Source: Lentisphaeria bacterium (lineage in GTDB: Bacteria > Verrucomicrobiota > Lentisphaeria > Victivallales > Victivallaceae). From it: DNA of 64,000 nucleotides. Where the stretch lies: NCBI GenBank assembly GCA_017507125.1, contig JAFWBQ010000130.1:1-64000 (forward strand). Reading direction: 5' to 3'. The translations under genes and the position numbers were made by a program. Shown here in pieces: positions 1 through 64,000 of the stretch. Position 1 is the first letter of the stretch. Every line of letters starts with the position of its first letter. The notes beneath the pieces are model-generated. The model made no database searches. It had not been told where the DNA came from and saw only the letters and a program-made list of their open reading frames with translations.

Positions 1-164
1 CTCTCCGTAAAATAAAACTATTTTATCAGAAAAATCTGATTAGCTCTTAGATTTTTTCTTTAGATTTCTCAATTTTATTGAGATCTCAAGTGAATTTCAA
101 GGTTCACATCGCACTATTCAATTTTCAATCAGCTGACAATCGCTACAGCAATTGTCGGTTTCTT

Positions 165-193
165 AATATAGCACAGCTTTTTAAGTTTGTCAA
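165..193 (-). promoter_or_regulatory. Promoter, left tandem unit
   Basis: TTGACA at 188-193, spacer 17, TATATT at 165-170, with TG one base before the -10. It reads out of the left edge. Confidence 0.6.
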
Positions 194-268
194 GCTGTGT
201 TTTATATTTTTTTTCAAAAGTTTTATCAACATCACCAACTTTCGCTTATCAGCGATTGCCGGTTGTTT

Positions 269-297
269 AATATAGCACTGATCCAAACTCTTTTCAA
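269..297 (-). promoter_or_regulatory. Promoter, middle tandem unit
   Basis: TTGAAA at 292-297, spacer 17, TATATT at 269-274, extended -10 TG. Same direction as the left unit, 104 bp upstream of it. Confidence 0.55.
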
Positions 298-383
298 GTC
301 ATGTTTTCAACTTTTTGAAGTTTTTTTCATCAGCCATCGCCGTTCAACCTGACGCTGAGGTCAAGGATCACTGACGATTTTCT

Positions 384-412
384 AATATACATCTATTATA
401 AACAAAATGCAA
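384..412 (-). promoter_or_regulatory. Promoter, right tandem unit
   Basis: TTGCAT at 407-412, spacer 17, TATATT at 384-389 directly preceded by TG. 115 bp upstream of the middle unit. Confidence 0.45.
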
Positions 413-522
413 ACGCATTTTAAAACTTTTTCTCATATTTTTCCCAATAGGCCTTTTCTGTGCGGTTCTTCCCCTCTCTTTGAATCAGCAACACACTTCT
501 TACTGGTATTATTTATTTTTGA

Positions 523-531
523 TGCTATATT
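523..531 (+). promoter_or_regulatory. Extended -10 for the TrmH-type gene
   Basis: TGCTATATT at 523-531 is an extended -10 about 40 bp before the ATG at 572. No good -35 is seen at 17 bp, so the TG extension may compensate. Confidence 0.45.
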
Positions 532-571
532 ATAAAGTAAAACGTATCTTATATATATAGGGGAACATTTC

Positions 572-1384
572 ATGAATCCAGTTGTGATCACCAGCGCCCA
601 GAACAATGGGATCAAACACCTTGTCCGCCTGAGAGAACGGCGCGAACGTGAAAAAGAGAAGTTAACAGTCCTTGAAGGATACCGCGAACTCACACGTGCC
701 GATGAATACGGCATGACTATTACCGAGGCATGGTTTTCTCCGGAACTTTTTCTTGGAGAGAACGAATTTCCTTTCCTTGAGCATCTGGAATCAAAAGGGG
801 TCAAACTCTTCCAGGTGCCTCCCCATTTGCTGACAAAGGTCACTTACCGGGATCGCCCCGAAGGTCTTGTTGCAGTTGCAAAGATGCTAAAACATGATCT
901 CGGTTCTATTCCGGTCAAAAAAGACGGTCTCTATCTCTTTGCCGAATCTATCGAAAAACCCGGCAATCTCGGTTCCATGCTCCGCAGTGCCGATGCAGCA
1001 GGAGCCGATGGGCTTATCATCTGTGACCGGCAGACTGACATTTACAACCCCAATGTGATCCGCGCCAGCACAGGTGCCTTGTTTTCAGTTCCTCTTGCCG
1101 AGACTGACAACGAAACAGCTCTTGCCTGGCTGAAGGAAAACAATATCCTTTCTATTGCCACAACACCTCACACTGACAAATGCTACACAGAGATCGACAT
1201 GACCGGCCCTGTTGCCATCATCATGGGCACAGAACAGACCGGATTGACTGACTTCTGGCTCAAGAATGCCGATATTTCTGCAGTCATCCCCATGCTTGGC
1301 AAGATCGATTCACTCAACGTAGCCACAGCGACGACCATTTTACTTTATGAAGCGGCCCGTCAGCGCAATTTTAAGATCCGTTAA
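572..1384 (+). CDS. TrmH/SpoU-family RNA 2'-O-methyltransferase
   Basis: 270 residues, matching two-domain SpoU enzymes that methylate a ribose 2'-OH in rRNA or tRNA using S-adenosylmethionine. The N-terminal ~100 residues look like the substrate-binding domain (it begins ITSAQNNGIKHLVRLRERR, as in RlmB/TsnR-like proteins). The C-terminal SPOUT knot shows all three motifs: EKPGNLGSMLRSADAAGA near 128, IMGTEQTGL near 218 and IPMLGKIDSLNVATA near 239. The ATG follows an AGGGGAA ribosome site. A DUF5696 gene follows after 19 bp, so the two are probably co-transcribed. The exact RNA target cannot be read from sequence. Confidence 0.9.
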   Translation: MNPVVITSAQNNGIKHLVRLRERREREKEKLTVLEGYRELTRADEYGMTITEAWFSPELFLGENEFPFLEHLESKGVKLFQVPPHLLTKVTYRDRPEGLVAVAKMLKHDLGSIPVKKDGLYLFAESIEKPGNLGSMLRSADAAGADGLIICDRQTDIYNPNVIRASTGALFSVPLAETDNETALAWLKENNILSIATTPHTDKCYTEIDMTGPVAIIMGTEQTGLTDFWLKNADISAVIPMLGKIDSLNVATATTILLYEAARQRNFKIR

Positions 1385-1403
1385 AGTTATATAAGGAGCT
1401 TGT

Positions 1404-3104
1404 ATGAATCTCGTTTACATTTATAAAAAAGACGGTAGTATCAACTCTACTGATGCCGTGTTCCATGAAGGAGAGATCAAACTTCCTTTTGCAGAGGATA
1501 TTGAAAAGGTGGAGCTGAAACTTGAACAGTTCCGGGTCCCTGTGGGCTCCCCCGGATATTTCCTGCTCCCCAATCTCAATTACGCAAGTACTCCGGGAAC
1601 CTTGATCCGTTTCAGAGAGCGGCCCGATATCATTGAGGAACATCCTGCCAGCTTCTCTGTTCCCGTATTCGGTGTCACCACAGGCTCAAAGGCTCTTCTT
1701 GCAGTCGTCACTCAGGAAAAATACAGCTATTCACTTAAAATCGAAGTCGCCAACGGCTTTTATGAACTTTCTGCAGTTTTCACTCCTGAAGCAATGGCTC
1801 CCGTCGTCAAACTCTTTGAACTTGAAGGCAAGGAAGCCAATTACTCCGGAATGGCGCGCTGCTACCGGAACTATCAGCTTTCCCGGGGCGCCTGCCGTCC
1901 CCTGAAAGAGCGTATCAAAAATAATCCTGATCTTGAAGAAAGCACCCGCTCGACCATGATCCGGATGAGAATGGGATGGAAACCTGTCCCCCCCACCATT
2001 CTGGAGCAGACCGAGGAAAACGAACCGCCGCTCCATGTTGCCATCACTTTTGACCGTGCCAAAGAAATTTTGAAACGCTGCCGGGAAAAGGGGCTCAAAC
2101 ATGCAGAGTTCTGCCTCGTGGGATGGAACAAGGGCGGACACGACGGGGCATTCCCCGATCTTTTCCCGGTGGAAGAGGCTTTCGGCGGCGAAAAGAAACT
2201 CAGAGAGCTGCTTGAGTTCTCAAAGGAGTGCGACTATAATGTTTCCGCCCACACCAATCTGGTGGACTCCTACTCATTTTCCAAACGCTGCACCCCTGCG
2301 GAAAGGCTTATTGATCCGGACGGCAGCTACCATTTGGGGGGACAATGGGGGGGCGGACAATCCTATTATCTCTGCCCCAAATGCGCCTGTGAAAAGTTTG
2401 CTGCCGAAGATTTTGCCGCGCTCAAAGAGCTGGGATTCAGAGGGACCCATTATCTTGACGTAGCCTCCATCAAGCTGCCTGACGCCTGCCACTCACCCGA
2501 CCATCCTCTTTCCAAAGAGGGGAACGCCTACTGGCGCACCAAAACCATGATCATGGCACAAGAAGTCTTCGGAGCCGTCTCTTCTGAGGGCCCTCTTGAT
2601 TTCTGCGTTGAAGCCATGGACTACTCGCTTTATGCAAACTTCGGCATCACCATAGACAATCCCCCTGCCCTTTGCGAAGGGATCATTCCTTTCTGGAGTC
2701 TGGTCTATCACGGCATCGTGATGTGCAACTGTTCCTATGCCACCGTCAATGAAATGGTAAAAGACGATCCGGATCTGTGGCTCTGGAACCTTGAGTTCGG
2801 CGGCAGGCCCACGGCTTATTTCCACTCCAAGTTCCGTCCCGCCACCGATGGTGCCGCAGCGGATCTGCGCTGCTCCACAGATGAGGAGCTTGACTCCGGC
2901 ATCGACGCTCTGGTCCGCAGAGGCAATGAATTTGAATCCATCGCTGATCTGCAGCTTGAGTTCATTGAGGAACACGAAGAGCTCGCCCCCGGCGTCATCC
3001 GGGAGCGTTACTCCGACGGCACCTCCATCATCATCAATCACAGTGACACCCCCTTTGAGGGCATAGGCGCCAAAAGTTACCGGGTGGACCGGCCGCAGAA
3101 ATAA
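1404..3104 (+). CDS. DUF5696-like glycosidase-type protein
   Basis: 566 residues without a signal peptide, so probably cytoplasmic. The layout resembles DUF5696 proteins: an N-terminal beta-rich part (~1-160), then a TIM-barrel-like region with barrel-type segments such as HAEFCLVGWNKGGHDG, NVSAHTNLVD and GTHYLDVAS. A Cys motif CPKCAC lies near 323-328. Acidic candidates for catalysis include the Asp in YLDVAS and the Glu in CVEAMDY. No assigned reaction is known to me; a role in glycan breakdown is inferred from resemblance to GH barrels. AAGGAG precedes the ATG. A strong hairpin terminator follows at 3141. Confidence 0.6.
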   Translation: MNLVYIYKKDGSINSTDAVFHEGEIKLPFAEDIEKVELKLEQFRVPVGSPGYFLLPNLNYASTPGTLIRFRERPDIIEEHPASFSVPVFGVTTGSKALLAVVTQEKYSYSLKIEVANGFYELSAVFTPEAMAPVVKLFELEGKEANYSGMARCYRNYQLSRGACRPLKERIKNNPDLEESTRSTMIRMRMGWKPVPPTILEQTEENEPPLHVAITFDRAKEILKRCREKGLKHAEFCLVGWNKGGHDGAFPDLFPVEEAFGGEKKLRELLEFSKECDYNVSAHTNLVDSYSFSKRCTPAERLIDPDGSYHLGGQWGGGQSYYLCPKCACEKFAAEDFAALKELGFRGTHYLDVASIKLPDACHSPDHPLSKEGNAYWRTKTMIMAQEVFGAVSSEGPLDFCVEAMDYSLYANFGITIDNPPALCEGIIPFWSLVYHGIVMCNCSYATVNEMVKDDPDLWLWNLEFGGRPTAYFHSKFRPATDGAAADLRCSTDEELDSGIDALVRRGNEFESIADLQLEFIEEHEELAPGVIRERYSDGTSIIINHSDTPFEGIGAKSYRVDRPQK

Positions 3105-3133
3105 TTTTTACTGCTGCACCCGCCGGGAGTGTT

Positions 3134-3499
3134 TCACACAAAGGAGGCTGTAAGTTTCACAGTTCCGCATGAAACTTGCAGTCCTTCTTTTTCTTCTGCA
3201 GAAAAGCTCACCTCATCTGTCACGTCCACATAAAGAAAAGAGTCGTACTTTTCCAGAGGCAGTGCGGCAAAGATCCTGTCAAAGCAGCGCCACAGCTCCC
3301 GGCGGTCACGTAAAAAACCTTTCACTTCAAGGGTGAATTCATTGACCCGGTTCATTCCCGCGGGCATACCGGAGACAAGGTTGATTTCAAACCCCTCCTT
3401 CCTGCCCCGGGGCAGAACGCCGCGGCAGACAGCTCCCGGCATTTCCACAGTTTCTTCCAGCCATGCGGCAAGTTTCTCTTCAGCGTTCAGAATGTCCAT
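3134..3499 (-). CDS. Small hypothetical protein, possibly phage-derived
   Basis: 121 residues from ATG 3499, chosen because AGGAG lies about 9 bp upstream; a TTG at 3505 is less likely. Acidic, no signal peptide, no membrane segment. The size and pattern (helical start, then beta strands with RVNEFTLEVKGF, then a helix around WRCFDRIFAAL) loosely recall phage minor-capsid or tail-terminator proteins, but this is a weak resemblance and no other phage gene is near. It stands alone between a terminator and the tRNA-Arg promoter. Its last ~16 codons lie in the terminator hairpin of the convergent DUF5696 gene. Confidence 0.5.
   Translation of the reverse strand: MDILNAEEKLAAWLEETVEMPGAVCRGVLPRGRKEGFEINLVSGMPAGMNRVNEFTLEVKGFLRDRRELWRCFDRIFAALPLEKYDSFLYVDVTDEVSFSAEEKEGLQVSCGTVKLTASFV
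3141..3192 (+). terminator. Terminator of the TrmH/DUF5696 unit
   Basis: Long hairpin, arms about 3141-3159 and 3170-3186, followed by CTTTTTCTTC. It overlaps the coding 3' end of the convergent small gene. Confidence 0.65.
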
Positions 3500-3567
3500 A
3501 AACAACCTCTCCTTCTGTTCTTTGCGGCAGAATTGCCGACAATGACAAAAAATGTCAAGTAAAAAGT

Positions 3568-3596
3568 TTGACTTTGAAAGAAACTACTGCTATATT
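3568..3596 (+). promoter_or_regulatory. Promoter of tRNA-Arg
   Basis: TTGACT at 3568-3573, spacer 17, TATATT at 3591-3596 with TGC before it; about 70 bp ahead of the tRNA. Confidence 0.7.
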
Positions 3597-3667
3597 ATTA
3601 TAAATGACAGGACGAAAGTCTCAGAAGAAACATGCTGCACAAGCTCTGTTTTGGTCATGATTGGCAT

Positions 3668-3744
3668 GCTCTCATAGCTCAGCTGGATAGAGCGGCTCCC
3701 TCCTAAGGAGCAGGTCATGCGTTCGAATCGCATTGAGAGCGCCA
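3668..3744 (+). tRNA. tRNA-Arg (CCT)
   Basis: Full cloverleaf with CCA encoded. Acceptor GCTCTCA pairs with TGAGAGC, discriminator G. D arm is GCTC/GAGC. Anticodon stem GCTCC/GGAGC holds loop CTCCTAA, giving anticodon CCT for AGG codons. T arm ATGCG/CGCAT has loop TTCGAAT. A T-rich run follows. Confidence 0.95.
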
Positions 3745-3930
3745 CTTTTTGCTCATACTTCTGCTTTTTTCCTTTCGTTGAGCAGATCACCCGCCGGGAG
3801 AGGATGAAAAAGTTTTCTTTCTACCGGAGCGGTCAAATGAAATGAACGCTGTCAAAGTTAAAAAGGACTTTTGTGCCGGATGGATATTCCGGACGTGCTG
3901 AGTCTGTAAATTTTACGGAATTTTCTGACT

Positions 3931-6288
3931 ATGAGTGAAACAAAACCAAATCACGTCATGACTTACAGCCGTGTGGGCGGCAACTATCAGCTGCTTATCA
4001 GAACTTTTGATGATCTTCAAGCTGTACTTGAGCTGGATGAAGCCTTTTGGGCACTGAACTGCGTTGATGTCAACTCATTGCGTATGGATCGCCGCTTTCT
4101 TGCTTTTGTCGACGGCAACAACGATGGCAAAATCAGAACTGACGAAATTCGTGAAGCGGTCCGTTTCTTCCTCAAACATATCCGTCACGGCAAAGGATTT
4201 GAGGCGGAATCCGACACTCTGGAACTTGACGCCATCGACCCCGAAAACGGCGCTGCAATGCTGGAGTCAGCCAGGCTGATCCTTAAAAATCTCAAGAAGG
4301 AGACCGAAACAAAGCTGACTCTCGATGAACTGCGTAACGACAAAGCCATCAAGAGCCGTTCTTACAACAACGGTGACGGCGTTGTCACGCCCGATGCAGA
4401 ACAGGCCGCCGAGATCAATGCAAGAATCGAACTCGTTATGAAAACTGCCGGAGCCGCAGATGACATTTCGGGCGTCAAAGGAGTCAATGCGGCACTTCTT
4501 GATAAGTTTGCTCTTGAAAGTACCGCCTTCCTTGCCTGGGATGAAAAACTGCTCCAGGATGACGGAACTTTGCTCTGCTTCGGTGAGAACACGCCGGTGG
4601 TCTATGAAAAATTTCAGGCTGTCAAGGAGGATATCGACAACTATTTCCTCAATTCAGAGACTCTTGAATTTTTCAGCGTCGAACCTGAACGGGTGGCAAA
4701 AAAAGAACTTGCCGCCGATGTCCGCGCCCCACAGGAGGTCAAGGCTATGCTTGAAAAATCTGTGCTGGCGCTCCCGAGGACAGATTGCACCCTCGACCTG
4801 AATGATAAGCTCAATCCGCTGCTTCGTGCCCGCATCGAAGCCTTCTTCGCCCTGAAAGAGGGAGCCGCGCTTCTGACAGACAATAAACTGACCTCAGATG
4901 AGTGGAACGCTTTCAAAGGAAAAATCGCACCTTACGACGGCTGGAGCAAAGCAAAACCCGCTTTTGCAGCTCCCTATGCCGCCGTGGACAAGGCTCTTCT
5001 CAAAGGGGCCGACAGCGACGAAATCATGGAAACCCTTAAAACGGCGTGTTCAAACGATCTCAATGCCGGAACCGCTCTGGCGGGGATCGACATGCTCCAC
5101 AAGCTCATGCTCTATCAGCGCTATCTCAAGGAGCTTCTGAACAACTTCGTTTCTCTGGCGCAGCTCTTTGATCTCAAAGCGAATTCCCCTCTTCAGACCG
5201 GCAAACTCATCATGGACGGACGCCACTTCACACTGGTGGTTCCGGTTGCAGATCCGGCAGAGCACAAACGTATCGTGGCAGGCAGCAATATCTGCGTGCT
5301 CTATATCGAACTTTCAAGTACCGCTGCAGCTGTAAAAGTTCCGTGGAAGAACCTTGCTGTCGCTGTCACTTCCGGCAATATGCGGAACCTTTTCATCGGG
5401 AAACGGGGACTTTTCTTCACCGTTGAAGGCGAAGTCTTTGACGCAAAAGTCACCGCCTTTGTGGAACAGCCAGTTTCCATCAGCGAAGCTCTCAGGAACC
5501 CCTTCTACCGTTTTGCCTCCTTTATCGGGGATCAGATCAGCAAGTTTTTCAACACCAAAGCCGCTTCTGCCCAAAAAGAGATGGGCGGTCAGATCGCTTC
5601 AGGGAAGCTCCCTCCGGCTCCGGCGCCCAATGCGCCCGGCAACGGTTCCATGCTCCTCATGAGCGGAGGTATCGGCATCGCCGCTCTGGGAAGTTCGATT
5701 GCTTTCATCACCAAACAGCTGCAGAATGTTTCCGTCTGGGACATTCTCTCAGTGATCCTGGGGATCATATTGATCTTCGGCGGTCCGGTGGTCATCATTT
5801 CACTGATCAAACTCTATTACAGGGATCTCTCACGGTTCCTTGAAGCCACCGGATGTGCCGTCAACCGCAAAATGCGTATGACCCGTAAAATGGGCAAGAT
5901 TTTCACCTTCCAACCCATTATGCCTGAGGGTGAAAAGATCCGTCTCAAGGTCGCTTCACGTCCTGCACAGGGCAGTTGGAAATACACGTTGCTCGGCATT
6001 TTGATCACCATTCTCATCGCCGCCGCTGCCGGCGGAGTCTGGTACATGCGGGGCGTGGAACGGAGCAAAAGAGCCTGTCAGACTCCTGCTGCTGCAGAAA
6101 AGGCGGTAAAAGAGACTCCGGCAAAAGTTCCGGCGGCAAAGCCCGCTGCTCCGGCAGTGAAAGCTCCGGCGGCAAAGCCCGCGGTTCCGGCAGTGAAGGC
6201 TCCGGCGGCACAGCCCGCGGTTCCGGCAGTGAAAGCTCCGGCGGCAAAACCTGCGGCTCCGGCTCCTGCCACTCTTCAGAAAAAATAA
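3931..6288 (+). CDS. EF-hand membrane protein with Pro/Ala/Lys tail
   Basis: 785 residues, function not recognised. Residues 61-72 form a textbook calcium-binding EF loop (DGNNDGKIRTDE, with D/N/D/G/I/E in place), and a degenerate NNGDG loop lies near 146. The long middle part is helical and soluble. Three hydrophobic stretches follow in the last third: after GNGSMLLMSGG, at WDILSVILGIILIFGG, and at LLGILITILIAAAAGGVWY. The C-terminus after the last one is a low-complexity tail of four PAAKPA(A/V)PAVKA-type repeats. No signal peptide and no clear ribosome site are seen. Calcium sensing at the membrane is an inference from the EF loop alone. The next gene begins 33 bp downstream. Confidence 0.7.
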   Translation: MSETKPNHVMTYSRVGGNYQLLIRTFDDLQAVLELDEAFWALNCVDVNSLRMDRRFLAFVDGNNDGKIRTDEIREAVRFFLKHIRHGKGFEAESDTLELDAIDPENGAAMLESARLILKNLKKETETKLTLDELRNDKAIKSRSYNNGDGVVTPDAEQAAEINARIELVMKTAGAADDISGVKGVNAALLDKFALESTAFLAWDEKLLQDDGTLLCFGENTPVVYEKFQAVKEDIDNYFLNSETLEFFSVEPERVAKKELAADVRAPQEVKAMLEKSVLALPRTDCTLDLNDKLNPLLRARIEAFFALKEGAALLTDNKLTSDEWNAFKGKIAPYDGWSKAKPAFAAPYAAVDKALLKGADSDEIMETLKTACSNDLNAGTALAGIDMLHKLMLYQRYLKELLNNFVSLAQLFDLKANSPLQTGKLIMDGRHFTLVVPVADPAEHKRIVAGSNICVLYIELSSTAAAVKVPWKNLAVAVTSGNMRNLFIGKRGLFFTVEGEVFDAKVTAFVEQPVSISEALRNPFYRFASFIGDQISKFFNTKAASAQKEMGGQIASGKLPPAPAPNAPGNGSMLLMSGGIGIAALGSSIAFITKQLQNVSVWDILSVILGIILIFGGPVVIISLIKLYYRDLSRFLEATGCAVNRKMRMTRKMGKIFTFQPIMPEGEKIRLKVASRPAQGSWKYTLLGILITILIAAAAGGVWYMRGVERSKRACQTPAAAEKAVKETPAKVPAAKPAAPAVKAPAAKPAVPAVKAPAAQPAVPAVKAPAAKPAAPAPATLQKK
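6130..6262 (+). repeat. 36 bp coding tandem repeat
   Basis: Units at 6130-6165, 6166-6201 and 6202-6237, plus a partial fourth. In frame, encoding 12-residue Pro/Ala/Val/Lys units in the tail of the EF-hand protein. Confidence 0.9.
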
Positions 6289-6321
6289 AACATTCACATA
6301 ACCATCAGAAAGGATAAAACT

Positions 6322-7446
6322 ATGAAAGTACCGTTGCTGGATCTCTGCCCCCAGTACAATTCCCTCAAAGACGAGATCTTGAAAGAGATCGCTGAAGTCT
6401 GCGACTCCCAGCGCTTCATCCTTGGCGCCAAAGTGGAAAAACTTGAGGAAGAACTCAAAATTTACTGTCAGTCCGCAGGCTGCGTCGGCGTGACCAGCGG
6501 TTCTGACGCGCTGTTGATCGCTCTGATGGTTGAACAGATCAAACCCGGAGATGAAATCATCACCTCCCCCTTCACCTTCTTTGCCACTGTTGGCGCTATT
6601 GTCCGCGCCGGTGCCAAGCCTGTCTTTGCCGATATCGATCCTGTGACCTTCAATATCGATCCTGTCAAGGTGGCTGAAAAGATCACGCCCAAAACCCGTG
6701 CCATCATTCCTGTTCACCTTTTCGGACAGTCTGCCGACATGGATCCCATCATGGAACTTGCCGCCAAACACAACCTTTTCGTCATCGAAGACGGCTGTCA
6801 GGCGATCGGTGCCGAATACAAGGGCCGCCGGGTGGGTTCTATCGGTGACTACGGTGCCTTCAGCTTCTTCCCCAGCAAGAACCTGGGCTGCTTCGGCGAC
6901 GGCGGTGCTGTGACCTGCAACAGTGCAGAGCGCAACAATCTGCTCAAGATCTACCGCAACCACGGTCAGAGCGGCACCTATATCCACGAATATGTGGGCG
7001 GCAATTTCCGTCTGGACGCTCTTCAGGCGGCAGTGCTTTCCATCAAGCTCCGCGCTCTTGACTCCTGGAGCGGGGGCCGTCAGCGCAACGCAGCGGAATA
7101 TGATGAACTTCTCAAAGGTCTTGAGGCGAAAGGCGTCATCGCCGCTCCCAAAAAGGCGGCATACGATGTCCGTCATATCTACAACCAGTATGTCATCCGG
7201 GTCATGGATGGCAAACGTGATGCTCTCAAAGCCTTCCTGGCTGAGAAAGAGATCGGCTGTGCCGTGTACTATCCCCTGTCGCTCCATCTGCAGACCTGTT
7301 TCAAGGATCTCGGCGGTAAAGCCGGAGACTATCCCGTCTGCGAAAAGGCGACCTCCGAGGTGCTGGCACTGCCCATCTATCCTGAGTCAACTTCTGCTCA
7401 GCGTCAATATGTGGCGGACTCCATCGCGGAATTTTTCGCTAAATGA
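6322..7446 (+). CDS. DegT/DnrJ/EryC1-family aminotransferase
   Basis: 374 residues, normal family length. These PLP enzymes transaminate nucleotide-linked keto-sugars to amino-sugars for surface glycans. Visible hallmarks: VTSGSDALLIAL near 54 (cofactor phosphate region), FVIEDGCQAIGA with the Asp for the pyridine nitrogen, and SFFPSKNLGCFGDGG with the likely Schiff-base Lys at about 186. AGAAAGGA precedes the ATG. The stop overlaps the start of the ABC exporter gene (ATGA), so translation is probably coupled. The substrate is unknown; the neighbouring exporter and Mur ligase suggest an envelope precursor. Confidence 0.9.
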   Translation: MKVPLLDLCPQYNSLKDEILKEIAEVCDSQRFILGAKVEKLEEELKIYCQSAGCVGVTSGSDALLIALMVEQIKPGDEIITSPFTFFATVGAIVRAGAKPVFADIDPVTFNIDPVKVAEKITPKTRAIIPVHLFGQSADMDPIMELAAKHNLFVIEDGCQAIGAEYKGRRVGSIGDYGAFSFFPSKNLGCFGDGGAVTCNSAERNNLLKIYRNHGQSGTYIHEYVGGNFRLDALQAAVLSIKLRALDSWSGGRQRNAAEYDELLKGLEAKGVIAAPKKAAYDVRHIYNQYVIRVMDGKRDALKAFLAEKEIGCAVYYPLSLHLQTCFKDLGGKAGDYPVCEKATSEVLALPIYPESTSAQRQYVADSIAEFFAK

Positions 7447-9389
7447 GCCGTTCCCGCCATCTTTCAACAGCAGCCACCTACGGGCGGCTGCTTTTGTATG
7501 TAAAACCCTACTGGAAAGTCCTGACGGTCGGTATCATCGCCGGACTTCTGGTGGGGAGTTCTCTTTTTGTGACTCTCATGCTGCTGCCCCAGATGGTGGG
7601 GGCAGTGGAGCCTGCCAATGTGGTCACTTCTGTTCTGCCGGCAAAAAAAGACTCGGAAGTACAGGATCCGAAACTCCGGAAGATGCTCGACCAGGCAGAA
7701 TCCGTCATCCGGAAGTTTCATCTCCCCGCCCAAATCAACGGCAGACAGGTCACTGTAACATGGCCGGTGGAGTGTTCCTTTGACATCGTGGACGGCAGGG
7801 GCTGCATGGCATGGCAGCTGGTTGCACTCTATGGTCTCTTTTTTGTCCTTGCCTGGCTGGTCAAAAGCGTGGCTCACTATATCAACGGTTACTGTACGCG
7901 TTATGTGGGAACAAGAGCCGTGGCAGATCTGCGCGAAGATATCTTCAAACATGTCAGCGGTCAGTCTCTGAAATTTTTCTCAGGGACCGATACCGGCACA
8001 CTTATCAGCCGCTGCACCAATGACACCTCAGTGCTGGAATACTCCGTTTCACACAGCATCGAAGATCTGACCAATGCTCCGCTGCAGATCCTCGGCTGTC
8101 TCTGCGCCATAATCGTTTCATGCCGTCAATATGACAACTATATCCTTTTGCTCATCGTTATTGCCGGGGCCCCCTGCCTGACCATTCCGGTTGTCTTCCT
8201 CGGCAGAAAGATCCGCAAGATCTACAAAAAAAGCTACGCCAGCATCGCCATCGTTTTTGCCAGGATGCATGAAGTCTTCAGCGGTATCACGGCTGTCAAA
8301 GCGTGTCACACCGAAAAAATGGAAATGCAGCGCTTCGAAGATGCCAACAAGCGCTATATCAAACAGGTGGTGCGCGGGATCCGGCTGCAGATGCTGGTTT
8401 CACCAACCATGGAGCTCATGGCAGTCACAGCGGCTCTCATCTTTATGATCTACTGCTACAGCCAGGGGGTCACTCTTTCTGAACTGACTGCTCTTCTGGC
8501 GCCTGTTTTCATGGCGTACCGCCCCCTGAAAGATCTGGCAAAAGTCTTTACTGCGCTTCAGAAATCCATGGCGGGTGCGGATCGTTTCTTTGAACTTATA
8601 GATCAGGATATGGCTCTGCCGGAAAAAAAAGATGCCGTTGAAAAGAAAACCTTCGACACAAGCATCACTGTTGAAAATGTCTCCTTTTCCTACGCTCCCG
8701 GCCAGCAGGTGCTGAAGGATCTGAACTTTGAACTGAAAAAAGGGCAGACTGTGGCAGTCGTGGGCGAAACCGGTTCCGGAAAAAGTACCGTTGCCAATCT
8801 GATCGCCCGCTTTTATGATGTTTCCTCAGGTCAGGTCAGGATCGACGGCACAGATGTCAGAGATATAAAAATCGATTCTCTGCGCCGGATGATCGGCGTT
8901 GTGGGGCAGGTCCCCGTTATTTTCAACGGAACCATTGCTGAAAATATCGCCTACGGCACACCGGAAGCGACCCGGGAAGAGATCGAAAATGCTGCCAGAC
9001 TCGCCAACGCACATGAGTTTATCGTCAACGGCAACCACGCCGAAGGTTACGACTCTGAGTGCGGCGAAAACGGCTGCCGTCTTTCAGGCGGTGAAAAACA
9101 GCGTATCATCATCGCCCGCGCCATTCTGAAAAATCCCCCCATCCTGATCCTTGATGAGGCAACCAGTGCCCTTGACACCGTCACAGAGCGGATGGTTCAG
9201 AATGCACTGAACAAAGCCATGGAAAACCGTACCGTGTTTGCCATAGCCCATCGCCTTGCCACGATCCGGCATGCAGACACCATTCTGGTCATCCGGAAGG
9301 GACAAATCGCCGAAGTCGGCAACCATGAGCAGCTTCTGGCGCTCAATGGTATCTACCGTCATCTTCACGATACTCAATTTACCAAATGA
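7443..9389 (+). CDS. MsbA-like ABC exporter (fused permease/ATPase)
   Basis: 648 residues: N-terminal ABC type-1 exporter membrane domain and C-terminal ATPase. Walker A GETGSGKST near 441, signature LSGGEKQR near 547, Walker B ILILDEATSALD near 566 and the switch His in FAIAHRLAT are all intact. Between the first and second membrane helices is an unusually long soluble loop (about 60-110), bigger than in standard MsbA. Such half-transporters dimerise and flip lipids, lipid-linked sugars or drugs. Overlaps the aminotransferase by 4 bp and the MurC-like gene by 4 bp. Confidence 0.9.
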   Translation: MSRSRHLSTAATYGRLLLYVKPYWKVLTVGIIAGLLVGSSLFVTLMLLPQMVGAVEPANVVTSVLPAKKDSEVQDPKLRKMLDQAESVIRKFHLPAQINGRQVTVTWPVECSFDIVDGRGCMAWQLVALYGLFFVLAWLVKSVAHYINGYCTRYVGTRAVADLREDIFKHVSGQSLKFFSGTDTGTLISRCTNDTSVLEYSVSHSIEDLTNAPLQILGCLCAIIVSCRQYDNYILLLIVIAGAPCLTIPVVFLGRKIRKIYKKSYASIAIVFARMHEVFSGITAVKACHTEKMEMQRFEDANKRYIKQVVRGIRLQMLVSPTMELMAVTAALIFMIYCYSQGVTLSELTALLAPVFMAYRPLKDLAKVFTALQKSMAGADRFFELIDQDMALPEKKDAVEKKTFDTSITVENVSFSYAPGQQVLKDLNFELKKGQTVAVVGETGSGKSTVANLIARFYDVSSGQVRIDGTDVRDIKIDSLRRMIGVVGQVPVIFNGTIAENIAYGTPEATREEIENAARLANAHEFIVNGNHAEGYDSECGENGCRLSGGEKQRIIIARAILKNPPILILDEATSALDTVTERMVQNALNKAMENRTVFAIAHRLATIRHADTILVIRKGQIAEVGNHEQLLALNGIYRHLHDTQFTK

Positions 9390-10618
9390 AAAAAATCCAC
9401 TTTATCGGCATAGGCGGCGCCGGAATGGCTCCTCTGGCACAACTTGCGCTGCACTCCGGCGTCACTGTTTCAGGTTCTGACACTTCTCTTTCAGCCAAAT
9501 CGGAACACCTGAAGGCTCTCGGCGCCGAAGTCTTTTACGGACACAATAAAGAGCATCTTTCTTCTGACACAGAGCTTGTGGTCTACTCTTCGGCAGTCAC
9601 AGAGAAAAATCCTGAGCGCCAGCGTGCCGCAGAGCTGGGGATCCCCCAACTGAGACGCGGAGAGTTTCTGGGGATCTTTGCCAAACGTTTCAAACGTGTT
9701 GCCGCCGTCTCAGGTTCTCATGGAAAAAGCTCCATCACCGCCATGCTCTGCACCATTCTTGAATCCTGCGGTTGTGAGCCTGGAGCCCTTATCGGTGCCG
9801 CCCGCATCAAAGGAGAATCCGCCCTGTCGGGCAACGGCGATATCTTTGTGACCGAAGTGGATGAATCCGACGGCACACACATCTGCGTTGTCCCCTTTCT
9901 GGGGATCGTCCCCAATATTGACGAAGATCACGAATGGAGCGTGGGCGGCGCTGAAGCATTGAAAGAAAATTTCAGGACATTCGGCAGAAATTCTGCCCGG
10001 CTTCTTATTGCTGATACGCCTGAACTCAGAAGTTTCTACGCAGGACATCCCAATGTGATCACAGCTCCCCAGCCGGATAATTTTGCCGGATTCCACGGTT
10101 TTATGGCAAAAAATGCCGCTCTCGCCGTTGAAGCGGCGGTGCAGCTGGGCGTCCCCCGCGACGATGCCGTCGAGGCCGTCAGAAGTTTTTCCGGCATTGA
10201 GCGCCGGATGCAGCTTTTGTGTAAAAAAGAGGGCAACATCTATCTCGAAGATTACGCCCACCACCCCTCAGAGGTCCGCAGTTCCATTGAACTTGTCCGG
10301 CAGCTTTACCCCGGAAAAGAGCTGCTCGTGGTCTTTCAGCCCCACCGGTATGCCCGGCTTGAACGCTTTTTCGCCGGCTTTTGCAGCGCCCTTGATCTGG
10401 CGGATCGTGTCATCGTCACACCGGTTTTTGCCGCCTGGTGTGAAAGCGGTTCCGTTGACGGCGCCGCCCTCGCACGACGGCTTGAACGGGGGATCTATAC
10501 CGACGCCCCATGGAGCGAAATCGCCGCAGAACTCCAAAAACTTGATGGGGGTAAAGTGATCCTCATCCTCGGAGCGGGAGATATTTCAGAATTGACCGGC
10601 TTGCTCAGGGATCACTGA
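9386..10618 (+). CDS. murC: MurC-like Mur ligase
   Basis: 410 residues. N-terminal dinucleotide-type fold with FIGIGGAGMAPLA, P-loop GSHGKSS near 110-116, acidic metal-binding VTEVDESDG, VPNIDEDH, and C-terminal DYAHHPSE and FQPHRYAR, all MurC hallmarks. MurC joins L-alanine to UDP-N-acetylmuramate. Two oddities: it is some 50-80 residues shorter than typical MurC, and the P-loop has Ser where GTHGKTT is usual. No other mur genes are near, so it could be the housekeeping enzyme or a paralogue acting on a related sugar acid. Overlaps the exporter by 4 bp. Confidence 0.75.
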   Translation: MKKIHFIGIGGAGMAPLAQLALHSGVTVSGSDTSLSAKSEHLKALGAEVFYGHNKEHLSSDTELVVYSSAVTEKNPERQRAAELGIPQLRRGEFLGIFAKRFKRVAAVSGSHGKSSITAMLCTILESCGCEPGALIGAARIKGESALSGNGDIFVTEVDESDGTHICVVPFLGIVPNIDEDHEWSVGGAEALKENFRTFGRNSARLLIADTPELRSFYAGHPNVITAPQPDNFAGFHGFMAKNAALAVEAAVQLGVPRDDAVEAVRSFSGIERRMQLLCKKEGNIYLEDYAHHPSEVRSSIELVRQLYPGKELLVVFQPHRYARLERFFAGFCSALDLADRVIVTPVFAAWCESGSVDGAALARRLERGIYTDAPWSEIAAELQKLDGGKVILILGAGDISELTGLLRDH

Positions 10619-10626
10619 AGAACCAA

Positions 10627-12123
10627 ATGAAGCGCCACACCTATGAGCTGCCTCCTGAACTGGATCAGACGGCAAGAAAAAATACCGGTGCCTTTTATAC
10701 CCCGGATCATATTGTGGACTTTATGGTCTCCGAAGTGCTGAGAGAGCGCCGACTCCCCCTGCGGATCTGTGATTTTTCCTGCGGCGGAGGCGCATTTCTT
10801 TCCGGAGTCCTGCGCTATGTCAGAAAACATGCGCCGGAGTGCTGCAGCGAGTGCTGCCGGAACCTGACCGGCATTGATATCAATCCCCGCGCCCTGGAAC
10901 TTGCCCGGAAAAATCTGCCCGACATTCCGGAAGAAAACTTTATCTGCGCCGATACCCTTGAGCTGGATTTTCCCGGGGAAAAGAAGTTTGACATCATCAT
11001 CGGCAACCCGCCCTACCGCTGCGGCGGCGTAAAAAACAATGCCGCCTTTGGCGCTGAGCAGCAGAAAAAACTTAAAAACCGCTTCAACAACAGCTTTGAG
11101 TACAAGATGAACCTTTTCGCTCTTTTTGTGGAGCAGAGTACCCGTATGGCAGAGGAATTTTCGCTCATTGTGCCGGATTCTCTTCTTTGCGGCAGGTATT
11201 TTTCCAAACTGCGCCGCTATCTGACTGAAAAGTTTTTTCTGAAAGGGATCTATCTTCTTGAAAAACCGTCATTTGACGCAGCTCCCGGAAACGCTGTCAT
11301 CATCCACGGCTGTGCCGGAAAAGTGCCTTCGACACCATCTCTCAAATGCGCCTGCTTTGCTCCGGGAAAACTTGAGACAGCTGCTGAAAGTGATTTTCAC
11401 CTTACAGATCAGCGGCGTTTTGCCGCAGAGAGCCGTTGCCGTTTTCAGTTGGCATTTTCGGAGCGGCAGGAAAAACTTGTCCGCAAACTGCTTGCCCCCG
11501 GCCCCAGGGTCAGGGATCTCTTCTCATTTGCAAGCGGCATTATCAGCCGGAAAGGGAAGCACTCCATCATCGCTTCCCCCTCAGAGCCAGATGCTGTTCC
11601 CGGCATCATTTACGGCAGGGAAATACACCCTTTTGAAACGGCATGGGAAGGGGGCCGGCTCAGGATCTCAGCAGAAAATATCAAAAGTGGCCTCAACCAT
11701 GAACGTTATGCCGGTGAAAAAATATTTGTCAGGCAGACCGGTTCCCAATTGATCGCCGCCGTTTGCAGAGAAAAAATCTACGCTCTCAACAACTGCCATG
11801 TGGGAACAGCACTCTCAGATTTTCCGGCAGATACCCTGACCGCACTGCTGAACAGCACTCTGATGAACTCTCTCTACCGCTATCTCTCAGGAGAGCACAA
11901 CCGGAACTTTGCCCAGATCGACATCGACCTGCTCAATGCTCTTCCTCTGCGGCGGACACCGGAATTTGACCGTTTCGCAGCCGAATGTGCCAGGGATCCC
12001 CGTGCCAGAAAAGAGTTGGACGCCCATTGCGCCCGCCTTTTTGAACTGACGCCCGAAGAGATCCGGTTGGCAGACAGCTTTCTGAGCCCTTCAGTTGCGG
12101 CAGTATGCGGCATAGAGCCATGA
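10627..12123 (+). CDS. N6-adenine DNA methyltransferase (TaqI/Eco57I-like)
   Basis: 498 residues. N-terminal catalytic domain with NTGAFYTP (motif X-like), SAM-binding ICDFSCGGGAFLSG near 47-60 and catalytic NPPY near 127, the signature of N6-adenine methylases. The C-terminal half, with LLNSTLMNSLYRY and NFAQIDIDLLNALPL, is typical of the TaqI-like target-recognition domain. No endonuclease domain or neighbouring restriction gene is visible, so it appears solitary. It starts 8 bp after the MurC-like gene and its 3' end overlaps the convergent FAD oxidoreductase by 33 bp. Confidence 0.85.
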   Translation: MKRHTYELPPELDQTARKNTGAFYTPDHIVDFMVSEVLRERRLPLRICDFSCGGGAFLSGVLRYVRKHAPECCSECCRNLTGIDINPRALELARKNLPDIPEENFICADTLELDFPGEKKFDIIIGNPPYRCGGVKNNAAFGAEQQKKLKNRFNNSFEYKMNLFALFVEQSTRMAEEFSLIVPDSLLCGRYFSKLRRYLTEKFFLKGIYLLEKPSFDAAPGNAVIIHGCAGKVPSTPSLKCACFAPGKLETAAESDFHLTDQRRFAAESRCRFQLAFSERQEKLVRKLLAPGPRVRDLFSFASGIISRKGKHSIIASPSEPDAVPGIIYGREIHPFETAWEGGRLRISAENIKSGLNHERYAGEKIFVRQTGSQLIAAVCREKIYALNNCHVGTALSDFPADTLTALLNSTLMNSLYRYLSGEHNRNFAQIDIDLLNALPLRRTPEFDRFAAECARDPRARKELDAHCARLFELTPEEIRLADSFLSPSVAAVCGIEP

Positions 12124-14742
12124 CGGAACTGAAGAGTACAGCTCAAGACGCTTCCGGGCAATGGGATTTTCCGGATCACAGGCTGCAAGAGCTTTAAGCA
12201 GATACAGCTCCTTGAGCTGATTTGTTCTCTGAAGATTGTCACAGGGATCCTGACTGTTTTCTTCAATGATCTCCCTGAAAGATCTTTCAACTGTGCCGGA
12301 GAGTTTTTCTGTCTCAAGAAGTTTTTCAAGCCAGGGCACCGCCTCTTGGCAGGGGGCTTTCTGAAGCAGCAGCGACAGGGCCCGGAAATGTGAAAAAGCA
12401 TCATCTGCACTCAAAGTCTTCAGCACTCCCAGCACAGCTTTGCCGTCATCTCCTGAAGCAATTTTTGACAGAGCAATGATCCGGGCGTCAAGGGGCGAAG
12501 CAGCCGGTCCGAACTGCCCCATTCCTCTGTATTCCCATCCTTTATCCCATGAGGCACTGCTGATGGCAGAGATCAGAACCTCTCTGCCGCTGTCATTGCT
12601 CAAAAATGCCATAAGGGCGGCAATATCAGGCTCCCCGGTCTCTGCCAGACGTTTGACCAGTCGGGGCAGTTCCCCCTCAGGATCCCGGAACGCAGCAGCA
12701 AACTCCGCAAATTCCGGCACCGCCTTATCCGGATCATAACCATCCTGTTCAAAAAGGACATTTGCGGGCAAATTCCCGATGGAACAGAGCATTCTTTTAA
12801 GTTCCTGTATATCCACATGGCGCACGGTCAAATTTCTGATGGCGGTCATACCGGCGGCAAGACCGGCGGCAAATCCCTGATTCTGGACGTCGGCTTCCAT
12901 GCGTACCACCGGCATAGCGTCCCGATGGGCGCTGATCCCCAACCCTGTGACCAGCAATCCGTCAAGTCCGGAAGGCAGCAGAGCCCGATATGGGACCTTG
13001 GCAGTCAGGGGCTCTTCAGAAGTGGGCTTGAGCAGAAAGAGACCATGTACAGTAAATCCGTGGGTATCAAAATTGCTGACAGCTTCAACGATGGTGTCAT
13101 GATAGGTGCGTCCGAGTAAAAAATCTTCAGGTTTGAGCTGCAGATCCCCTTTGATACGCCGCCGTTCCCGGGTACCGATGACTGAAGCGATATCAAACTC
13201 CGCCTGATATTTTTCCCTGCCCCGGACCCAGGCGGAAGTAGCATCCAGAGTATCAGAGTCTGCTGCAAAACAGTAGTCGCAGTTGGCATATCCCACACCG
13301 GGATTGGCACGGCTGATGCCGGATCCCTGCAAAGCAGGCTCAAGGGTATCGGCAAATTCACAGGAAGCACCGGCGGCGGCAGCCACATCAGCGTTGCCGG
13401 TGGCGTCGATGACGGCAGAGCTTTCCCACAGACGGCATCCGTCAGGGGAGGCGCTGATGATGCCGCAAACCAGATTGCCCCGGCGCAAAGCTCCCACGGC
13501 GATGGTATTGAATAAGAGTTTCACACCGCCCCGCAGAGCTGCACAGAGATAGTGATGCTGTTTCCATTCAATGTTCCACTTTCTGCCTTGGGGTGGGTAA
13601 AGTGTATTGTTTTCCCCCATTTCAGCCACACATTTATCCAGCTCGCAGCTGTATCCCCGGCGGTTGCCGAACCAGTAACTGCCGATGCGTCCCTGAGTGG
13701 TCAGACCGCCCAGATGGCAGGAGCTTTCCAGACAGAGCACCTCGGCGGCACTGCGTGCGGCACCGATGGCAGCAGGAGCGCCGCCTGTGCCGCCGCCTGC
13801 AACGATAACATGCGTCCGGCCGCCGGAAGGAATGGAGCTGAGTCTGAAAGGGAGTTTTGCACAATTCTTGTAACGCGGCGCATTGTCAAAGCGCACAGCG
13901 GCAAAGTCGAACCCGCCTTTTTCACCGGGGATCCGTAAATCGTTTCCGGGACGGCAAAGCTGAAGCATATCCAAAGCGCCCTGAGAATCGGTCACAAAGG
14001 GATAACGTTCAGAAGGTCTGAAGCCTGAAATCAGAGCGGAAGGAAGTGAAAATGTACAGCTGTCAGGCGCAAAAACCTGAGCGGGAGCCCAGGTAAGCTG
14101 CCGCATTTCGGCCTCGATGCGGCACATTTCCTGCCAACTGCCATTGTGGAACCAGAAAGGCGCAGAGGCCCGGTAGAGAGGATACTCTTCACCGGCAAAA
14201 GAAAATCCCGGCTTGAGCTGGATCACTTCAAGATTGCTGTCAGCCGGAGGCGGCGCTCCGGCAAGGATCCTTTCCACAATATAGTCACCGGGGACAAACT
14301 CTCTCTCAGGAGCTCCGGCGACGGTACTGCTCCAACGTCTCAGGGATCCATCCAGAAGCACTTTTGCCCGTACCGCAACAAGTCCTGACCGGCAGGCAAG
14401 AAGCATACCGGCAAAGCTGCCGTTTTCATCTTCGATGCGCCGCACAGGAAAACAGCGGTAAAAGAAGGGGATCCCGGCATCGACCAGTTTCCGTTCCAGC
14501 AGCCGTTTGAGATACATGGGAACCGGCAACTCTTTTGGAAAGCGGGGGAAGAGTTCCAGATCGGGCATCGCGGCATGAAAATCCAGGGTACTCCCGGGGC
14601 CTTCGCCGCAGTAGTTACGGGGGATTGCTGCGAAAACTGAAACTTTTTCGGCAGCAAGAGCGGCGGCGGCACGGACCGACTCAACAGAACCGCCGGTCAT
14701 CAATACATCAACATCAGCAATAACAGGCACATTGATAATCAT
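12091..14742 (-). CDS. FAD-dependent oxidoreductase (two FAD-type folds)
   Basis: 883 residues. Two Rossmann-like openings are present: a degenerate one at the N-terminus (ADVDVLMTGGSVESVRAAAA, ~8-27) and a full one near 308 (HVIVAGGGTGGAPAAIGAA) followed by ECxxxxGG-like CHLGGLTTQGRIG. The second half resembles FAD-dependent oxidoreductases of the PF12831 type seen near sugar-degradation genes in PVC and Bacteroidetes. The last ~150 residues are helical repeats. No signal peptide. It lies 6 bp after the MarR regulator gene, which probably controls it. Substrate unknown. Confidence 0.75.
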   Translation of the reverse strand: MIINVPVIADVDVLMTGGSVESVRAAAALAAEKVSVFAAIPRNYCGEGPGSTLDFHAAMPDLELFPRFPKELPVPMYLKRLLERKLVDAGIPFFYRCFPVRRIEDENGSFAGMLLACRSGLVAVRAKVLLDGSLRRWSSTVAGAPEREFVPGDYIVERILAGAPPPADSNLEVIQLKPGFSFAGEEYPLYRASAPFWFHNGSWQEMCRIEAEMRQLTWAPAQVFAPDSCTFSLPSALISGFRPSERYPFVTDSQGALDMLQLCRPGNDLRIPGEKGGFDFAAVRFDNAPRYKNCAKLPFRLSSIPSGGRTHVIVAGGGTGGAPAAIGAARSAAEVLCLESSCHLGGLTTQGRIGSYWFGNRRGYSCELDKCVAEMGENNTLYPPQGRKWNIEWKQHHYLCAALRGGVKLLFNTIAVGALRRGNLVCGIISASPDGCRLWESSAVIDATGNADVAAAAGASCEFADTLEPALQGSGISRANPGVGYANCDYCFAADSDTLDATSAWVRGREKYQAEFDIASVIGTRERRRIKGDLQLKPEDFLLGRTYHDTIVEAVSNFDTHGFTVHGLFLLKPTSEEPLTAKVPYRALLPSGLDGLLVTGLGISAHRDAMPVVRMEADVQNQGFAAGLAAGMTAIRNLTVRHVDIQELKRMLCSIGNLPANVLFEQDGYDPDKAVPEFAEFAAAFRDPEGELPRLVKRLAETGEPDIAALMAFLSNDSGREVLISAISSASWDKGWEYRGMGQFGPAASPLDARIIALSKIASGDDGKAVLGVLKTLSADDAFSHFRALSLLLQKAPCQEAVPWLEKLLETEKLSGTVERSFREIIEENSQDPCDNLQRTNQLKELYLLKALAACDPENPIARKRLELYSSVPSWLYAAYCRN

Positions 14743-14748
14743 AGTCTC

Positions 14749-15216
14749 TTACTTCCTCTGTTCATCGGCGCGTCTGCTTACAAAATCGTTGAACCGCGCT
14801 GTACAACGGAAAAACATTTCCTGTTCTTCAGGAGAAAGAGTTGCAGCAAATTCGGCAGTGATCTCAGTAAAGCGCTCTTCGATCCGTTTAAAGTGTTCAT
14901 AAAGTTCCGGAATCAGCTGTATTCTGACCTGGCGCCGATCCTCAGGATCCTGTTTGCGTTCCAGAATTTTTTTCCGCACCAGCACGTCGACCATTTCTGA
15001 GGCGGCGGCGGCGGTGGTGCCAAGTTTCTGCGCCACGCTTTTGAGAGCGATGCCTGTACCGGCAAGAGAGGTAAGTTCGAAAACGGTCCGCACCATCTTG
15101 AGCTGGCTCACAGTGACCTGATAAAACATGGAAAACTTCCGGGAGTCCGAATAAATCACCTTCATGTTCTCACTGATACCGAATAGGTCACGCCACAATT
15201 GTTCAGAACTCTCCAC
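14749..15216 (-). CDS. MarR-family transcriptional regulator
   Basis: 155 residues, normal MarR length. Winged-helix core with SVAQKLGTTAAAASEMVDVLVRKK as the recognition region and the conserved wing DPEDRRQVRIQL around 96-107. MarR proteins bind DNA as dimers and release it upon ligand binding, often repressing their own operon. The promoter upstream holds a perfect inverted repeat between -35 and -10. First gene of a two-gene unit with the FAD oxidoreductase. Confidence 0.9.
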   Translation of the reverse strand: MESSEQLWRDLFGISENMKVIYSDSRKFSMFYQVTVSQLKMVRTVFELTSLAGTGIALKSVAQKLGTTAAAASEMVDVLVRKKILERKQDPEDRRQVRIQLIPELYEHFKRIEERFTEITAEFAATLSPEEQEMFFRCTARFNDFVSRRADEQRK

Positions 15217-15267
15217 AGTCCATTCCCCCTGTCATTAAAGAAGTCTTCAAAAAATCTGCACGGAGGT

Positions 15268-15296
15268 AATATAACATCTCTCAGGAGATATTGCAA
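15268..15296 (-). promoter_or_regulatory. marR promoter with operator-like palindrome
   Basis: TTGCAA at 15291-15296, spacer 17, TATATT at 15268-15273. The spacer contains the perfect inverted repeat ATCTC-TCAG-GAGAT (15276-15289), a good position for autorepression by the MarR protein. Confidence 0.6.
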
Positions 15297-15303
15297 GAAA
15301 GAA

Positions 15304-16956
15304 TCACTTTTCTTTAAATTTTTCCTGAAAATTACGCTTCCCCCGCCAGAGCATATATCTGCGTCCCTGCGGGGAAAAGTTTTCGGGCAGCAGATTTGTC
15401 CAGCTCCATTTCGGATTCTGGGGGAATTCACTGCTGATGAGGTAGACCACACGCGCTTGAGTATCCGGCAGGTGATCCGCCGAAGGCAGATGGATAACCT
15501 TTGTACCGGTATAAAAAAGTTCGCCATAAAGAGATTCAGTACCAGTTTTGTAAAGGGTGATCCCCGTTGAAGAGACGCCGGAATCTCTTTGGAGAACCTC
15601 GCGGATGGTACGCCCGAAGCTGCCTTTGGAGTTATCCTGCGCCTGATAACGGAGCATGATGGTACTGTAAAAAATGCTTCCCATAAGAGAAATCGAAAAT
15701 AAAACGATCCAGACCGGCATCCTTTCTCTCATACTCCGCAAAATCACCCAGATACCTGCCAGAGCAGCCATTGCCAGCAGAGCCGTGGGAAGCAGTTCCG
15801 GAGCGGAACGGAAATTGAGAGAAAGTCCGAGACTGAAACACTTTGCCAGAAGTTTTTCCTCTCCCCATATACCGATGGCGATCATCATGATGACCAGCAG
15901 AGCCATATATTCCGCTGCGGGAGCCAGTTTTCTCAACCCTTCACCGAAACGGCGCATTCCCAGCTCGTAGTAGACGCCGCAGAGAATGGAAAGTGCCCCG
16001 GGCAGATAAAAGAGTTCTCTGCCGTCTCCCTGAGGGATAAGCCAGAGAATAAAAGCGGTCACAATGATCTGCACCCGCAGGTATTTGCTGAAGAGGGGTT
16101 TGTTGTCGATGCGCTGCAAAGCGGCGCAAAAGGGGATCCATGCGATAAAGCTCCAGGGGAAAAGGCGCAGGGGCAGACGGAACCAGTAAAGCAGGAACTC
16201 ACCCAGATAGTCAGGATCGGTGAAACCTCTGAAAAACAGCGTTCCCGCAGTTGTCCGCTCCATGTTCCATTGGATGGCGAATTTCCCCAAACACCCCAGC
16301 AGCACCACAAAAAGTGCCGCAAGGAACCCCCAATTCCGGTACTTTGCGCGTCCGGCGATAAGTCTGCGTAAAAAGAAGACGGGAACCAGAAAGAGAGTTA
16401 TGACCAGAAATCCGCCGGAAAAAAAACCGGCCATAAGCAGTAAGGCACACAAGGGCCATGCCAAATTCCACTGACTCCGGCGCAGACCGAAATAAAAAAG
16501 GCTCATCTGAGCGGCAAGAAGCCAGAAGGCGCTCATCGCCTGGGGGGAGCCGGAAACCCCTTTATCCAACATGAGCAGAGTTGACGAATACATGGCGGCG
16601 CCAACCAGTCCGGCGCGTTTGCCGTGGCCCGAAGCGGCGGAAAAATAAACCAGCACAGAACCGGCAGCAATAAAAAAGACTGTGACCAGCCGGAGTGCTG
16701 TTTCCATGGAAATGCCCAGACTCCGGTAAAGAAAGGAACAGAGGGCCGGATAAATGGGATAGGCGTTACGCACCGGGATCCCGTGTACGGTCACCATGGG
16801 ATTTTTCAACGTAAACTCAAGGGATTGCACTGCATAGATGCACTCCTGCCGGAAAAGCTCCCGGGGAAAAATGACCCAGGCGCCGTACATAAGCACAAAC
16901 GCTCCGGCGATGAGCAATGCCCCGAACCAGGGGCTTATGTTACTTTCCCGGTACAT
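15304..16956 (-). CDS. ArnT/PMT-like membrane glycosyltransferase (GT39-type)
   Basis: 550 residues with about 10-12 hydrophobic segments. The N-terminus (one helix, then FPRELFRQECIYA with an acidic pair in the first loop) follows the pattern of polyprenyl-phosphate-dependent glycosyltransferases such as ArnT and protein mannosyltransferases, whose first periplasmic loop holds the catalytic acidic residue. A C-terminal soluble part of ~100 residues follows. Likely substrate: a lipid-linked sugar moved to an envelope acceptor, which is inference. The gene begins 6 bp after the metallo-hydrolase gene and ends the tsaD operon. Confidence 0.65.
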   Translation of the reverse strand: MYRESNISPWFGALLIAGAFVLMYGAWVIFPRELFRQECIYAVQSLEFTLKNPMVTVHGIPVRNAYPIYPALCSFLYRSLGISMETALRLVTVFFIAAGSVLVYFSAASGHGKRAGLVGAAMYSSTLLMLDKGVSGSPQAMSAFWLLAAQMSLFYFGLRRSQWNLAWPLCALLLMAGFFSGGFLVITLFLVPVFFLRRLIAGRAKYRNWGFLAALFVVLLGCLGKFAIQWNMERTTAGTLFFRGFTDPDYLGEFLLYWFRLPLRLFPWSFIAWIPFCAALQRIDNKPLFSKYLRVQIIVTAFILWLIPQGDGRELFYLPGALSILCGVYYELGMRRFGEGLRKLAPAAEYMALLVIMMIAIGIWGEEKLLAKCFSLGLSLNFRSAPELLPTALLAMAALAGIWVILRSMRERMPVWIVLFSISLMGSIFYSTIMLRYQAQDNSKGSFGRTIREVLQRDSGVSSTGITLYKTGTESLYGELFYTGTKVIHLPSADHLPDTQARVVYLISSEFPQNPKWSWTNLLPENFSPQGRRYMLWRGKRNFQEKFKEK

Positions 16957-16962
16957 CCCTTA

Positions 16963-17757
16963 TTACAGCTCCACTTCCATTCCGTCGTAAGCGATCATGA
17001 CAGGCTCGCCCCAGGCAGCGGCGCACCGCTCGGCCACCTCGGACTGATCTTTGAGCATCTCCCGGCCGTGGTGGATGAAAAGGATCCTGCCGATCCTGTA
17101 ATTTCTCTCTTTCCACTCCTGACAGAGTTTCGGAGCACTGTGATGCCCGGTTTCCATGAGGAGCAGATCGCAGCCTTCTTCAAGGAAGGGCGCCAGATCA
17201 TCGGTGGAACGGACATCGCCGGAACCGATGATGGTCCTGCCCTCAGCTTTGATGCGGAAAGAGTATGAACTCCCTCTGCCGTCGGCTTTGGGCTGGATGT
17301 GATTGTTTCTGATTGCCTCGACTGAAACGCCATCACCATCGGTGAGGATCCCGGGGGTGATCCGGCGGGTTTTGATCCTCAGCGAGGAGTCCTCTTCATC
17401 ACTGAGAAAGAAAAGCAGCTTTTTGGTCAAATCCACAACTTCGGGGTCAGGGACGATGCACTCAAACTCAGTGGGGGAAGGCAGAACGGGGTTGCCGTGC
17501 ATGCCGTTGAGAGAGTTGAGTTTCCTCATCGTCAGAAAGAGGTTGTAAAGTCCGCCTGTATGATCTCCGTGAGAGTGTGAAATAAAAAGTTTTTTGATCT
17601 TGCGGACATCATATCCCTGAAGATGTGCCATGCGGGCACAGTTTTCTCCGGCATCGAACCACCAGAAAAAGCCATCTTTCTCCAATGCCCATGAGGTGTG
17701 ATGTTTGCCCGGCATGGGCTCTGTACCTGAAAGGCATCCCCAAATATGTATTTTCAT
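16963..17757 (-). CDS. MBL-fold metallo-hydrolase, paralogue 1
   Basis: 264 residues. Metal motif H61-x-H63-x-D65-H66 (SHSHGDHTGG), preceded by FDAGENC, with a later GSGDVRSTDD and two His-rich strands (METGHHSA, FIHHG). This arrangement resembles RNase Z-like beta-lactamase-fold hydrolases. It is collinear with the next gene, with the metal motif at the same residue numbers, so the two are tandem duplicates. 12 bp separate them. Whether it acts on RNA or a small molecule cannot be told. Confidence 0.8.
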   Translation of the reverse strand: MKIHIWGCLSGTEPMPGKHHTSWALEKDGFFWWFDAGENCARMAHLQGYDVRKIKKLFISHSHGDHTGGLYNLFLTMRKLNSLNGMHGNPVLPSPTEFECIVPDPEVVDLTKKLLFFLSDEEDSSLRIKTRRITPGILTDGDGVSVEAIRNNHIQPKADGRGSSYSFRIKAEGRTIIGSGDVRSTDDLAPFLEEGCDLLLMETGHHSAPKLCQEWKERNYRIGRILFIHHGREMLKDQSEVAERCAAAWGEPVMIAYDGMEVEL

Positions 17758-17769
17758 TGCAGTTGTTCC

Positions 17770-18525
17770 TCAAAGTTCAAAGATCTGTCCGTCTTCAGCA
17801 AAATAAAGTTCCCCGTCCCAGATATCCCGGGCGCGGAGCCAGGTTTCCTCGTAGTGGTCCAGTATTTCAAAGCCGTGATGCACAAATATCAGCTTGCCGA
17901 TCTTGCGTTTTTCGTGTTTGAATTTCCGGCAGAGTTCAGGAGCGCTGTGGTGTCCAGTTTCCATAAGGAGCACGTCAGGGGCATGGAGCCACTCTCCCAG
18001 TTCATCAGGTGAATTCACATCGCCGGAGTAGACGATGGTCTTTCCTTCAGCTTCGATCTTGAAGGACCAGGAGCGGCTTTTGCCGTTTTCACCGGGATTC
18101 AGATGAGTATTGGGGCGCCACATGACTTTGACATCGTCCATAAGAGATTCGGACTCCTCCTGAAGAGAGTGTTCCTCCATCTCCGTCCCACCCCAGAGAG
18201 AGGAAGTCCGGTCAAGGAGCTGGTAAAAAAGAGGGAATATACCCGGCTCCGGAGTAAAGATCTGCATGGTCCGGCGGTTTTCCTTTTTCCGCCGGAGCGT
18301 CCCCAGCAAGCCCATGAGACCGCCGCAGTGGTCGATGTGAAAGTGAGAAATAAAAACGCGCTTTATCTGTTCAGCTTTATATCCCATGAAATACATAGTC
18401 CGCGAACAGTTTTCTCCGGCATCGAACCAGTGGAGAAACCCGTCTTTTTCCAGAGCCAGCGCTGTATGGTTGCGTCCGGGACGGGGATTTGTGCCTGCAA
18501 GAGAGCCGAATATGATCAGTTTCAT
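17770..18525 (-). CDS. MBL-fold metallo-hydrolase, paralogue 2
   Basis: 251 residues. Metal motif H61-x-H63-x-D65-H66 (SHFHIDHCGG), FDAGENC, YSGDVNSPDE, METGHHSA and FVHHG match paralogue 1 position by position. The start overlaps the tsaD stop by 4 bp (ATGA), so it is translationally coupled to a tRNA-modification gene. An RNase Z-like fold is visible; catalytic function is inferred only. Confidence 0.8.
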   Translation of the reverse strand: MKLIIFGSLAGTNPRPGRNHTALALEKDGFLHWFDAGENCSRTMYFMGYKAEQIKRVFISHFHIDHCGGLMGLLGTLRRKKENRRTMQIFTPEPGIFPLFYQLLDRTSSLWGGTEMEEHSLQEESESLMDDVKVMWRPNTHLNPGENGKSRSWSFKIEAEGKTIVYSGDVNSPDELGEWLHAPDVLLMETGHHSAPELCRKFKHEKRKIGKLIFVHHGFEILDHYEETWLRARDIWDGELYFAEDGQIFEL

Positions 18526-19586
18526 CCGACGAAGTCCACCTCTGTGATCCGGGGAAGCCGGGCAAAAGAGTCAGCATTAAGGTCCATAAAGCGTCCCCGG
18601 CGGAAGCCGTGGAACCCGGCTCCTGCAACCATGGCGGCGTTATCGGTGCAATATTTCGGGGGCGCCAGCATCAATTTCGCAGAGCTGCCCACACTTTGCG
18701 CCATACGGGCGCGGAGTTCGGCGTTACAGGCCACACCGCCTGCCACCACCACAGTTCTGGCGCCATAGGTGCGGCGGGCATCCGCCGCCTTGCGGACAAG
18801 GACATCCACCACTGCCGCCTGATAGCTTGCCACTGTATCGGCAAGAAGCTCTCCGGAAAGTTCCGGGTACTTCTGAGTGTGGTAAAGAAGTGCTGTTTTG
18901 ATGCCGCTGAAGCTGAAGTTGTAGCGGTTTTCAGGAGAAACAGGTTTCCCTGCACCACCGGTCAGGGGCCGGGGGAAATGGAACCTTTCAGGATCACCGC
19001 CCTGTGCGACCTTCTGGATGACGGGTCCTCCCGGATATCCCAGACCGAGGAGTTTTGCACCTTTGTCAAGGGCCTCACCGGCAGCATCGTCAATGGTGCA
19101 TCCCAGCTGCTGCGCCTTGCCCTCTCTGTCAATGAGCATAAGGGAAGTATGACCGCCTGAGACCACCAGAGCCAGAATGGGATAAAGGGATTCATCGGCA
19201 AAAACATCGGGGGATGAATCCAGAAACGCCCCGTAGATATGGGCAAGAAAATGGTTGACACCCACCAGAGGGAGCTGATTGATCTGGCTGAGTCCCTTGG
19301 CATAGTTGAGCCCCACCAGCAGAGCGGGGATCAATCCGGGTCCCTGAGTCACAGCAATAGCGGAAATATCTTTCAAAGTGACATTTGCCTGTTTCAGAGC
19401 GCCTGACACCACCGGCGTCAGGGCTTTCAGATGCTCCCTTGCGGCAAGTTCAGGCACAACACCGCCGTGAACGGCGTGTTTGGCGATCTGGGAGGCAACT
19501 TCACTTGAAAGTACACGGAACCCGTCTTCAACCACAGCTGCGGCGGTTTCGTCGCAGCTGCTTTCAATTCCAAGAATAAGACTCAT
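18522..19586 (-). CDS. tsaD: tRNA N6-threonylcarbamoyladenosine synthase TsaD
   Basis: 354 residues from ATG 19586 (a GTG at 19592 is possible; neither has a clear ribosome site, but homologues begin at this ILGIESSCDET position). TsaD transfers threonylcarbamoyl to A37 of ANN-reading tRNAs with TsaB and TsaE. Hallmarks: GIESSCDETAAA at the N-terminus, the metal-binding HFLAH near 112, VSGGHTSL, and FSFSGIKTAL plus VVAGGVACN of the ASKHA fold. First gene of a four-gene leftward set. Confidence 0.97.
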   Translation of the reverse strand: MSLILGIESSCDETAAAVVEDGFRVLSSEVASQIAKHAVHGGVVPELAAREHLKALTPVVSGALKQANVTLKDISAIAVTQGPGLIPALLVGLNYAKGLSQINQLPLVGVNHFLAHIYGAFLDSSPDVFADESLYPILALVVSGGHTSLMLIDREGKAQQLGCTIDDAAGEALDKGAKLLGLGYPGGPVIQKVAQGGDPERFHFPRPLTGGAGKPVSPENRYNFSFSGIKTALLYHTQKYPELSGELLADTVASYQAAVVDVLVRKAADARRTYGARTVVVAGGVACNAELRARMAQSVGSSAKLMLAPPKYCTDNAAMVAGAGFHGFRRGRFMDLNADSFARLPRITEVDFVG

Positions 19587-19598
19587 AAGCACACACAG

Positions 19599-19634
19599 GG
19601 CACCGGCAAAGGATTTGACTCCTTCCCCGGTGCC
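19599..19634 (-). terminator. Hairpin between serC and tsaD
   Basis: Arms GGCACCGG / CCGGTGCC with an inner AAGGA/TCCTT pairing. No T-run follows, so it may be an mRNA stabiliser or attenuator and not a true terminator. Confidence 0.4.
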
Positions 19635-19656
19635 TGAAGATCAATTTTTAATGTTT

Positions 19657-20739
19657 TCAGCGATTGGCAACTTCAAATTTCTTCATGAAGTCGATGAGAG
19701 CGTCGATACCCTCGATGGGCATGGCGTTGTAGATGCTGGCACGGCATCCGCCCACAAGACGGTGGCCCTTGAGTTCGGTGAGACCCACAGCCTTGGCGTC
19801 GGCGACGAACTTGGCATCCAGCTCGTCGGAGGGAGTGCGGAAGACAACATTCATGCGGGAACGGTCTTCTTTGGCAGCGGGGCAGGAGTAGAAGCTGCTG
19901 CTGTCAATGAAATCATAGAGTTTGGCAGCCTTGGCGTTGTTGATCTTCTCAATGCCGGCGATTCCGCCCTGTTCGATGAGCCAGTCGGAAACCAGCTTGA
20001 ACATGTAGATACCGAAGGTGGGAGGAGTGTTGAACATGGAACCTTCTTCGATATAGGTGGAGTAACGCAGCATGGTGGGCACCTTGGAATCATCGGTGCG
20101 GGCAGCAAGATCTTTACGCATGACAACGAGAGCCATTCCGCTGGGGCCCAGGTTCTTCTGGGCGCCGGCGTAAATCATGCCGAACTTGCTGGCGTCAAAC
20201 TGACGGGACATGATGTCGCTGGACATATCAGCGATGAGGGGTACACCTGCGGGAGCAGTGGGCATATCCTTGTACTGGGTTCCGGCGATGGTGTTGTTGC
20301 TGGTGATGTGGAGATAAGCAGCTCCGGGAGTCTGGTTCCAGGTGGAAGCGCAGGGGATGTGATCGTATTTGGTCTCTTTGGAGCTGGCAACCACATTGGC
20401 GGTACCGAACATCTTGGCTTCCTTGATGGCCTTGGAGCTCCAGACACCGGTATCAACGAAGTCGGCAGTGCCGCCGTTGAGCAAATTCATGGGGATCATG
20501 GCAAACTGCATGCTGGCGCCGCCCTGGATGAAAAGAACAGCGTAGTCATCAGAAAGGTTCAGCAGCTGACGGACGTTGGCTTCGGCTGCGTCAATAACGG
20601 GTTTGAAGTATTTACCGCGGTGGGAAAGCTCCATGATGCCGCTGCCGCTGTCCTGAAACGCGCAAAATTCAGCCTGAGCTTTTTTCATCACTGCTTCCGG
20701 CAGCATAGCCGGACCCGCCGCAAAATTGTAGATCTTCAT
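19657..20739 (-). CDS. serC: Phosphoserine aminotransferase
   Basis: 360 residues, standard length. Converts 3-phosphohydroxypyruvate and glutamate to phosphoserine, the second step of serine synthesis. Shows NFAAGPAMLPEAVM at the start, SHRGKYF, GGASMQFAM, DMSSDIMSR, and the PLP-lysine motif YAGAQKNLGPSG near 195. Ribosome site AAAAGGAG before ATG. It has its own promoter, and no other serine gene is near. Confidence 0.97.
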   Translation of the reverse strand: MKIYNFAAGPAMLPEAVMKKAQAEFCAFQDSGSGIMELSHRGKYFKPVIDAAEANVRQLLNLSDDYAVLFIQGGASMQFAMIPMNLLNGGTADFVDTGVWSSKAIKEAKMFGTANVVASSKETKYDHIPCASTWNQTPGAAYLHITSNNTIAGTQYKDMPTAPAGVPLIADMSSDIMSRQFDASKFGMIYAGAQKNLGPSGMALVVMRKDLAARTDDSKVPTMLRYSTYIEEGSMFNTPPTFGIYMFKLVSDWLIEQGGIAGIEKINNAKAAKLYDFIDSSSFYSCPAAKEDRSRMNVVFRTPSDELDAKFVADAKAVGLTELKGHRLVGGCRASIYNAMPIEGIDALIDFMKKFEVANR

Positions 20740-20808
20740 GGGAAAAACTCCTTTTGGATTTGTATTTTGTAAAGCCTGATATTGACTTACAAGACATTGC
20801 TTTTCTAT

Positions 20809-20837
20809 AATATAACACTTGAAAAAGTGTTTTACAA
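20809..20837 (-). promoter_or_regulatory. serC promoter
   Basis: TTGTAA at 20832-20837, spacer 17, TATATT at 20809-20814, preceded by TGT; about 70 bp before the serC ATG. Confidence 0.7.
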
Positions 20838-20869
20838 GAGCCGGAAAAGAGAATTAGTTATTTTTTTAC

Positions 20870-22096
20870 TTAACTCGCCGGAGCGGTGCTCTCTGCTTCC
20901 CCGGCCTTCTCCTTTTCCACACGCTTCAGGAGTCTGAAAGCCGGCAGAGCGCAGAGAATGTAAAGGCTCCCGGCTGTCACAAAGACACCTTTGACACCCG
21001 CCAGATAGACAACGCCCCCCGAAACAAGGGCGCTGAACATGACACCGCCCACACTGAAGCCCTGCATGACGCCGAAGACCTGCCCCCGCCGGGATTGCCC
21101 TGCATAAGAACTGATAAGGCGCTGAAGAATGGGGTCGATCCCTCCCGCCGCCATGAATCCGAGGAAACGCAGTACCATGAAGAGTATGATATTGGTGCAA
21201 ACGGATTGACACAACAGCAAAACTCCTGCCGTCACCAGCAGAGGGGGAAGCAGCCGTTTTGCCGGGAATTTGTCTGCCAGAAATCCGATGGTCACACCTG
21301 AGATCACACCGCCGAGAGCGGCGGCGGCGCTGATGAAACCGGTATTGGCGGCGGCGGTTCCGGGTTCGCTTGCCTGAGCCACCAGCAGTGCCAGATAGGG
21401 ATTGTCAAAACTCCGCATAAAGTTGGTGATAAGGATCATCCATATCAGACAGCGCAGCAGAGTCCCGTAGCCTGCCATAAGTTCCCAGAAGTGTTTTTTC
21501 TCCTCAACAGGAGCTTTGACTGCGGGAACAAAGTTCTCTTTCACAGGGAGCACCAGAAGTCCTGAGAGGAAGAAACAGATGCCGCAGATGATGAATCCTG
21601 CATCAAATCCGTATTTATCCACCACCATTCCCCCGAGGAAAAAGCCTGTCATGTACCCCGTGGAAACAGCGGTACTGATCGCTCCCAGGGCAAAGCCCTG
21701 TTTTTCTTCGGGGGTGACACTTGCCACAAGGGTCTGAGCGGCGTTGACCGTTCCCGAAAAGAAACTTGCAGCGACACGGATGAGGATCAGTATCCAGAGG
21801 GATTCGGCGAACATCATCAAAGGGAAGAGGAACGCCGAAATGAACGCCGCCCGGAGCAGCATCAGTTTTCTGCCGAAACGGTCCGAAAGTTTTCCCCACA
21901 CCGGAGCGGCACAAGCAAGAGTTCCCATGCCGAGGAAGGTAAAAAGCGCCACCCCCACACCGCAAAGGCCTTCATCAGCGATCCCCAGACGGCTCTGGAT
22001 AAAGAGGGGGATGAAGGGCATCGCCATGGAGTATCCCCCCATAGCAAGGAGCTGGGAAACCCAGATAAGGGCAAGGCTTTTCTTCCAGGAACTCAT
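20870..22096 (-). CDS. MFS transporter
   Basis: 408 residues, about 12 transmembrane helices. The loop between helices 2 and 3 carries GKLSDRFGRKLML, the hallmark MFS motif, repeated in degenerate form in the second half as GFLADKFPAKRLL. Resembles drug/sugar efflux-type MFS proteins. Start lies 14 bp after the Gfo/Idh/MocA gene, so it probably moves the sugar or sugar derivative handled by that unit; direction and substrate are unknown. Confidence 0.85.
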   Translation of the reverse strand: MSSWKKSLALIWVSQLLAMGGYSMAMPFIPLFIQSRLGIADEGLCGVGVALFTFLGMGTLACAAPVWGKLSDRFGRKLMLLRAAFISAFLFPLMMFAESLWILILIRVAASFFSGTVNAAQTLVASVTPEEKQGFALGAISTAVSTGYMTGFFLGGMVVDKYGFDAGFIICGICFFLSGLLVLPVKENFVPAVKAPVEEKKHFWELMAGYGTLLRCLIWMILITNFMRSFDNPYLALLVAQASEPGTAAANTGFISAAAALGGVISGVTIGFLADKFPAKRLLPPLLVTAGVLLLCQSVCTNIILFMVLRFLGFMAAGGIDPILQRLISSYAGQSRRGQVFGVMQGFSVGGVMFSALVSGGVVYLAGVKGVFVTAGSLYILCALPAFRLLKRVEKEKAGEAESTAPAS

Positions 22097-22110
22097 GGCA
22101 GGTCAGTTTT

Positions 22111-23226
22111 TCAGAAGTTCACCCACTCGCCTGAGGCGGCAGATTTTTTCACCACTTCAAGATAACGCTGGATCTTGATCCCCTGTTCAAGTCCCGGTTC
22201 AGCCTTGATACCTTTGTGGACACAATCAAGGAAGTTGTAAAGGCAGTGCATGTGTCCCCTGAGCCAGCCGATGGCGGCTTTGGGGGTGGGGAACCCTGCG
22301 GGTTTGTCGTAGCGCTGTCCGCAGTCGATGGCGGTCCAGCCGCGGACGCCCCCGATGGGTGAACCTTTGGCGGTGCGGTCATAGAAGAAAAGTTTATCCA
22401 GATTCATGGGTTCCCACTTCAAGCTCCCTTTGGAGCCGTGGATGGTGAATCCCATTTCATCTTCTGCCCCTGTGGCGATCTTGGAGGCGCGGATGATCCC
22501 GGAAGCGCCGTTGGCAAGTTTCACGATGCAGTTCATATTGTCTTCGGCGGTCACAGGCACCATCTTTGCCGGATCCGAGGCAGAGGGGCGCTCAGGGTAG
22601 GCAATATGAGTGGTGGCGCAAACAGAGGTAAAATCTCCCAGAAAGCTGTTCATGAGATCAAGGATGTGACTTCCCAGATCTGCCACAGTTCCAGCTTCAA
22701 GTTTCCACTTCAAAGGAGCTTTGGGGTCGGAGCTGCCGCTGTGGAGATAAGCGCCCTCAAATTCAAGGATCTCGCCGATGGCGCCCTCTTCGATCAGCTG
22801 TTTCGCCCGCAGTGTGGCGGGGAAGAAACGGTTCTGCAAGGTCATCTGGGCGATACCTTTGTACTCAGGCAGAAGCGCTTCTATCTCTGCGGCTTCGGCG
22901 GCAGTGGCAACAAGAGGTTTGTCGCAGTAGATATGCTTGTTGTTTTTCATGGCGGACTTCAGCGCCTCAAGGTGGGCATCGTTGGGGGAACAGATATCCA
23001 CGATGTCGATATCGGGATTTTCCGTGATCTCTCTGAAATCAGTGACGCCGATACACCCCAGAGCGGCGGCGGCTTTGGCGGCGCTTTCAGGGCGTGAAGT
23101 GCAGACCATGACGATCTCGCTTTTGAACTCCTGCTGGTCGTAGAAAAGGGGGATATTCTGGTGCCCGTAGGTGTGGACCTTGCCGATGAATCCGTATCCG
23201 ATAAGACCGACTTTGTAGATCTTCAT
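22111..23226 (-). CDS. Gfo/Idh/MocA-family oxidoreductase
   Basis: 371 residues. N-terminal NAD(P)-binding fold begins KVGLIGYGFIGKVHTYGH with the GxGxxG turn; YCDKPLVAT near 100 is the family's (E/D)KP motif with the catalytic Lys; GSHILDLMNSF supplies the downstream His/Asp region. These enzymes oxidise or reduce sugars and inositols. Ribosome site GAGGT before ATG 23226. Lies between a secreted DUF4838 protein and an MFS transporter in one unit. Confidence 0.9.
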   Translation of the reverse strand: MKIYKVGLIGYGFIGKVHTYGHQNIPLFYDQQEFKSEIVMVCTSRPESAAKAAAALGCIGVTDFREITENPDIDIVDICSPNDAHLEALKSAMKNNKHIYCDKPLVATAAEAAEIEALLPEYKGIAQMTLQNRFFPATLRAKQLIEEGAIGEILEFEGAYLHSGSSDPKAPLKWKLEAGTVADLGSHILDLMNSFLGDFTSVCATTHIAYPERPSASDPAKMVPVTAEDNMNCIVKLANGASGIIRASKIATGAEDEMGFTIHGSKGSLKWEPMNLDKLFFYDRTAKGSPIGGVRGWTAIDCGQRYDKPAGFPTPKAAIGWLRGHMHCLYNFLDCVHKGIKAEPGLEQGIKIQRYLEVVKKSAASGEWVNF

Positions 23227-23258
23227 AAAAATTTACCTCATAGAATTATTGAAAAGGG

Positions 23259-26084
23259 TTATTTTACCTCGACCAGTGAAGCACCGTTGAGGCGGCATTG
23301 AGAACCTTTTTTGCCGTGGAGCTGGAACCTGACATAAGGATTTTTCCCCAGCGCCTTGCCGTGGGTGGAAACGATATACTCCTGACGCATCCACTTGAGG
23401 GGACCTTTGAGCTTTCTCCGGGGGAGCATGGTCACATATCCGTTATGCTCGTCAAAACGGACATTGAACTCTGAATCCTTTTCCAGTTGCAGCCAGAAGG
23501 TCAGTTTGTATTTGGTATTGGTCTTGAGCTTGAGATACTGTGCCAGAAGCTGTCCGTCCTTCAGCACCAGGGAGGCGCCGTCTGTGACAAACTCCCCGGT
23601 ATCACGGGCAAGAGGACGTCCGGAGAACCATTTGCCCATCCAGCGGCCGTTGATCCTGCCGGTAAAATTGCCGTCGGAAAGAAGATTTTTCTCTTTGGGT
23701 TCATCAAAGATGATGGTTCCGAAGTTGTCAAGATCGCCGAAAGATTTGGCAAAGAAGCTCCAGTTGTAGCAGGGGAGCGCCTTGATGCCGTTGAGGACAC
23801 GGTAACGGGTGAAGTTGCCTTTGAATTTGCCGGGGACAGCGGCAGGGAGACTCCCCACCGGGATCGCCGCTTCAATGGTGAAGCCTTTGCCCTTTTGGAT
23901 GGAGGCGGTGACTTTGGCAGTCACATTCCAGGGAGTGCCCTTTTTGACGCCCACTTTATGATGAAGTCCTGAGTAGACACCGGCAGGGGTAAGGATCAGC
24001 TGAAAACGCTCCTTCTTCTCTCCGGAGGGGTCAAACTGGATCTCAACGCTGGTATCTTCCCAGAGTTTGGGATCGTGGTTCTTCCGCTTGGGCAGGATCA
24101 TGGCATCGGTGTGGGGTTCCTCGCAGTTGAACTTCACATAGTAGAAGTTTTTGTCCCGTTTCAGCTGAACGTAACTTTTGACATCAGCTTTGCCTTTCAT
24201 GGGAACCAGATAACAGGGAGCGCCCCATTTATTTTCGGGCATGACCGCTTTCCAGTGTTCTTTGGCACTGACGCTTTTGAGCCATGCGTTGCGGGCCTTG
24301 AGGAGATTGCCGTAAATATGGCTCTTGATGAAGCGGACTCTGGCAAGGGATTCCTTCTCATTCTGAGTCAGCTTTTCAGCCTGAGCGAAAAGTTTTTCTG
24401 CTTTGGCAAGCTCTTTATCGCCCCAGATCTTAGTCCAGAGTTCGGTGATGGTGGGGAGAACAGTCACAGGACCTTCGGGGGTTTCCACGGAGCGTGCCAC
24501 ATAAGAGAGCCAGTTCTTCTCAAGCATGGCGTAGAACTCTGTCATGGGAGCGGCGGCTTTGCCGAACATGAGGGTCTGGAACTCCTCCATGAGCGCCTTG
24601 ACGTCGGTGGTGGTGTTCCACGCCACACGGCTGAACACATAGTAGTTGATGGCGCTGAGCATGTAAATATCGGTTTCGGCCTCCATGTAGGCGCCGAAGA
24701 TGTAGGGAGCGGCATCCTTGTAGAACTGCCCCACCACCATGGGAGCGGTGTTGGGCAGTCCCGGCTCCATGCGGAGCTTGCTGGGATAGGTCCACAGCCA
24801 GGTCTTGCCACCCAGCTTTTTGTGCCAGTCGGCAAGGAGCTTCAGATCCTTGGCGTGGAGAGGAGTCTGCACGTTCCAGGGGCCCCGGAGCGCCAGCATC
24901 ACAAGAATGTTTTCAGGAATGGCAAAGGGAGGGATCTGACGGTAATTGGCGTATGCCATGGTGGTGAGATCACCGGGAACCTTGCGCTTGAGCATCTCAT
25001 TGCCCAGGTCGGCAAAAAAACGCCAGATGTAATCACTGCCCGCCTTGGCGCCTTTAGAGAAGTGGGGTTTGCACTTGGCGCACTGACAGGGATAACAGCA
25101 GTCGTTGGGCATGATGTTGAAATAGGGCATCCCTTTGGGGAAACGTGACCATGACCAGTAGGTCAGTCCACGGCTTTTGGCATCTTTGCCCCGCAGGAAG
25201 GCTTCGGCGTCATCCGCAATGACCTTTTTGATATCGCTTGAAAAGCAGATATGGCCTCTGCGGCTGCTGGGACGTGCCGCCTGAGTATCAAAGTGACGCA
25301 GTCCGTTGGCTTGCAGGGCGAAATATTCGGGATTGGTTTTGGCGAAACGCTCAATGAACTGCAGCAGGGCAAGACCGTGGCAGTTGGGGATCGAAACAGT
25401 TTCCAGACGGAGACGGTTGCGGTTGATGAGGGCAAAATCTTTGGGGAGTCCCGCATAGGAGCACTTTCCGGAGCTGATCTTGCGCTGATAGAAGTCAGGA
25501 CGGTCGGAAATGTAGAGAGTGGGCAAATTCCAATCCTTCATTTTGGGGACAACAGTACCAATTTCCCCTGCGAAATAGAAGCGGACTCCGATAAAGCGTT
25601 CAAGGAAGTCGTAGGTGCCGAAAAGTGATCCCCTTTCGGCGCCGTAGCCGTAGCCTTTGTTGGCTCCGGCGCTGACGGGATTGGCATTGGGGTCATCTCT
25701 GCCGATGATGAGGATGGCGTTGGGGATAGTCTTGATGACAAATCCGTCACGGTCCATTTTTTTCACGTCGATACCGTGTTTGGCAGCAAGAGCGGCATCA
25801 CCGATGATGATGGCAGGCATCTTGCCGGAAGCTTTGGCTTTGACGGTGATCTTTGCAGAAAAAGCTTTACTCAGCACCATGGCAGCTTCGGAGGCGGCAA
25901 ACCGGCTCACTTTGCTTTTCCCGGCAACGAGTTCAAAGTTGATTTTGCCGTTCTTCACCATCATGAGGGCGATATCTCTGCCCATGACCACTTTGCGTTC
26001 CTGTTTGGGCTCAAAGCTGCTCCGGGCGCCGGAAACAGCAGTGAAGGTCAACAGTGCAAGAAAGAGTGTCAAAAATTTCTTCAT
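23259..26084 (-). CDS. Secreted DUF4838 protein with carbohydrate-binding domains
   Basis: 941 residues. A signal peptide (KKFLTLFLALLTFTAVSG) is followed by an alpha-glucuronidase/GH20-like N-terminal beta domain, then the DUF4838 barrel (about 170-560) with the Cys cluster CQCAKC near 331. Residues ~640-760 resemble a CBM9/DOMON-like domain (WEDTSVEIQFDPSG, FTIEAAIPVGSLP), and ~790-941 a CBM4/9-like jelly roll. Likely a cell-surface or secreted glycan-acting protein; no enzymatic activity is assigned. First gene of a unit with an oxidoreductase and a transporter. GAGGGAAAAAGAG precedes the ATG. Confidence 0.8.
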   Translation of the reverse strand: MKKFLTLFLALLTFTAVSGARSSFEPKQERKVVMGRDIALMMVKNGKINFELVAGKSKVSRFAASEAAMVLSKAFSAKITVKAKASGKMPAIIIGDAALAAKHGIDVKKMDRDGFVIKTIPNAILIIGRDDPNANPVSAGANKGYGYGAERGSLFGTYDFLERFIGVRFYFAGEIGTVVPKMKDWNLPTLYISDRPDFYQRKISSGKCSYAGLPKDFALINRNRLRLETVSIPNCHGLALLQFIERFAKTNPEYFALQANGLRHFDTQAARPSSRRGHICFSSDIKKVIADDAEAFLRGKDAKSRGLTYWSWSRFPKGMPYFNIMPNDCCYPCQCAKCKPHFSKGAKAGSDYIWRFFADLGNEMLKRKVPGDLTTMAYANYRQIPPFAIPENILVMLALRGPWNVQTPLHAKDLKLLADWHKKLGGKTWLWTYPSKLRMEPGLPNTAPMVVGQFYKDAAPYIFGAYMEAETDIYMLSAINYYVFSRVAWNTTTDVKALMEEFQTLMFGKAAAPMTEFYAMLEKNWLSYVARSVETPEGPVTVLPTITELWTKIWGDKELAKAEKLFAQAEKLTQNEKESLARVRFIKSHIYGNLLKARNAWLKSVSAKEHWKAVMPENKWGAPCYLVPMKGKADVKSYVQLKRDKNFYYVKFNCEEPHTDAMILPKRKNHDPKLWEDTSVEIQFDPSGEKKERFQLILTPAGVYSGLHHKVGVKKGTPWNVTAKVTASIQKGKGFTIEAAIPVGSLPAAVPGKFKGNFTRYRVLNGIKALPCYNWSFFAKSFGDLDNFGTIIFDEPKEKNLLSDGNFTGRINGRWMGKWFSGRPLARDTGEFVTDGASLVLKDGQLLAQYLKLKTNTKYKLTFWLQLEKDSEFNVRFDEHNGYVTMLPRRKLKGPLKWMRQEYIVSTHGKALGKNPYVRFQLHGKKGSQCRLNGASLVEVK

Positions 26085-26113
26085 AGCTCTTTTTCCCTCA
26101 AATATTGTCTGAA

Positions 26114-26141
26114 AACAAAAAAAGCCCGCAATATGCGAGCT
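26114..26141 (-). terminator. rpsO terminator
   Basis: Minus-strand hairpin AGCTCGCA / TGCGGGCT (one G-U pair) followed by seven T residues. Confidence 0.8.
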
Positions 26142-26167
26142 CTTTCTGAAAGAATTGTACCTTTGGA

Positions 26168-26428
26168 TTACTTGGCACGACGGATCTTCAAGGTGTCAGT
26201 GATCTCAATGTACTTGGGATAGTTCTCGCCGGCAAGGTAGGCAAGAAGTTTTTTACGGCGGGCAACCATGGCGAGAAGACCGCGGCGGGTGCTGTGATCT
26301 TTCTTGTTGGCCTTGAGGTGCTCAGTCAGAGCAACGATGCGGGAGCTGAGCAGAGCGATCTGCACTTCGGGGGATCCGGTGTCGCCGGCGGTACGGGCGA
26401 ACTTGGCGATGATTTCTTTCTTGTCCAT
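26168..26428 (-). CDS. rpsO: 30S ribosomal protein S15
   Basis: 86 residues from ATG 26428, chosen because GGAG lies 9 bp upstream; in-frame ATGs at 26434 and 26443 would add two or five residues. Shows the S15 signature: DTGSPEVQIALLSSRI, KDHSTRRGLLAMVARRKKLLAYL. Binds 16S rRNA helices 20-22 early in 30S assembly. It has its own promoter, ~90 nt leader with a small GC hairpin (a possible S15 autoregulatory site, as known in other bacteria) and a terminator, so it is monocistronic. Confidence 0.96.
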   Translation of the reverse strand: MDKKEIIAKFARTAGDTGSPEVQIALLSSRIVALTEHLKANKKDHSTRRGLLAMVARRKKLLAYLAGENYPKYIEITDTLKIRRAK

Positions 26429-26519
26429 TTTCATGTTCTCCATTATTTTATTGACTTGCACTTCCGCTTGCCCTGCTGACGGACTTCATCAGGACGCTGC
26501 GGAGCGTGTTGATTTGTAT

Positions 26520-26548
26520 AATATATCACGTCTTCACTCTTTTGTCAA
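26520..26548 (-). promoter_or_regulatory. rpsO promoter
   Basis: TTGACA at 26543-26548, spacer 17, TATATT at 26520-26525. The -35 lies inside the last codons of the upstream membrane-protein gene. Confidence 0.75.
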
Positions 26549-27922
26549 GACACGTTCCCGGTAAAACTTCAAAAAGAGTTCCATTCTGTAAGGGATAAGA
26601 TACCTTTTCTCATCGAACCGGGGATCTCTGAGAGCCTCTTTCAAAACGTGCTGTCCCGAATGATATCCTTTGAATGACTGAGGTTCAGGCGCAAAACGGT
26701 CTCCCATATACTCCATGCCCAGGCGCAGGGCGATCCCGATGCCCACCAGGCAGAGAAGAACTTTCCGGAACCGCTCTTTCCCCCCTGCAGCGGTCAGAGT
26801 CAGCAGAAAAAGGGTAATGACCAGAAAATTGATGGCGTAAGTTCCGTAGACCACATCAGGCAGCATGAGCTTATCATGCCGTGCCGCCATGGCGCTTGCA
26901 CAGATGAACATGGCTCCCAGAGCGCAGATCCAGGCAAGAGTCAGATAGGGCCAGCTGCCTTCGCACTTGCGGAACCTGTAATAAAGTTCGACTCCGAGAC
27001 CGCAGATCAGCAGAGAGCCCGTAACGGCGGCAATGGAAATATCTCCTGTAAAACTGCTGAACCAGTTCCCTCCATTGCCGGTCAGGAAAAGAAATCCCGA
27101 CTTGAAACTTCCAAGAGAAAGCTGAAAATCCCGCTGATAGGCAAAGTTGACTTCATAATTATTCAGAACTCTGACCAGCGCAGGAGTGATATAAAGATTA
27201 TTAAGGATCCCGAAAAAGGTCATCCCCAGAGCGGCAAGCACAACAAATCTGCTCCGGCGGATACTCAAAAGCCAACGGCAGCGGCTCTGCCACAGCATGA
27301 TCACAGCCATGGTCCCGCAAAGGGCGGCAGTGAAGAAAAACCCCTGACGGTCGCTCAGACACATGAGGAGCAGAGAAACGATCAGCGCCGCACGGCTTTT
27401 CACACTTCCGTAACGGCAGCAGGCGTAAGCGGCCAAAAGGGCGCCCCAGAGTCCTGCCGCAGTCAGATATTTGGCACAGCGGAAATAATCAAGTCCCGTC
27501 ACCCCCTGGGAAAGAACGAAGAAAACCGAAATCAAAGTCACCAGCATCCCCGGGATCTTCGGAAAAAATTTGCGGGTGTAATAGTGCTGGATAAAAACCA
27601 TGATGCCGCAAAGGAGCAGAGAACAGACCGAATGGAACCAGACGATATGTTTTTTCAGTAAAAATGCCACAAAACGGGTATCGAGCGCATCAAAGAGATA
27701 GCTCAGTTCCCGTGCCTGATAAAATCCCCAGTCGTTGCTGTTGGGATCCATGATCTGAGCGGGGAAACTTCTCCCGTCCAGATAATTCATAAAGAAAAAG
27801 AGACTTTCAAAGTGGAGTCCTCCGCCGTCACGCCCCATGAGGATCAGAAGCTGGATCCCCATACACAGAAAAGCGGCAAGGAGTGCGGCCCCGAAGTTGG
27901 TTCTTTTGAAATGTATTTTCAT
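26534..27922 (-). CDS. Polytopic membrane protein of unknown function
   Basis: 462 residues, about 10-11 hydrophobic segments with short loops; not recognised as a family member. An extracytoplasmic loop after helix 1 contains DPNSNDWGFYQARE, and another holds SDRQGFFFTAAL. The overall plan (long N-terminal loop, many helices) is like membrane glycosyltransferases or O-antigen-type proteins, but no diagnostic motif is seen. ATG overlaps the stop of the TPR-like gene by 4 bp. Last gene of the kinase-led leftward set. Confidence 0.65.
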   Translation of the reverse strand: MKIHFKRTNFGAALLAAFLCMGIQLLILMGRDGGGLHFESLFFFMNYLDGRSFPAQIMDPNSNDWGFYQARELSYLFDALDTRFVAFLLKKHIVWFHSVCSLLLCGIMVFIQHYYTRKFFPKIPGMLVTLISVFFVLSQGVTGLDYFRCAKYLTAAGLWGALLAAYACCRYGSVKSRAALIVSLLLMCLSDRQGFFFTAALCGTMAVIMLWQSRCRWLLSIRRSRFVVLAALGMTFFGILNNLYITPALVRVLNNYEVNFAYQRDFQLSLGSFKSGFLFLTGNGGNWFSSFTGDISIAAVTGSLLICGLGVELYYRFRKCEGSWPYLTLAWICALGAMFICASAMAARHDKLMLPDVVYGTYAINFLVITLFLLTLTAAGGKERFRKVLLCLVGIGIALRLGMEYMGDRFAPEPQSFKGYHSGQHVLKEALRDPRFDEKRYLIPYRMELFLKFYRERVLTKE

Positions 27923-28380
27923 TTTTTTGCCCCCTTCTTTTCAAGGGAATCAAGGAAATCGATCCTTTTCGTCAAAACATGCAGAAATTGCGCCTGCCTG
28001 TCTTGCAGGGCATGAGACCTTGCCAGTTCATACCAGCGGCGTGCGGCACGGTATTTTCTGCTGTAAAGATGATAGTCTCCGTAAAGAAGCATCACTGACG
28101 GATACCTGAACTCGGCGGCCCCAAGCTGAAACCACTTCTGAGCTTTGACGTGCTCCCCACGGGCGGCATAGAAGCCGGCGGCGTATGCAACATTTCTGGC
28201 ATAGAAACGGTTGTATATCAATCCGTCCTCTGTTGCCCAAAGCAATTTCTGATCCTGTCTGAGCATCAAATGGGGCGGTGCGGCAGGGTTATTCCGGGGC
28301 ATGAGCCGCTGCTGCATGAGCATAAGCAGGGGCAGTGCACCGATGACCGCCGCTGCCAGAAATGCGTTTTTCTTTCTCAT
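27919..28380 (-). CDS. Membrane-anchored TPR-like protein
   Basis: 153 residues. N-terminal hydrophobic anchor (KKNAFLAAAVIGALPLLMLM) and then helical pairs resembling Sel1/TPR repeats: ARNVAYAAGFYAARGEHVKAQKWFQLGA and LYGDYHLYSRKYRAARRWYELA. Such repeats bind protein partners. It overlaps its neighbours by 4 bp on both sides, which suggests stoichiometric production with the membrane protein and the secreted CBM9-like protein. Function unknown. Confidence 0.6.
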   Translation of the reverse strand: MRKKNAFLAAAVIGALPLLMLMQQRLMPRNNPAAPPHLMLRQDQKLLWATEDGLIYNRFYARNVAYAAGFYAARGEHVKAQKWFQLGAAEFRYPSVMLLYGDYHLYSRKYRAARRWYELARSHALQDRQAQFLHVLTKRIDFLDSLEKKGAKK

Positions 28381-30461
28381 TTTCTGATCCGGAATACCCG
28401 GGGTTCAAAACCGTTGAAAAGAGCGCTGAAGGTCTTTTTGCCGGGGAGTTCAAGTTTCATCCGCTTTGAAGTGTTGCTCAGATTGACACCGACGATGAGA
28501 TAGTAACTGCCGCAGTCCCGCACGGCGCAGCGGAACCCGGCAGGCTCTCTGATATCAAGGGCGGGAGCCCCGTGGAACTCCTCCATCATCTCATCCAGTT
28601 CGGCGGCAGTGGAAGAGATCACCGACCAGAGCCTTGAACGGCTTGCCGGAAGAAATCCGTGCCCCAGATGAAAGAGAACACCTGCACTGTTGTTGAGAAA
28701 CGCCAGATAAAGCTCCGCCTGGAGCTCTTCGGCACTCCGGCAGAAGTTATTGGGGACCGTCACGCCGAACCAGTGGATCAGGATCTTTCCGGGAACGGTT
28801 TTCCGGATGTTCCGGATCTCCTGAGCGATACCGGGCATGGGATCTTCATGGTAACTGCCGGTAACTGCCACTTCAAAGACATCACAGGCAGGGGCGAAAC
28901 GAACCGCCTCTTTCTGACGGTCGATCTGAAGAGAAAAGAGCTGTCCGGGAGCATATTTTTTCATTTCAGTGTAAATCTTTTTGTAGAGCTCTGCCGGATC
29001 CTGCGGAAGCCGTCTGCCTTTGACGGTGAGCCAGCTTTTCATCTGAGCTTCGTAGGCGATACGTGAGATCTGAAGCGCCTGAGTGTTGAGTCTGAGTGCC
29101 TCTTTTCTGAAGTACTCAAGTGTTTTCGCCTCATCACCGGGGAAAACATATCCGGTGCCGTTCGGGGAGCGCCAGAGCCTTTTCCCCCTCAGTGCAACAT
29201 ACTCCAGAGCCCCGGGAAGTTTCCCCGGCACGATGTGGGCGGTGTTGAAGCAATCGCCGTGCTGAAGCTGAAGCACCTTTGTCTGGGAGCCTCCCACAAG
29301 AAAGCGCCTTCTGCCGGAGCAGTAAAGGAACTCGCCCTTTGCCTCCCATTTGCCGCTGCAGTTCCGCATCAGGGGAGCGGCGGCGGTAATGATGATGACC
29401 CGGGACAACCGGCAGTTCCCCTGCCGCACAGTGAGCAGATAGCGCCCCGGTTCAGCCGGGAGCGTCACGGAACCGCTGTTTTCTTCAGAACTCCACTTCA
29501 AAGGTGCGGGGCCTGAAAGGAAAAAATCTTTCTTCCCTTTCCATGAACTGCTCCACTGAAGTTTTTTATCGGCGGGGGTGTAATAATAGCGGTCCGTTTC
29601 CAGAATATGACGGTTGTCAAATCCTGAAACAGCGGTGCGTTCCCAGAGGATCCTGCCCTCTTTGTCTTTCAACCGGAATTTCCGCTCAACAGAGGACTTC
29701 ACCGGCAGTTCCATGGCGTTGGGGGGAGTAAACTCCCAGATGCCTTTGCTTGAAAAACGCCCTTTCCAAACTTTTCCGTTTTCGATCAGTTCCAGAGTGC
29801 AGTGTCTGCCGTTGACCACCCGGGCGCGGGCGGCGGTGGAACTCTGTTCCTCAAGGATGACCACCGGCCGGGGGGAAGTTCCGAAACGCAGAGTCTCGTA
29901 ATTTTTGTAATCGTGAAAACTCTTCACCCCCGCCCAGCTGAAGTGGTCGGAGTAGCTCCCCATGATGCGGGAGTGACCGAAGTTGATCTTCCAGGCGCTT
30001 CCCGCAGCTGGTTTTTTCTGGTCCAGATCGGCGTAAGAGATTTCAATGATGACCTTTCCCCAATCTTTCACATCCACCTTGAGCTGCCGGGGTTCCCATG
30101 AGGTATCCCGTTTGCGGGCGGTGTAGAGGGTTCCTGAGGGGTTGACGCCGATGTGATAGTAGACTCCTGAGGCGGGATCAGGGCAGATCTGGATCTCAAC
30201 AGACTCCTTCCCCAGCACAGCGGGCGTATCAGGCTTTGCCGGATTCACCGGGAACTTCCGCTCCCTGACGCCGGTAAAAAAAGTAAAACGCAATCCTCCG
30301 GCTATGGAGTCAATCTCAACGCGGCTCTCGCTTTTTTTCCATTTGCCGAGGATATCCACAAAGTTGGCGGCGATACCCTTTTCTGAGAAGCACTCATCAG
30401 CCGATAATGCTCCGGGAACCAGAAAGGCCGCCACTGCCAGAAAAGAAAAGATTTTTTTCAT
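28377..30461 (-). CDS. Secreted protein with CBM9-like N-terminal domain
   Basis: 694 residues from ATG 30461, which begins a clean signal peptide (KKIFSFLAVAAFLVPGALSA); a GTG at 30476 is an alternative. Residues ~25-200 resemble a CBM9/DOMON-like sugar-binding domain (ESVEIQICPDPASG, VIIEISYADL). The middle is beta-rich. The C-terminal half looks like a TIM-barrel with KILIHWFGVTVPNN and AGVLFHLGHG, and an acidic cluster near the end (DEMMEEFHG). Possibly a glycoside hydrolase, but I can name no family. Starts 22 bp after the kinase gene. Confidence 0.65.
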   Translation of the reverse strand: MKKIFSFLAVAAFLVPGALSADECFSEKGIAANFVDILGKWKKSESRVEIDSIAGGLRFTFFTGVRERKFPVNPAKPDTPAVLGKESVEIQICPDPASGVYYHIGVNPSGTLYTARKRDTSWEPRQLKVDVKDWGKVIIEISYADLDQKKPAAGSAWKINFGHSRIMGSYSDHFSWAGVKSFHDYKNYETLRFGTSPRPVVILEEQSSTAARARVVNGRHCTLELIENGKVWKGRFSSKGIWEFTPPNAMELPVKSSVERKFRLKDKEGRILWERTAVSGFDNRHILETDRYYYTPADKKLQWSSSWKGKKDFFLSGPAPLKWSSEENSGSVTLPAEPGRYLLTVRQGNCRLSRVIIITAAAPLMRNCSGKWEAKGEFLYCSGRRRFLVGGSQTKVLQLQHGDCFNTAHIVPGKLPGALEYVALRGKRLWRSPNGTGYVFPGDEAKTLEYFRKEALRLNTQALQISRIAYEAQMKSWLTVKGRRLPQDPAELYKKIYTEMKKYAPGQLFSLQIDRQKEAVRFAPACDVFEVAVTGSYHEDPMPGIAQEIRNIRKTVPGKILIHWFGVTVPNNFCRSAEELQAELYLAFLNNSAGVLFHLGHGFLPASRSRLWSVISSTAAELDEMMEEFHGAPALDIREPAGFRCAVRDCGSYYLIVGVNLSNTSKRMKLELPGKKTFSALFNGFEPRVFRIRK

Positions 30462-30483
30462 ATCCCAAAGTCTCACTGCTTTT

Positions 30484-31599
30484 TCAAAAATTTTTCATGT
30501 AAACGATAGCAAGGGTGATAAAAATAAAGAATATCAGAATGATCCCTGAAATCAGATGCCTGCGCTGCCGGTGTGAAAGAGCACTCTGAAAAGAACGGTT
30601 CTGAAATGTCAGCACCGCCATACGCAGTTCCATCACCGACTGGTAGCGGTCAGCAGGATCCTTTGCCATGGCCTTCCGGCAGATCAGCTCCAATTCTCTG
30701 GAGATCTTCATCCCTTTAGGGGCGGTTTTTGAACTTTTTTCCGGATCTTCAGTCAGAGTCTTGAGCAGAACCTCTTCATTGTTCCTGCCGGAAAAAGGAG
30801 GCGCAAGAGTCAGCATGGAGTAAAGCAGCGCCCCCAGAGCAAAGATGTCGCTGGATTTTCCGACAGGCGGAGAAGCGGGATTGACAGATATCTGTTCCGG
30901 AGCCATATATCCGGGACTCCCCCGCAACTTTCCTTTATCCCAAGAGACAGCGTGCCCCTCCTTATCTGTTTCACAGGCGATCCCCCAGTCAAAAAGGCGA
31001 ACTTCACCGAATTCACCGATATTGATATTCTCAGGCTTGATGTCAAGGTGGCAGATATTGCAGGAGTGGGCATAACTGACGGCATTGCAGACCCTCTGAA
31101 AAATACGCAGTCTCCGGTCGAGAGTGTAGTACCGGCTTTCAAAAGGACGCTTTTCACGGATCCTTTTCAGCACTGTGGTGAGAGGAACTCCTCTGAGGTA
31201 GGACATGGTATAAAAAGGGGCCCCGTTGCTGTCCAGACCGATATCATGGACAGCGACGATATTGGGATGCTCCAGATAAGCGGTGATCCTTGCCTCTCTG
31301 ATAAACTGTTCATGGATCTCTCGCGGACGCTCTTTATAATCGGGCATGAGCGCCATGGCGATTTCCCGGCCGGTATCATGATCGTGGACCAGAAGCACAC
31401 ACTTCATCCCTCCGAAACCGATACTGCGGATAAGTTCATATCTGCCCTGCGGTTTCTTTGCCAGAGACTCAAGAGAACAGGCAAAACGACCCTCCTGAGA
31501 GGGGGGACATTCCATCCCGGAGCCGGGCTCCTCTCCTATATCCTGATTGAGATCCCCGGTATCAATCCCGATCGTATTGGTATCATCAAATGGGGGCAT
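30484..31599 (-). CDS. Ser/Thr kinase-like membrane protein lacking the VAIK lysine
   Basis: 371 residues from ATG 31599, chosen for AGGAG about 10 bp upstream (ATG 31608 is too close). Protein-kinase fold: Gly-rich loop SIGFGGMK, catalytic loop HLDIKPENI (D186, K188, N191), metal-binding DWG (D204), GSPGYMAPEQ. Two hallmark residues are absent: the strand-3 Lys is Ala (REIAMALMP, A83), and the HRD Arg is Leu. The alpha-C Glu is present. A single C-terminal membrane helix (LISGIILIFFIFITLAIVYM) leaves only a few residues outside, so there is no external sensor. Possibly a pseudokinase or one using another Lys (YKERP nearby). Heads a leftward set. Confidence 0.8.
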   Translation of the reverse strand: MPPFDDTNTIGIDTGDLNQDIGEEPGSGMECPPSQEGRFACSLESLAKKPQGRYELIRSIGFGGMKCVLLVHDHDTGREIAMALMPDYKERPREIHEQFIREARITAYLEHPNIVAVHDIGLDSNGAPFYTMSYLRGVPLTTVLKRIREKRPFESRYYTLDRRLRIFQRVCNAVSYAHSCNICHLDIKPENINIGEFGEVRLFDWGIACETDKEGHAVSWDKGKLRGSPGYMAPEQISVNPASPPVGKSSDIFALGALLYSMLTLAPPFSGRNNEEVLLKTLTEDPEKSSKTAPKGMKISRELELICRKAMAKDPADRYQSVMELRMAVLTFQNRSFQSALSHRQRRHLISGIILIFFIFITLAIVYMKNF

Positions 31600-31691
31600 C
31601 AGACACATTCTCCTGATCTGTCAGTTATTCAAAGAAATTCCGGATCTCTTTGCCGGCAGGGGGCGTTACCACTCTGCCGGCAGATCTGCCG

Positions 31692-32966
31692 TCACCGTTT
31701 TTTTACAGAAGCGCAGCCCTTGCGGACCGCAGCGGCATCAATGCGGCAGACGCCGCCTGATTTACCGGGTGCCTCAAACATGGCATCCAGCATGAGTTCT
31801 TCAAGCAATGCTCTCAAACCTCTGGCGCCGGTGCCCCGTTTGACCGCCTTTTCAGCGATCATTTCCAGAGCCTCGGGGGTGAATTTGAGTTCAACATTGT
31901 CCATTGCCATAAGGCGCTGATACTGCTTTGTCAAAGCGTTCTTGGGTTCAGAGAGGACCTTGACCAGATCCTCTCTGGTAAGAGGCGCCAAACTGGTCAG
32001 CACGGGGAGACGCCCTACGATCTCAGGGATAAGTCCGAAGCGGACAAGATCTCCGGGTTCGCAAAAGGCGAAGGGGTTTTTCTGAAACTCTTCAGGAGTT
32101 ATGGTATCGTCGTCAACACTCTTTTCGTTGTCAAAGCCGATGATCTGTCTGCCGCAGCGGCGTTTGACGATATCGGCAAGTCCGCAGAAGGCTCCGCCGC
32201 AGATGAAAAGAATGTTGGAAGTGTCGATATGGAGACACTCCTGATTGGGGTGTTTTCTGCCTCCCTGGGGCGGAACGTTGGCAACAGTTCCCTCAAGGAT
32301 CTTCAAAAGAGCCTGCTGCACACCTTCACCTGAGACATCTCTGGTGATGGACATATTTTCACCCTTCCGGGCGATCTTGTCGATCTCATCCACATAGATG
32401 ATGCCGATCTGGGTGCGTTCAATATCTCCGTCTGCCGCCTGATAGAGACGCAGCAGGATATTTTCCACATCTTCGCCCACATAACCTGCTTCAGTGAGAG
32501 TTGTGGCGTCAGCGATGGCAAAGGGCACATCCAGCATTTTGGCAAGGGTGCTTGCCAGGAGCGTCTTGCCGCTGCCGGTGGGACCGATGAGCAGCACATT
32601 GCTCTTGTCGATCTCGACCTCTGAAAAACCGGCGGCGGCATCGGGATCGGCAAAGCGGGTCTGCAGACGCTTGTAGTGGTTGCGCACAGCCACGGCAAGG
32701 GTCTTTTTAGCCTCCTCCTGACCGATACAGTAGCGGTCAAGTTCGGCTTTGATCTCAGAGGGGGAAGGTACTTTCAGAGCCGCCACGGTCTCGGCGGTCT
32801 TGCTGTTTCCCTGCTTTCCGGCGTGGGCCTGAAGAGCGGCATTGCCGGCCTTGAGACAGGTGCTGCAGATCCCCATGCCTTCAAAGCCGCTGGGGAAGAA
32901 ATCAGCAGGGATCTTATCAAATTCTCTGCCGCAGAAGCCGCAGATGGTACGATTGTTTTTAGCCAT
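31692..32966 (-). CDS. clpX: ATP-dependent protease ATPase subunit ClpX
   Basis: 424 residues from ATG 32966 (GGAAAG upstream; a GTG at 32972 overlaps the clpP stop). Unfoldase that feeds proteins to ClpP. N-terminal C4 zinc domain (CGFC...CSTC), Walker A GPTGSGKT near 125, Walker [12 protein letters not shown], pore loop GYVGED, sensor-2 [10 protein letters not shown]. Third gene of the classic tig-clpP-clpX order. A TGCCGGCA inverted repeat lies downstream near 31662-31690. Confidence 0.97.
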
Positions 32967-32968
32967 GA

Positions 32969-33577
32969 TCACTTTCCGCCTTTCCGGCTGACGACTTTGT
33001 CGATGAGGTGGTATTCCAGAGCCTCTTCGGGGCTCATGAAAAAGTCTCTTTCAGTATCTTTCTCAATGCGCTTGATGCTCTGTCCGGAGTGGCTGGCAAG
33101 GATCCCGTTGAGGATGCCTTTGAGACGGAGAATCTCTTTAGCCTGGATATTGATATCAGCGGCGGTACCTTCGGCACCGCCCCAGGGCTGGTGGATCATG
33201 ATACGGCTGTTGGGCAGAGAGTAGCGCTTGCCGGGAGCTCCGGCGGCAAGAAGGACGGCGCCCATGGAGGCGCACTGGCCCACGCAGTAGGTCTGAACAT
33301 CGCAGGAGATCATCTGCATGGTATCGTAGATGGCAAGTCCGGCGGTAACGGAACCACCGGGGCTGCAGATGTAAAGAGAAATATCTTTGGCACTGTCTTC
33401 TGCTTCAAGAAAGAGGAGCTGAGAAACGATGAGACCTGCGAGAGCATCGTCAATGGGAGAGCAGAGCATAATGATCCGTTCTTTGAGAAGACGGCTGTAA
33501 ATATCATAGGCGCGCTCTCCCTGTCCGGTCTGTTCGATGACGGTGGGAATGAGATAGGATTTGGTTTGCTTATCCAT
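32969..33577 (-). CDS. clpP: ATP-dependent Clp protease proteolytic subunit
   Basis: 202 residues. Serine protease forming the double heptamer chamber. Catalytic triad visible: S104 in [10 protein letters not shown]129 in MIHQPWGG, D178 in [15 protein letters not shown] and the C-terminal EYHLIDKV are typical. GAAGGAGAG precedes the ATG. It has a separate promoter in the 215 bp gap after tig, so clpPX can be expressed apart from tig. Confidence 0.97.
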
Positions 33578-33646
33578 AGGGCTCTCCTTCAGATTAAAAG
33601 TTTAACTTATGTGTTTCTATTAATTAAATACGCTTTTAAAGGGCAA

Positions 33647-33675
33647 ATCTTACAGCAGAATCTTACAAAGTTCAA
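33647..33675 (-). promoter_or_regulatory. clpP promoter
   Basis: TTGAAC at 33670-33675, spacer 17, TAAGAT at 33647-33652 preceded by TG. Differs in the -10 from the TATATT series seen elsewhere. Confidence 0.5.
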
Positions 33676-33677
33676 AA

Positions 33678-33722
33678 AAAGCAATACCCGACCGGAACTT
33701 TTTTGACAAAGGTCCGGCCGGG
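33678..33722 (-). terminator. tig terminator
   Basis: GC-rich hairpin, arms 33711-33722 and 33687-33698, followed on the minus strand by TATTGCTTTTTTT. Confidence 0.65.
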
Positions 33723-33791
33723 GATCATCTTTTATTCATCCCGGAACGAACCGGGCTGGTACAACACCGTATAAGACTCCGGAGTGTAAAA

Positions 33792-35105
33792 TTACTTCAG
33801 CACCTTGGCGACGAGCTTCTCAAGGGCGCCTTCGGCAGCCATTTCCATGCGGAGCTCTTCAATGGCACCGTTGCGCTCAAGAGCGGTACGCATTTCAGCG
33901 GGCTTCATACCGTAGTAGTAGCTCATGCCGGTGATGCGGTCGTTGAGTTCTGCGTCAGAGACGGTGAGATTTTCCAGCTTGGCAAGTTTGGCGAGGATCA
34001 GACGGCGGCGGAGCGCAACTTTGGCGTTGGCTTCAGCGCTCTTCTTGTGCTCATCAAGTTCAGCTTTGAACTTTTCGGCATCAGCTTCGCTGCGGACAGT
34101 GGTCCGGGCGATGTTCTGCAGTTCCTTGGCGTTTTCGCTGTCAAGGAGCGCAGGAGGCATATCAAACTCGCCGGCAGCTTCATCCAGTTTCTTGAAAACG
34201 GCTTCGGCGGCTTCCTGGCGGCGCTTGGCTTCGCTGTCGCGCTCAAGACCCTGACGGATCACTTTGCGGAGCTCGTCGATGGAATCCATCTTGATCTTCT
34301 CAAGGAGTTCGGCATCGGTCAGCTCTTTACGGCGCTGGACGGCGATAACGGTGACCTTGTAGTTGACGCTCTTGCCTTTGAGAGCATCTTCGCCGCAATC
34401 GTCGCCGAAGTTGGCGGTAAAGCTGTATTCTTTACCCTTCTCGGCGCCGGTGAGAGCGGCGATGGAGCCGGGAATGCTTTCGGGCTCGCTGAGCATCAGG
34501 AAGGTATCGTCACAGGCGACCCGGCGTTTCAGACTGGGGGAAGCATCTTCGGGGAGTTCAAAGTCGCTGGAGTAGTTGACTTTGAGCATATCGTCAGCCT
34601 TGGCGGGTTCTTCCACATCGGTGAAAGAGCCGTACATGGTGTGATAGAGTTTCAGACGCTCTTCGATCATCTCGTCGCTGACAGCATCCTGGGGCAGCTC
34701 AACGCTGATGGCGTTGTAATCGCCCAGGTCGATTTCGGGAGCGGTGTTCATATTGAGGGTGAAGGTGATGTCCCCTTCCTGTTCCATATCGGGCTGGGTC
34801 TTGAAGCCGACGGTCAGGATCTCAAGATCCTTGTTTTCCTCAATCTTGGCAAAGGCGGCACCCATGATCCGGTTACGCAGTTCCTCTTTGATTTCACCGG
34901 CGAATTTGGAAGCGACCAGTCCGGCAGGAGCCTTACCGGCGCGGAATCCGGGCAGACGGGCAACACCGCCGATATAAGCGGTCACTTTGCTTTTCTCAGA
35001 TTTCACCACATCAGCGGCGAAGGTAAAAGTCGCCTCACAGCAGCAGGGCTGGGGATTGGCGTATTCAACTTTCACGCTTTCGGCAAGAATATTTTTTTTA
35101 GCCAT
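33792..35105 (-). CDS. tig: Trigger factor (ribosome-associated chaperone, PPIase)
   Basis: 437 residues, normal length. N-terminal ribosome-binding domain has the GFRAGKAP signature (here ARLPGFRAGKAPAGLV, near 50). Middle FKBP-type prolyl isomerase domain begins around ADDMLKVNYSSDF. The C-terminal helical chaperone arm follows (ELLEKIKMDSIDELRKV, then Ala/Lys-rich helices). GGATTGTTGA region with AAAGGA supplies the ribosome site. Upstream of clpP and clpX as in many bacteria. Confidence 0.95.
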   Translation of the reverse strand: MAKKNILAESVKVEYANPQPCCCEATFTFAADVVKSEKSKVTAYIGGVARLPGFRAGKAPAGLVASKFAGEIKEELRNRIMGAAFAKIEENKDLEILTVGFKTQPDMEQEGDITFTLNMNTAPEIDLGDYNAISVELPQDAVSDEMIEERLKLYHTMYGSFTDVEEPAKADDMLKVNYSSDFELPEDASPSLKRRVACDDTFLMLSEPESIPGSIAALTGAEKGKEYSFTANFGDDCGEDALKGKSVNYKVTVIAVQRRKELTDAELLEKIKMDSIDELRKVIRQGLERDSEAKRRQEAAEAVFKKLDEAAGEFDMPPALLDSENAKELQNIARTTVRSEADAEKFKAELDEHKKSAEANAKVALRRRLILAKLAKLENLTVSDAELNDRITGMSYYYGMKPAEMRTALERNGAIEELRMEMAAEGALEKLVAKVLK

Positions 35106-35158
35106 AATTCAACAATCCTTTCAAAAGATTAAATTTTTTGCAAACAGTGTTAAGTGAT

Positions 35159-35186
35159 AATATAGCACGTTTTTTAAAATTTACAA
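35159..35186 (-). promoter_or_regulatory. tig promoter
   Basis: TTGTAA at 35181-35186, spacer 16, TATATT at 35159-35164 preceded by TGC, 54 bp before the ATG. Confidence 0.7.
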
Positions 35187-35208
35187 GAAGTATTTTGTAT
35201 AAAACGCC

Positions 35209-37245
35209 TTATTTCAATACAGCTTCAACGATTTTTTTCCGCACCGGTTCCATATACATATTGCCCAGATGACCGCCTCTTGAAAACCAGAACATTTTTT
35301 TGCCGAATGTCCTGTCGAGCCAGTGTTTGTGCTCCGGGGCAAGGAGGGGATCGTCCCACGCATGGATGACCCGGATCCCTGAGATCCGCTTCAGATCCCT
35401 GAAGTGGCGCATATCTCCTTTGCGGTAGAGATATTCAAGAGATTTTCCGGGGAACTGAGGCGCAACGAAGTTACGGGCATATTCATTGAATCCCACTTTG
35501 TCGATCTCCTGATAAAGTGCATTCCTGCGCCACCAGCTGTAAGGTGTCTTCAAGGGGATCTTGAACCTTTCGGCACTGGCATTGTGAAGGATGTGGCGCA
35601 GAGGCAGACGGAAATAGAGTCCCGCCACAAAACGCGCCGCCTCTTCGTCAGGACGGAAAAGTGCCATCTGCGAGGTCATGCCGGGAACAGTGTCAAGTGC
35701 AGAAGCGGTCACAACTCTTCCGGCGGTCTCGGTCAGCACATCAAAGGTCTTTTTCTCACTCCATGAAGCCCCTGACGCGGCGAGAGTGTCAGCCACTTTT
35801 GAAGCATATTCAAGAGAAACAGGGGGATTGATCGCCACATAACGCTCAAAGTGCAGCCGGGGCGAGATCCGCTCCATCTCAGCGATCTTGAGGGTATAAA
35901 GACCTCCGAAACTGTATCCGGCAAGGATCAATTGAGGCAGCTCCTGACAAAGCTCCTCCTCTTCCACTTTCTGCAAGGCTTTTTCCAGAACACTTCTCAG
36001 GATCTGAGCATCGAACTCAACGTTGCCCGGAAGTTTCCCGGAACGGGATTCCTCCATAAAGGAGCCGGAAAAGGCGCAATCCATGGTCAGCACGGCACAG
36101 TTTTCTTTGTTGAGCGCTTCTGCAAGTGCCATGACCGATGTGCCGTTATGGGTCCCTCCCACGCCGGGAAGCAGCACCACAAGACGGGGTTCGGGCTGAA
36201 CTTTACAGGGATCGGAGTAATCGATTTTTTCCGCTTTCCAGAAACCGCAGGTCACCTCTCCGCCGTTGGGGAGTTTCACATAAAGGCGCTTCATGCGGTT
36301 GGCAAAGTCGCTGTTGAAAATGGAAAGGGGCATGTACCACCAGTCCTCACGCGCCTCCGGACGCCACAGAACAACTTGCAGTGTGGAAAGAACAGGGGAA
36401 AACTCCCCGAACTCCGGCAGATCGTGCCAATTGCCCCGGATCCCCCGGGGCGCCTTGAAGGGAGGTGTCTTTTTCACCTTGCCGTTTGCAGGAGCAAAAA
36501 GTTCCTGCTGCCGGTCTCCCAACCGGTAGAACCAGAGCCGGTTCTGAAGCTCCCGCCGCAGCACCATGCCCTCCCGGTAACTTTTGTAGGGATCAGCGGA
36601 GTCTGCCACCAGATTGTGATAAAGTGCCTGTGCCACAATGGCCTGATTCAGCATCACCACACTGGAGTAAGGTATATAAGTTTTGGCATCAAAGGCATAA
36701 TCAAAGACGAATCCCGCCGTATCACGCACATTCACCCGGGGCAGAAAGGGAAGCATAAAGGTACACCCCGGGTCGATCCCCCAGGTATGGAAGGTCTGTC
36801 CGAAGTCGGAGTCAGTGGAGTAAAGATCGAACCAGTGCAGCCCCACGTCAAAGAGTCCGGCGATCCCCAGAGTGGAATTGGCAAGAAAGCGCAGAAATTC
36901 ATGACATGAGCCCTTCCACTCCGCCCGGAGCAGGGCACTGACGAAGCGGGCGGGAAACTCCAGATTGACACAAAGATTGTTGACACACTTGATCACCGGC
37001 CGCGGCAGAATGGAGGTATACACGCGGCCGATCCAGTCCACCGGATACTCCATAAGGAGATGCTGTACCGAAAACATGGCACGGTTAAAGGGTTCAATGG
37101 GATCCTCCCCTGCAGCACGGTTTTCAAGTTCGGTCAGAGTCCACGGTGCGTTCCTGGGAGTTTCTTTCAAAGGTGTCTGACAGCCGCACAGAAGAAACAG
37201 AGCACAGCAGCACACACAAAGATCCAACAGCAGATATTTTTTCAT
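35209..37245 (-). CDS. MlaA-family lipoprotein fused to alpha/beta hydrolase
   Basis: 678 residues from ATG 37245 (GGAAAG upstream; the hydrophobic start fits). Lipoprotein signal with lipobox LCGC, lipid-bearing Cys22. Residues ~45-270 match the MlaA/VacJ outer-membrane lipoprotein that helps keep phospholipids out of the outer leaflet: DPIEPFNRAMFSVQ, RFLANSTLGIAGLFD, DFGQTFHTWGID, PFLPRVNVRD. Residues ~375-678 are an alpha/beta hydrolase: VVLLPGVGGTHNG oxyanion strand, nucleophile elbow GYSFGG (Ser near 444), and later IHAWDDPLLAPEH and RGGHLG giving candidate Asp and His. A lipase acting on phospholipids is a reasonable inference. Own promoter; no other mla gene seen. Confidence 0.85.
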   Translation of the reverse strand: MKKYLLLDLCVCCCALFLLCGCQTPLKETPRNAPWTLTELENRAAGEDPIEPFNRAMFSVQHLLMEYPVDWIGRVYTSILPRPVIKCVNNLCVNLEFPARFVSALLRAEWKGSCHEFLRFLANSTLGIAGLFDVGLHWFDLYSTDSDFGQTFHTWGIDPGCTFMLPFLPRVNVRDTAGFVFDYAFDAKTYIPYSSVVMLNQAIVAQALYHNLVADSADPYKSYREGMVLRRELQNRLWFYRLGDRQQELFAPANGKVKKTPPFKAPRGIRGNWHDLPEFGEFSPVLSTLQVVLWRPEAREDWWYMPLSIFNSDFANRMKRLYVKLPNGGEVTCGFWKAEKIDYSDPCKVQPEPRLVVLLPGVGGTHNGTSVMALAEALNKENCAVLTMDCAFSGSFMEESRSGKLPGNVEFDAQILRSVLEKALQKVEEEELCQELPQLILAGYSFGGLYTLKIAEMERISPRLHFERYVAINPPVSLEYASKVADTLAASGASWSEKKTFDVLTETAGRVVTASALDTVPGMTSQMALFRPDEEAARFVAGLYFRLPLRHILHNASAERFKIPLKTPYSWWRRNALYQEIDKVGFNEYARNFVAPQFPGKSLEYLYRKGDMRHFRDLKRISGIRVIHAWDDPLLAPEHKHWLDRTFGKKMFWFSRGGHLGNMYMEPVRKKIVEAVLK

Positions 37246-37282
37246 TTCAACTTTACTTTCCTGAAAATTTGGTATGGAGCAA

Positions 37283-37311
37283 AATATAAATCCATTCAAA
37301 GAGAAAATCAA
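37283..37311 (-). promoter_or_regulatory. Promoter of the MlaA-hydrolase gene
   Basis: TTGATT at 37306-37311, spacer 17, TATATT at 37283-37288, about 38 bp before the ATG. Confidence 0.55.
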
Positions 37312-37329
37312 GTTCTCCTCAAATAAAAA

Positions 37330-37357
37330 CTGCACAAAAGGGGGGACTTTTGTGCAG
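37330..37357 (-). terminator. Terminator after the 1181-residue secreted protein gene
   Basis: Perfect 11 bp arms (CTGCACAAAAG / CTTTTGTGCAG) with a short loop, then TTTTTAT on the minus strand. Confidence 0.85.
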
Positions 37358-37397
37358 TATGTTTTTGTTGCCGGCGCTCATCACACCGCCATGTTTT

Positions 37398-40300
37398 TCA
37401 CTTGACCCGGATCACAGCTTTGAAAGAGTGTTTCCCTCCGGGAGCAATGGTCACAGGTTTGTAGAAAGGCTCACAGGTAGCGGCAAAAAGGCTGGGGGTG
37501 TCCCAGACCGCCACACCGCCGAATTCAGCTGCGGGAAGCAGTGTCACATCCATACCCATGCCGTTGGGAGATTTGAAGTTCAGCACATTGCCGCTGATGG
37601 AAACGGAAGGGGACTTCACGATAAAGATGCGTCTGATCTTTGCTTCAGAAGCGGCGTCAATATCTTTTTTGTAGAAGCTGTACCCATGGGGACGGCTGAT
37701 TTTTTTATCTTTGATCTCCATGAACCCTCCGTTTTTGTTGTCCCATGCACAGGGCATGAAGTACCAGCGGAATCCCACATTGTCCATAGACATCTCAGAG
37801 GGGTTGTGGAGAAGGGTCTCAACGGTGATGTTTTTCAGATCTCTGCTGAAGGTGATGACCCGTTTGATCCGCAGTCCGGGGAGCGCCGGATAGGTGCGTC
37901 CGGAGGTGACACACTCGGCGGCGATACGGAGTCCCTCCGCCGTCACCTCCTGCTCCGTCACCCGGTAGGGGTTAAAGGACTGCATCCCGTGGGGGCCGGG
38001 ATTCCAGAAACAGGAGAGAGAGAAATTGTTATGAACCTGCTCAACGCCGTTGATCTTCAGAGAGTTGATAACGGTTCCTCTGGGATCGATGAGAGCGCTG
38101 CTCTTTCCGGCGGTGATCTCAAGGTAATTCTTACCTTTGGGATCAATGACCTTGCAGGTGAATCCGCCCTTTGAAAAACTCTTCCACTCGCCGAAATCAT
38201 TTTCGCTCATAAGTGCCCGGTCGCGGGCGGCTTCTGCATCGGCGGCGGCCTTGTTGGCTTTGTCAAGATTCTTTTTCTCTTTCAGAAGATCAGCTTCGGT
38301 CATCTGAGTGAGAGCAGGCAGAGTAGTGCATTCAGCGATCTCAAAGAAGACCCAGCGCAGAGCCCCTGCGTGGAGCAGGACGCCTGCACCCAATTCCCTG
38401 CCGGTAAAGGCCCTGCCCTGAGATTTGGTGAACTGTCTGTTATAGGGGATCTCAACGATGGAGTAGCGCCGATCCGCCTTGAGTCCGGGGATCTGAAGTT
38501 TGAAGATCACATCTCCCTTTTCCCAGAAGTTGCCCACTGCGGCAAGATATTTCTGACCTTTGGCAAAGACGACAGTCTGAAGGATATCGCTCTTTTTCAC
38601 ATCTGCCATCATACGGGGAGAAATATTGAGCACGGGAGCGGGGAAAGGTGTTACCGGGGTGACTTTGGCGCCCTTGATCTGTTTCCCCGTCATGACCATA
38701 TCTTCGGTAAGGGCGATCAGGTGTGAACTGCGTCCCAGTTCACGCCAGAAACGGTGGTCATAGCCCCGGGGGAAGAAGTAGAGCTGAGAGGCATGGAATC
38801 CGGCAAGGAAGGCGCTGATCTGATCCATCGCCATACCTTCTGGCTGTCCCAGAGCGGTGGTATTCACCTGATTGCCGTGGGGCATGGCAAGAAGTCTGGC
38901 ACGGCTGCCGGGGAGCTTTCCGGTGTAATCAAGATAAGCTCTCCGGATCACCTCCCAGTAACGCAGATAAGCCGCCTTGGAGTAGACGTAAGGACGCTCA
39001 CCGATAAACCAGATGTAGGGTCCCCAGACATTGAGCCATTTGGTTTTATCCGCGTAGGCATAAGGCGAAAATTCGCCCTGAGTGGCGTTGTATTCGGCAT
39101 AATCCAGGATCTGATCGGTCCCCACTTCGGGACACATACCCACCTCTTTGCCTCCTGCCGCCATGATCTCTTTGTGGAGCGTCATGATCATCTGAGCGTG
39201 CTGCCACCCTCTGAATTTAATGGCGGTTTCGCGGTACTTTTTGCCCAGCTGGAGTTCAGCGGGCCACACCTTGTCGATCTGAGCGGCGGGGATCTTCGCA
39301 TATTTGGCGAACTCCTTTTTACAGGTATCGCAGAAGCATCCCATATTGCGGAAGCTGTAAGGCTCCCAGTTGGGGGTGAAACCGTCAAGTCCTTTGACGG
39401 CCTTTTTGATGTAAGGCACGACCACTTCGTTGTAGTAGGGCGTCTTCAGATAGACAGCGGCAGGACAGGTGGCATAGATGCCGTGGTTGCTCACGGCCCG
39501 TCCCTGAAGATCACGGAAGATGGCGTAGGCAGGTTTCTGATTATTGGGGACTCTGCCGATACGGTATCCGTTGGCGATGGCCCCGGATTCAGCTGTGACA
39601 AATTTGACGCCCTTCTTTTTGAAAAGCAGAGCATCCTCTTCAGGAATGGAGGCGGTGATCCAGCGGGTTCCGGTCTTTTTGACCACAAAGTCGGCAAAGG
39701 CCTCTCTTGCGGCAGGGAAAGAGCGGAACTGGATATCAGCGGAAACAGAGCTGAATCCGGGCATGAAGATCTTGCCGGACGGCACAGGAGCGAGAGCTTC
39801 AGCCATGCGAAGCGTAAAATCCTCTCTGCTGCTCAGCTGTTTGCCTTTTTCAGAAACATACATGGCACAGCGCCACTCTTTTCCGGCCTTCTCTTTACTG
39901 CGGAGCATGATGCAGGGAACATGCCAGCCGGTGAAGGAGTTGCTGCTGCGGATAATGGCAGGTATACTGTAATTGAAGGGGATCTCCCAGAGCTTATACT
40001 CCTGACCGCCTTTTTTGAAAGTTTTTGAGCTCATCCTGCCGGTAAAGAATCCGTTGGTTCCCAGGATCTCGACCTGTGCGGGCAGCTCCAGATTCAAAGT
40101 AAGAGCGCGGTGTTTGAAGTGACCTTTGGGCAAATTGTTCCGCAGACGCATCCCCATGATCCCGGGATCACCTGAAGCCAACACAAAGACATTGTCCAGC
40201 ATCTTCATGGGAGTCATTTCAATGGTGACAGGCAATGTGGGCGCGCTCTCTTTGACCAGAGCGATGTCACGGACAAGGCTTCTGCCGCAGCCGTCGCTGC

Positions 40301-40943
40301 GGAAAGAGATGCTCAGTGCCCGGGTCCCTGCGGGAACGGTGAGCACTGCGGAATAGTTGGTCCAAGTGGGAACAGGAGCATAATGGAGCACTTCATAAGG
40401 ACGGGTGTTCTTCCCCTTTTCAATGGCGGAATAGTAGTAAACAAGGATACCCTGCATGAAGCCGCCGGTGCCGATCTTCTGACTGCGGTATGTGAAAGAA
40501 AGTTTGTAGCGTCCGCCCAGAGCATCGGGCAGAGCGACACGCTGTTCAGCGGAAATGTAAAAAGAGGCCGCCTTGGCGCCCATGAGCTTTTCAAGTTCAG
40601 CGGGGCGGTGGAGGTCAAGCACTTTTTTACCGTCAACGGTGGAAATACGGCTTTCGCTGATCTTGCAAGCCTGTTTCCAGAATTTCTTGCGGTTGTCATC
40701 GCCGAACATCCACCTGCCTTTGCACCATCCGTTGAGTTTGTTCCGGGAAGGGACAAAGTCCTGAGAAAAGTCGCCGTTTTTGATCAGATTCTTACCGGCG
40801 GGAACCGCTTTTACTGCGAAACGCTCAGCGGAGATCTTTTCCATGGGGAATGTAACGCCACCGCGGTGGAACTCTTTATCTGCGCCGCAAAGTCCGGTAC
40901 AGAAAAGCGCCGCGCTCAACACTGCTGTCAGAAGATGTTTCAT
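37398..40943 (-). CDS. Large secreted glycosidase-like protein
   Basis: 1181 residues with a signal peptide (KHLLTAVLSAALFCTGLCGA). An N-terminal jelly-roll-like CBM (~50-230, beginning NLIKNGDFSQDF) precedes a barrel-like region (~420-880) with GLDGFTPNWEPYSF, the Cys motif CFCDTC near 534, and VGMCPEVGTDQI. Trp/Glu/Asp-rich segments resemble GH42- or DUF4838-like barrels. A short coiled coil (~925-960, Lys/Ala/Glu) and a C-terminal beta domain follow. Reaction unknown. Follows the DUF1805 gene by 21 bp; only a weak ribosome site is seen. Confidence 0.7.
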   Translation of the reverse strand: MKHLLTAVLSAALFCTGLCGADKEFHRGGVTFPMEKISAERFAVKAVPAGKNLIKNGDFSQDFVPSRNKLNGWCKGRWMFGDDNRKKFWKQACKISESRISTVDGKKVLDLHRPAELEKLMGAKAASFYISAEQRVALPDALGGRYKLSFTYRSQKIGTGGFMQGILVYYYSAIEKGKNTRPYEVLHYAPVPTWTNYSAVLTVPAGTRALSISFRSDGCGRSLVRDIALVKESAPTLPVTIEMTPMKMLDNVFVLASGDPGIMGMRLRNNLPKGHFKHRALTLNLELPAQVEILGTNGFFTGRMSSKTFKKGGQEYKLWEIPFNYSIPAIIRSSNSFTGWHVPCIMLRSKEKAGKEWRCAMYVSEKGKQLSSREDFTLRMAEALAPVPSGKIFMPGFSSVSADIQFRSFPAAREAFADFVVKKTGTRWITASIPEEDALLFKKKGVKFVTAESGAIANGYRIGRVPNNQKPAYAIFRDLQGRAVSNHGIYATCPAAVYLKTPYYNEVVVPYIKKAVKGLDGFTPNWEPYSFRNMGCFCDTCKKEFAKYAKIPAAQIDKVWPAELQLGKKYRETAIKFRGWQHAQMIMTLHKEIMAAGGKEVGMCPEVGTDQILDYAEYNATQGEFSPYAYADKTKWLNVWGPYIWFIGERPYVYSKAAYLRYWEVIRRAYLDYTGKLPGSRARLLAMPHGNQVNTTALGQPEGMAMDQISAFLAGFHASQLYFFPRGYDHRFWRELGRSSHLIALTEDMVMTGKQIKGAKVTPVTPFPAPVLNISPRMMADVKKSDILQTVVFAKGQKYLAAVGNFWEKGDVIFKLQIPGLKADRRYSIVEIPYNRQFTKSQGRAFTGRELGAGVLLHAGALRWVFFEIAECTTLPALTQMTEADLLKEKKNLDKANKAAADAEAARDRALMSENDFGEWKSFSKGGFTCKVIDPKGKNYLEITAGKSSALIDPRGTVINSLKINGVEQVHNNFSLSCFWNPGPHGMQSFNPYRVTEQEVTAEGLRIAAECVTSGRTYPALPGLRIKRVITFSRDLKNITVETLLHNPSEMSMDNVGFRWYFMPCAWDNKNGGFMEIKDKKISRPHGYSFYKKDIDAASEAKIRRIFIVKSPSVSISGNVLNFKSPNGMGMDVTLLPAAEFGGVAVWDTPSLFAATCEPFYKPVTIAPGGKHSFKAVIRVK

Positions 40944-40964
40944 TATGCTTTTTATTTCTCTGTT

Positions 40965-41255
40965 TTAATTTGTTTCCATGAGTAAAAGAGCCTCCTGCCC
41001 TTTCATCCCGGGGGTCACGCCGCAGGCGGCGGCTTCAGGGCTGAGATCCGCCACGGGAGCGGCAAGCACCTCTTCAATGGTGCTGACGCCCCGGACGATG
41101 GCAAAGCGGTCTTTCATCTTCCCGGCTGCCGCCATGGAAAAATAGCCGCAGCCGAGGTTGGCTTTCTGTCCCTGGATCAGCAGAATGACGCTGTTGGCAG
41201 TGGGCAGAACGGCGCACTTGAAGGTCACTCCTTCAATGACGCGACTCTCTGTCAT
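40965..41255 (-). CDS. DUF1805 (YunC-like) protein
   Basis: 96 residues covering the whole DUF1805 fold: [26 protein letters not shown] in pieces, [17 protein letters not shown], and [16 protein letters not shown] near the end. The family has a known fold but no agreed function. Its ATG overlaps the purT stop by 4 bp, so it is translationally coupled to a purine-synthesis gene. Confidence 0.75.
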
Positions 41256-42424
41256 AACTCCACCTTAACCTTTTCGCGCATACGCATGACTTTATCAAGA
41301 GCTTCATTCACATCCTTGCCCCGGGCGAGACATACGCCCAAACGGCGGTGTCCGCAAAGTTCACCTTTTCCGAAAAGGCGCACATCGGTCTGGGGTTCGG
41401 CAAGAGCGGATTTGATATCGAAGGAAACGGAACTTGAATTTCCATCGACCACAATGGCTTTTGAAGCGGAGGGACCGTAGAAGTCGATGGGGGGAATGGG
41501 CAGTCCCAGAACGGCACGGGCGTGAAGGTCGAATTCAGAAAGGTTCTGAGAGATCATAGTGACCATACCGGTATCGTGGGGACGGGGACTGACTTCGCTG
41601 AAGATCGCCTTGTCGCCCTTGATAAAGATCTCCACGCCGAAGATCCCCTGACCGCCCAGAGCGGCGGTGATGGTTCCGGCGATGTGACGGGCCTCCTGCT
41701 TTGCCTTGAGACTCATTTCCTGAGGCTGCCAGGACTCCTGATAGTCTCCATTGACCTGATGATGTCCGATGGGCTCCAGGAAAATGGTGCCGCTGATGCT
41801 GCGGACGGTCAGCTGGGTGATCTCGTAATCAAAGTCCACAAATCCTTCGACGATGACCCTTCCGGCACCGGCGCGGCCGCCTTCCTGGGAAATGCGCCAT
41901 GCTTCGTCGATGTCCGCTTCGGTTTTGACGGTGCTCTGGCCGTGACCGGAGGAACTCATGATGGGTTTGACCACACAGGGCAGACCGATATTTTTAACAG
42001 CTTCCACATACTCTTCGTAGGTTTCGGCGAACTGATAGGGTGATGTGGGCAGCCCCAGCTTTTCAGCGGCAAGACGGCGGATGCCTTCGCGGTTCATGGT
42101 GAGCCATGCGGCGGTGGCGGTGGGGATGACTTTGTAGCCTTCTTTTTCAAGTTCGATAAGGGTGGGGGTGGCGATGGCCTCCACCTCGGGAACGATGAAA
42201 TCAGGTTTTTCCAGTTCGATGACCCGGCGCAGTTCGGCGCCGTCAAGCATATTGATCACGTGGCTGCGGTGTGCCAGCTGCATACCGGGAGCGTTGGGAT
42301 AACGGTCGACGGCAATGGTCTCAACACCGAGACGCTGCATGGCGATAACGACTTCGCGGCCGAGCTCTCCTGCGCCGCAGAAAAGGACTTTGGTGGCTCC
42401 GGGAGTTAAGGCGGTTCCGATCAT
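41252..42424 (-). CDS. purT: Formate-dependent GAR transformylase 2
   Basis: 390 residues. ATP-grasp enzyme that makes formyl-GAR from GAR, formate and ATP in purine synthesis. Shows [28 protein letters not shown], the ATP-binding [15 protein letters not shown], and [13 protein letters not shown] near 285. AGGAGAT precedes the ATG. Requires formate, which fits an anaerobe with pyruvate-formate-type metabolism (inference). Confidence 0.96.
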
Positions 42425-42501
42425 GATAAGATCTCCTTATTTTCTTTATTATGTGCCTTTATCTGTAACTTTTGAAATTTTTTTGATTTCAACAAAACAT
42501 T

Positions 42502-43356
42502 TCAATCAAGGATACACCAGCAGGAGATACCTGCGGGCAGCACCTTGCCGGTACTTTCGGGGATCGTCATTTCCTCCCCTTCGATACGTGCCGTATTTCC
42601 GAAAATATCTCTGACCATCCGGGAAAAGACCTCCAGAGAAAATCCGGGGGAGTGGCAGCTGAGCACCAGATTGAAGGGGCGCTCCGGATCTCTGAGTTCC
42701 CGGCAGCACTCCAGCAGTCTGGGCAGATCGGTTTCGATCTTCCACACCTGACCTGAGCTTCCTCTGCCGAAACTGGGGGGATCAAGGGCGATAAGATCGT
42801 AGCGGCTCCCCCGGCGCACTTCCCGGTTGACAAATTTTTTCACATCATCGGTGATCCAGCGTATCACATTGGGGACATGGGGATTGAAAAGCACATTTTC
42901 CTGCCCCCATTCATTCATGCCCCGTGCGGCATCCAGATGGCACACCTTTGCGCCCCCTGCCGCCATGGCCATGGAGCCGATACCGGAGTAGCCGAAAAGA
43001 TTGAGTCCGCTTTTGTAATTCCCGTTTCTGAACCGTTCCCAGTTTCTGTACTGTTCGGCAAAAAAGCCCAGATGTCCGAAGTTGGTGGGTTTCATCTTGA
43101 GTGTGAATCCGGCATACTCCACCAGCCAGGAGTCAGGAAGGCGTTTTTTAAAATCCCACTTGCCTCCGCCGGAGTTGTCCCGGGTGAATACGGCGTCGGC
43201 GGATTCCCATTCTGAAGCGTCAAGAGTGGGGCCCCAGAAAGCATTGAGGGCGGGACGGACCAGTCTGTAAGGTCCCACCTGTTCCAGTTTTTTCAAATTC
43301 CCGCTGTCCAGCAGACGATAGGGGAGCACTCTTTCTTTTTTCTCTCTGTTACTCAT
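42502..43356 (-). CDS. RlmI-like class I SAM-dependent methyltransferase
   Basis: 284 residues from ATG 43356, chosen to sit 19 bp after nagA; an upstream in-frame start would overlap nagA. SAM-binding NLFGYSGIGSMAMAAGG near 118 and the catalytic-loop ALDPPSFGRGS near 203 are typical of RlmI/RlmK-type 23S rRNA methyltransferases, but the N-terminal PUA domain is missing. rRNA is the likely but unproven substrate. Last gene of the rimO-pgsA-nagA set. No clear ribosome site. Confidence 0.75.
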   Translation of the reverse strand: MSNREKKERVLPYRLLDSGNLKKLEQVGPYRLVRPALNAFWGPTLDASEWESADAVFTRDNSGGGKWDFKKRLPDSWLVEYAGFTLKMKPTNFGHLGFFAEQYRNWERFRNGNYKSGLNLFGYSGIGSMAMAAGGAKVCHLDAARGMNEWGQENVLFNPHVPNVIRWITDDVKKFVNREVRRGSRYDLIALDPPSFGRGSSGQVWKIETDLPRLLECCRELRDPERPFNLVLSCHSPGFSLEVFSRMVRDIFGNTARIEGEEMTIPESTGKVLPAGISCWCILD

Positions 43357-43375
43357 ATTAAAAACAACTCTTGAT

Positions 43376-44557
43376 TTATGCCTGATCCCGGTAAATGATC
43401 TCTCCGCCACGAACAGTCATAAGCACCCGGTTGGTTTCCATTTCAAAAATGGCAAGATCGGCACGGCGGCAGGGGAGCAGCACTCCCCGGTCATTGAAAT
43501 TGAAGACCCGCGCGGGATTTGCGGTAACGCTTTGGGCGGCATCGTTTTCAGTCAGGTGTCCGCAGCTCATAAGGCTGTGCCACCCGGTATCGAGCATGGA
43601 GGAACTCCCCGCAAGCACACCGCCCCCTGTCTGTGAAAATCCGTCGCGCACAACGATGTCCGCCGGTCCGATGGAGTAGACACCGTCAGGCATACCGGAA
43701 GCCATTGTGCCGTCACTGATGCCGATGAGGCGGTCGACTCTCTTGCAGCGGCAGACCAGATCCACGATACGGGGATGGACATGGATACCGTCGATAATAA
43801 GCTCCACCGTTACCCGCCGGTCGGTCAGGGCGATACCGATAAGACCGATATCCCGCTGATGAAGTGAAGACATGCCGTTGAAAAGATGGGTGCAGTAACG
43901 GGCACCGGCATCCACAGCCTTAAGGGTCGAAAACTCATCGGCGCAGCTGTGCCCCATGGAGGGCATCACCTGATTTTCACAAAGCAGTTCAATAAGTTTG
44001 TCGGCATTTTTCAGCTCCGGAGCAAATGTCATGAGCTTGACCAGACCTTTTCCCGCGCTGATAAGCTCTCTGGCAAACCCCAGGTCGATCTCAGAAAGGA
44101 ACATGGCAGGCTGAGCACCGCACTTTTCCGGATTGAGGAAGGGGCCCTCGATATTGATACCGATAGCCTCGGCGCCCTGTTGGGGACGCTGCATCTCGCC
44201 GGCAAGGAGCTCCAGATTGGCGAGCATCTTTTTTCTTTCATCCGCCACCACCGTGGGGAAGAATCCGGTAACGCCCCGGCTGCCCAGAATGGCACACATG
44301 GCGGAAAAGGGGTTCACCGACTCCGCCGCCCGGGAGCAGTCAAAGCCCCCGGCGCCGTGAATATGAGTGTCGATAAATCCGGGCGTAATGTAGGCATTGG
44401 GAAAGTCAAAAACCTCGATTTCCTGTTCCCGGCGAAAACCGGAGATCCCGCCGACAGCAAGGATGGAGCTGTTCTCTGTCAGCAAAGCACCATTGGCGAT
44501 ACTCTGTTCGGGAGTGATCAGCTTTTTGGCGCAGAACATTCTCCGGATACGGGCCAT
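43376..44557 (-). CDS. nagA: N-acetylglucosamine-6-phosphate deacetylase
   Basis: 393 residues from ATG 44557 (a GTG at 44563 overlaps the pgsA stop; AAGGT upstream). Converts GlcNAc-6-P to GlcN-6-P and acetate in amino-sugar use and cell-wall recycling. Amidohydrolase marks: PGFIDTHIHGAGG, GPFLNPEKCGAQ, MGHSCADE, HLFNGMSSLHQRD, DGIHVHP and catalytic ISDGTMASG. Immediately follows pgsA. No nagB or GlcNAc transporter is nearby. Confidence 0.95.
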   Translation of the reverse strand: MARIRRMFCAKKLITPEQSIANGALLTENSSILAVGGISGFRREQEIEVFDFPNAYITPGFIDTHIHGAGGFDCSRAAESVNPFSAMCAILGSRGVTGFFPTVVADERKKMLANLELLAGEMQRPQQGAEAIGINIEGPFLNPEKCGAQPAMFLSEIDLGFARELISAGKGLVKLMTFAPELKNADKLIELLCENQVMPSMGHSCADEFSTLKAVDAGARYCTHLFNGMSSLHQRDIGLIGIALTDRRVTVELIIDGIHVHPRIVDLVCRCKRVDRLIGISDGTMASGMPDGVYSIGPADIVVRDGFSQTGGGVLAGSSSMLDTGWHSLMSCGHLTENDAAQSVTANPARVFNFNDRGVLLPCRRADLAIFEMETNRVLMTVRGGEIIYRDQA

Positions 44558-44559
44558 GG

Positions 44560-45192
44560 TCACTTACCTTTCCCGGTATCTGATTCAGGAAGATAGAGGG
44601 CACGGTATCTGAAAAAGTACCCGGCTCCGGAAAGAACCGTCACCAGCACGATGCTCCACAGATAGGCGAGCCAGATGTACCAGATACGCACGCCGAACCA
44701 TTTGGCATCATGCAGATAAGCTACACCGCCGTCCATGACCCAGGCAAAGCCTGCAATGGCAAGCATCACCATCTGAAGAGCTGTTTTCAGCTTGCCCCAG
44801 CGGTCGGCGGAAATAACGATCTGTTTTTTGGCGGCGAGAGTCCGCAGACCGGTCACCATGAACTCCCGGCAGAGCACCAGCACAGCGATGAAAGCGGGCA
44901 TAAGTTTGTATTCGATGGCAATGAGCATGGTTCCCGTGACAAAGATCTTGTCGGCGAGGGGATCCATCAGGGCCCCGAAGTCACTGACGATATCGAACTT
45001 GCGGGCAAGATATCCGTCAAGCAGATCGGTAAGACCGGCAAGGATCACAAGGATATAGGCGATCCAGCGGATCTGATACATGCGGTCAGGACTGTTGTTG
45101 AAATAGGCGGGCTCAGCCAGAGTTGCCATGATGACAAAAACAATGACCATAACAATACGGCTGACAGTAAGAATATTGGGAACATTTTTCAT
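44560..45192 (-). CDS. pgsA: Phosphatidylglycerophosphate synthase (CDP-alcohol type)
   Basis: 210 residues from ATG 45192; in-frame ATGs at 45204 and 45246 are possible, but KNVPNILTVSRI is where homologues begin and GAGG lies 12 bp upstream. Transfers phosphatidyl from CDP-diacylglycerol to glycerol-3-phosphate. Active-site motif D-x2-DG-x2-AR-x8-G-x3-D-x3-D is fully present in TDLLDGYLARKF...GALMDPLAD. About five membrane helices. Sits between rimO and nagA. Confidence 0.93.
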   Translation of the reverse strand: MKNVPNILTVSRIVMVIVFVIMATLAEPAYFNNSPDRMYQIRWIAYILVILAGLTDLLDGYLARKFDIVSDFGALMDPLADKIFVTGTMLIAIEYKLMPAFIAVLVLCREFMVTGLRTLAAKKQIVISADRWGKLKTALQMVMLAIAGFAWVMDGGVAYLHDAKWFGVRIWYIWLAYLWSIVLVTVLSGAGYFFRYRALYLPESDTGKGK

Positions 45193-45223
45193 TTTACAAA
45201 GCATCCTCAGTTGCTTAATAGAT

Positions 45224-46531
45224 TTACTTGACTGCTTCTGCCTCAAGATCTCCGCCCTTGAGAGCGCCTGTGATCCTGACCTTTATTCTGTCTCCGGGGG
45301 CAAAACGCACCTTTGCCGGCAGCACCGCATAGACATTCTGGTCGATGTCAGGAGCGTCAGCATCGGTTCGCCCGACGGCATAATTTTCATTTATCTCATC
45401 CACCATGATCTCCATGATCTTCCCTGCAAGTCTGCTGTTGGCAGCAGCGGTACGCAGATGCTGGCGGCGCATGATCTCGCGGGCACGGCGGTCAGCGATC
45501 TCCCCGGGGACCTGATTTTCCATTTCAAAAGCGGGGGTTCCGGGTTCGGGAGAAAAGGCAAAAACGCCCAATCTTTCAAAGCGTGCCTCGGCGGCAAATT
45601 CAAGAAGCTCCTTGAAATCCTCTTCAGTTTCTCCGGGAAAACCTGTGATAAAAGTGGTTCTCAGGGCGATGCCGGGGATGGCAAGGCGCAGCTTTGCCAC
45701 AAGATCCCTGATCCATTTTGAATCAGTATGCCGGTTCATGCGCTCAAGCATGGCGTCGCTGATATGCTGCAGCGGGATATCCAGAGCCGGAATGAATTTC
45801 CGGGCGCTGCTGAGTACGGAAATAAGTTCATCGGTGTAATGAACAGGATGAGTGTAAAGTATACGGTAGCGGAAAGCACCGGGGAGCTCTTCAAGAGCTT
45901 TGATAAGCCCTGCAAGATTTTCCCCGTTGTCACCGAAAGCAGTGGTATCCTGAGCGATGAGGATCAGCTCTTTCACCCCGACTTCGATCAGCTGCTTTGC
46001 TTCGGCGATACAGGAGCTTATTGTCCGTGAACGCTTATCGCCGCGCAGTTTCGGAATAAGACAGTAGGCGCACCGGTTGTCGCAGCCGTCAGCGATCCGC
46101 AGATAAGCCACATGGGGCAGAGTCAGCTGCAGCCGCAGAGGAACATCTCCGGGACAGCGGGGCAGAGGAGTGATTTTCTCCAGTTCACAGGGACCGGCCC
46201 AGAGATCCACTTCAGGAAAAGCCTTTTTGAATTCATCCGCCTGCGGATGATTGACAAGACAACCGGCGACCACAAGTCTGCCCTGAGGGTGCCGGCTCTT
46301 CCATGCCGCGCCCTCTTCGATTGCCTCCTGAGCTTCGGCACGGGCGCTGGCGAGAAAGGCACAAGTATTTACAAGGTAGACAGAAGCTGACTCCGGATCA
46401 AATGTCAACCTGGTCCCGGAACTGATAAAGGCTCCGGTGATCATTTCGGTATCAACAAGATTTTTCGGACAACCGAGGGAAACTGCATAAAGCAGTTCCG
46501 GAGCAGAGCCCTTGCGTTTTTTCGCTGTCAT
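45224..46531 (-). CDS. rimO: Ribosomal protein S12 methylthiotransferase RimO
   Basis: 435 residues from ATG 46531; longer in-frame starts cross the promoter. Radical-SAM enzyme adding a methylthio group to an Asp of S12. N-terminal SLGCPKNLVDTE and NTCAFLASA hold two of the auxiliary-cluster Cys. The radical-SAM motif CxxxCxxC reads CDNRCAYCLIP near 135. C-terminal TRAM domain (IMVDEINENYAVGRT...). The SLGCPKNLVDTE variant separates RimO from MiaB. First gene of rimO-pgsA-nagA-methyltransferase. Confidence 0.94.
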   Translation of the reverse strand: MTAKKRKGSAPELLYAVSLGCPKNLVDTEMITGAFISSGTRLTFDPESASVYLVNTCAFLASARAEAQEAIEEGAAWKSRHPQGRLVVAGCLVNHPQADEFKKAFPEVDLWAGPCELEKITPLPRCPGDVPLRLQLTLPHVAYLRIADGCDNRCAYCLIPKLRGDKRSRTISSCIAEAKQLIEVGVKELILIAQDTTAFGDNGENLAGLIKALEELPGAFRYRILYTHPVHYTDELISVLSSARKFIPALDIPLQHISDAMLERMNRHTDSKWIRDLVAKLRLAIPGIALRTTFITGFPGETEEDFKELLEFAAEARFERLGVFAFSPEPGTPAFEMENQVPGEIADRRAREIMRRQHLRTAAANSRLAGKIMEIMVDEINENYAVGRTDADAPDIDQNVYAVLPAKVRFAPGDRIKVRITGALKGGDLEAEAVK

Positions 46532-46556
46532 TTCTGAAATTCTCCCGAAAAAAAAC

Positions 46557-46585
46557 AATATACACGTGATAAATATATACTGTAA
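46557..46585 (-). promoter_or_regulatory. rimO promoter
   Basis: TTACAG at 46580-46585, spacer 17, TATATT at 46557-46562 directly preceded by TG. Divergent from the PfpI-like gene. Confidence 0.55.
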
Positions 46586-46631
46586 TTGCCGTTTTTGCAA
46601 ATGAATAAACCATATTTTTCACTTTTAGCCC

Positions 46632-46733
46632 TTGATTTTTTCTTCCGCAGCCTTATTTATGAATAATGCGTCTGTCAAATCCGGAGTCTGTAAAACCGGG
46701 AAAAAATTTTCCGTCCGGAGTTTTTCACAGACG
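46632..46733 (+). promoter_or_regulatory. Possible promoter and structured leader of the PfpI-like gene
   Basis: A moderate promoter TTGATT (46632) -16- TATTTA (46654) is followed by a foldable stretch: outer arms CGTCTGT (46669-46675) and ACAGACG (46727-46733), enclosing GGGAAAA/TTTTCC. The structure ends just before the GAGGAGG ribosome site. Confidence 0.35.
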
Positions 46734-46754
46734 AAAAGAGGAGGAGAAAAGTTT

Positions 46755-47492
46755 ATGAAAAGAGTATTGATCGTCGTCACATCCCATGACCGTATGGGCT
46801 ACTCTGCCGAACAGACCGGCATGAACCTTGAAGAGTTTGCCTGCAGCTACCACCGGTTTCTGGAGTGCGGTTTCAGCGTCACCGCCGCCTCTCCGGAGGG
46901 AGGCGAGGTCCCCATCGACCCCAGGAGCGTATCTTCCAGACTCCTTGGCGTGGATGGCAGACGCTTCATCGCCGGGAACGACCCCGTTCTCGACAACACA
47001 GAAAAACTGTCAAATGTGGATCCCGATGATTTCAGCGGTCTGTTTTATCCCGGCGGTCACGGTTCGGTATGGGATCTTGCCGCCGACCACCGCAACGCCC
47101 GCATCGCCTCATCCTTTTTTGAGCGGGGGAAGCCCGTGGGCGCCGTCTGTCACGGTGTGGCAGGACTGCTGAAGGCGCGCCGGAGCGACGGGTATCCGGT
47201 GATCTTTGAAAAAAAAGTCACCGCCATTTCAAACGCTGAAGAGAGAGAATCCGGATTTGACGGCATACTCCCCTTTCTGCTTGAAGAACGCCTGAAAGAG
47301 CTGGGCGCTTTTTTCTGCGCCGGGACCAGCTGGCGCCCCCATGTGGTGACAGACGGCAATCTCATCACGGGCCAGAATCCCCGATCCGCCGGGCAGGTGG
47401 CTGAAACACTGATCCGCGAAATCAGACGGACCCCCGGCAGGATCCCCCTCTGCCGCGCTGTGGTATGGAGATACAACATCTCATTTTTCTGA
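46755..47492 (+). CDS. DJ-1/PfpI-family (Hsp31-like) protein
   Basis: 245 residues from ATG 46755, chosen for GGAGGAG about 10 bp upstream; an earlier in-frame ATG at 46632 lies in the leader. Nucleophile elbow GAVCHGVAG holds the candidate Cys, with an acidic partner in FYPGGHGSVWD. Class I glutamine-amidotransferase-like fold as in Hsp31/YajL-type chaperone/deglycases and glyoxalase III. Exact activity not resolvable. Confidence 0.85.
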   Translation: MKRVLIVVTSHDRMGYSAEQTGMNLEEFACSYHRFLECGFSVTAASPEGGEVPIDPRSVSSRLLGVDGRRFIAGNDPVLDNTEKLSNVDPDDFSGLFYPGGHGSVWDLAADHRNARIASSFFERGKPVGAVCHGVAGLLKARRSDGYPVIFEKKVTAISNAEERESGFDGILPFLLEERLKELGAFFCAGTSWRPHVVTDGNLITGQNPRSAGQVAETLIREIRRTPGRIPLCRAVVWRYNISFF

Positions 47493-47511
47493 AATTTCCA
47501 CCGGAAGAGAC

Positions 47512-47540
47512 TTGAAAAAAACACTTACCGGGTGTATATT
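47512..47540 (+). promoter_or_regulatory. rpsB-tsf promoter
   Basis: TTGAAA at 47512-47517, spacer 17, TATATT at 47535-47540 directly preceded by TG. A leader of about 115 nt separates it from the rpsB ATG and could carry S2 autoregulation (known in other bacteria, not shown here). Confidence 0.75.
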
Positions 47541-47664
47541 AGGCAATTCCATGGTGTCTCATTGGGGAGATGCCGGAAACATTCAACAAAAAGGCGACTT
47601 CATAACTCCGCTTGAAACAACCATATTGCGGAAGTAAAGCGCCGGAAAAAAAGGAAGTTGTAAA

Positions 47665-48588
47665 ATGGCCAAGATCACTATCAATGACCTGCTGGAAGCC
47701 GGTTGTCATTTCGGACACCAGACCCGCCGCTGGAACCCCCGGATGAAAGATTATGTCTACACTGTCAAGGGCGGAATTTCCATCATCGACCTCACCAAAA
47801 CCATGCGTCAGATCGCCGATGCCTGCAACTTCCTGCAGCGCACCGTTGCCGAAGGCGGCGAAGTCCTCTTCGTGGGAACCAAGCCCCAGCTCCGCGAAAC
47901 CATCAAGGAACTGGCTGAGCGCACCGGCATGTACTCCGTTTCCGAGCGTTGGCTGGGCGGAACCCTGACCAACAACGTCACCATCCGCAAGAGCATCGCC
48001 AAGATGAACGAGATCGACGCCTTGCTCAACAGCGACGCTGTCAACGGCATGAAGAAGAAAGAAGTCGCCAGCATGAGCCATCGCGCTGAGAAGCTCCATC
48101 GCGACCTGGACGGCATCGCCGAAATGAAAAAGCTCCCCAAAGTGATGGTGGTCGTTGACGTCAACAACGAAATGAACGCTGTCCGCGAAGCTATCCGTCT
48201 CCACATTCCGATCGTCGCTATCGTCGACACCAACGGCGACCCCACCCTGGTGGACTATCCCGTTGCCGCCAACGATGAAGCCGTGAGATCCGTGGGCATC
48301 ATCACCAATATCTTTGCTGACGCCATCAAGGTCGCCAAAGAGATCTACAACAAGCGCGCCGCCGAAGAGCGCGAAGCTGCTGAAGTTGCCAAGCGCGTCG
48401 CCGAAGAACAGGCCGCCAATGCCGCCGAAGCCGAACCCAAGGAAGCCAAGCCCCGCCGCACCCGCAAGGCTGCTGCTCCTGCTGACGGCGAAGCCAAGCC
48501 CCGCCGCACCCGCAAGGCTGCCGCTCCCGCCGAAGGCGAAGCCGCTCCCAAGGCTCCCAAAGCCCCCAAGGCCGCTGACGCTGAATAA
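47665..48588 (+). CDS. rpsB: 30S ribosomal protein S2 with basic C-terminal tail
   Basis: 307 residues; the S2 core (~1-230) is standard: LLEAGCHFGHQTRRWNPRM, GTKPQLRE, ERWLGGTLTNN, DTNGDPTLVDYPVAANDEA. Beyond ~245 is an added tail of about 50 residues rich in Ala, Lys, Arg and Pro, with two near-identical 16-residue repeats (AKPRRTRKAAAPADGE type). Typical S2 is about 230-260 residues. AAGGAAG precedes the ATG. Followed by tsf, as in most bacteria. Confidence 0.97.
   Translation: MAKITINDLLEAGCHFGHQTRRWNPRMKDYVYTVKGGISIIDLTKTMRQIADACNFLQRTVAEGGEVLFVGTKPQLRETIKELAERTGMYSVSERWLGGTLTNNVTIRKSIAKMNEIDALLNSDAVNGMKKKEVASMSHRAEKLHRDLDGIAEMKKLPKVMVVVDVNNEMNAVREAIRLHIPIVAIVDTNGDPTLVDYPVAANDEAVRSVGIITNIFADAIKVAKEIYNKRAAEEREAAEVAKRVAEEQAANAAEAEPKEAKPRRTRKAAAPADGEAKPRRTRKAAAPAEGEAAPKAPKAPKAADAE
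48445..48540 (+). repeat. 48 bp coding tandem repeat in rpsB
   Basis: Two near-identical in-frame 48 bp units (48445-48492, 48493-48540) encoding the basic S2 tail. Confidence 0.85.
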
Positions 48589-48635
48589 TCGTTCTTGAAG
48601 AATATCTGAAACAACATAATCTTGAGGTAAATATA

Positions 48636-49454
48636 ATGAATATCACTGCCAAGATGGTTGCCGATCTCCGGGAAAAGACCGGTGCCGGTATGATGGATTG
48701 CAAAAAAGCTCTCGTTGCCGCCAACGGCGACATGGAAGCTGCTATCGAAAATCTCCGCAAGAGCGGTATTGCCAAAGCTGAAAAGAAGAGCGGCCGCTCC
48801 ACCAACCAGGGCAAAGTCTGGACCGGTGTCTGCGAATCCTGCAAGAGCGGTGCCATGGTCGAAGTCCTCTGCGAAACCGACTTCGCCGCCAAGACCGACC
48901 GTTTCGGTCAGCTCGTCACTGATGTTGCCACCGCCGCTCTCAAGGCCGGCGGCGACGGATACGTCACCGAAGCTGTCAACGAAGCTGCCAAAGAGACTCT
49001 GACCAACGCCATCGCCACCATCGGCGAAAACATGCAGATCCGTCGCGCCGTCCGTTACCAGGGCGGTGACAACAGCACCTTTGCCACCTATCACCACATG
49101 GACGGACGCGTCAGCGTTCTGGTCGAGTTCGAAGGCGAAGTCGCTGAAGATCTGAAAAAGAACATCTGCATGCACATCGCTGCTTTCTCCCCCCGCTACG
49201 TCTGCAGCTGCGAGATCCCCGAAGCTGTTATCGCCAAGGAAAAAGAGATCGCTGCTGCCGCCGATCCCAAACTGGCCGGCAAGCCTGCTGAAATGCTGGA
49301 AAAGATCCTCGCCGGTAAAATCAACCGCTTCTACTCTGAAGTCTGCCTGATGAACCAGCCCTGGATCATGGATGACAAGACCACCCTCGCCAAGATCGCT
49401 CCCACCCTCAAGGTCAAGCGTTTCGTCCGTTGGATGGTCGGCGAAGAACTCTGA
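48636..49454 (+). CDS. tsf: Elongation factor Ts
   Basis: 272 residues, GDP-exchange factor for EF-Tu. N-terminal UBA-like helix region with DLREKTGAGMMDCKKAL, then ...NQGKVW, EVLCETDFAAKTD and dimerisation segments. Ends with a normal C-terminus (FYSEVCLMNQPW). GAGG lies before the ATG. A strong terminator follows at 49480. Confidence 0.97.
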   Translation: MNITAKMVADLREKTGAGMMDCKKALVAANGDMEAAIENLRKSGIAKAEKKSGRSTNQGKVWTGVCESCKSGAMVEVLCETDFAAKTDRFGQLVTDVATAALKAGGDGYVTEAVNEAAKETLTNAIATIGENMQIRRAVRYQGGDNSTFATYHHMDGRVSVLVEFEGEVAEDLKKNICMHIAAFSPRYVCSCEIPEAVIAKEKEIAAAADPKLAGKPAEMLEKILAGKINRFYSEVCLMNQPWIMDDKTTLAKIAPTLKVKRFVRWMVGEEL

Positions 49455-49479
49455 TAAGTTCTTTATGATACGCCCAAAG

Positions 49480-49508
49480 GCACCCGGAAAACTCCGGGTG
49501 CTTTTTTT
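49480..49508 (+). terminator. rpsB-tsf terminator
   Basis: 9 bp perfect stem GCACCCGGA / TCCGGGTGC followed by seven T. Confidence 0.92.
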
Positions 49509-49549
49509 GTGGGGTAATTCTCAAAACAACTGCATTCGAAGGAGAGGAT

Positions 49550-50110
49550 ATGATGAAAAGTAAAATCAGGATCATCACGCCGTCAACACCTGAAGAGTTT
49601 GAGAAATTATGGCGTTTGAATTATCTGATATTCGCCCGCGAACTGCAAATGCGTCCCGACACAGCAGCTGAAATGATCGTTGACAAGTTCCACCACAAAA
49701 ACATCTACCGCGCCGCCATGGATACAGCAACAGGTGCATTCACCGGCATGATCTCCGCCCATCACACTCCCCCCTACTCTGCCGCCGCTCATTTCGGCGA
49801 AAAGATCGCCGAACCGCCCCTTGAAGGAAAACTTGCCGAGATCCGGCTTTTTGCCCTGCTCCCCGGATACCGCAGCACCACCGTTGCCGCCCAGTTGGCA
49901 GTCCCCCTGCTTCAGGAGCTGGATTCACGGGGTGTCTCTGAAGTCATCATCTCAGGCATATCCAATATGAGATCTTTTTATGAGCATCTGGGATTCTGCG
50001 TCGCAGGCACCCCCGTTGAAGAGGGCAGCACACTCCTCTACCCCATGCGGGGCAGGCTGCCGCTGATCCTTGAACGCTGCCGCAAAGCTCTTGAACGTTA
50101 CGGACAATAA
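49550..50110 (+). CDS. GNAT-like acetyltransferase
   Basis: 186 residues (ATG 49550 or 49553; AAGGAGAGG upstream). The central EIRLFALLPGYRSTTVAAQLAVPLL corresponds to GNAT motif A with the acetyl-CoA pyrophosphate loop in variant form, followed by NMRSFYEHLGF, the usual motif B. The N-terminal half is divergent (LWRLNYLIFARELQM), reminding of autoinducer-synthase-like or FemAB-adjacent GNATs. Substrate unknown. Sits alone between two promoters. Confidence 0.65.
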   Translation: MMKSKIRIITPSTPEEFEKLWRLNYLIFARELQMRPDTAAEMIVDKFHHKNIYRAAMDTATGAFTGMISAHHTPPYSAAAHFGEKIAEPPLEGKLAEIRLFALLPGYRSTTVAAQLAVPLLQELDSRGVSEVIISGISNMRSFYEHLGFCVAGTPVEEGSTLLYPMRGRLPLILERCRKALERYGQ

Positions 50111-50154
50111 GGCTTTACGCCCGCCAAACACCATTATTTTTTGTTTTATAACTC

Positions 50155-50183
50155 TTGTAAAAAAAGAAAATAAGTGATATATT
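50155..50183 (+). promoter_or_regulatory. Promoter of the vor operon
   Basis: TTGTAA at 50155-50160, spacer 17, TATATT at 50178-50183 preceded by TGA; 70 bp before the ferredoxin ATG. Confidence 0.75.
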
Positions 50184-50252
50184 ATAACAATTGTTGTCCC
50201 GATTCCGGGATCAGGTAAAAAATTTGTTCCCAACAACAGGAGAATAGAATAA

Positions 50253-50480
50253 ATGGCTGCAAAAAAATTTCGCGTGCAGATCGCCTTTGATGAATGCAAA
50301 GGCTGCGGCAGATGCCTCAAGGCATGCCCCAAGAAACTGCTCGCCGTCGGAAACGCGCTGAACAAGCAGGGCTATCTCGCCATCACAGCTGAGAACGCCG
50401 ACGCTTGCATCGGTTGCGGATCGTGCTTCTATCAGTGCCCCGAACCGGGCGCCATCACCATTTTTGAAATCACGGAGTAA
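50253..50480 (+). CDS. 4Fe-4S ferredoxin, delta-type subunit of 2-oxoacid oxidoreductase
   Basis: 75 residues with two complete 4Fe-4S motifs: CKGCGRCLKACP and CIGCGSCFYQCP. Size and position ahead of the alpha subunit match the delta subunit of ketoisovalerate- or 2-oxoglutarate-type oxidoreductases, which passes electrons to external ferredoxin. AACAGGAGA upstream. 6 bp before the next gene. Confidence 0.9.
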   Translation: MAAKKFRVQIAFDECKGCGRCLKACPKKLLAVGNALNKQGYLAITAENADACIGCGSCFYQCPEPGAITIFEITE

Positions 50481-50486
50481 TTTATC

Positions 50487-51554
50487 ATGGCTTACAGCAA
50501 CTCTTTGATGCTCAAAGGTAACGAAGCAGTCATCCACGGTGCTCTCATCGCCGGATGCGACTGCTACTTCGGATATCCCATCACCCCCGCCAGCGAAGTG
50601 GCACACTCCGCCGCCAAACTTTTCCCCATGTTGAACCGCGTCTTTCTGCAGGCAGAGTCCGAAATCGGCGCCATCAACATGGTTATGGGCGCCGCCGCTG
50701 CCGGCAAGCGCACCATGACCGCCAGCTCAGGACTGGGTATCAGTCTGAAGCAGGAGGGCGTCAGCTACATCGCCGCTCTGGAACTGCCCGTTGTCATCGT
50801 TGACATCACCCGCGGCGGTCCCGGACTGGGCAACATCGGTCCGGAACAGTCCGACTACTTCCAGGTGGTCAAGGGCGGCGGCCACGGCAGTTACCGCTGT
50901 CTGGTCCTGACCCCCAACAGCGTTCAGGAAATGTGCGATTTCGCCCGTACCGCTTTTGATCTTGCTGAAAAATACCGGATGCCCTGCTACATCATGGCTG
51001 ACGGTGTCATCGGTCAGATGATGGAGTCCGTCCGTCTGCCTGAGCCTGAAGACCGTCCCTACGATCCTGAGTGGAAGATGGGTAAAAATGTTGACGGTAA
51101 AGCCAACATCGTCACCTCCATCTACCTGGAGCACAATGATCTTGAAGAGATCAACCGCAGACTCCAGAAAAAATATGCTGAAGTCGTTGCCGCAGAGCAG
51201 CGCTCCGAAGAGCTTTACACCGATGACGCTGAGCTTGTCATCGTCGCCTACGGTATCTGCTCCCGCGTTGCCGCCGGTGCCATTGAGCAGCTCCGCGCCG
51301 AAGGTTACAAGGTGGGTATGCTCCGTCCCCAGATGGTGTGGCCCTTCCCCTCTGACGCGCTGAAGAAGATCGCTGAAAACGGTAAGTGCAAAGGCTTCCT
51401 GAGCCTTGAGCTCTCTGCCGGACAGATGATCGAAGATGTCCGTCTTGCCATTGAATGCAAAAAGCCTGTCCACCTTTACAATCGCATGGGCGGCAACGTT
51501 CCCAGCTGCGACGAAGTGGTCGAGGCGGCAAAAAAAGTTCTGAAGGAGATTTGA
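50487..51554 (+). CDS. vorB: 2-oxoacid:ferredoxin oxidoreductase alpha subunit (VorB-type)
   Basis: 355 residues. Pyrimidine-binding and transketolase-like domain: GNEAVIHGALIAGCDCYFGYPITPASEV, AESEIGAINMVMGAAAAG, TASSGLGISLKQEG, then the C-terminal domain with IVAYGICSRVA. Branched-chain VorB-like sequence is inferred from the YFGYPITPASEV pattern; 2-oxoglutarate is an alternative substrate. Forms one enzyme with the flanking ferredoxin and TPP subunit. Cytoplasmic, oxygen-sensitive family. Confidence 0.9.
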   Translation: MAYSNSLMLKGNEAVIHGALIAGCDCYFGYPITPASEVAHSAAKLFPMLNRVFLQAESEIGAINMVMGAAAAGKRTMTASSGLGISLKQEGVSYIAALELPVVIVDITRGGPGLGNIGPEQSDYFQVVKGGGHGSYRCLVLTPNSVQEMCDFARTAFDLAEKYRMPCYIMADGVIGQMMESVRLPEPEDRPYDPEWKMGKNVDGKANIVTSIYLEHNDLEEINRRLQKKYAEVVAAEQRSEELYTDDAELVIVAYGICSRVAAGAIEQLRAEGYKVGMLRPQMVWPFPSDALKKIAENGKCKGFLSLELSAGQMIEDVRLAIECKKPVHLYNRMGGNVPSCDEVVEAAKKVLKEI

Positions 51555-51558
51555 GCAA

Positions 51559-53031
51559 ATGAGCGAAAAAATAAAATTCGGCCGTTCCCCGGTGTTCTTT
51601 GATCCCTTTGAGCGCCGTCCGGGTCCCATCAAGAAGAACATGCACTACTGCCCCGGCTGCGGTCACGGCATTCTGCACAAACTGGTGGCTGAAGCCATTG
51701 ATTATCACGGCATCCAGGGCAAGACCATGTTCATGGTTCCCGTGGGCTGTGCTGTGTTTGCCTACTATTACTTCAACGTGGGCGCCATTTCCGTTCCTCA
51801 CGGCCGTGCGCCTGCGGTGGGAACCGGTGTTGCCCGTGCGGTGCCTGACTCCTACGTCATCTCCTACCAGGGTGACGGCGACCTGGCTGCCATTGGATTC
51901 AATGAATTCCTTCAGGCGGCAAACCGCGGAGAAAAGATCTCCATCTTCTTTGTGAACAACTCCAACTACGGTATGACCGGCGGACAGATGGCTCCCACCA
52001 CTCTGCCCGGCCAGAAGACGGCCACCACTCCCTTCGGCAGAAATGTGCTTACCGACGGATTCCCTGTCCACGTGGCAGAGATGGTCAATACCCTTACCGC
52101 GCCCGTCTACATCGAGCGCGTGGCGCTGACCTCCACCGCCCGGATCATGAACGCCAAAAAAGCGGTCTTCAAAGCCATTGAGAACCTGAAGAACCGCAAG
52201 GGATTTTCTTTCGTTGAAGTCCTTGCTCCCTGCCCGGTCAATTTGAAAATGACCGCTGACCAGATCAATGACTTCATTGAAAACCAGATGATCCCCGAAT
52301 TTCCTCTGGGATGTATCCGCGACCGCTCCGCCGAAGTTGAAAACGGCACTGTGCCTCCGGCACCTGCCCACGATGTTGAAAGCGTCAAAAAGGTCCTCTT
52401 CCCTCCGGCTCTCGAAAATGCCGGCGCGGTCAAAGAGAATACCTCTGAGATCTTCAACCGCGAACTGCGGGTCAAGATGGCAGGTTTCGGCGGTCAGGGC
52501 ATTCTGAGTCTGGGTATCACCCTTGCCAATATGGCACGTCTGCGTAACTTCAACGTCAGCTGGATGCCCTCTTACGGTCCCGAACAGCGGGGCGGTGCCG
52601 CCAGCTGTGCCGTGATCGTCAGCCGCAACCGGATCCCTTCCCCCATGATCTCCAGGGATTGCGATCTGCTTATCGCCACCACCCAGACGGCTCTTGACAA
52701 GTACATCGGTGAACTCAAAGATGACGGGATCCTCATCTATGACAACACCGCTGTCACTCTGCCTGAACTCCCTGCCGCCATGACCAAGGTGGGCGTTGAC
52801 GCTGTGGGTATCGCCACCAGAGATGTGGGCAGTCCCAAATTTGTCAACTCTGTTCTTATCGGCGTGCTGTCAGTGGTTCTTGAACAAAAGGGTCTGCTCA
52901 ATGCCGCGGATCAGGCGGATTTCGAACAGGCATTTACTGCAGCTGTCCGTGAAAAATTCGGCAAGAAGCCCGGTGCTGTTGAATCCAACGCCCAGGCATT
53001 TGCCGCAGGACGTCAGGGTCTCAGCAAATGA
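51559..53031 (+). CDS. 2-oxoacid:ferredoxin oxidoreductase beta-gamma fusion
   Basis: 490 residues joining two subunits. Residues 1-~280 are the TPP-binding beta subunit: YCPGCGHGILHKL near 30, GDGDLAAIGFNE near 105 with NNSNYGMTGGQ (metal/TPP loop). Residues ~300-490 are the gamma subunit: VKMAGFGGQGILSLG, SYGPEQRGGAASC, DCDLLIATTQTALDKY. In many organisms these are separate genes. Follows vorB by 4 bp and overlaps the next gene by 4 bp. Confidence 0.9.
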   Translation: MSEKIKFGRSPVFFDPFERRPGPIKKNMHYCPGCGHGILHKLVAEAIDYHGIQGKTMFMVPVGCAVFAYYYFNVGAISVPHGRAPAVGTGVARAVPDSYVISYQGDGDLAAIGFNEFLQAANRGEKISIFFVNNSNYGMTGGQMAPTTLPGQKTATTPFGRNVLTDGFPVHVAEMVNTLTAPVYIERVALTSTARIMNAKKAVFKAIENLKNRKGFSFVEVLAPCPVNLKMTADQINDFIENQMIPEFPLGCIRDRSAEVENGTVPPAPAHDVESVKKVLFPPALENAGAVKENTSEIFNRELRVKMAGFGGQGILSLGITLANMARLRNFNVSWMPSYGPEQRGGAASCAVIVSRNRIPSPMISRDCDLLIATTQTALDKYIGELKDDGILIYDNTAVTLPELPAAMTKVGVDAVGIATRDVGSPKFVNSVLIGVLSVVLEQKGLLNAADQADFEQAFTAAVREKFGKKPGAVESNAQAFAAGRQGLSK

Positions 53032-53774
53032 AATTCCTCTCTGTCATCATTCTGCTTCTGTGCGTTTTTACTCTCAGCGCTGATGCCGTTATTGTGATCA
53101 AGGGCAAAGAGCGGCGTTCCACCATCAAACTGGAGGGCCGTTCCGGGATCGGTGCCAGAGTACGCCGATATAACTCTACCACAGAGATCGGTATACGTCC
53201 CCGTAAAAATGCACAGAGTGCGAAATTCATTTTCAAGGTCCTGGATGATGACGAGTACACCTTCACTCTCGGTGGCGGCTACACCCGCACCGAGGGTGAC
53301 AGAAAAGATGTTTTTGAATGGATCGACTGCACCCTGCTCCGGATCAACGGCAAAGATGTGATCGGGCCCAAAGCTGAAAAAGGAGGCAAAAAGAGTGAAA
53401 CTCTTTCCCGTCCCAAGGCACTTCCCGGCACCATCAAACTGAAAAAAAAGGATAAGCTGACGGTGGAAATCACCGTGCGCTCCACGCCTAAAAAAGAGGC
53501 AAAAAAGCGTCAGGCAGAAAGTTCCATGAGCAAGCGCCAGAAAGAACGTGCCAAACGCAAAGAAGCCAGAGAAAAAGCCCGCGCCGAAGAAGAGGCACGG
53601 GAAAAGAAAGAACGCGAAGCAATTGCAGAAGCCAACAGAAACATTGCAGAAAAACGTCTGGGAATAAGACGTTCTTCCAAAAACAGTGCCGGGGCTCCGG
53701 CGCAAAAGAAAGCAGAGCCCCAAGACGCCGACGGTGGGAAAAATGCCCCCGCTGAAACAGGCGACGGCGAATGA
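53028..53774 (+). CDS. Secreted/periplasmic protein with charged helical tail
   Basis: 248 residues, not recognised. Signal peptide (KFLSVIILLLCVFTLSADA), then a small beta-rich domain (~20-150) and a highly charged Lys/Arg/Glu/Ala region (~155-215) predicted as a long single helix or coiled coil, ending in a low-complexity acidic tail. Its ATG overlaps the stop of the vor fusion gene, so it is co-translated with a cytoplasmic enzyme although exported itself. No function assigned. Confidence 0.65.
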   Translation: MKFLSVIILLLCVFTLSADAVIVIKGKERRSTIKLEGRSGIGARVRRYNSTTEIGIRPRKNAQSAKFIFKVLDDDEYTFTLGGGYTRTEGDRKDVFEWIDCTLLRINGKDVIGPKAEKGGKKSETLSRPKALPGTIKLKKKDKLTVEITVRSTPKKEAKKRQAESSMSKRQKERAKRKEAREKARAEEEAREKKEREAIAEANRNIAEKRLGIRRSSKNSAGAPAQKKAEPQDADGGKNAPAETGDGE

Positions 53775-53785
53775 TCATTCAGCAG

Positions 53786-53816
53786 GGAGTGCCGCAAAAA
53801 GTGCAGCACTCCTTTT
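53786..53816 (+). terminator. vor-operon terminator
   Basis: Arms GGAGTGC / GCACTCC with a 13 nt loop, then TTTT. Confidence 0.7.
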
Positions 53817-53869
53817 GAATTATCCTGAATACAAACACACAAGTTCACATAAAAAACAAGGTTTAGAGA

Positions 53870-55102
53870 ATGGCTATTTTCCTTCCTTTCCGGGGCATTC
53901 TGCCCCCCGTTGAGCGCGCTGCAAAAGTCGCCGCTGTCCCCTACGATGTGGTCAACACTGCCGAAGCCGCTGAACTGGCAAAAGGCAATCCCTGGTCCTT
54001 CCTCCATGTTTCCAGACCCGAAATCGATCTGGAAGAGGGGATCGATCTTCACGACGACAAAGTCTATGCTCAGGCAAAGATCGCTTATGACAAACTCTGC
54101 ACCGAAGTGCCCCTGACTCAGGATGAAAAACCCCATCTCTATGTCTACCGTCTTATTATGAACGGGCGCAGCCAGACCGGTGTCATCGGTGCTGCTTCTG
54201 CCGCTGAATACAACTCCGGCGTCATCAAAAAGCATGAAAAGACCCGCGCCGACAAAGAGGATGACCGCACCCGCCACGTCATGACTCTGCGCTCACATAC
54301 GGGTCCTGCCTTCCTGACCTATCAGGACTCCGACGACATCGACGCCATCATCGCCGATGAGATGGAAAAGGCTCCCCTCTTTGACTTCACCGCCGTTGAC
54401 GGGATCCAGCACACCCTGTGGCGCATGGATGAGAACCGCAGCCGCGAACTTTCTCTCTGGTTCCAGAAAGAGGTCAGCTGCTTCTACATCGCCGACGGTC
54501 ACCACCGCAGTGCCGCCGCCGCCCGTACCGCCGCCGAATGTGCCCCCAACAACCCCAACCACACCGGCACCGAAGATTACAACTTCTTCCTTGCGGTGGC
54601 ATTCCCCTCAAAGCAGCTTGCCATTCTGCCCTACAACCGGGTGGTTCGTCATCTGAATAATCTTTCACCGGCAAGTTTCCTCACCATGCTGAGCGAAAAA
54701 TTCATCATCTCTCCTGCCGCCAACGGCACCGTTGAGCAGCCCGGAAGATTCAACCTCTATATCGCCGGCGAATGGTATCAGGCGATCCCCACCTTTGATC
54801 TGAAAAAGCTGGGTGTCATTGAGAAACTGGATGTGAGTGTTCTGCAGAACTACGTTCTCAATCCCCTGCTGGGCATTGAAGATCCCCGTACTTCCAAAGA
54901 GATCGACTTCATCGGCGGCATCCGCGGCACCGGTGAGCTTGAGCGTCTGGTGGACTCCGGCGATTACGCCATTGCCTTTTCCATGTATCCCACCACAGTG
55001 GATCAGCTGATGGCGATTGCCGACGCAGGGGAGATCATGCCCCCAAAATCCACCTGGTTTGAACCCAAACTCCGTGACGGTCTGGTCTGCCACAACTTCT
55101 GA
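53870..55102 (+). CDS. DUF1015-family protein
   Basis: 410 residues; begins with the family's FLPFRGILPP, VAAVPYDVV and GNPWSFLHVSRPEID, then HEKTRADKEDDR and, near 205, FYIADGHHRSAAAART, the most conserved block with its His/Asp. The family is found in anaerobes and PVC bacteria; biochemical role is unknown to me, though family members often lie near serine-synthesis genes. A weak AAGG lies before the ATG. Followed by the PHP gene after 8 bp. Confidence 0.85.
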   Translation: MAIFLPFRGILPPVERAAKVAAVPYDVVNTAEAAELAKGNPWSFLHVSRPEIDLEEGIDLHDDKVYAQAKIAYDKLCTEVPLTQDEKPHLYVYRLIMNGRSQTGVIGAASAAEYNSGVIKKHEKTRADKEDDRTRHVMTLRSHTGPAFLTYQDSDDIDAIIADEMEKAPLFDFTAVDGIQHTLWRMDENRSRELSLWFQKEVSCFYIADGHHRSAAAARTAAECAPNNPNHTGTEDYNFFLAVAFPSKQLAILPYNRVVRHLNNLSPASFLTMLSEKFIISPAANGTVEQPGRFNLYIAGEWYQAIPTFDLKKLGVIEKLDVSVLQNYVLNPLLGIEDPRTSKEIDFIGGIRGTGELERLVDSGDYAIAFSMYPTTVDQLMAIADAGEIMPPKSTWFEPKLRDGLVCHNF

Positions 55103-55110
55103 AACAACGG

Positions 55111-56868
55111 ATGAAGCACTCTATGAAAAGCGATCTGCGTTTCGGTTACTGGGAACACTGGTTCAAACTGGAGTACCACATCGGAACTTTTCTGAAAGAG
55201 AAGTTCGGTCTTAAGGTGGAAAAGGTGGATTACTCCAAAAAGAACTACTACGACACAGTGGATGTGCTCATCATCAGCCAGAGCGGTGTCAATGACTACA
55301 TTGAAAACGACCGTGACCGGCTCCATGATTTCGTCCGCAACGGCGGTATCTGCTGGATCATGCACCAGGATTGGCGGCGTTACAATCCCTGTTTCCTCCC
55401 TGAGGAAGCAGGACGCCCCCTGCTGGTCAACCGCTACTCCGCCACCCTGGGCGGACGCTTTGACAGCTGCACCTATCTTCAGCCCTGGGTCGAAGAGAGG
55501 GGCAGAGAGCTTTTCTGCGTCCCCAACGATATCACCCCTGATGAAATGGTCTACTGGGAGCTGGATGCCGACTCTTTTGAAGCCGTGGGCATGCACAAAG
55601 CTCCCGCCCGGGTCAGAACTGCCGCCACCGCCGCCCTCACCAATGTGGAAAAGTGGGAGGTCCTCGGCAGCTTCATGGATGCCGCCATGCCCGAAAACAG
55701 CGCCCTTGTCATGCAGATGAAGTACGGCAAGGGACTCTTCCTCTGGAACCAGATCCTCTTCCCGGAACGGCGTCTTGACGAAAACGACCGGGTCATGAAG
55801 TTCTGGGAGCGTTACAGCGAAAACGCCCTCAATTACTTTGACTCGTTCCGCAAAGGCGAAAAGGTGGTCCCCCCCGCTCCCCGTGCAAAGAACATCTCTG
55901 CCGGCAAGGCGTGGAAAAAGACCATCACCCACTTGCACAGTTTGGACTGGTACGCCGCCGACAACACTCTTGCAGACATCAACGCCGCCATGCGTTATCT
56001 CAAATTTGACGTGGCGGTGCTGGGCTTCAAAGATGCTCTGAGCTATCACGATGCGCCGGATTACGAAAAGTACTCCGACGACAAGGTGACTCTGATTCCG
56101 GGCATGGAGTACCATCCCTTCAACTTCCAGAACCCCATCAGCCAGAATGCCTATCACATGCTTGCCATGGGTGTCCGCAGCTGCTACAACCGTTTCACCC
56201 GCTCTCTCTTTGACGATGCCGATGTGGATGAATATATCCGTACCGCTCTTGAACACATCAAAAAGGAAGGGGGCGCCTCATGTGCCACCCATCCTGATGA
56301 TGAATACTGGCGCAACTACGACTTTGACGCCGTAGATATCTACGACTGGGATTTCGCCCGCCGGGGAGAAGAGAAGATCGAAGACCGCCCCTTCTCTGAA
56401 AATCCCGTTCAAAAGGCGTGGATGGAAGGCTCTCACATTACCCTGATGGCTTCTGTGGACATGTGGGGCATTGCCCGGCTCCGCCGGAATCCTGTGTGCA
56501 ACTTCATCTGCTACAACGGCGATATCACAAGGGAAAATCTGGTCAAAGCCATCAAAGCGGGCCACGTCATGGCCTCTTTCGGCGTTGACGCGGCGGATGT
56601 CTCTCTGGGGGAATATCTCCCCGGCGACACGGTTCCTGCTTCTGCCCTTGCAGAAAAGATCAAGTGTTCTTTCAGCGCTCCTGAAGAGCTGACCGAAATA
56701 CGGCTCTGGGGCGGTGACAGGATCCTGATGAGTGAAAAGCTCCCTGCCGGGACGACTGCGGTAGAGCGCATCATTGAAATCGCTCACTACAAAGATGCGC
56801 CCTATTTCCATCTGGAACTCAGAGGGAAAAACGCCCATTTGATTTCCAACCCCTTCTTTGTGAAGTAG
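55111..56868 (+). CDS. PHP-domain metallohydrolase with amidotransferase-like N-terminus
   Basis: 585 residues (ATG 55123 is also possible; no strong ribosome site). The N-terminal ~250 residues (VDVLIISQSGVNDYIENDRDRLHDFVRNGG, then MKYGKGLFLWNQILF) resemble a ThuA/amidotransferase-like fold lacking a catalytic Cys. Residues ~270-480 form a PHP domain of the CehA/McbA kind: THLHSLDWYA, FDVAVLGFKD, LIPGMEYHP, SCATHPDDE, MASVDMWG. C-terminal ~100 residues are beta-rich. Likely a phosphoesterase or amidohydrolase; no substrate assignable. Cytoplasmic. Confidence 0.7.
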   Translation: MKHSMKSDLRFGYWEHWFKLEYHIGTFLKEKFGLKVEKVDYSKKNYYDTVDVLIISQSGVNDYIENDRDRLHDFVRNGGICWIMHQDWRRYNPCFLPEEAGRPLLVNRYSATLGGRFDSCTYLQPWVEERGRELFCVPNDITPDEMVYWELDADSFEAVGMHKAPARVRTAATAALTNVEKWEVLGSFMDAAMPENSALVMQMKYGKGLFLWNQILFPERRLDENDRVMKFWERYSENALNYFDSFRKGEKVVPPAPRAKNISAGKAWKKTITHLHSLDWYAADNTLADINAAMRYLKFDVAVLGFKDALSYHDAPDYEKYSDDKVTLIPGMEYHPFNFQNPISQNAYHMLAMGVRSCYNRFTRSLFDDADVDEYIRTALEHIKKEGGASCATHPDDEYWRNYDFDAVDIYDWDFARRGEEKIEDRPFSENPVQKAWMEGSHITLMASVDMWGIARLRRNPVCNFICYNGDITRENLVKAIKAGHVMASFGVDAADVSLGEYLPGDTVPASALAEKIKCSFSAPEELTEIRLWGGDRILMSEKLPAGTTAVERIIEIAHYKDAPYFHLELRGKNAHLISNPFFVK

Positions 56869-56884
56869 ATCCGTTTCATTCAGA

Positions 56885-56917
56885 ATGCTCCGGAATTTTT
56901 CATTCCGGAGTATTTTC
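56885..56917 (+). terminator. Terminator after the PHP gene
   Basis: 12 bp stem (one G-U) 56885-56896 / 56902-56913, then TTTT. Confidence 0.85.
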
Positions 56918-57017
56918 TGCAGTTCACCTTTTTTCCAGCAACAACAATCAGCTCTCCGCTCCTCAGTTTTATCAGCAAAAGCGCGATGATCCACACCCCT
57001 GAAAGGAATCCCCCTCT

Positions 57018-59525
57018 ATGTTGAAGTGCAAATTACAGCTCCTGGGAGCATTGCTTCTTCTCTCTCTTTCTCTTGCCGCTGCCCCCCGGTATCAGGTAAG
57101 TTTTCTTACCGATACCCCGGACCCCCGTATGCGGAGAGTCCTCAGCCTTGAAGCCACTGCAGAACTCTTTGCCACCCGCCTTTCTCAAACTGTGAAGCAG
57201 GAGGTCAAAGTCGTCCCCTTTGACAAAGCCGATGCAGAAACCATCTTTCTCATCACCCGCGAAAAGGCCATGGGCGGCAAATACGAAAAGCTCCTTGAAG
57301 GACTCCCCAAAGACAGTTTTATCATCCGCTACCCCGTTACTTTCAGGGGCAAAAAGAATATCTGTCTTCTTATGAGCCGGGATGCCTGGGGCTACTGCTA
57401 CCCCGGCAACTTCTTTCTCAGAAAATATCTGGGGGTCGACATGGTTTTCCCCGCCGACTTCGGATATGTGATCCCGGATAACTCAAAGTGGAAGATGCCC
57501 GCAAAGATCAGCGAAAAAGAAAGTCCCGCATTCAACACCCGGGCCTGGACCATGAACACCTTTATCAACAAGGAGTTCGCCCGCATGAGTCTGGGTGAAA
57601 GCCGCCGTAACATCTCATGGCACACCTTCGGCAGAGTTATCGACCCCAAAAAGTACGGAAAAAAACATCCGGAGTACTTCCCTCTTGTCCGGGGCAAACG
57701 CTACAGCAATCCCAGGAAACAGCGGTGCGACTGGTCCCCCTGTGTAAGCAATCCTGAAGTCCAGAAACTTTTTGTGAACTATCTGCTCAAAAATTACGAA
57801 ACCAATGGTTGCGACGCCGTTGAACTGGCTGTCAATGACGGCTCCGGACGTCACTGCGAATGCAGCGGATGTACCGCATGGGATAATCCTGCAGAAAAAG
57901 CCAAAGGATTCTACTCCAACCGCTACTTTACCTTCTATAAAAAAGTCCTCGATGCCGCACAGAAAGTCAAACCGGGTGTCAAGGCTATCATCCTTCTTTA
58001 CAGCGATGCCACAACTCTTGTCCCCACCAAGGTGGAAATCCACCCCGGACTTGTGGGCATGAGCACCCGTGAGAACACGTTGCGGAACTTTGCCAAAGCC
58101 GGTATGAAACACCTGGGACTCTGGGAGCATCAGCTGGACTATCTTTATCCGCTGCCCCGCCACTATCCCAAAGCGATGAAAGCCAAACTGCGGGAAATGT
58201 ACAGCATCGGCGTCCGTGAATACTTCGGCGAAGTCTACATGATCGCCGCCGCCAATGCCCCCAAGCAGTATATCCTCGCCCGGCTCCTCTGGGATCTGAA
58301 CACCGACACAGAGAAAGTCCTTGAAGAGTACTGCCTCAAGGCTTACGGTCCCCAGGCAGCTCCCTTTATGAAGCGCTACTACGACACCTGGGAAAAAATT
58401 TATGAGCAGGAGTGCGCCGCCCGTCAGGGCAAACCCAAAGCCCGCCTCATGGCATACACCGTTGAATGGTTCGCAGGTGTCAGAGCGGAAGATGTCAAAA
58501 CTCTTGACAACGCCCTCAAGCAGGCTGAAAAATCCAAGATGAGCAGCGATGAAAGAAAACGCTTTGAAGTTGTCAGGACCCACTTTTCCTACATCCGCTG
58601 CCTTATGGAAAATTACCTCGAAAGTCAGGCGCTCCGCAGCGGCAAATACTCCGTGGAAGAGATCTGCAAAACCTATCAGCGCTGTCTTGCCCGGGATGCG
58701 GCATTCATAAAACTCTGGAAAGAAGTCGTCAGCAAAGACAAACTGGGATTCTACCGCCGTGTGACAGTCGCCGGCAAACGCAAGAAAACCGACATCGTTT
58801 CCGATCTCTACCGGAACGCCGTCAAAGCCTATCTCCATGAATCCCTTGAGACAGCACTGCGGAACCATCAGCAGAGCGCCTGCAAAAATATGAAGCGTGA
58901 CGCACGGCTCAAATACTGGAAAGAGGCTTACAAAAAATATCCTGTTCTGGTGCCGATCGCCATCCTTATCGGTGAAAACTCAGGAACCAAACTGAAAAAC
59001 TACATTCAGGACGGCGTTTTCAAAGAGGGTACTCCCGGAAATCCTGCTGTCAAAGGCAGCTATCCCAAGATGAAACACTGGTACTTCTATGACCAGATCG
59101 GCGATGTTCTTGCCGACGAATACAAGAACTGCTGGAAACTGGTCAGAAACGAAAAAGGGTCAAACCAGATGTGTTTCGGCGAAGGAAAATATCCTGAGAT
59201 GCGCCAGTATATGTATCTGCACGCAGGGGTCTACCGTTTCTCCTGCCGCCGGATGGGGGTGAATACCATGAGTTTCAACCTCTATGTGGTCCCCGATCTG
59301 CACAAAGAGGCTTTCAAAGATGTGATGACTCTGCGCTCCTACCGGGTCAGAACACCTGCCATTTTCAGCTACAATAATCTCCCTGCTTCAGGGACTCAAA
59401 AAGTGAGCCGGACCGTGCTCATTGAAAAAGAGGGATGGTACTGCCTTTACATCGCCACCCCCACCCGCGCTCCCAATACATGGGACAGCCTCATGGATGT
59501 AAAAATGGAAAAACTCACGCATTAA
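57018..59525 (+). CDS. Secreted DUF4838 protein
   Basis: 835 residues. Signal peptide (LKCKLQLLGALLLLSLSLAAA) and a GH-type N-terminal beta domain (~30-150) leading into the DUF4838 barrel (~150-480) with VELAVNDGSGRH, the Cys motif CECSGC near 280, and GLWEHQLDYLYPLPRH. C-terminal helical region and a last beta domain (~680-835). Lacks the CBM domains of the paralogue at 23259. Own transcription unit, ending in a perfect terminator; a short GGAATC precedes the ATG. Confidence 0.8.
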   Translation: MLKCKLQLLGALLLLSLSLAAAPRYQVSFLTDTPDPRMRRVLSLEATAELFATRLSQTVKQEVKVVPFDKADAETIFLITREKAMGGKYEKLLEGLPKDSFIIRYPVTFRGKKNICLLMSRDAWGYCYPGNFFLRKYLGVDMVFPADFGYVIPDNSKWKMPAKISEKESPAFNTRAWTMNTFINKEFARMSLGESRRNISWHTFGRVIDPKKYGKKHPEYFPLVRGKRYSNPRKQRCDWSPCVSNPEVQKLFVNYLLKNYETNGCDAVELAVNDGSGRHCECSGCTAWDNPAEKAKGFYSNRYFTFYKKVLDAAQKVKPGVKAIILLYSDATTLVPTKVEIHPGLVGMSTRENTLRNFAKAGMKHLGLWEHQLDYLYPLPRHYPKAMKAKLREMYSIGVREYFGEVYMIAAANAPKQYILARLLWDLNTDTEKVLEEYCLKAYGPQAAPFMKRYYDTWEKIYEQECAARQGKPKARLMAYTVEWFAGVRAEDVKTLDNALKQAEKSKMSSDERKRFEVVRTHFSYIRCLMENYLESQALRSGKYSVEEICKTYQRCLARDAAFIKLWKEVVSKDKLGFYRRVTVAGKRKKTDIVSDLYRNAVKAYLHESLETALRNHQQSACKNMKRDARLKYWKEAYKKYPVLVPIAILIGENSGTKLKNYIQDGVFKEGTPGNPAVKGSYPKMKHWYFYDQIGDVLADEYKNCWKLVRNEKGSNQMCFGEGKYPEMRQYMYLHAGVYRFSCRRMGVNTMSFNLYVVPDLHKEAFKDVMTLRSYRVRTPAIFSYNNLPASGTQKVSRTVLIEKEGWYCLYIATPTRAPNTWDSLMDVKMEKLTH

Positions 59526-59542
59526 GTTTTCCCCTCTGCGGT

Positions 59543-59585
59543 AAATCCCTTCCGGACTTTCACCGGTTCCGGAAGGGATTTTTTT
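59543..59585 (+). terminator. Terminator after the DUF4838 gene
   Basis: 14 bp perfect stem (59543-59556 / 59568-59581) running into TTTTT. Confidence 0.93.
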
Positions 59586-59633
59586 ATCTTCAGCTTCTGC
59601 TCCAAAAAATCCGGTGATTTTTTTGACTTCTGT

Positions 59634-59662
59634 TTGCATTTTCAGAGTTTTAACGATATATT
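59634..59662 (+). promoter_or_regulatory. iclR operon promoter
   Basis: TTGCAT at 59634-59639, spacer 17, TATATT at 59657-59662. An inverted repeat ATTCT-n7-AGAAT (59692-59708) lies just before the start codon and could be the regulator's own operator. Confidence 0.65.
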
Positions 59663-59713
59663 ACCATATTATAAAATACACACCCGTGCAAATTCTAATA
59701 TACAGAATATAAG

Positions 59714-60511
59714 ATGAATAATACTCTTTACAATGGCTTCAAACTGCTGGACTTTCTGGCAGTTTCGGCAGAACTGGTCTCAGTCAAAGAATTGGCGGAG
59801 CACTTCCAGCTGCCCAACAGTCATATCTGCCGGCTGCTGAAAACTCTGGTTGAGACGGGCTATGTGGAACAGGATCCCGCCACCCGCAAATACCGGATCA
59901 GTTTGAAAATACTCAACCTCGCCCACTCACGGCTGCAAAGTGAAAGACTTCCGGAACTGGCGCGCCCCTACATCCGCAAACTGGCAGAAAAGCTGGATGC
60001 CACCGTTTTCGTCACCCGCACCTGCAAAGGACGTTCTCTCATCATCGCCACAGAATACCCTGACCTGGCTCTGCAAAACAGTACCACAGTGACGGGGGCA
60101 CTGCACTCCCCCACAAGTTCAGCCTGCGGACAGATCTGCGCCGCCTATGCTGAGCCGGAAGTTCAAACGGCGCTCCTTGATGAGACCGATTGGAGCGCTC
60201 CCGGAGATTTTCAGAACCGCCGGGAAGCCTTTGAAAAAGAACTTGTCCTCATCCGCAACCGGGGTTATGCTCTGCGTGATCCGGCCTGCCACCACGGTGC
60301 CATCGGCGTTCCCCTCTTTGACGGTGAATGCCGCTGTTACGGTGCCCTGGGAGTCATGCTCACTGCCGCTCCCCAAAGCAGTGATGAACTCTTTCAAAGT
60401 GTCATTGAAAGCACTCTCAATTGCGGAAAACTCATATCGTTTGCCCTCGGAGCTCCTTTTGAGGGATATCCATATTTTACCAACTCAGCAGCAAGGAGGA
60501 AGAAAAAATGA
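59714..60511 (+). CDS. IclR-family transcriptional regulator
   Basis: 265 residues. N-terminal winged helix (NGFKLLDFLAVSAELVSVKELAEHFQLPNSHICRLLKTL, in sections) and C-terminal effector-binding domain with RPYIRKLAEKLDATVFVTR, TGALHSPTSSACGQ, RNRGYALRDPACHHG and GVMLTA. IclR proteins sense small carboxylates or aromatic acids. The ATG has no visible ribosome site. Stop overlaps the first Fe-S gene by 4 bp, so the regulator and the three reductase-like genes form one unit. Confidence 0.93.
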   Translation: MNNTLYNGFKLLDFLAVSAELVSVKELAEHFQLPNSHICRLLKTLVETGYVEQDPATRKYRISLKILNLAHSRLQSERLPELARPYIRKLAEKLDATVFVTRTCKGRSLIIATEYPDLALQNSTTVTGALHSPTSSACGQICAAYAEPEVQTALLDETDWSAPGDFQNRREAFEKELVLIRNRGYALRDPACHHGAIGVPLFDGECRCYGALGVMLTAAPQSSDELFQSVIESTLNCGKLISFALGAPFEGYPYFTNSAARRKKK

Positions 60512-61320
60512 ATTCTGCTGACATCAAAGCGGCGGCGCGCCGCTTCGGCGCAGACCTTGTGGGGATCGCCCCCATCTCAAGGTTTGACGGATTGCCGGAG
60601 TCATCTGATCCCCGCAGTTTTGCCCCTGATACCCGGTCGGTGATCACAGTGGGGCACCGCATTCTGCGCGGCGCATTCCGTGGTATTGAAGAAGGTACCA
60701 GTTTCCACAACACCTACGGCTGTTTCGGGGTGAATTGGTCCGAAGCCTTCTTTCTGGCTCAGACGGTCCACGACCTCTGCCATGAAATAGAAGAAACAGG
60801 TGCCGAAGCCGTACCGCTCCTGAGCAGGGAGTATGAGGAAAACAAATTTGTGCCTGATTACAAATTCTATGCCCACGCCTGCGGAGTGGGTTCAGTGGGA
60901 AAAGGAGGATTTTTTCTCACCCCTGAATACGGCCACAGACAGCGGTTCGGATTTATTTTCACCACGTTGGAACTGGAGGGCGACGGGATCATCGAGTGCG
61001 ATTTCTGCAAAGATTGCAATGCCTGTATCAAAAGCTGTCCCTTCGGTGCTTACGATCAAAATGGCTCCCCCGATCCGGAGATCTGCCGGCACTGCAAAAA
61101 CGGTATGTTCAACCGCCCCGGCAGCTGTGACCGTCTTGACCGTTACGCCTCTTTGTGCGGCAGAGCATGTCTGACTGCTGTGGAAAAGAAGATTTCCAAC
61201 ACTTTCAACGCAGATTTCCGCAAACGGTCGGTCTGGTGTCTGGGCCGCGACGGTGAAATCATCACCAACAGCAATCAATTCGTCGGCGGCAACTGCCCCG
61301 ATAAATTTGAAGGGAAATGA
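60508..61320 (+). CDS. QueG-like 4Fe-4S protein, paralogue 1
   Basis: 270 residues. N-terminal domain begins FGADLVGIAPISRFD and continues with SVITVGHRILRGAFRGIEEG; later YAHACGVGSVGKGGFFLTPEYG matches the epoxyqueuosine-reductase (QueG) family fold. Ferredoxin part: CDFCKDCNACIKSCPFGA near 168, then scattered Cys (CRHC, CD, LCGRAC). True QueG reduces epoxyqueuosine in tRNA using cobalamin and Fe-S; length and Cys spacing differ here, and three copies in a row argue against a plain QueG. Role unknown. Confidence 0.75.
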   Translation: MNSADIKAAARRFGADLVGIAPISRFDGLPESSDPRSFAPDTRSVITVGHRILRGAFRGIEEGTSFHNTYGCFGVNWSEAFFLAQTVHDLCHEIEETGAEAVPLLSREYEENKFVPDYKFYAHACGVGSVGKGGFFLTPEYGHRQRFGFIFTTLELEGDGIIECDFCKDCNACIKSCPFGAYDQNGSPDPEICRHCKNGMFNRPGSCDRLDRYASLCGRACLTAVEKKISNTFNADFRKRSVWCLGRDGEIITNSNQFVGGNCPDKFEGK

Positions 61321-61323
61321 TCT

Positions 61324-62082
61324 ATGGATTCCAGAATGGTTAAAGAAGCCGCTGAGAAATTCGGAGCGGATCTGATCGGTATGACCGCCATCGGCAACTT
61401 TGCCGGAACGGCGCCTGAAAAGGATCCCCGGAGTATTTTCTCCCGGGGAAAAAGCGTCATCGTCATCGGCAGAAAAATACTCCGCGGAACTCTCAGGGGC
61501 ATCGAAAACGGCAACAGGGCAAAGGGGATTTTTGAAGACTTCGGTCTGTATATGCTTGAGGATCAGTTTCTGAGCAAGAGCACCTATGATCTGGTGATCT
61601 GGATGGAATCTGCCGGCTTTGAAGCGGTCCCCATGTTCGCTTATGACGCCGACGCCGCCGCAAGATATCCTCTGGGCAGCCCGGTTGCTCCGGGGAAACC
61701 TGCACCCAATGTCTACGTGGACTGGAAATACGCCGCACACCTGTGCGGTCTGGGTGAAGTGGGTAAAAACGGACTCTTCATCACCCCTCAGTACGGTACC
61801 CTGCAGCGCTTTGCCATGCTCATCACAGACGCGGAACTGGAAAGTGACGAAGTCATCACACGCAACGTATGTGAGGGTTGCGACGCATGCCAAAAAAGCT
61901 GTCCTCTGAACGACTCCCTCTGCCACCGCTGCGGCAGCGGGGCTGTGCAGACTTCATTCGGACGTTTCAACACCGTTGACAAGATCGCCGCCCCCTGCGG
62001 CAGAGCGTGCCTTGCCAGTTTGGAAGAGCGCGGACTTATTTCGTGCAAACACACCACTCCTTTCCGCAAAGAGGTGAAATAA
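61324..62082 (+). CDS. QueG-like 4Fe-4S protein, paralogue 2
   Basis: 252 residues, collinear with paralogue 1: FGADLIGMTAIGNFAG, SVIVIGRKILRGTLRGIENG, KYAAHLCGLGEVGKNGLFITPQYG, then CEGCDACQKSCPLND, CHRC and PCGRACLASLEE. Shares its C-terminal LASLEER/PCGRAC end with paralogue 1 (LCGRACLTAVEKK), showing these two are closest. 3 bp after paralogue 1; stop overlaps the start of paralogue 3. Confidence 0.75.
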   Translation: MDSRMVKEAAEKFGADLIGMTAIGNFAGTAPEKDPRSIFSRGKSVIVIGRKILRGTLRGIENGNRAKGIFEDFGLYMLEDQFLSKSTYDLVIWMESAGFEAVPMFAYDADAAARYPLGSPVAPGKPAPNVYVDWKYAAHLCGLGEVGKNGLFITPQYGTLQRFAMLITDAELESDEVITRNVCEGCDACQKSCPLNDSLCHRCGSGAVQTSFGRFNTVDKIAAPCGRACLASLEERGLISCKHTTPFRKEVK

Positions 62083-63224
62083 TGAAAGAACAGCATACTC
62101 TGACATCACAGATGCTCAAAGAGTTGGCAGGCAAACTCAGCGCCGGAGACGCCGGTGCCGACATTCTGGGTATTGCCCCCATTGAACGTTTTGCAGAAGC
62201 TCCGGAACGGATGCACCCGAAAAATATTTTCCCCGACTGCAAAAGCGTCATTACCATCGTCCAGCCCATTCCCCGCAGCACCTACCGGGGGATCACCGAA
62301 GGCACCTACTGGCCCAACTACACCTATTACAGTTACAACCGTCTCAACACCCTTTTCCGTCCCAAAGTGACCTATGAGGTGGCGCGTTTCATTGAGGATC
62401 ACGGCTACGAAGCGGTCCCGGTTTATCCGGCAGTGCCTGAAGCCTACCCCAACGATCCCCGGCCGGTGGCTCCGGGGCGTCCGGCGCCGGATGTCAACAT
62501 CAATGTCCGTATTGCCGCCGTTGCCTGCGGACTGGGAGAGATCGGCTGGTCAAAAGTTTTTATCCATAAAGTCTACGGTCCCCGTGTCCGGATCGGCACG
62601 ATCCTGACCGACGCGGTGCTGGAACCTGATGCCCTTGTGGAGCCCGGAACTTTGTGCAAACGCTGTATGAAGTGTGTGCCTGATTGTCCCGGCAATGCCA
62701 TTCCCCGCCCCGGTGACCGTCCTTCCATCAAGATCCATATCGGGGACAAGGAGTATGAGTGGGGAGATGTGCACATGGGGCGCTGTACGGCGACCCACCA
62801 CGGTATAAATTACAAGGCCTCCCCGTTCATGAAGCGCTTTTTCCCCGGATTCAATCTGGATATCACCAAAAGCAGTATCTCCGAAGAGCTGGCGTATAAA
62901 ACCGCCTATACTCTGGCTCTGGGAGGATGGGGACGGCAGAATCCGGAATTTCCCGGCGATTATGTGAATCCCTTCTACAAACAGATCCTGAGCCACACCG
63001 GATATTTTGCGGTCTGCGGCGCCAAAGGGTGCATCCGCAGCTGCATGGAGTTCCAGGAAAAGACCCACAACATCCCTCAGGATAACTTCATAACGCCGGT
63101 CTTCCCCGATGGAAAATGGGAGCTGTGTTCCCCGGAAGAAGATGAAACAGGGGGCATCGTAGAAAAGAAAGCTCTTCAGGAGCTTTATCAGGAACCGGAT
63201 AAAGACGCAGGTTCATGGAGCTGA
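62082..63224 (+). CDS. QueG-like 4Fe-4S protein, paralogue 3 (long form)
   Basis: 380 residues from ATG 62082 (overlaps the previous TAA; GAGGTG upstream). N-terminal GADILGIAPIERFAEAP, SVITIVQPIPRSTYRGITEGTY, RIAAVACGLGEIGWSKVFIH and a single classic 4Fe-4S motif CKRCMKCVPDCPG near 205, then a ~170-residue extension with CTATHHG and CGAKGCIRSC. The extra C-terminal domain and the Cys pattern set it apart from paralogues 1 and 2. Probably the partner or catalytic subunit of the set (inference). Confidence 0.75.
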   Translation: MKEQHTLTSQMLKELAGKLSAGDAGADILGIAPIERFAEAPERMHPKNIFPDCKSVITIVQPIPRSTYRGITEGTYWPNYTYYSYNRLNTLFRPKVTYEVARFIEDHGYEAVPVYPAVPEAYPNDPRPVAPGRPAPDVNINVRIAAVACGLGEIGWSKVFIHKVYGPRVRIGTILTDAVLEPDALVEPGTLCKRCMKCVPDCPGNAIPRPGDRPSIKIHIGDKEYEWGDVHMGRCTATHHGINYKASPFMKRFFPGFNLDITKSSISEELAYKTAYTLALGGWGRQNPEFPGDYVNPFYKQILSHTGYFAVCGAKGCIRSCMEFQEKTHNIPQDNFITPVFPDGKWELCSPEEDETGGIVEKKALQELYQEPDKDAGSWS

Positions 63225-63244
63225 TCCTCTGATCTCTCAGCACA

Positions 63245-63283
63245 GGGTACAAACCCCTTTGAAAGGAGTTTGTACCCTTTTTT
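63245..63283 (+). terminator. Terminator of the iclR operon
   Basis: 16 bp stem with one mismatch (GGGTACAAAC... / ...GTTTGTACCC), then six T. Confidence 0.92.
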
Positions 63284-63347
63284 CATCCTGTCGCTCCCGG
63301 ATCTTCAGAAAAATTGCAAAAAACTTGAAATTTTTCAATTTTTTATC

Positions 63348-63375
63348 TTGCAATTTGGAAATTACGGTGTATATT
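63348..63375 (+). promoter_or_regulatory. tRNA-Asp promoter
   Basis: TTGCAA at 63348-63353, spacer 16, TATATT at 63370-63375 directly preceded by TG; 42 bp before the first tRNA. Confidence 0.7.
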
Positions 63376-63416
63376 ATGGATACTGCGAAACGAAACTGAC
63401 AAGTTTTCAGTTACGC

Positions 63417-63493
63417 GGGGGAGTAGCTCAATTGGTTAGAGTACCACCCTGTCACGGTGGATGTTGCGGGTTCGATCCCCGTCTCTCTCGCCA
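63417..63493 (+). tRNA. tRNA-Asp (GTC), copy 1
   Basis: Acceptor GGGGGAG pairs with CTCTCTC (two G-U pairs), discriminator G, CCA encoded. Anticodon stem CCACC/GGTGG, loop CTGTCAC giving GTC. T loop TTCGATC. Followed by a T-run. Confidence 0.95.
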
Positions 63494-63550
63494 TTTTTTT
63501 TGCTTTTTTGCAAGAAGAAATGTGCTGACTGTAACTTTTTATTTCTGCGC

Positions 63551-63627
63551 GGGGGAGTAGCTCAATTGGTTAGAGTACCACCCTGTCACGGTGGATGTTG
63601 CGGGTTCGATCCCCGTCTCTCTCGCCA
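63551..63627 (+). tRNA. tRNA-Asp (GTC), copy 2
   Basis: Identical over all 77 nt to copy 1, 57 bp downstream, probably the same transcript. A second T-run follows. Recent tandem duplication. Confidence 0.95.
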
Positions 63628-63742
63628 TTTTTTTATTTTGATTTTTTAAACTTCTCTGCTTCTAAAAACACCTTTTTGCGGAAAAGTAAGAAAAAGTCTT
63701 TTCTTCTGCAAAAAATTCACGACTTTCCCTTTTTTATACACA

Positions 63743-64000
63743 TCAACTGTTTTCTTTGATTTTCTTACCGTCGCTGAAGGCTTTTCCGGCAACGGCACCG
63801 ATAGTATGATAGTTGTGGGTCACAGGGTCATAAATGAGGGGATGGAACTTTTCAAGGGTGATTTTTCCCTTTTCATCCAGGATCTCTTCATCAACAGAAA
63901 TATTGAGGATCTGCCCCACGGTACATCCGGTCTTGGAGTCAAAGCTGATCAGTTTGCACTCAAGACACATGGGGAACTCCTCAAACACCGGCGCATCGGC
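63743..64000 (-). CDS. Flavin reductase-like protein (C-terminal part, cut by window edge)
   Basis: The open frame runs on past the right edge; only the last 85 residues are visible. They show FPMCLECKLISFDSKTGCTVGQILNISVDEEIL and, near the end, FHPLIYDPVTHNYHTIG, as in flavoredoxin-type flavin reductase domain proteins (FMN-binding split barrel). These move electrons between flavin and other carriers in anaerobes. Start and full length cannot be judged. Confidence 0.7.
   Translation of the reverse strand, partial: ADAPVFEEFPMCLECKLISFDSKTGCTVGQILNISVDEEILDEKGKITLEKFHPLIYDPVTHNYHTIGAVAGKAFSDGKKIKENS

Follow-up and report, generated by a model that had tools for sequence, protein, structure and literature searches.

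A probable one-polypeptide MlaZ-MlaY system for outer-membrane phospholipid in Lentisphaeria

Could a single outer-membrane lipoprotein both capture misplaced phospholipid and hydrolyse it, and if so, which known component would it replace? This question was raised by positions 35209-37245 of the window (the whole stretch of 64,000 nucleotides analysed here), where an initial annotation had proposed an MlaA lipoprotein fused to an alpha/beta hydrolase, standing alone with its own promoter and replacing a separate phospholipase such as PldA.

Domain architecture and predicted active site

The coordinates of the proposed fusion proved right, and the strand, on which the annotation was silent, is minus; the plus frame over 35209-37245 is full of stops. 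The ATG at 37245 is backed by an identical start in loci L002 and L003. The gene and the protein features used below are as follows.

37245-35209, minus strand: mlaZY fusion gene, 678 codons (678 aa), ATG at 37245, stop ending at 35209
37180..37245, minus strand: lipoprotein signal peptide with lipobox LCGC, Cys22 and Gln at +2, read from the translation
36550..37107, minus strand: MlaA/VacJ domain, residues 47-232 (Pfam PF04333, E = 4.3e-41)
36346..36549, minus strand: linker, residues 233-300, of variable length among relatives in the alignment
35236..36345, minus strand: alpha/beta hydrolase domain of the MlaY type, from about residue 301 to 670 (Pfam PF12697 and homology to the MlaY candidate)
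36157..36165, minus strand: PGVGG turn, likely the end of the oxyanion-hole strand, with G361 and G363 invariant in the 32-relative alignment (G361 in 47/47)
35911..35913, minus strand: predicted catalytic Ser445 of GYSFG, in 47/47, aligned with MlaY Ser187
35350..35352, minus strand: predicted catalytic Asp632, the second Asp of HAWDD, in 46/47, aligned with MlaY Asp388
35269..35271, minus strand: predicted catalytic His659 of GGHLG, in 47/47, aligned with MlaY His415

The lipobox ending in Cys22 is present in the sequence as LCGC, and its GC column is retained in most members of an alignment of 32 full-length relatives. Under the +2 rule of E. coli, Gln at this position leads to outer-membrane sorting, and the fusion protein would be expected to take the same route. 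The MlaA/VacJ signatures earlier placed at residues ~45-270 were confirmed by the PF04333 match, which scored 141 bits against a curated cut-off of 25, and by a profile of the 32 relatives, whose N-terminal half matched the solved MlaA structures 5nuq, 5nuo and 8i8r at E-values of 1e-28 to 7e-27. The MlaA signature residues DPxExxNR, G149, W155, N172, R174 and D175 are invariant in the 32 aligned fused relatives.

For the C-terminal half, Pfam and NCBIfam yielded generic alpha/beta hydrolase names only and PDB matches were weak; Abhydrolase_6 (PF12697) matched residues 356-558 at 30.3 bits, barely over its cut-off of 26.3. AlphaFold models from a four-sequence alignment were too poor for geometry (mean pLDDT of 33.5 for the full chain and 43.6 for the hydrolase alone). 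The nucleophile elbow near residue 444 and the Asp (HAWDDP) and His (RGGHLG) suggested from the sequence are intact as S445, D632 and H659, and all three are invariant across the 32 full-length relatives, which share 28-89% identity. Only ten columns are invariant among 44 hydrolase domains taken from across the phylum, and the three catalytic residues are among them. The sole exception in 47 sequences is a Glu at the Asp632 position in Fusobacterium. That substitution would fit a hydrolase half that has lost catalysis and instead binds lipid or acts as a scaffold, a reading we regard as very improbable given that Ser and His are kept in 47/47 sequences and Asp in 46/47, at the published MlaY positions. 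Relatives with 28-89% identity have the same complete architecture, so the fusion is not a chance event.

The surroundings of the gene include three further features.

37283..37311, minus strand: sigma70-like promoter TTGATT-17-TATATT, 37 bases ahead of the ATG, a consensus match only
37329..37358, minus strand: 12-bp hairpin with T-run seen in the sequence, likely a terminator between the fusion gene and the upstream gene
37398-40943, minus strand: upstream 1181-aa ORF of the secreted type, with a signal peptide; Pfam gave nothing at E 0.001

A promoter of its own is plausible for the fusion gene from the hairpin and T-run (37329-37358) and the sigma70-like site (37311-37283), both being consensus matches only. 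Of the loci fetched, those of the closest relatives were the only ones to match the 1181-aa protein (67-93% identity). Downstream, tig, clpP and clpX follow on the same strand; a functional meaning of this synteny was weighed and set aside, because matches to trigger factor were confined to the closest relatives.

Kinship with MlaY and history of the fusion

A plasmid search recovered the same hydrolase in Fusobacterium and, adjoining a VacJ gene, in Skermanella. The Skermanella protein in turn matched a hydrolase gene of P. aeruginosa whose end lies 4 bases ahead of a VacJ gene. The P. aeruginosa hydrolase carries Ser, Asp and His at 187, 388 and 415, in the same columns as S445, D632 and H659. 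The active site of MlaY has been given as Ser187, His415 and Asp388 (Guest et al. 2023, as quoted in PMC11977310). We took the P. aeruginosa protein to be MlaY because the VacJ gene adjoins it and the triad numbering is exact. The family hydrolase profile matched this candidate at E = 2.8e-73 over 330/364 positions, in a search space of two proteins. According to PMC11131202 and PMC12569750, P. aeruginosa MlaZ (PA3239), an MlaA homologue, hands phospholipid that is out of place to MlaY (PA3238), a lipase, for degradation, and an E. coli mutant in pldA is reported to be rescued by the two proteins together (PMC11131202, PMC11977310 and PMC12569750). Because the hydrolase is homologous to MlaY over its full length and shares its triad columns, we read the window gene as an MlaZ-MlaY fusion, its product most likely being a one-polypeptide MlaZ-MlaY.

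The P. aeruginosa system (PA3238-PA3239) likewise consists of an MlaA-family protein and a full-length homologous hydrolase with the same triad positions, encoded together. It is made of two proteins with the gene order mlaY then mlaZ, whereas the window encodes one chain in the order MlaZ-MlaY with the lipobox on the MlaA half; P. aeruginosa also keeps MlaA-MlaC-MlaBDEF, while the window's genome has no detected MlaC. Canonical MlaA (VacJ) shares PF04333 and the lipobox with the fusion but has about 250 aa, no hydrolase and MlaC as its partner, against 678 aa with a hydrolase here. PldA (OMPLA) would share with the fusion the expected outcome, destruction of outer-leaflet phospholipid, but it is an outer-membrane beta-barrel of unrelated fold. 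The chimeric Mla-Pqi system Mpc of Brucella is a transport system that, like the fusion, departs from the standard Mla set, and its abstract makes no mention of a hydrolase (PMC12436622).

In 10 relatives, and likewise in Skermanella, Fusobacterium and Pseudomonas, hydrolase and MlaA are encoded by two neighbouring genes. The hydrolases of the 10 adjacent pairs have N-terminal hydrophobic signal-like segments of their own, and the MlaA of split-gene relatives often has no lipobox. In Fusobacterium the hydrolase is unannotated and the MlaA ORF overlaps its 3' end; in Fusobacterium vincentii (L153 5803-7876) this unannotated overlapping pair runs from MlaY-type hydrolase to MlaA. The Skermanella plasmids (L151 5216-12159, L152 5246-12174) carry, in a row, RND efflux genes, a hypothetical gene, the MlaY-type hydrolase, the VacJ lipoprotein and a protein with a TamB domain; MlaYZ may be connected there with phospholipid traffic of the TamB type.

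Quick trees of the MlaA and hydrolase halves agree on two separate groups of fused proteins. In both, adjacent-gene pairs lie beside the window's fused group, and the Pseudomonas-Skermanella-Fusobacterium pairs form a group of their own. The well-supported branches call for a minimum of two switches between the fused and the unfused state, so fusion either happened at least two times or was reversed once. It is old and widespread. Both halves of the window protein sit far from the Pseudomonas pair, in separate clades in both trees, and the substrate could for that reason have shifted. One could suppose that the MlaA half is mainly an outer-membrane anchor and that the hydrolase acts on lipid A, on acyl chains of lipoproteins or on dietary or host lipid esters. 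This would suit the distance of the hydrolase from Pseudomonas MlaY, the purely generic Abhydrolase families in Pfam and NCBIfam, and the gut habitat of the close relatives, which belong to the Lentisphaeria and include two from animal cecum. The invariant MlaA signature residues, however, exceed what an anchor needs, the hydrolase is paired with MlaA wherever it was found (three phyla), and phospholipid degradation is what has been reported for the homologous pair; we consider such a substrate quite unlikely.

Distribution relative to MlaC, PldA and the Mla transporter

A domain-architecture search, a check put forward with the initial annotation, found the MlaA-hydrolase fusion to be widespread in the phylum. 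The search covered MlaA, MlaC, PldA and MlaE in 388 genomes of the phylum, and the MlaA loci were then searched with MlaA and hydrolase profiles. Matches were present in 60/78 genomes of the window's family, nearly all of them to both halves in one frame. Three close loci came from a single-protein scan of genome contigs, and relatives of the fusion were absent from the viral contigs searched. Two genomes each carry two different MlaA-hydrolase fusions (G173 at L095 and L096, G270 at L103 and L104).

Among the 153 MlaA-positive genomes, which share ancestry and are not 153 independent observations, 95 had the hydrolase only, 44 had MlaC only, one had both and 13 were unassigned; a Fisher p value takes no account of that ancestry and was given no weight. 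The hydrolase carriers, fused or with an adjacent gene, thus number 96, namely the 95 without MlaC and genome G220. The 13 comprise genomes without listed coordinates (G137, G158, G161, G166, G179, G218, G333, G348 and G357), two whose loci end at contig edges (G304 and G385), and G336 and G306, in which MlaA is present and neither MlaC nor the hydrolase was found; G306 has PldA, and the stand-alone MlaA of G336 lies at L131 2675-3472. Wherever a short MlaA without MlaC lay well inside a contig, a hydrolase gene adjoined it in all examples examined except G336 and G306. Conversely, a profile search found a full-length hydrolase in 1/47 MlaC-positive genomes. This one is again G220, which has two MlaAs (L084 and L140), a short one beside MlaC and another fused to the hydrolase; P. 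aeruginosa likewise carries both systems, but as separate genes. Neither MlaC (PF05494) nor a second or stand-alone MlaA was found in the window's genome (87% complete), and, G220 apart, no MlaC turned up in any other genome with the fusion or an adjacent pair.

The replacement of PldA, as originally suggested, is compatible with these counts, PldA being found in 0/96 hydrolase carriers, but few genomes of the phylum have PldA at all (28/388). For this reason MlaC is the better-supported replaced component, and fused MlaYZ, spread over the class, would stand in for MlaC there.

The locus had also been described as lacking mlaBCDEF. This is true of the locus itself, and MlaC was not found genome-wide, but an mlaE-mlaF-mlaD operon lies on another contig of the same genome (C32; L036 6329-8891), directly after ffh and one unknown gene. 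Its MlaD has 333 aa, and neither mlaC nor mlaB was found near it. The earlier framing missed this operon as well as the MlaYZ precedent. MlaE is near-universal in the phylum (360/388 genomes).

The fusion might work with MlaEFD, trimming lipid or handing it to a long MlaD able to extend to the outer membrane with no MlaC in between. The presence of mlaE-F-D and the 333-aa MlaD in the genome speak for this, as does the proposal for other diderms of an elongated MlaD that spans the periplasm (PMC10665443); the same study, however, found no beta-barrel in the MlaD of the PVC group, and the operon is on a different contig from the fusion. MlaE and MlaD are moreover both absent from eleven carriers, eight of them from the window's genus, and four genomes of the same genus show the converse, with MlaE and MlaD present and the fusion absent; these are draft genomes, 71-97% complete, and the pattern recurs in several at 89-97%. 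A partnership with MlaEFD is unlikely on this evidence. Because of the eleven carriers and the four converse genomes, the fusion seems to have no need of the Mla ABC transporter (INDEPENDENCE from the transporter). Neither is the fusion essential, since some genomes of the same genus do without it.

LpxC was found in 182/198 genomes of the class, including the window's, which makes a lipid A-containing outer membrane likely and a fair premise. Pfam gave no detection of LptD (PF04453) in G000, G048, G040, G035, G031, G056, G032, G034, G057, G029, G058, G059 and G046, where LpxC is present; LptD may have diverged strongly there, or LPS may leave through a different exporter.

Proposed route and its meaning for the class

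We propose that the MlaA (MlaZ) domain, held in the outer membrane by its lipid anchor, would take phospholipid that has strayed into the outer leaflet and deliver it through the MlaA pore to the periplasmic side, to the tethered hydrolase. There the MlaY-type serine hydrolase (S445-D632-H659) would deacylate it at the periplasmic face, and asymmetry would be restored by destroying the lipid on the spot instead of handing it over to MlaC/MlaFEDB. The capture step draws on what is known of MlaA and the hydrolysis step on MlaYZ. The original idea that one lipoprotein may capture and hydrolyse phospholipid is strongly supported by homology to MlaY with its triad and by the MlaZ-MlaY hand-over. 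We put the probability at roughly 0.8 that this is a natural one-polypeptide MlaZ-MlaY that would capture outer-leaflet phospholipid, deacylate it and serve in asymmetry; sorting to the outer membrane, the hand-over of lipid within the fusion, the phospholipid substrate and the asymmetry role are the parts that we infer. The failure of Pfam to detect LptD in the genus and the lack of the fusion in some genomes of the same genus were counted against the mechanism.

In the literature, MlaYZ appears as a Pseudomonas system alongside the Mla pathway (PMC11131202, PMC11977310 and PMC12569750), and we found no mention of a fused MlaYZ in the literature searched, which did not cover the founding MlaYZ paper (Guest et al. 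2023). Here, the principal MlaA-type system of an entire bacterial class is MlaYZ, as a fusion or a pair, and it is nearly exclusive with MlaC. We give even odds to the broader proposal that a large lipid-A-making group clears misplaced phospholipid purely by one-lipoprotein capture and hydrolysis, replacing MlaC transport and dispensing with both MlaC and the Mla ABC transporter, and that the MlaZ-MlaY fusion arose at least twice. As a single chain, the protein would fix MlaZ and MlaY at 1:1, which suits it to structural and reconstitution work on the hand-over from MlaA pore to lipase, and its distribution makes testable the question of whether outer-membrane asymmetry may be maintained through hydrolysis alone.
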